A DNA stretch of 25,379 bases from Triparma columacea (Eukaryota; Sar; Bolidophyceae; Parmales; Triparmaceae): positions 1 to 25,379 of the forward strand of contig BRYA01000235.1 of assembly GCA_030267965.1 (NCBI GenBank), written 5' to 3'. Below, piece after piece: positions 1 through 25,379 of this stretch. Positions within the stretch are counted from its first letter, which is position 1; each line of letters opens with the position of its first letter. The translations under genes and the position numbers were made by a program. The notes under the pieces were generated by a model. The model saw only the letters and a program-made list of their open reading frames with translations, made no database searches and was not told where the DNA came from.

Positions 1-190
1 ACCCTTTACACCCTTTACACCCTTTACACCCTTTACACCCTTTACACCCTTTACACCCTTTACACCCTTACTTTACTTTACACACCTTACACCCTTTACA
101 CACTTTTCACCCTTTACACCCTTTACACCCTTTACACCCTTTACACTCTTCACACACTTTACACTCTTTTCACCCTTTACACCCTTTACA
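1..190. repeat. 9-bp tandem repeat array
   Basis: The 9-mer ACCCTTTAC repeats head to tail, near perfectly for the first 70 bases and then with variants (CACTTTAC, CACTCTTTT) to about 190. On the other strand it reads GTAAAGGGT. It resembles a C-strand telomeric repeat in composition but is not the common TTTAGGG or TTAGGG type, so a subtelomeric satellite or ordinary minisatellite is the safer reading. It begins at base 1, so its full length is unknown. Confidence 0.9.
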
Positions 191-855
191 CACACTTTAC
201 ACACACGTTTTACCTTCACAAACATCATTCCTCTTAATTATCTCTTTTCTACTCTCACTTCTTAATTTCTCACTTCTCTAAACAACTACACTCACCCTCC
301 TCTAATTCATCTCCATACACATCTACTACACTTACACACATACTCTTACACACATTTTACCTTTACACACACTATCACTTCTTATACCCTTCTCTTTTTC
401 ACTCTCACTCCTTAACTCCTCTCACTCCCTACCTTCACTACACTTACCCTTCCTTAATTATCTTTATACACACCTACTACACTTACTCACATCATTCCAC
501 CTTATATCCTCCTCTTTTCTACTCTCACTCCTCAATTCATCTTTCTTCTCTTCATTACTACACTCACCCTCCTTTTATTAATCCCCAAAACATATACTAC
601 ACTTCCATTATACTCACAAACCACTTTATTACTTCCTCAATTCTTCAAAACTCCATCTACTCATTTCACAATACTCACAAACCACTACAACTCTTTCACA
701 AATCACCAAAACTTCATACACATCTAATACACTTCAATAAAACTCATAAACAACTAAAACACTCCCACAATACATCTACTAAACTTTCACAAAATACTCA
801 CAAACTACTATAACACTCCCATCATACCTGACATACACCTCAACCACTTAAACAA
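191..855. repeat. Guanine-free degenerate satellite tract
   Basis: The + strand is built only from A, C and T apart from single G residues at 207 and 830. Degenerate longer units recur: a TCTCTTTTCTACTCTCACT-like block near 241, 391 and 511, and a CTACTACACTTA-like block near 321 and 474. No open reading frame of note lies here. It sits downstream of the 3' end of the giant minus-strand gene, so read-through RNA would contain almost no C. Confidence 0.75.
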
Positions 856-1027
856 TAGTCACAACTAAAGCAAATCAAATTATTTTTCCTACAAATGTTC
901 CTGCCCTTTCAGTTACTCCCCATCCATCTTCTATCTGCACAACACTGCTAACTTTAGCCTTCCCACCTCCTATCACTTCTATAATGCTACCATCAGCGCC
1001 TCCAACACTTGCACTCCTTTATTCCCT
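856..1027 (-). other. 3' flank of the giant gene
   Basis: G returns to the + strand at about 858 and base composition becomes ordinary. No gene is visible. This is the likely 3' UTR and downstream flank of the minus-strand gene ending at 1028. Confidence 0.4.
1018..1023 (-). terminator. AATAAA polyadenylation-like hexamer
   Basis: Read on the minus strand, AATAAA lies only five bases after the TAA stop at 1030-1028. It matches the animal-type poly(A) hexamer; whether this organism uses that signal is not known, and the closeness to the stop makes it a weak candidate. Confidence 0.25.
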
Positions 1028-4000
1028 TTAGCCTTCATACTTGAGTCCAGACAAAAGCATTGTCATTCCAGAACCACTGCTTTTATCTCCATCCTTGTCG
1101 CCTTCCTTGTCGTCTTCAGACTTAGCTTTCATCTCTTCTTCCTTTAATGAAACTTTACTTTGCTTCACCTCAACTGGCTCTTGCATGAAGCCATCATTTA
1201 AAATACCATCTAGAAAGCTTGGCTTTTTCTCAATCCCATCTGCAGCTAAGGCTGCTCCTCTCATTGGATCTGCTGCTGCCATCTTGCCCTTGCTTGCAGG
1301 TTCAAGAAATCTAGGCTTTTTGTCTATTCCTTTTTTCTTCCTCAGCATGTCATTTCCACTTTGCTGCATTCCAGATTCGAAAAGCTTTTTCTGGAAGAAT
1401 TTTATCATCTCCTTGAAGGCTGGTCTCTCCTTAGGATTTGCGTCCCAGCACCTTCTCATAATGTCTGCAAGCTCTTTATCTTCCTGCTCTACCAACGTCA
1501 GGTCAGGCCTCCAGCCATTTGACACCCTGTTCATCACAACCATTGGTCCCCATCCCTTTTTGAAGGCCTTCTTGATTTCTCCATCATAAAAGATTTCTAA
1601 CAGCAGCATACCGTATGAGTACACATCAACTTCCTTTGAGTACATTTTATCATCTTCTTCAGAGCTGAAGACCTCTGGAGCCATAAAGTAGGGAGTCCCA
1701 ACAGTGGTCATTGTTTTCTCGACTTCTCCTCCACCTAAGTGCCTGCTCTCTCCAAAGTCAGTGATCTTTGCAGTAAGGTCGTTGCTAACAAGGACATTAG
1801 CGCACTTCAAGTCCCTATGCACTATTGGAGGGTGTTTGCCATGAAGAAAGGCACAACCCTGTGCAACCCCAAGAGCCCAGGCAGATTTGAGTCCAACACC
1901 ATGATTAAGAAGGTCAGACATTACTGATCCTTTCTCAATTTTTGTCGTCTCTGCCTTCTCTTGGGCCTCTAAGACAACAGATGATTTCTGCCAGCTCATT
2001 AGCATATGGTATTCCTCATTGTTCCTGAAAAAGTCGTCAAGAGCGCCGTTCTTGCACAGCTCAAACATGATTCCATGTTCCTTGGTCTCCCAGACAACTC
2101 CCAGACACTGCGCAATGTTAGGGTGCCTTAGGGAACCAATTAGCTTGAGTTCCATGAAGAACCTCTCCATAGTTTCATGGTTTAGATGTGTAGGCAGGAT
2201 TTCCTTGTAGGCGCACATGGTTCCATGGTAGTCTGCAAGTAGCACATTTCCAAAGGCTCCCTTACCAAGTGAAATTTTGTCTCCCTTCTCATCCCTTTGG
2301 AACTCAACCTCAAAACTTTCGACGAGTAGCGAATGCTCAATATTATCTCTTGAGATTTTACTAGCTGTGTCTCCACTGCTAATCTTGAAGGCTTCAATCT
2401 CCTCGCTCTTGTCAAAGTCCTTTCTAAGAGTTGAGATCTGACTGAGAAAGTTCGAAGCAAAAATGTTGACAAATGAGGGTGGGATGTGGCCCTTTGGGTG
2501 GAAGTTACGGGGGTTGGGGTTAGTTAGTTTGGAATACATTGTCGCTGGGACCTTTTCACGTAAATCCGTCTGCACTCTCCCCCCCACATTCCTCATTCCG
2601 TCCACTCCTCACCTTCATGTCAACCTTTGCAGTAAATGTAAGTTTTGTCTGAGGTACATCTCCTATTGCGTCTGTTGGCTCATATACATAGGTTGTCTGT
2701 GCTTCAACCAAGACATTACCTTTCTTGACAGGGTACTTCTTCTTCATGGCCTCAGAATCCAAAGAGCTGATTATCATACTGCCATCTTCCTGCTTCTTCC
2801 AAGTCAATATGTTCCTCCCATCTCGAGCAGCCATCCCAGGGATTCCCATATTTCTTGAAGTGATGTAGTAGAGGGTGTGGGGGTTGACATGCTCAACCTT
2901 CAAGTGTGTTACTCCATTTCTTTCTGCATTCCGCTTCTTTGTCCTACTATCAAGATGAACTATAGCCCAGGCTGCACCTTCCTCAGCAATTGTGTCTAGA
3001 GTGGTTGAAGCAACTACTGTTGCCACAACCTCTCCTTCTAAGTAGAACATTTTCATGTCAACTCTTTCGTCAGGGCTCTTTATGTTCTTTGCCTTGGTTT
3101 CAATTTCCTTGCACCTCAAATGGAATTCAATGCCCTTTTCGATTTGCTTCTCCTCTTCAGTTGTATAAGCTTGAACCTGGTTCTTCATTTCGTTTGCCGT
3201 CTTTGCAATTGCTATGTTGTCAAATTGACTGTCACTCAGGAAACTTTCTGATGGAGCAACAACTGAAAGCTTACTGATTGCACTTGGAATGCCCTCTTTT
3301 GAAACAGCTGGGTGCTTGTTGAAATAAAAGTAGCTGGAGAGAAGAGCTATAACCAAAACAGCTGCTGCAAGGCCAGCCAAAAGAGTAGAGTAGCTGTCCG
3401 ATTTGTCTTCCTTTGCGACAATTACCATAGATTCAGTTTCATTGCAGTGAATTCCACCAAACCCTGAGATACACAGTGTGCAGGTACATTGTCCTGCAAT
3501 TCCTCTTACACTTCCTCCATTTATGCAGTAGAAGTTACCATTTGAACCGTCATCCGAAGAAGAGTTTGTTGCAACGCAAGGTGTTAGCACACACTCAGTG
3601 TAAGATGCTCGAAGACCTGCAATGCTTCCATATGTTCCTAGAATAGAGCCTTTGTGAAGGGTGTTTCATGAGTGAGTCTTGAGTGAATCGAGCGTTAAAA
3701 GCTTTTAAAATATTGTCTTACCTAGGATTGGAGTGTTGGAAGAGTAGGGAGAAGGGCACGTATTGTGGATGGTGATGGTTCCATCATTGTTGTAAATATC
3801 ATCACCATTTCCTGAGTCTGCTGTGTTTCCATTGAAGCTTGTTCCGTAGATTTTGACAGTAGTTCCACTATCTTGAACAAAAATTGCTCCACCTCCCCAA
3901 TCACTGTCTGCAGCTCTATTGTTGGAGAAGGCTACGAGCTCCAAATCAACTGTGGCATTCTGAAGAATGTTAACCCCTCCACCAGTATCACCATACCCCT

Positions 4001-7000
4001 TGTCGAAGGTGAGAGCTCGGAGAATAAGTGTACCATTCCCAGTTCCTTCCACATATATCACACTTCTTTCATTCTCTCCATCCAACACACAGCTTGCGTT
4101 GTCCTCCACACACTTGACCTCTCCATTTAAGTTTCTTGTGGCAAGCATGTCCTCACTATCTGCACAAGTCCCATGTGAGCATTTATACGATCCAACAGCT
4201 AGAATCACAGTGTCACCATTCGCCATGGTGGAGTTGCCAGTGTTACTGCCGCTATACACTCCATTACTGACAGTGTTGAACAATACATTCATGTCGCTTA
4301 CATAATGAGGGTTTTGACAACTAATACCATCAAATCCAGTGTTGCAAGAAGAACAGGTGCAGGAGCCAGTAGTTCCACCAATGTCCCCCCCATTGATGCA
4401 GTAGAAGTTACCATCAGACCCATTGTCAATAGAGGTTGACGTGGCTAGACAAGGATCAGGAGAGCAATCATCAGGAGATGATCCACTATAGCCTGTTGCA
4501 CAGATAGCACAGTGTGGACCACCGAAGCCAGTGTTGCAGGAAGTACAAGTGCAAAGTGAGCCATATCCTCCAACATCTCCCCCATTGATGCAGTAGAAGT
4601 TTCCATCAGACCCATCATCAGAGGGAGTGCTGCTGGCAACACAGGGATTGCCAAGGCAGTCAGAGTACGAGTATTTATCGCCGTTGACGGTGCCATAAGT
4701 GTCCAAAGAGGATCCTGTGGGAGGAAATGAATTGGTGCAGCGGTAGCGTAAAGTGAGTTGTGGGGTTAGGATTGATTCTATAGACTACACAATCCTCATT
4801 CTCGTCTTACCTTGGATTGGAGTGTTGGAGGAGTGGGGAGAAGGGCACGTATTGTGGATGGTGATGGTTCCACCATAGTTGTCAATATCATCACCATCTC
4901 CTGAGTCTGCTGTATTTCCATTGAAGCTTGTTCCGTAAACATTGACATTAGTTCCACTACTCTGAACTAAAATTGCTCCACCTCCTTCTCCATCACTACC
5001 AGTTGTAGCTCTATTGTTGGAGAAGATACAGAGCTCCAAGTCCACTATGGCATCATCATCAATGACAACCCCTCCACCATACTCAGCAGACCCCTTGTCG
5101 AAGGTGAGAGCTCGGAGAATGAGTATTCCACTCCCAGTTCCTTGCACATACATCACTCTTCTTTCATTCTCTCCATCCAAAACACAGCTTGCGTTGTCCT
5201 CCACACACTTGACCTCTCCATTCAAGTGTTCAGTCCACAGCATGTCCTCACTATCTGCACAAGTCCCCTCTGAGCATTTATACGGCCCAACAGCTAGAAT
5301 TGCAGTTTCACCATTCGCCATGGTGGAGTTGCCAGTGTTACTGCCGCTATAATCTCCATTACTGACAGTGTTGAACAGTCCATTCATCCCCACCACGTTC
5401 ACCTGAGCTCCTGTGCAGCTAAAGTACGAGTATTTATTGCCAATGACGGTGCCATAAGTGTCCAAAGCGGATCCTGTGGGAGGAAATGAGTTGGTGCAGC
5501 GGTAGCGTATAGTGAGTTGTGGGGTTAGGAATGGTTCTATAGACTACACAATCCTCATGCTCGTCTTACCTTGGATTGGAGTGTTGGAGGAGTAGGGAGA
5601 AGGGCATGTATTGTGGATGATGATGGATGGTAAACCATGAGTGTTTCTGTAAATGTCATCACCATTTCCTGAGTCTGCTGTGTTTCCATAGAAGCTTGTT
5701 CCGTAGATATTGACAGTAGTTCCACTATCCTGAACAAAAATTGCTCCACCTCCAAAATCACTGTCTATATCTCTATTGTTGGAGAAGGCTAAGAGCTCCA
5801 AGTCTACTACGGCACCATCTTCAATGGTAACCCCTCCACCAGAACTGCCATACCCCTTGTCGAAGGTGAGAGCTCGGAGAATAAGTCTACCACTCCCAGT
5901 TCCAGCCACCCACATCCCTCCTCTTTCATTCTCTCCATCCAACACACAGCTTGCGTTGTCCTCCACACACTTGACCCCTCCATTCAAGTCTTCTGTGTAC
6001 AGCGTGCTCTCACTATCTGCACAAGTCCCCTTTGAGCATTTATACGGCCCAACAGATAAAATTGTAGTGTCACCGTTCGCCATGATGGAGTTGCCAGTGT
6101 TACAGTCATCACACACTCCGTTACTGACCGTGTTGAACAGCCCATTCATCCCGACCACATTAACCTTGGCTCCTGTGCAGCCAAAGTACGAGTATTTATC
6201 GCCCCCTACGGTGCCATAAGTGTTCAAAGCGGACCCTGTGAAAGCAGAGAGGTGGGAATAGGAATTGGTGCAGCGGTAACGTAAAGCGAGTGAGTTGTGG
6301 GGTTAGGAATGATTCTATAGACTACACAATCCTCATTCTCGTCTTACCTTGGATTGGAGTGTTGGAAGAGTAGGAAGAAGGGCACGTATTGTGGATGATG
6401 ATGGTTCCAGGATCGTCTTGGTAGTTACAAACATCATGACCATTTCCTGAGTCTGCTGTATTTCCATTGAAGCTTGTTCCGTAGATATTGACTATAGTTC
6501 CACTAGGGTTACCATAGACATAAATTGCTCCACCTCCTTCTCCATCACTACCAGTTGTAGCTCTATTGTTGGAGAAGACTAAGAGCTCCAAGTCCACTAT
6601 GGCACCACCTTCAATGACAACCCCTCCACCAAAACTATAATAGTCATTAGCATACCCATTGTCGAAGGTGAGAGCTCGGAGAATAAGTGTTCTAACCCCA
6701 GTTCCATACACCCACATCCCTCTTCCTGCATTCTCTCCATCCAACACACAGCTTGCGTTGTCCTCCACACACTTGACCTCTCCATTCAAGTCATCTGTGT
6801 ACAGCATGATAGTACTAGTTGCACAAGTCCCCTGTGAGCATTTATATGGCCCAACAGCTAGAATTGCAGTTTCACCATTTGCCATGATGGAGTTGTAGTT
6901 GCCAGTGTTATAATCGTCATACACTCCATTACTGACCGTGTTGAACAGCCCGTTCATATCGACCACATGATGTACAGTGCTTTCACAGCTACGCCCTCCA

Positions 7001-10000
7001 AACCCAATGTCGCAAGAAGAGCAGGTGCAGGAGCCAGTAGTCCCGCTAATGTCCCCCCCATTGATGCAGTAGAAGTTACCATCAGACCCATCGTCAGTAG
7101 AGGTTGATGTGGCTTGACAAGGATCAGGAGAGCAGTTGTCAGGAGGTGTGCCACTGTAGCCTGTTGCACAGACAGCACAGCTTGGACCACCTAAGCCAGT
7201 GTTGCAGGTGCAGGTGCAAGATGAGCCATCCTCATCCCACCAACCACCAACATCTCCCCCATTAATGCAGTAGAAGTTTCCATCAGACCCTTCATCAGAG
7301 GGAGTGCTGCTGGCAACACAGGGGTAGGAAGCACAGTTTGGACCATCGAAGCCAGTGTTGCAGGAAGTGCACGTGCAAAATGAGCCATCGTTGTTCCACC
7401 AACCTCCAACATCTCCCCCACTAATGCAGTAGAAGTTCCCATCAGACCCATCATCAGATGGTGAGGTGGTGGCAACACAGGGATTTAAACAATCTGTGAA
7501 GGAGTATTTATTGCCTCCAATGGTGCCATAAGTGTCCAAAGCGGTCCCTAATTAGGAGAGAGGGAGGAATATGAATTGGTGCAGTGGTAACATAAAGTGA
7601 GTTGTGTGGTTAGGAATGGTTCTACAGACTACACAATCCTCATTCTCGTCTTACCTTGGGTTGGAGTGTTGGAGGAGTAGGGAGAAGGGCACGTATTGTG
7701 GATGGTGATGATTCCATCAAATCTTTTAATATCATCACCATTTCCTGGGTCTGCTGTGTTTCTAGAGAAGCTTGTTCCGTAAACATTGACATTAGTTCCA
7801 CTACTCTTAACATAAATTGCTCCACCTCCTTCTTCATCATTAGGAGTTGTAGCTCTATTGTTGGAGAAGACTAAGAGCTCCAAGTCCGCTGTGGCACCAC
7901 TCCAAATTAAAACCCCTCCACCATAATCAGCATACCCATTGTCGAAGGTGAGAGCTCGGAGTATAAGTGTTCCACTCCCAGTTCCTTCAACAATCATCCC
8001 TCTTCTTTGATTCTCTCCATCCAACACACAGCTTGCGTTGTCCTCAACACACTTGACCTCTCCATACAACTCATATGTCCACAGCATGCCATAACTACCT
8101 GAACAAGTCCCCTCTGAGCATTTATACGGCCCAACAGCTAGAATCGTAGTGTCACCATTCACCATGATAGAGTTGCCAATGTTAGCGACATAGTCCATAT
8201 CAGCATAATTACTGACCGTGTTGAACAATACATTCATGTCAACCACATGATGTATAGTGAACCCGCAAAGCGTAACTTCCAACTTCCTCCCCTCCTCAGC
8301 CACGCTCATCCCCCCGCTAACTTCCTCAGAAGCAACGAGACTGACCAAAACGCTGAGTCCTAGCAGGCACTTGCAGAACCAACCAAGTTTCCCAACTCTC
8401 TTGGCCACTGACCTTCCAGTTGGCTCATTCTTCGATCTGATCTTCGAAAGGGCGCAACCGCTCGCCCTGACAATAAGGGAGGCAAAGAATCCCACTAGGC
8501 ACAGAAGGTAGCTTATGGTTGTGCTAGTACTCGTATATGACGAGATGATCTCACTTATGTGGAGTCTGTCGCGCAAATTGGAGTCAAGGGCGTTGTCCCT
8601 TCGTTGGAAATTACCACCGTGGTGTGCCTCTTCCCTCGACCACTCAACGTTGCAGTCGTTGTAGTTCCCGTCGTCGTCGCCGCTGCAGTCATGAGATTTC
8701 CCGCGCCGGAAGGATTGCGCGGTCTCCGTTAGCGTCAATAGTGACTGCGTCGATGGCGGTAATCTTCCCTTTGAGCATCGAGAAACTAATCTTGCCTCTT
8801 CGCCCACTTTGAAGTTCAGGTGTAAAATTGGTGCAGTGCTCGTCTCACGTTCGTCGGTCATTGTCGAGTTGCTCCTTTTAATCCTATCTGCTATGCGACC
8901 GTCGATGAAACCTATCAGTTGTTCCAAATCAGGGGGCATGATGACTGCTGCCTCGCACTTGGTCACGTTGAGCTTTGAAAGTAGCCCGTCGCTGGTCGTG
9001 CGTTTAGCGGGCCGCAGAGTAGCCGGTAGCCTGGCGGTTCTAATATCATCCTCCTTCGCGACTGGGCCGCCAATGGAAGCGTTGAAAACGCTCAAGTTTA
9101 ATATTTCGATTCCAGCATGAGGTTGGAAGCCAGAATTTTCTGCCTCGTTTTCTGAGGCTGTGAAGGGTGAAACCAAAAAAGTGAGAATTAGAAACACCAC
9201 CCCAAAAAGTTCCCTATTGACCAACGAACGACCAAAATGCCTGCCTATTACTCGGCCTCTCGACGCGTACTCACCTCGTCCTTCCCCTCGACCACCCCAT
9301 TTCACCAACACTAAGTTGACAACATCTCGCCTCACACTCCGTTTAGAAACAGCGAAGGCGCCTATTTCGGCGTTATCTACTCTCCATGAGCAGGAGAGTT
9401 TATTGGTAGATGAAACGGTACAAAGCTCCTCAACTTCCGAAGCTTTCATTAATTCATGCTTCGTCTTCAGCTGTTGTTGCCCAAACTTTGCACTGCTATC
9501 GTCGAGAAGTATTGCACATCCTTCTAAGGGATCGTCCTTCCCGATGTTGTTAACAAGCTCGTAGGGCTTACACTGTACCTCGCATGCCGTCAGTGCCCTC
9601 GATTCCTTGTCATTCTTCTCTTGATCTGTGTGGAGAAAAGCAAGGAGCGAAGCAAATCACAATTTGTTTTCATTAGTTTGCGTTACAGTCGCATCGGGGC
9701 GGCAGCAGTATTTTTTGAGGAAGACATCGGGGTGATCCGGCCTTACTCCGTCATGGTTATCATTATTCATTGCGCACTAAAACTTCTCCTGATGCTCACC
9801 TTCATAAACGAGAATAATCCGCTCTGCTGCATTCTGCCCACTCTTTTCAATTTTGTTGTCGAGTGGTGTCAACTCGTCGTCAAGCAGGAGCTCGCCCATC
9901 CCCCCTGTGAGGAGGGCGTCGTAGGCATCGCGTTTCGATAATGCTGCCCTAAAGGCCTTAACGTCCTTGACATTTGTTTCTGATGAGCGAAGCGAAATGA

Positions 10001-13000
10001 GTCGGATTTGAGGTTAGCGTCCAATGAATTGCTTTTTCAACAGTCACGCAGGGGTCCTTAATAGCGCTGAATGATCTCCTTTACATCCTGCGTACTCACC
10101 TCGTCCTTCCCCTTCACCGGCCCTTTTCCCAGACACGTTTTCTCGGTGCTCGTTGCCCACAGCAGCACCGACGGCGACACCAGGAGCTGCAAGTCGTTTC
10201 TGCGGACATGGCGACCAGGGAATAGAGCTCGAGCGAAGGCACCCCGTCACCTCAAAGCCTGTTAGCGCTTTGTACTCAGCTCTTAAACCCACGCAACCTC
10301 CGTCCTCGATCCTCAGGTGCAAGGGGGTGGTCACTTGAATGAGTGCAGTATCCCCAAGCAAAGCAGAGACTAACTGTGGTCCGTGAACCATTCCAAGCCT
10401 TGAAGCGCTCACTCGTAAAGCCTGGTCGACACTGATCAAAGCCCTGCTCTTGTTCAAGCAGCTGTCCCCCTCCTCATGACGCACTACAAGTTTGGGTGCA
10501 GTGAGGCGCCCACACTCTTGCTTCGCAGTCTCAATTTTGAGCTGCAGCCACTCGGAGGAGTCATTCGGAGCAGTAGTAGCGTTGCGTTCCGTCTGATCCT
10601 CGTTGAGAACGCTGTAGAGAGGAAGATTGTTCTTCACGTCAGACATGCCCTGGAAATGTTCGTCACACACATCACCCTGGCGCGTGTTTACGTGAATTGC
10701 TTCGTCGGTCACAAAGGGGGAGACGACTGTGGAGCGGAAGGGGGTTGTATGGTAGGTGGAGTGCGGGGGGTGCGGCGTTTGACATGGGTGAGAACATGAA
10801 CGTTCAGGAGGACGTGGATGAGGATGTGGACGAGGATGTGGACGAGGATGCGGGACAGACGAGGATGTGGACGATTTGTAAAGCACAAGCTCCTCCCCCC
10901 TTCCCTTCTTCTCACCTCTCGAAACCTCTGCAGCCTCCTCGACCGCGATACGTTTCGCCTTGCCCACCTCGACGTCGACATCGGTCTCCTCCACATCGGA
11001 ACTGCTGTCCTCTCCTAACCCTCCACGATGTGCTCGACGGGGTCGACTGAGACTGGCTCGATGTGGGATTTGGGCGGCCATGACTTGGATGAAGGTAGTT
11101 TGACAGGTGTTGTTAAGGACGCCAGTCCTCCTCTCCTCGAAGTCGCGGGGTCCTTTTCTTTGAGAGTAGTCGTTCTTGACTTGAGGATCAACACGGTATT
11201 TGTCAATCACATTGAGGAGGCTAGTGTTCATGGGGACGGTCTCGTCAACAACGGGGGGATAAATGGCTGTTGGTGGTCGGAGGGGGAATGGGAGGAGGGG
11301 GGGGTTGAGGGAGGTCGAAGGGGTTAGATGATGAAGGTAAGGGTTTATGAGGACATGCAAAGATACAAGCTGTCGACCCCTTCCTCATCGTCAACTGCTG
11401 CCTGTCCAACAGGTCCTCCAGACTGGCCTCCTTGTCGGCGGTTGTCCAAGACACCTTCCAAGTAAATCCCTCCCCCCCTCTCCCCCTCCCCCCCTCTCCC
11501 CCTCTTCTCACCTTTCACGGCCTCCTCAGCCTCATCGGCAACGAAATGATAGGCCTTGCACACACCTACGTCGACAGTGGACTCCTCTACGTCCGGACTA
11601 CCGTCCTCCCCAAACTCTGCAAGGAGCGAAGCAAATCACGATATGTTTTCATTAGTTTGCGTTACAGTCGCATCGGGACGGCAGAAGTGTTTTTTTGAGG
11701 AAGACATCGGGGTGATCTGGCCTTGCTCCGTCATCATGAATGTTGTTATTCATGACGCAATTAAACTTCTCCTCGATGCTTACCTTCATAAATGAGAATA
11801 ATCCGCACAGCTGATCTACAATCTCCGTCGTCGAAAAGTGCCAGCCTGTCCCCTGAAAGGTCGCAATCATTATTACGGAGGTCGGCAACAGTCTCGTCAC
11901 GAATATCTCCCATCGATGGCAAGTCTGATGCCTTGACAGTCTTGAAATTATGACCGTCCTTCAGCCCATAAAGAAGCTGTTCGCAACCCATGCGGTCGCC
12001 AAGTATCAGCTCCTCGCCCAAGAGCTCGATATCTCCGTTGCTTAGATCGGCATAGAAATCCTCTTGAGAATATCTCGTCGAAAGCGCACCGGAATCCCAC
12101 TCAACTTGCTCCAATTCACAAGCACCGAGCAGCCTAGGAGATGGACTTCCGCAACTGCCGTCGAAAAGCGCCAGCTCCCCTCCTCGAAGCTCCCTACACT
12201 GATACGTGTGGAGGGCAAGGGGCTTGGTATGGGCACCTCTCGTCGGGAGGGCCGTAAAGGCCAATTCAGTCTCGTCGTTTCGTCGTTTTGACAGGAGTTT
12301 CGGCTTTCGTAAACAACATCCGTCGTCGAGAAGTAACGGCTTTGCTCCCAAAAGCTTGTACATCCCCTCCTCATCGGATGCATCAGAGGCATAGTAATCA
12401 GCGGTCGGCGAGAGTGCTCCAGACGCCTTCCATTCCCACGTGAGTGATTGTCCACCAGGAGCATTAGGTTTCTTATCAACAGCGGCTCTATTCAGGACGC
12501 CCGTCATGGAGTTTCCATTCATAATCTTTTCGACGTCCTTCCTGTTCATACCCGCAGCGACCGAAGCATCTTGGCCAATTGCAATACCTTCGTCAGGAAG
12601 TAACACTCCTCCTTCCAAGAGTTCGTACTTTCTACCGTTGAATAGCTCGCAGAGCTTGAAGGGTCCACGATATGCCGTTAGTGTCATAAAGTACTTGTCA
12701 TCCTTCTTATTATCTGTGAGGAGCAAAGCGAGACAAATCACGAACATTTTCATTAGTTTGGTTACAGGCACATCGGGACGGCAGCAGTTCTATTTTGGGA
12801 AGAAATCGCGGGCGTGATCTTGCCGTGCTGCGCAATAGCTGTCGTTATTCATGCCGCACTTGAACTTCTTACCTTTCTCAACAAGAATTACCCGCCCTGC
12901 TCTATAATATTCGTCGTCGGGGGGTGTCAGCTGTTCCCTTAACAGCTCGTCGCGCGCTATATTAGGGTCTACATTGGTGTCCTTTGGAGCAGCGGCCGTC

Positions 13001-13692
13001 GAGACCGGATCTGACAGATTATACAGAACAGTGTTCCCCAAAATTCTTCTCCCCATATGTGCCTTGGGACTGCTTGAAGGTTCCGAGTCTCCAGCTAGGC
13101 TGCTGGTACAATCGGAAGCCGAGCGATCTGAGATCGAGGCACCGAGACCGTTCATATCTTCCTTCACGTTGCTGTCAAGGCCCCCCGTTCGACTAGTGCT
13201 ATTGAGGGGGGTGCTCTTCCTCCTCGAGTACCTCTTCTTCTCCCACGTCTCCGCTTCGCTTCCTAAACAACATCTGTGGTCTTGTAGTAAGGAATTCCCT
13301 CCGAAAAGCTTGTCCATCTCCTCCTCGTCGAGTAGGTCGGAGGTATATTGGTCAGCGGTCGTCGAGAGTGCTCCAGACGCCTTCCATTCCAAGGTGAGTG
13401 ATCGTCCACCAGGAGCGTTAGGTTTCTTGTCAACAGCGGCTCTATACAGGACGCTCTCCATGGAGCTTCCGTTCAGAATGCCTTCGATGTCCTTCCTGTT
13501 CATACACGCGACGACCGAAGCATCATGGCCAAGTGCATATCCTTGGTCACCCTGCAGGAGCTCTGAATGCTGTAGACTTTCAAACGAGTAATGCGCGACG
13601 AACGCAACGAGACAACTTATGATTATGATGCTCATCATCGGGGTGGTAACCTGCAATTTCTTGTGTAAGATCTCTGAAGCCTGATAAAACAT
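1028..13692 (-). CDS. Giant multidomain receptor-like protein kinase (14 exons)
   Basis: Predicted exons, 5' to 3' on the minus strand: 13692-12873, 12713-11784, 11616-11512, 11266-10916, 10726-10100, 9979-9800, 9625-9275, 9157-7655, 7547-6348, 6235-5570, 5473-4811, 4714-3722, 3649-2613, 2569-1028. They sum to 10,968 nt and encode about 3,655 residues. Introns 1 to 12 are all phase 1, mostly splitting a Gly or Glu codon after G; intron 13 is phase 0. Every donor is GTGAG or GTAAG and every acceptor ends in AG. The ATG at 13692 sits in ACCATG and is followed by a hydrophobic segment (MMSIIIISCLVAFVAHYSF). Domain order: signal anchor, repeat ectodomain (about 20-1330), two hydrophobic helices (about 1334-1354, 1379-1399), beta-helix and EGF-like modules (about 1424-2866), transmembrane helix (2883-2906), START-like (2996-3142), kinase (3240-3538), charged tail. 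The frame never breaks, which favours one gene, but two genes joined by fusion or mis-modelling around 8300-8530 remains possible. Likely a plasma-membrane receptor; the ligand is unknown. Confidence 0.6.
1382..2278 (-). other. Protein kinase domain, TKL-like
   Basis: Last exon of the giant gene, residues about 3240-3538. The glycine loop is GKGAFGNV (3244-3251), the ATP lysine is in CAYKE (3264), a helix-C glutamate is in FFMELKL (3282), the catalytic loop is HRDLKCAN (Asp 3395), then DFGES (3413 on) and GTPYFMAPE. All catalytic residues are present, so it should be active, probably on Ser/Thr given the HRDLKxxN form. An insertion of about 50 residues lies before helix E (ALDDFFRNNEEY onward). 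The C-terminal tail of about 115 residues is rich in Lys, Glu and Asp. TKL affinity is inferred from overall look, not from a search. Confidence 0.9.
2613..3053 (-). other. START-like lipid-binding domain
   Basis: Residues about 2996-3142, in the exon before the kinase. Features typical of START-like folds are visible: TVVASTTLDTIAEEGAAW, then LDSRTKKRNAE, VEHVNPHTLYYI, RDGRNILTWKKQEDGSMII, and a closing strand TKLTFTAKVDMK. START domains bind lipids or sterols in a helix-grip pocket. It lies on the cytosolic side by the predicted topology, between the membrane helix and the kinase, where a lipid could gate kinase activity (inference). The 43-nt phase-0 intron 2612-2570 separates it from the kinase exon. 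Confidence 0.65.
3321..3392 (-). other. Receptor transmembrane helix
   Basis: Residues 2883-2906, core LAGLAAAVLVIALLSSYFYF, followed by the basic NKH. It separates the extracellular EGF-like and beta-helix modules from the START-like and kinase domains. A final EGF-like unit (residues about 2821-2866, NFYCINGG then CTCTLC) precedes it in the same exon. Confidence 0.85.
3722..8260 (-). repeat. Tandem beta-helix and EGF-like exon modules
   Basis: Five related exons or exon parts (8255-7655, 7547-6348, 6235-5570, 5473-4811, 4714-3722) each encode about 200 residues beginning VVDMNGLFNTVSN and ending CPSPYSSNTPIQG. Inside each are paired GGGV and GGGAI turns followed by FSNNRA and FNGNTA, the GGA[ILV]...FxxN pattern of chlamydial PMP-type right-handed beta-helices. 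The second and fifth also carry EGF-like units at their start (three and two copies of a DGSDGNFYCINGG...CTCTSCNTGFGG pattern). All boundaries are phase 1, so modules can be added or lost without frameshift. The four introns between the modules (7548-7654, 6236-6347, 5474-5569, 4715-4810) are alike in sequence, showing that exon and intron were duplicated together. Confidence 0.85.
8320..8525 (-). other. Two hydrophobic helices with basic loop
   Basis: Within exon 8, TISYLLCLVGFFASLIV (residues about 1334-1354) is followed by a strongly basic stretch (SKIRSKNEPTGRSVAKRVGK) and then GWFCKCLLGLSVLVSLVA (about 1379-1399) ending ASEEVSG. Read as one protein, the basic loop would face the cytosol and both ectodomains would lie outside. 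Read alone, the second helix looks like an N-terminal signal peptide with a good cleavage site, hinting at fusion of an upstream membrane protein to a receptor kinase. No ATG lies just before it. Confidence 0.6.
9626..9799 (-). repeat. Duplicated intron, copy C (intron 6)
   Basis: Shares with introns 1 and 2 a run of similar sequence: donor after YEG, then ATGAATAA, GATCACCCCGATGTCTTCC, CGTAACGC-like blocks and a GATTTGCTTCGCTCC acceptor region. The three copies are most alike between this one and intron 2. Confidence 0.75.
10805..10875. repeat. 12-bp minisatellite in intron 4
   Basis: GAGGATGTGGAC is repeated about four times with single-base variants inside the intron 10727-10915 of the giant gene. 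Confidence 0.75.
11617..11783 (-). repeat. Duplicated intron, copy B (intron 2)
   Basis: Close relative of intron 6 along nearly its whole length, and of intron 1 more distantly. Retention of intron similarity implies recent duplication or gene conversion of the segment carrying the RIILIYEG exon end. Confidence 0.75.
12714..12872 (-). repeat. Duplicated intron, copy A (intron 1)
   Basis: The most diverged of the three related introns. Its last 60 bases happen to be open in the frame of exon 2 and encode MKMFVICLALLLTD, which looks like a signal peptide; this is not conserved in the sister introns. GTAAG donor, CTCACAG acceptor. Confidence 0.7.
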
Positions 13693-14232
13693 GGTGGAGC
13701 ATGAGCGAAGGATGCAGTTGGTGGGGTGGGGAGGTTAGACTCACGATTGTCATTAATCACGGACTAAGAGACATGGATTTATGATATGTCGCTCAATATC
13801 AGAGTTACGAAGACGCTTCTTCCCCATCCCTCAGCTCATAATCCTCCTATCAATCTCCCTACTCGCAACCCTGTTCGTGTGGTAATTTGACACAATACTT
13901 TTCCCTATAATGCGAGCAGAAGTGTCTATATTGCCCAATTGGCTCTCGCGGGGGGAATTATCGGACGCGTGATATCTAGAGAAGCATGCTCACCTGTTTA
14001 AAACAGATTTTTTGTAGCAAAACTGCCCGTCCTTGTGCCTGGATTTCCCCTTCAAACAAATTAATTAATTGGTTGAAATATATCAGCTGTACTCACCCTA
14101 TCTCTATTAGGACCCGACGCCGACCCTGACGCCGCGTCCCGCGGAAATTAAGAAAATAACTAAGAAACGGCCGGGACGCTCTGTCATCTATAACATACAA
14201 CAACTTCTAATTTCCCCCCTTTCCCCAGACTA
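13693..14232. other. Intergenic: giant-gene promoter region and kinesin 3' flank
   Basis: No open frame of 60 codons or more is present. The left part is presumably the promoter and 5' UTR of the giant gene; the right part is the 3' flank of the kinesin gene. Two donor-like GTGAG sites on the minus strand (near 13745 and 14096) could belong to untranslated exons, but I could not pair them convincingly. Confidence 0.4.
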
Positions 14233-17200
14233 CTACGACGGCCCCTTGTCAAGCAGCACAGCACTAGCGCTCTGAATGGCGTACGCTGCCCTGCTCAAGG
14301 TGTCTGGGTTGGCTCTCTTTGCCTTTGCCCCCTTGCCTCGTCCCCCCTGGGGTCCCCTCCTCCCCGCCTCCCTGAGTCTCTCGTTGCTTCTCTTCAGGTT
14401 CTTCACACCAACATTGTACGCCGAGCTCCCTCCGCCCCCCTTTCCTCCTCCTCCTCCTCCTCCTCCTCCTCCTCCCCCTCCTCCTCCTTTCCTCCCTCCT
14501 CCCCTCCCCCCTCTGCCGCCTCCGCCCCTCCCTCCTCCCTTCCCTCCTCCGCCTCCTGCCATTCCTCCCCCTCCCATCTTTCTCTCTACCTTCTTTGCCG
14601 ATGAATCCCAGTCTGCTTCGTACGTTATGTTGCTGCTTTTCCTCCCCCCTCCCCCTTCTCCCCCTCCCGCTCCTCCCCCTTCCCCCCCTCCCCCCTTTTT
14701 CTTCCCCCCGACCCTGTTGGGACTCGCCATCGCCCCATACGCAGCCTTAGAGGCGCTCTCGGCCTCCGCCTCGAGCTTTTTCCCCCTCCTGGTCAGTACT
14801 CCCTCCTCCTGCTCTTCTTCCTTGGTGACCACCTCGGCAGACCAGGTGACGCTTCCCCTCTTTGCCGACATTACCATATCGTTCACCATCCTCTCGTCCT
14901 CGTCGTCCTCTCCCGCGTAGTCGCTCCTGTCGTCTCCGTTGTAGTCGCTCCTCTCGGCGCTGTACGTGCTGCTCGCCCCTGGGCTTGCAATGCTCCTGCT
15001 TGTTGAAAGTCCAAGCGCGAGGGTCGGACCCTCCCCGAACTGGTACCTGTCCATCCTGATTGGATGTGAACTGCTGGGCTGTCCAACGGGCGTTCCGTGA
15101 AGGTCAGGGCTCATCGAACTCGACTTAGGCATCATCCCGCCCCCCAAGAACACGTTCTCGCTGCTATTAGGCTGGAAGCTATTGCTTGCCGAATAAGGAA
15201 TCGAAGTTAGGCTGATTCCAGCCACGCTCCCGCCGCCCCCAACACCACCCGGACTTCTAAGTTGATCTGCGAGGTTCTGTGGGGACCTCAGGGGGCTCGA
15301 AAGCATGGCGTTATACTGGGAGTATCCCCCCCCTCCCCCTCCCCCTCCGCCTCCCGAGTCGCTCGACTTTTGCTGGAGGCTGCAGAGGAAACAGTTCCTG
15401 AGGTTATGCCTATCGCACTTTTCGCCGTCCCCTGCCCCCATCCCAACCCTTCCCCCTCCGTACGCGCCCATTGGTTTCAATACTTTGTTGGGCGAGTTTC
15501 CAACCCCTCCAACTCCATCCCCCCCCCCTCCCATCCCCCCCCCCGCCCCAGCCCCACTTCCGAATTTCCCGCTGCAAAGAACGCAGTTCATCAGGTAGTG
15601 CTTAGAGCAAGGCTTGCTTTGCTGTACTGCTGCCGAGAACTCAAAGCTCGTGTTTGTACCCCCTCCTCCCGTCTTGCTCATCAGGTACCCACCCCCCACT
15701 GCCCCCATGCTCTTATGCATCGAACTGAGCGTGATGCTGCCACCGCCGCCTCCTACGTTGCCGCCTCCCTTCATTCCTGAGCTCATGCTAGAATTGAGGC
15801 TGCAAAGCACGCAGTTCATGAGATTGTGCCTCTCGCAAGGTTTGATCGACGCGTTCAAAACAGCGGCCCCCACGGCCGACTGCTGGATTCCCTCCTCCCC
15901 TCCACCCCCAAAAACGCTGGGCGGCTTGGGTGGAGAGTATTTCTGGTGCCCGCTGACCTTCTTTGCTGGGGTCAAGTCATCCCCGCTCGCCCCCTTAAGA
16001 ACGCTCCCGACCTCGCTCTCCTCAACCTCTCCCTCCTTCAGGGCACCAAAATCCCCCCCAGCCGACTTTGGAATGCTGTCATAATTGAAGCTTGAGCCTC
16101 CGCCGCCACTCCTCTTCCCCCTCGCCCTCGCCCTCTCCCTCCTGTTCACCTCCGCAAGTTGCTCGGTGGCCGAGATAACCTCAACAAAGTTTGAGGGGAA
16201 AACACCAATGGCCCCCCCATCGTACTTTCCTCTCCACCAACCACTCTCCTCCTTCTCCACAACCTGCACGACAGTCCCGGCCTTCAACGTCAGGTCCCCC
16301 TCGACCTCGGCCGCGAAGTCATGCAGCACCGTAGCAAGAGCAATGACCGACAAACTGATTTCGCCTTCCCTCGTGGGGGGAGGGCGGGCCGTGCTGGGGG
16401 TCTTTCCCCTCGTCAGCCCGGGCGTTCTGCTCCCCTTCCTGTACGAGCTTGCCTTGCTCATTGGCCTGAAGGAGCTGTCCGGTCTCAGCGACGACCCGGG
16501 GCGGTAGGAAGAGCTCAGAGGTCTAAAGGAGTTCCCGTTGCTGCTGGCCCCTCCTGAAGCGGTGCCGTCGTGGGTGCCGAGATTCTTTTCATTTAGAGAG
16601 TGTTCGGTGCTCTTCGACCCTCCTGAAACGTTGGTCGAGTTTGTCCGGTGCGTTGGAGAGGCTGACAAACTCTCTTTCTGAACATCTTCTGCTGAATTTT
16701 CGACGCTTTCCTTCTCCGTCTCTGTTACACCATCATCACCGCCCGCTCTCTGTCCTCCCTCTCCCTCCCCTCCCCCCTCCTCCCTCCCCTTGCTTCCGCC
16801 AAGTTTCAGCGGAGTCACCTGGTTGGGAACCTTGATGGGTTTCGCGGGAGTGTTGAAGACTGCCCCTGATGCCTCTTCGTGGAAGAAGTTCGACGCCGAT
16901 CCGTCAAGCATTGAAGATGAGCGAGCATTTGGATTGTTTTCTTCGGAGTTTGGCCTTGAATCGTTCCCAGGGATGGTAAGTTGCGGGTCTTGCTCGTTGT
17001 AGTTTTCTGTTTCCTCCTTATCTGACGCCGCGGTGTCATTAAGAATGGAGCCGAGCGTGGACGACTTCTTGTTTTTCTCCTCTTCTTCGTCATTCTCCTC
17101 TTCGTTGGCTGCAGAGTCTAATATTGATCCAAGCACGCTTCTGCTCCCCACGTCTTCTCCTCTCTCCTCTTCATTGCTGGCAGAGTCGAGAATCGATCCG

Positions 17201-20200
17201 AGCACGCTGCTCCCTCCCCCTGTATCTTCCTTTTGGCTAAGCTCCTGTTGTCCCTCTCCTTCCCTCTTTCCCTCCTTCTTTCCTTCCTCTTCTCCCTCTT
17301 CCGCCTCTTCCGCCTCCTTCGCCTCCCCCTCCTCCTTTTCTTCCTCCCCTTCTTCCTCCTCTTCCTCTTCCTCCCCTTCCTCTTCTTCTTCCTCCTCCTC
17401 CTCTGGGTATTCAAACAAGTCCTCCACCACCTTTTTGGGTGACGATTTATTAATCCTGGGCGGTGACTTCGGCGCGTGCGACGACGAGAATTCCGCCGCT
17501 GCCGATTTACTTGGTGACAGTGGCGTGTAAAAGTCTGCGACAATTCCGTGCGCTTTTTTGGGCTCGTAAGAGGCCGCTCCTTTTCGGGTCTCTTCTTCCC
17601 TTGCGGCGGCCTCTTGGGCCTGCTCCATCCTCTCCCTAGCCTCCTTGCTTAGGTTGGAGTAGACCCTTCCAATGGCGCCTTTTGACGTTATGGTTCCGTC
17701 CTCCCCCCTCTTCCTCCCCACGATGGGTGAGCTTGCGATTCCGATGGCCGCGAGCCGGTCTGTCGTGAGGCTGACCTTCTTCTCAAATTCGAACCCCCTC
17801 TGCGAGAGGCGCATCATCTCGGCTTTGAGCTGCTTGTGGTTCATATCCCCCCTCTCCCACTCTTGCATAAGGTTCGAGGTCATTTCGTCGGATGACGCCA
17901 TGCGCTGGGCCATCTCCTTCATCTGTGATCTCATTTCCACCATTATTGACTGCGATGGGAGGAGTTGGTGAGATCAACTGGGTTGAAGAGCAAATAAAGT
18001 TGTCTATATATACGCTCCAACTCTCACCTGCATCTCGTCCTTTGAGTCCTTGAGCATCTTTATTTCGTCCTTCCACTTGTCCTCGCTCTCCGCGGCGAGG
18101 GAGTTTGGCATCGTCGCCGTCAGCGCCCCAGGCATAACTGCCACCACCTCGCTCTGTTCTTTTTTCTGAGGAGGCACCTCGACGATCCCCAGGACCATCG
18201 ACCTGAGGCCGTCAATCTCCTTCAACAGATCTGCCTCCCTCCTTTCGAATTTTGACTCGAGCAGCGAGAGCTTCTCGTCGCTCACCACCTCGTCGTTTTC
18301 GCCCGCGACATTGAGCTCGTTCAGCCTCCGCAGCTCTTTCTCCGTCAAGCTTTGGTCCAGTACGTCCCCCCCCCCTTTCCTAGAGTTCCGAGTCCCTCCC
18401 TTGTGTTGTGGTGGCCTTATCGAACCATCTTTCAAGTTGTTGTAAACATTTTCTTTTCCCCCTCCCGTCTTTTCCGCCTTGCTACCCCTGCTGTTGATCC
18501 CGTCTCTGCTGCTCGCCTGGCTGCTACCCCTCTGACTTTCCTGCTGGCTCGACGCCGTCGACCCGGATGACTTGGCCATCCTGATCGCTTCCTCGAGCTT
18601 CTGTTTCAGCCTACTAATCTCCTTCTGCGCGCGCTTCAAGAGGATAGCGTCATTCACGACCTCGTTCACTTGGATCTTTGCAGCCACTCGCGTGGCCCTG
18701 TTTGCGAACTGCAGAGTGCTTGCAGACTGAAGAGGTAAAGGGGGGTGAGTAGGGGGGAGGGGTCATCTCATTAAGTAAGTCCAATTCTCTCACCTCCTCC
18801 TGATTATTCGGGTGCGGAGAAACTGTCGCAATGACGACCGTCCTCGTGCTCCCCCCCAAGCTGTCCTGCAACAACCTTGTTAGCGGGCTGTCCCTATACG
18901 GGATGTGGTTCCTCTTCTTGCTGGCGAGGGCGGATATGCAGTTACCTAGAGTTGCGAGGGAGGAGTTGATCTACAAAGAGAGAGAGGGAGGGAGTTAGAT
19001 AGAGCCGGAGCGGTAAGTAAGGTCGGCGTCAAACGAGAAGAATGGCTCACCTTGACCAGCTCCTTGGTTGTCTCGTTGTCCTTCTCCCCGGTGCCCCACT
19101 TTTCGCTTCCCGCGAGGTCAACCAAGTTAAGCTTGGCCTTCCTCGTAATGATCCTTCCGTCTGACTCCGGTATCTCCACCTCTATCGAGAGCTGCAGGAT
19201 GGCGTGGCTCCTGCTGCTCTGCTCGTTGTATTCCGTCGCCCTGACCTGCCTGTGCCTGCCCCCCTGGTAGAGCAAGAGGAGGACGTCCTCCGTGGTGCTT
19301 ACCCTGTACTCGGATAGCCCTTGGACGTACAAATTTTTACCCTGCGCGGTGTTGTTCTCTCTTATGCTTAGGGCTTTAGGCTTCCCACGCCTGTCCTTCT
19401 CGTCATTGAGAAGGTCGTAGAGTAGGTCGTTGTATATCTGCATATACGAGCACATGACCGTGAACTGAGGACGGGGGTTGGAGAGAAGGGGAGGAGGGGG
19501 GTGAGTGTACAGGTTGATTTCCTTCGGATTGCTCTCCTCCGGATTGCTCTCCTCCGGATTGCTCTCCTCCGGATTGCTCTCCTCCGTTATAAGAGGGCTC
19601 CACACTCTCTCCAACAAACTCCCTCCAACACTCACCTTTTCTCCCCCCTGTCCCTGGTTAAATTCTTTGTCGTTCCCCAGTAATCTCCCCCCCGGACTCC
19701 CCGCCACAATACTCTTAGTGTCGAATACGCTCCCCTTCCTTCCCCTCCTTCCCCCTCCCCTGCTTCCCCCCCCCCCTCCAATAGAGTTTAGGCTGTCAAA
19801 AAGCTGGTGGAGGCTCCTCGGTATCACGCCCCACCCCGCAGTGTTCTTGGATATCTCGCTCTGCATCTGTGCCCAGCTTGTCTTCTTCGACACCTGGCTC
19901 TCCAGCCCCTCGCCTAGCATGGTGTGCGTCTTCCCGGTTCCCGTCTGGCCGTACGCGAACACAGTAGTGTTGACGCCTGAAACGACCTGACTTATGGCGG
20001 GCTGGATCCACTTGAAGACGTCCTCCTGGGTCGCGTCCTCCCCGCACGCCGCGTCGAACTTGAACTGGAGCCAGCCTTTCTTGTCCCTGGTCTTGATGCT
20101 TAGGGCGCCGGTTGTAGGGGCGCCCTTTTTGACGTCGACTTTTACGGAACGGTCTTTGGAGAGACCGGAGACGGGACGGATGCGGACGAGGACATGGACG

Positions 20201-20788
20201 CGCTCGGATTTTATCTGGGGTCCATCGCCGGAGGTGGTGCTAAAGCCGGTGAAGGGCGAATTCAAGGAGGAGGGAGGGGGGGGGTTGGAGGAAGAGGGAA
20301 TGTTGTTAATGTTGTTAATGTTGTTAATGTTGTTAATGTTGTTAATGTTGTTAATGTTGTTGTCGGAGGATTGGAAGGGTGGAGTGGAGGGGCCGAAGGA
20401 CGTGTCGACGGTCAGCTTGTGGTGCGGTAATACTACATTCTCGTTGCTGTGGGTGTGTGGGAGAGGGGGGTAATGGGTAATGTTGAGAAATGTTGTTGTG
20501 AGTGTTGTCCTCTCTTCTCCTCTCTCACTAACCCTCAATTTCCTCCCCCACACACACAAACCCCCTGGCCCCTCACCTATTCTCCCCCTCTCCCTTGCTC
20601 CCTTCCCCTTCTTTATATACATCCCTATCAAAGTCCCCCTCAGTCTTGCTCAAAACACTCAGATCCTCATCGCTTATCACTTCATCTCTCCCATCATCGT
20701 CTTCGTACCCATCTTCTTCGGTTGGCATTATTAAATCCGGGTCGTAGATGGGCAAGGAAGGTGTCTGAGTGGGCGGTTGTTCGGACAT
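14233..20788 (-). CDS. N-terminal-motor kinesin with SH3 domain and zinc-knuckle-like repeats
   Basis: Exons: 20788-20577, 20446-19636, 19464-19051, 18970-18794, 18726-18028, 17949-14233; 6,030 nt, about 2,009 residues. Junctions are GT-AG and in frame (phase 2, then phase 0 throughout). The start is the first ATG, giving [13 protein letters not shown]. An acidic and Asn-rich leader of about 150 residues precedes the motor (153-550), a microtubule-dependent ATPase. Then come coiled-coil stretches (about 555-585, 650-680, 772-850), a Glu-rich block (17270-17405), SH3 (1308-1364), three Cys-His knuckles (1476-1627) and a poly-Gly basic tail. It could move or tether cargo along microtubules, with SH3 and knuckles as partner-binding parts (inference). 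I cannot place it in a named kinesin family. The 3,717-nt last exon is low-complexity in places and might hide an intron. Confidence 0.85.
14440..14590 (-). repeat. Poly-glycine coding low-complexity tract
   Basis: The + strand is CCT/CCC triplets; the minus strand encodes a near-continuous Gly run broken by Lys, Arg and Ser near the kinesin C-terminus. Length polymorphism is likely. Confidence 0.85.
15382..15417 (-). other. Cys-His knuckle, copy 3
   Basis: [12 protein letters not shown], residues 1616-1627, 64 residues after copy 2. The intervening sequence is Gly- and Ser-rich and disordered-looking. Confidence 0.7.
15574..15609 (-). other. Cys-His knuckle, copy 2
   Basis: [12 protein letters not shown], residues 1552-1563, 76 residues after copy 1, same spacing of Cys and His. 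Confidence 0.7.
15802..15837 (-). other. Cys-His knuckle, copy 1
   Basis: [12 protein letters not shown], residues 1476-1487, pattern C-x2-H-x4-C-x2-C, preceded by a Pro. Three Cys and one His could bind one zinc ion (inference). Confidence 0.7.
16172..16341 (-). other. SH3 domain in kinesin tail
   Basis: Residues about 1308-1364. The sequence carries the SH3 signature order: [20 protein letters not shown] (ALYDY-like), [17 protein letters not shown] with the paired Trp, and [11 protein letters not shown] (the PSNYV-like ending). All ligand-groove aromatics and the proline are present, so binding of Pro-rich partners is expected. Confidence 0.92.
17270..17405 (-). repeat. Glutamate-rich low-complexity tract
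   Basis: GAG/GAA codons give a long acidic block with some Gly, Ala and Lys in the kinesin tail. It lies between the coiled coil and the SH3 domain. Confidence 0.85.
18690..20205 (-). other. Kinesin motor domain
   Basis: Motor hallmarks in order: [13 protein letters not shown]-loop GQTGTGKT (237-244), [13 protein letters not shown], switch I NEQSSRSH (421-428), switch [10 protein letters not shown] (455-462), [15 protein letters not shown], and the [20 protein letters not shown] helix. All ATPase motifs are intact. A Gly/Arg-rich insert of about 45 residues (ending GQGGEK) sits after LFDSLNS, just before the intron 19465-19635. A neck segment ([14 protein letters not shown]) follows. Confidence 0.95.
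19525..19586. repeat. 15-bp minisatellite inside kinesin intron
   Basis: GGATTGCTCTCCTCC is repeated four times in the intron 19465-19635. That intron is 171 nt, a multiple of three, and has no in-frame stop, so if it were retained the repeat would encode EESNP units in the motor domain. Confidence 0.85.
20300..20361 (-). repeat. 9-bp repeat encoding Asn-Asn-Ile units
   Basis: GTTGTTAAT on the + strand occurs six times in perfect tandem; in the kinesin frame it encodes seven consecutive NNI units (residues 100-120) upstream of the motor domain. Confidence 0.9.
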
Positions 20789-21015
20789 TGCCTCTATAAT
20801 GCAGTGTGAATATCGAGGGTCCGAGCCAGGTTAAATTGTGAACCTGAGGGTGCGTGAGAAAACGTAGGTAGTGGGGGTGTCGAATAGGGCTTAATGACGG
20901 GGGTTTGTGAGAGTGGCGTTTTTGTTGGTGGTAGTGACGTGTAGGTGGTATTATGGAGGGTGGAAATATACAAAGCAACCAACAGTCTGATCTCCCTGCA
21001 ATCCGACTCTCATTT

Positions 21016-21181
21016 AGGGGTATACATTTCGGGGGTACGATTTAGAGTCTTGGATAATTACCCAAGATTTTTTTCTCTTGCGCGGCTAGGTTCCCACGTA
21101 CCGGGTACCAGGTTCCTACGTACGGAAAATCAGCTTGGGTAAATACCCCAAAATTTTAATACCCCCGAAATGTGTACCCCT
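21016..21181. mobile_element. MITE-like element with terminal inverted repeats
   Basis: The left end AGGGGTATACATTTCGGGGG and the right end read in reverse complement (AGGGGTACACATTTCGGGGG) match with one mismatch over about 22 bp including the following TA. Perfect copies of ACTCTCATTT flank the element at 21006-21015 and 21182-21191, as expected for a target-site duplication. The 166-bp body has no coding capacity and contains two near-copies of AGGTTCCCACGTAC. Target duplications of 9 to 11 bp are usual for Mutator-like transposons, so a non-autonomous relative is the best guess. Confidence 0.85.
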
Positions 21182-21232
21182 ACTCTCATTTCTGGACCCT
21201 GCCTCCATTAAATTATAAATTGGGGATAAAAG

Positions 21233-21370
21233 GTGAGTGAAGGCATAAGCGCGTTGTAATTTCAGCTATTTAGATAATGACGGCCTTGAAAGTGTTGTAG
21301 GGGGGTATAAATCCGCATAAATATGGCGCAATAGGCTTTTCTCTAACCTCTCCACACAATCCTCCCGCAG
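21233..21370 (+). other. Possible 5' UTR intron of NIFK-like gene
   Basis: A strong donor AG|GTGAGT at 21233 and an acceptor CCTCCCGCAG ending at 21370, two bases before the ATG, would remove 138 nt. The acceptor has a pyrimidine tract. No RNA evidence is available. Confidence 0.35.
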
Positions 21371-21372
21371 AA

Positions 21373-22179
21373 ATGTCCTCTAAATTCAATATGCAACAAA
21401 AGCTGGCTCAATTAGATGGCGCTGAATGGGATAGTAGCTCTGATGATGAGCCTAAAATGGTTACTTCAAAGCGTAAAAATAAGACAAAAGAATTTGATTC
21501 TCAGTCAAACATTATCTCCCTCAATTCCACTGATTCCAACTCCAACACAAGCAACAACAACGCAAAAACAAAAGGTAAACGACTACAAAGGAAAGGGAAC
21601 GTCATGAGCAGCGTCGTTTACCTCGGTCACCTCCCCGCTGGCTTTGAGGAGGAGGAGCTCGGAGGGTTCCTTTCACAGTTTGGTGATGTTATCGGCCTCC
21701 ACGTGTCCCGCTCCAAGCGCACCGGGAACCCCAAGGGTTACGCCTTCGTGAAGTTCCGCGACGCCGAGACCGCGGGCATAGTCTCAGAGACCATGTCAGG
21801 CTACTTCCTCATGGAGCGCCGCCTCATTTCCCACGTCGTCGCTGAGAAGGACGTCAGGCCGGACATGTTCAGCGGCAAGTTCAGGAAGGTCGACTGGGTG
21901 GGGATCCACAGGGACAAGGTCAACAGGGTAAGGACCGCCGAGGAGGAGGAGAAGAGGGAGAAGAAGGGTAGGGGCAAGCTGGCCAAGAAGATGGACAAGC
22001 TCAAGGCTATGGGACTGGTGGACTACAGTGTGGACGAGCTCGTGGGCGGAGGGGCGGCTGGGAAGAAGAAGAAGGAGGAGAAAGAGGTGAAGAAGAAGGC
22101 AGCGGCGAAGAAGGGGAAGGGGAAGAAAAGGGTCAGCGGGGAGGGGGCAGAGGCTGCTGGAAAGCGTAAGAAGCGATAA
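21373..22179 (+). CDS. NOP15: NIFK/Nop15-like nucleolar RRM protein
   Basis: A single-exon frame of 268 residues. One RRM spans about 79-157, with RNP2 VVYLGHL (81-87) and RNP1 KGYAFVKF (121-128). The phrases YLGHLPAGFEEEELGGFLSQFGDV, IVSETMSGYFLMERR and the following VVAEKDVRPDMFSGKFRKVDW closely follow the order found in NIFK (vertebrate) and Nop15 (yeast), which act in large-ribosomal-subunit assembly in the nucleolus. The N-terminus is Ser/Asn-rich and the C-terminus is a Lys-rich tail suited to nucleolar targeting. Codons are AT-rich up to about 21600 and GC-rich afterwards. It is divergent from the kinesin and convergent with the FTO-like gene, whose stop is 55 bp away. Orthology rests on one domain plus the flanking motif. 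Confidence 0.85.
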   Translation: MSSKFNMQQKLAQLDGAEWDSSSDDEPKMVTSKRKNKTKEFDSQSNIISLNSTDSNSNTSNNNAKTKGKRLQRKGNVMSSVVYLGHLPAGFEEEELGGFLSQFGDVIGLHVSRSKRTGNPKGYAFVKFRDAETAGIVSETMSGYFLMERRLISHVVAEKDVRPDMFSGKFRKVDWVGIHRDKVNRVRTAEEEEKREKKGRGKLAKKMDKLKAMGLVDYSVDELVGGGAAGKKKKEEKEVKKKAAAKKGKGKKRVSGEGAEAAGKRKKR

Positions 22180-22234
22180 GAGGCCGGTTTAAGGAGGAAT
22201 AGAATACAGCTCTTAACTCTTTAAAGCCGCTTCT
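22180..22234. other. Convergent 3' ends
   Basis: Only 55 bp separate the stops of the NIFK-like and FTO-like genes, so their 3' UTRs probably overlap. A CCGCTTCTTC direct repeat (22228 and 22242 region) straddles the FTO-like stop. Confidence 0.6.
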
Positions 22235-24847
22235 TCAGAACCGCTTCTTCTTCTTCTTTTTCTTCCCATCCCCCCCCACACCCTCGGCGCCCCCGCCACC
22301 CCCCTCCCTCTTCTTCCCTCCCTTCTTCTTCCCCCCCTTGTTCTTCCCCCCCTTGTTAATCCCCCCCTTGTTCATCCCCCCCTTGTTCTCCCCCCCCCCC
22401 TCCCCCTCCCCAGTCCTCTCAATAACCTCAAACAAGCTCCTCAATCTCCTTTCGATCCTCACCCCCTCACCCCCCCTCCCCCTTTCCCCCTCCCCGTACC
22501 TCCCGAATTCCCCAACCCTCCACCCATAAACGACCTCAGTCTGACCCTCCTTCCACCCGTACCCGCTATCCCTCTTAACCAAGTGCTTACCCTCGTCGGC
22601 CTCGAAGGTTTCCCTGCTCTCGTACGTTTTGCACTCTACGAAGGTCGCCCAGCCTGCCCACCTAACGCCCCGGAGGTCGTCCCCTGATAGGGCGTCCCCT
22701 CTTGGGAGCGTGCTAACCCCGTCCGTACCCTTATCAACCTCCATAATTTCGACCCTCCTCCCCATCAGTCGTTTCGGTATCTTGTACCTTCTCGTCTCAA
22801 TATTTTTCCTCCCCCCCAGTAATTCCCCCGCCCACGGCTTTTGCATCTCAAGTCCAATCGTAGTCCCTTCCCTCCCCCACCCTTCCCACTCCTCTCCTCC
22901 CTTCCCCCCTTCCCCCCCCACCTCTGGCATCCCCTCTACGTTCCACGTACACTCCCCTCCCCCCGCGTAACAATTCCCCCACCCCCTAACGCACTCTGCG
23001 ATATCCTTAAGCCCAGTTTCAGGTAGTCTGCTTACCCCTAAGACCTCATCCCCCCCCTCCCCCCCCCTACCAGCCTCCTCCTCCTTGACCCCAAATTTGA
23101 GAGGTACGTCCATAGGTCTCCATATTTCCTCAAGTGTGTTAAAGACTTGGTCCCCAACTCTTTTCCTCCACCCTTCTCTAACCCTATCCATCCTCTCTAA
23201 CCCCTCCGCAAAAAGTTCGTATATTTCATTCCCCCCAACCTTCCCCCCCCCCCTACTCTCCACCTCTTTCATGCCTTTTAAAGCCTTGACGATTTTCTTA
23301 CCCTCCTTACCACCTCCACCTCTTAAACCTCTCCTCCCCATGGCCGCTCTCCTAACCCAAATTAGAACGGAAAGGATTCTGCCTTCGATTTTCTCCCACC
23401 CTTCAACAAGTTCCTTAATCCACCCCCCCCATTCCTTCCATTTGATATCCTTATGTCCTTCACCTTGTATATAGAACTGTCTAATCCACTCAGTTTCAAC
23501 TTCCACCCATACCTGAAGTTCATTCCTGAATACGTTCGTACCTTTCTTATTGAAGTTATTAACCGTCCCTTTAACCCTCCCTATAATATCGTCAACATGA
23601 CCGCCTTTTCTAATAAGTCTATGCGTGGATGAGTACCTAACCGTCGGTGGTCTTCTTTGAGAATCCGATGATTCCAAAGGTGATAATACTGCGTGCTGGT
23701 GGTGGTGGTTGAAATCGTCTAGTAGGTAATACGACGAGTTGTTGTCCAACGGTAACGCTACCGTAGGGTTCACGGGGTTTGAGGAGGCCTGCTGTTGCTG
23801 GGGTGGGGGGGAGGGGGAGGTTGTTGTTGCGTTCTGTGTATTTGCACCTCGAGTGTTCATGGTAGGACCTTCAGCGTCTCTAACAACTTTAAGCGCAACC
23901 CTCCATTTCATATCGTCCTTATCAAGCGGACGGTCTTCAACAAGTTCCCCAGTTTCAGCGTCAACGACAGCCTGGTAGACAGCTATGCTTGAGAAGTTCT
24001 GAAGGCTAGAGTCAGCGTGCCAGCTGACGTTCGTGCGGGACGTTTTGAAGTCGGGCTCCTTCTTTAACTTGTTGGAGGTGGGACCGGAGGAGGAGTAGCT
24101 GGACATGCGGTTTATCAGAGCTACAGTGTACTTGTTGCTGCCGGTTGTGGGGTAGCTACGATCCAAGGTGAGCTGAGCAAGGTGACCCTTTGTTCTGCGG
24201 AGGAGAGTTAGGGGGGGGGGGGTTAGAAGACGGGTTAGAAGACGTGTCGTTCCGTGTGTTGCTTCCTGTGTCCTGTGTGTTGCTCTGTCTTGTTTCTCTT
24301 CGTTCCGTCTTTGTATCTTCCCCCCCTCCTCCCCCCCTCCCTCTCTCACCTCTCCTCAAGCCATTCGTTGAGGTCCTTAATCCCCCCATCCCCCGCATCT
24401 CCCCAGTAACTGCTGAACATCCTTAGTCCAAGGTACTTATAAGTCGTACCCCTCTCCCCCAACAGGCATCTTGTCACGTAAGTCTTAGCGCAGGGTGTAC
24501 CGAGGCCGAATGGCTGTGTAACGTCTGACTGATAAAGGGGGGACAACTTCTGGAGAGTGGAAAGGATGGAAGTTGGAGGAAGAGAGGATGGGAGAGTTGA
24601 GGGTGGGTCTATTACACAACCTTTGAAACATGTTTTTAGTGCAATGTTGTATAGCTGTGGGGGGGTGTGAGGGGGGAGGGGAGGGGGTGGTTAAAGAGGT
24701 GTTATTTGGGGAAAGGAGGGGAAAGGAGGGGAAAGAGAGAGGTTGTCTTACCTCTTCATCGAGTGTCTTTGTGAGAAAGTTTTGTTTATAGACAGCTGGT
24801 AAGATTTGTGGGTAATTTATTGGGTATTTTGTTGCACTAGGTGCCAT
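22235..24847 (-). CDS. FTO: FTO-like RNA demethylase fused to an ASCH domain
   Basis: Exons 24847-24752, 24654-24350, 24194-22235 (2,361 nt, 786 residues); introns 97 and 155 nt, phases 0 and 2. FTO is a Fe(II)/2-oxoglutarate dioxygenase of the AlkB family that removes methyl from m6A and m6Am in RNA. Matches to FTO in order: TYKYLGLRMFSSYW, the SNKYTVALINRM stretch, NVSWHADSSLQNFSSIAVY with the metal pair H193 and D195, WRVALKV, YYLLDDFNHHHQHAVL, RYSSTHR with the second metal His (325), then VETEWIRQFYIQG and the helical C-terminal domain. A Gln/Pro/Ser-rich insert of about 35 residues lies in the catalytic core. After the FTO domain comes an ASCH domain (about 579-699) and a repetitive NKGG/KKGG basic tail. 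Human FTO is about 505 residues, so the extra length is C-terminal plus insert. Start chosen as the ATG giving MAPSATKYPINYP, whose exon splices in frame. Confidence 0.9.
22330..22400 (-). repeat. Short repeats encoding NKGG units
   Basis: CCCCCCCTTGTT-type units of 15 nt repeat on the + strand and encode GGENKGG, MNKGG, INKGG, KNKGG, KKKGG in the tail of the FTO-like protein. The tail ends in a run of Lys (KKKKKKK) that could act as a nuclear signal. Confidence 0.8.
22499..22861 (-). other. ASCH (PUA-like) domain at C-terminus of FTO-like protein
   Basis: Residues about 579-699. The ASCH hallmark is TIGLEMQKPWAGELLGGRKN followed by IETRRYKIPKRLMGRRVEI, i.e. the KPWA...GxKxxETR...P...G core. 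It ends with YESRETFEADEGKHLV...YGWRVGEF, matching the late strands of the family. ASCH belongs to the PUA-like superfamily, with YTH and EVE relatives, and is thought to bind RNA. Confidence 0.8.
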
Positions 24848-25204
24848 ATGTGTACTTGTGTTGACTAATATGAACCCTTCCCCTTTTTGGCCTTTTTCTC
24901 CTTTTTTCTTCTTTTTCTTTCATTGAAAATGGAGAGCGTTGAAGCGTAGCAAAAGAGAAAAAGACGGTCCCTTCGGCTCGCGCTTGCCTTGGACCTGCGG
25001 CCCTAAAACAGGAGGAGCGCTGCATAAAGGGAAGATTTTTCAATGCCACCCACCCACCCTTGCTGAGAAGCGTGTCTCGGACACCTTGGACGCGCTTGGA
25101 ATGACAATAAACCGCAGTGCGTTTAATTTGCAAAATCTTCGTAATGCCTTTGTTCAATTTCATTACCTCAACATCTCCTGGATTTGGCCACATTTTTCGG
25201 GTTT

Positions 25205-25257
25205 AAGACAAAACCGAGCTCCCCTGAGCGATAATAAGACAAAACCGAGCCCCCCCC
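25205..25257. repeat. Direct repeat pair
   Basis: TAAGACAAAACCGAGC followed by CCCC occurs twice about 31 bp apart (starting near 25204 and 25235), the copies separated by TGAGCGATAA. Confidence 0.8.
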
Positions 25258-25342
25258 TCAAAATAAAATAAAACACCACCGCACGTAAAAATATTACAGG
25301 ACCCGGTCGAGGTAGGCGTAGGGGACGATTATCCGGAAGGAG

Positions 25343-25356
25343 ACGCGACGTCGCGT
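25343..25356. repeat. 14-bp perfect palindrome
   Basis: ACGCGACGTCGCGT equals its own reverse complement. It lies in a GC-rich patch near the right edge; function unknown, possibly a dimeric factor site. Confidence 0.8.
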
Positions 25357-25379
25357 ACGTAAACCAATTATAGGGTGCC

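Follow-up and report, generated by a model that had tools for sequence, protein, structure and literature searches.

The alga Triparma columacea, a silica-scaled member of the Bolidophyceae (order Parmales), carries a gene in which a full FTO protein and an ASCH domain are joined in one frame, as was confirmed here in the window, the whole 25,379-nucleotide stretch of DNA that was analysed. Both domains, their predicted folds and the conservation of the metal- and 2-oxoglutarate-binding residues and of the ASCH motif are documented below, and the best explanation, to which we give a probability of about 0.62, is that the product is an FTO-family Fe(II)/2-oxoglutarate-dependent nucleic-acid demethylase of an ochrophyte type, in which the ASCH domain and a basic tail dock nucleic acid and the ASCH domain is not a second enzyme of the YqfB type. 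FTO, an enzyme linked to obesity in humans, is heavily studied, and there is still debate over how it is guided to its substrates. A natural fusion names a partner that belongs to FTO, the same logic that led to the FTO-TRIP4 pair in mammals: Tung et al. 2015 described a C-terminal ASCH domain on the FTO of several algae, in the same order of FTO followed by one ASCH domain, and used that fusion to arrive at the binding of mammalian FTO to the ASCH protein TRIP4 (PMC4354923). The architecture is thus already known and the T. columacea copy is one more member, contrary to the original prediction, in which the FTO proteins known so far were said to lack any PUA-superfamily domain. A full-text literature search for FTO with ASCH returned Tung et al. 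2015 as the only relevant report, with a seagrass review (PMC11821081) also listed; Sanchez-Pulido and Andrade-Navarro 2007 described FTO in Ostreococcus and diatoms, and the available portion of their text makes no mention of ASCH (PMC2241624). Relative to the available portion of Tung et al. 2015, the T. columacea copy, its domain limits and the wide spread of the fusion, which is found repeatedly among ochrophytes, diatoms and Parmales included, are additions, together with a second FTO that lacks ASCH, a stand-alone ASCH clade, a recurrent Arg-Tyr/Phe end and the replacement of Glu234 by Ser.

The gene runs from 24847 to 22235 on the minus strand, and a splice model in which two GT-AG introns separate three exons yields a product of 786 residues that is identical, letter for letter, to TrCOL_g3314 (P0001, Triparma columacea). 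Exon 1 (96 nt, 24752-24847) begins with the start codon at 24847, and exon 2 (305 nt, 24350-24654) encodes the N-terminal part of the FTO catalytic domain, with an FTO_NTD match at 24388-24651. Exon 3 (1960 nt including the stop codon, 22235-24194) encodes the remaining catalytic domain, the FTO C-terminal domain, a linker, the ASCH domain and the basic tail within a single open 704-residue frame, which is free of stop codons and introns from mid-catalytic domain through to the C-terminus and so covers both FTO_CTD and ASCH.

The catalytic domain (about residues 30-335, 23591-24760, over three exons) was delimited by Pfam PF12933, alignment with human FTO, conserved residues and fold, and the C-terminal helical domain (about residues 336-500, 23096-23590) by PF12934 and a human FTO fold match. 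In the 704-residue exon 3 frame, FTO_NTD scored 113.9 bits (E 1.1e-32) and FTO_CTD 62.2 bits (E 7.2e-17), each against a cut-off of 27. Alignment with human FTO placed the three metal ligands originally proposed at the HxD motif (H193 and D195, 24011-24019) and at H301 (23693-23695), and the 2-oxoglutarate arginines at R320 (23636-23638) and R326 (23618-23620). These five residues are invariant, being present in 120/120 among the matches listed (of 354). The structure matches listed for a full-length model were all FTO and AlkB folds, the human FTO match extending up to residue 545, and for this reason the ASCH part was modelled alone.

The active site differs from that of human FTO at a position that contacts the base. 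Human FTO (for example 6ak4, 3lfm and 5zmd) has no ASCH domain and carries Glu234 where the algal protein has Ser196 (24008-24010), a Ser found in 120/120 among the matches listed (of 354), while human R96 corresponds to R94 in the T. columacea protein and is kept in 118/120 of the matches listed, with a gap in 2. The R96/E234 pair is a vertebrate trait that may not define the FTO family; of the pair, the listed relatives keep the Arg (but for the 2 with a gap) and replace the Glu by Ser. Since mutation of either R96 or E234 is reported, in a review, to abolish human FTO activity (PMC7835257), the substrate of algal FTO may differ from that of human FTO, and the change cautions that algal FTO need not be an m6A eraser. 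The T. columacea genome yielded neither an MT-A70 (m6A writer) nor a YTH (reader) match, but the control searches were equally silent, so that the result does not speak for absence.

Pfam alone makes no case for ASCH on the T. columacea chain, because PF04266 scored the cut-out region at only 14 to 14.9 bits, below its cut-off of 21.2, and was absent from the Pfam list for the 704-residue frame. The assignment comes from relatives and from fold. In P0018 (Nitzschia sp.) the domain exceeds the PF04266 cut-off at 26.3 bits, and PF04266 matches the domains of 22/25 relatives at E <= 1 (best 1.2e-6). A profile of 80 relatives, built without P0001 and P0002, scored the T. columacea region at 170 bits, compared with 5.6 for the best of 1000 shuffled sequences. 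Modelled alone, the domain had a mean pLDDT of 93.1, and the first matches of this model in both Foldseek and VIA were ASCH structures. Against solved structures, phmmer with the single ASCH domain found nothing, and a 25-member ASCH profile retrieved 15 hits with E <= 10, the best of them at E 0.026, which is weak by itself. The GxKxxExR motif that defines ASCH (PMC6803910) is present as GRKNIETR at residues 595-602 (22790-22813), with the Lys and Arg kept in 80/80 relatives and the Glu in 79/80. An FTO and an ASCH domain in one chain, as first proposed, are therefore both in place; the profile of relatives matches the region predicted at residues 579-699, although the domain delimited by profile, fold and relatives is wider (residues 577-727, 22415-22867). 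By sequence and fold score it belongs with ASCH rather than with the YTH m6A readers. Whereas EOLA1 (CXorf40A), TTHA0113 and ZmASCH are stand-alone proteins and the ASCH domain of TRIP4/ASC-1 is joined to a zinc finger, the algal domain is joined to a dioxygenase, and its invariant Glu583 and Gln585 (80/80) are the FTO-borne subfamily's own.

Conservation along the chain was measured on 80 of the 82 ASCH-bearing proteins, the two with a partial end being dropped. Mean pairwise identity was 0.58 in the catalytic domain, 0.52 in the FTO C-terminal domain and 0.47 in ASCH, and it was lowest, at 0.33, in the FTO/ASCH linker (about residues 501-576, 22868-23095). Within ASCH, residues E583, Q585, K597, R602, Y604, Y658, H671 and W692 are invariant (80/80). 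The splice model ends in a low-complexity Gly/Lys-rich tail (residues 728-786, 22238-22414), and this basic tail sets the T. columacea protein apart from human FTO. The T. columacea protein closes with KKKKKKKRF (22238-22264), and the last two residues are Arg-Tyr or Arg-Phe after a basic run in 65/120 of the matches listed (56/82 with ASCH and 9/38 without); this end is perhaps a nuclear or nucleolar signal.

At E <= 0.001 the FTO-region protein search returned 354 proteins, and the named ones among the matches listed come from diatoms, Phaeothamnion, Discosporangium and Chrysoparadoxa; FTO is not restricted to vertebrates plus one or two algae. The search for the same architecture elsewhere was productive, as ASCH was present in 82/120 of the matches listed (of 354) and absent from 38; carriers named among these matches include Triparma, Cylindrotheca, Nitzschia, Pseudo-nitzschia, Phaeothamnion, Discosporangium and Chrysoparadoxa. 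In P0004 and P0110, which bear the label of complete ORFs from MMETSP transcripts, FTO and the ASCH region share one protein, with Pfam ASCH below cut-off in P0110 and unlisted in P0004. On a quick unrooted FTO tree (106 of the 120 rows), ASCH presence required 6 changes, whether gains or losses, compared with 21.9 when labels were shuffled, and Triparma grouped with P0002, adjoining the Phaeothamnion, Discosporangium and Chrysoparadoxa proteins. A search with the ASCH region had matched only itself among 453 candidates; this was a miss caused by word sampling and no sign of rarity, since the FTO-region search gave 82 proteins with the same ASCH. Scans for the FTO-type ASCH with one or two short peptide patterns confirmed 0 of 6 stretches in prokaryote genome contigs and, in two scans of viral contigs, 0 of 2 and 0 of 4.

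Some of the 38 listed relatives without ASCH are short and likely incomplete, and the 9 that end in a basic R-Y/F, judged by that intact end, likely lack the domain truly. T. columacea itself has a second FTO gene (contig C299, L001, 695-2916, minus strand), whose frame closes with a lysine-rich tail and in whose 3.5 kb locus the ASCH profile found nothing. Given these relatives and this paralogue, ASCH is not required for all FTO functions, and a fused FTO-ASCH and an ASCH-less paralogue in one cell provide a clean pair for probing what ASCH adds. A Pfam ASCH search of the whole T. columacea genome gave 0 matches and missed even the known FTO-ASCH copy, so it says nothing about other ASCH genes; searching the genome with the ASCH protein sequence of FTO-ASCH itself found the FTO-ASCH locus only.

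A protein search limited by length recovered 55 short proteins with the FTO-type ASCH, of which 15 keep the R-Y/F end. Some of these are plainly pieces of FTO genes, and one from Fragilaria is named RNA N6-methyladenosine dioxygenase and has an ASCH identical to that of the fused P0065. Of the 48 entered in a tree, 19 form one clade (within P0144-P0169; SH-aLRT 94) that includes Cyclotella atomus and C. cf. meneghiniana, with a Met start in 19/19, a WxGW lead-in in 17/19 and a basic end in 0/19. Among diatom-like sequences, the quick FTO tree also has 13 ASCH-less FTO proteins that form a clade. The stand-alone clade hints, as a lead only, at a fission of FTO-ASCH into two genes.

We propose that the ASCH domain and the basic tail would bind nucleic acid or a complex that processes it, and that ASCH docking would bring the oxidase to its substrate. 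This reading draws on ASCH domains elsewhere, among which those of TRIP4 and ZmASCH bind nucleic acid; against it, one study saw no nucleic acid binding by ASCH enzymes of the YqfB type (PMC9599836), and an RNA aptamer screen returned no match for EOLA1 (PMC6803910). An unlikely alternative is that ASCH mainly docks protein and holds FTO in an ASC-1-like complex, as mammalian TRIP4 does, with no direct reading of nucleic acid. Mammalian FTO binds TRIP4 through residues 30-48 and 249-269 (PMC4354923), the TRIP4 ASCH packs on the ASCC3 helicase (PMC10076317), and a TRIP4-like zf-C2HC5 gene of T. columacea (contig C449, L005) had no ASCH found in its 3.1 kb locus, so that the FTO-borne domain could substitute for TRIP4's own. 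However, the TRIP4 ASCH also raises DNA affinity (PMC10076317), and a surface that served for docking alone would have no need of the near-invariance seen in the pocket motif K597/E600/R602.

Slightly less probable is a distinct ochrophyte eraser, in which the Ser pocket would accept a different methylated base or context, selected by the ASCH pocket with its own invariant Glu583/Gln585/Lys597/Glu600/Arg602, and whose halves would have split into two cooperating genes in one centric-diatom lineage, mirroring FTO and TRIP4. It is more doubtful still that ASCH is a second enzyme, an amidohydrolase or ribonuclease, on the same RNA: YqfB and its relatives hydrolyse N4-acetylcytidine (PMC9599836), ZmASCH is reported to cut ssRNA and the modelled ASCH fold matches both, but the Thr that serves YqfB as nucleophile, placed three positions beyond the motif Lys, is replaced by Glu in 79/80 relatives (Glu600 in T. 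columacea) and by Asp in 1/80. That correspondence was drawn by motif position with the YqfB residues of PMC9599836, and the absence of the Thr is the reason for ranking a ribonuclease or deacetylase lower than docking of nucleic acid. That two neighbouring genes were joined only by the gene caller or an assembly error is hardly credible, for although T. columacea genes are described as predicted from a protein database only (PMC10328945) and exon 3 has many homopolymer runs, a single intron-free open frame crosses the FTO/ASCH joint and the same order recurs in 82/120 listed relatives from other assemblies, including the two MMETSP transcript ORFs.

Elsewhere in the window, an RRM protein (PF00076, 45.9 bits) lies at 21373-22179 on the plus strand, heading towards the FTO gene with the two stop codons about 55 bases apart, and a kinesin motor domain (PF00225, 197.8 bits) lies at 18946-20631 on the minus strand. 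At 1028-9449, also on the minus strand, a kinase frame (1028-2605) stands beside several mutually repeating frames with Cys-rich stretches; together they may form a single large receptor-like kinase gene whose outer part is repeated.
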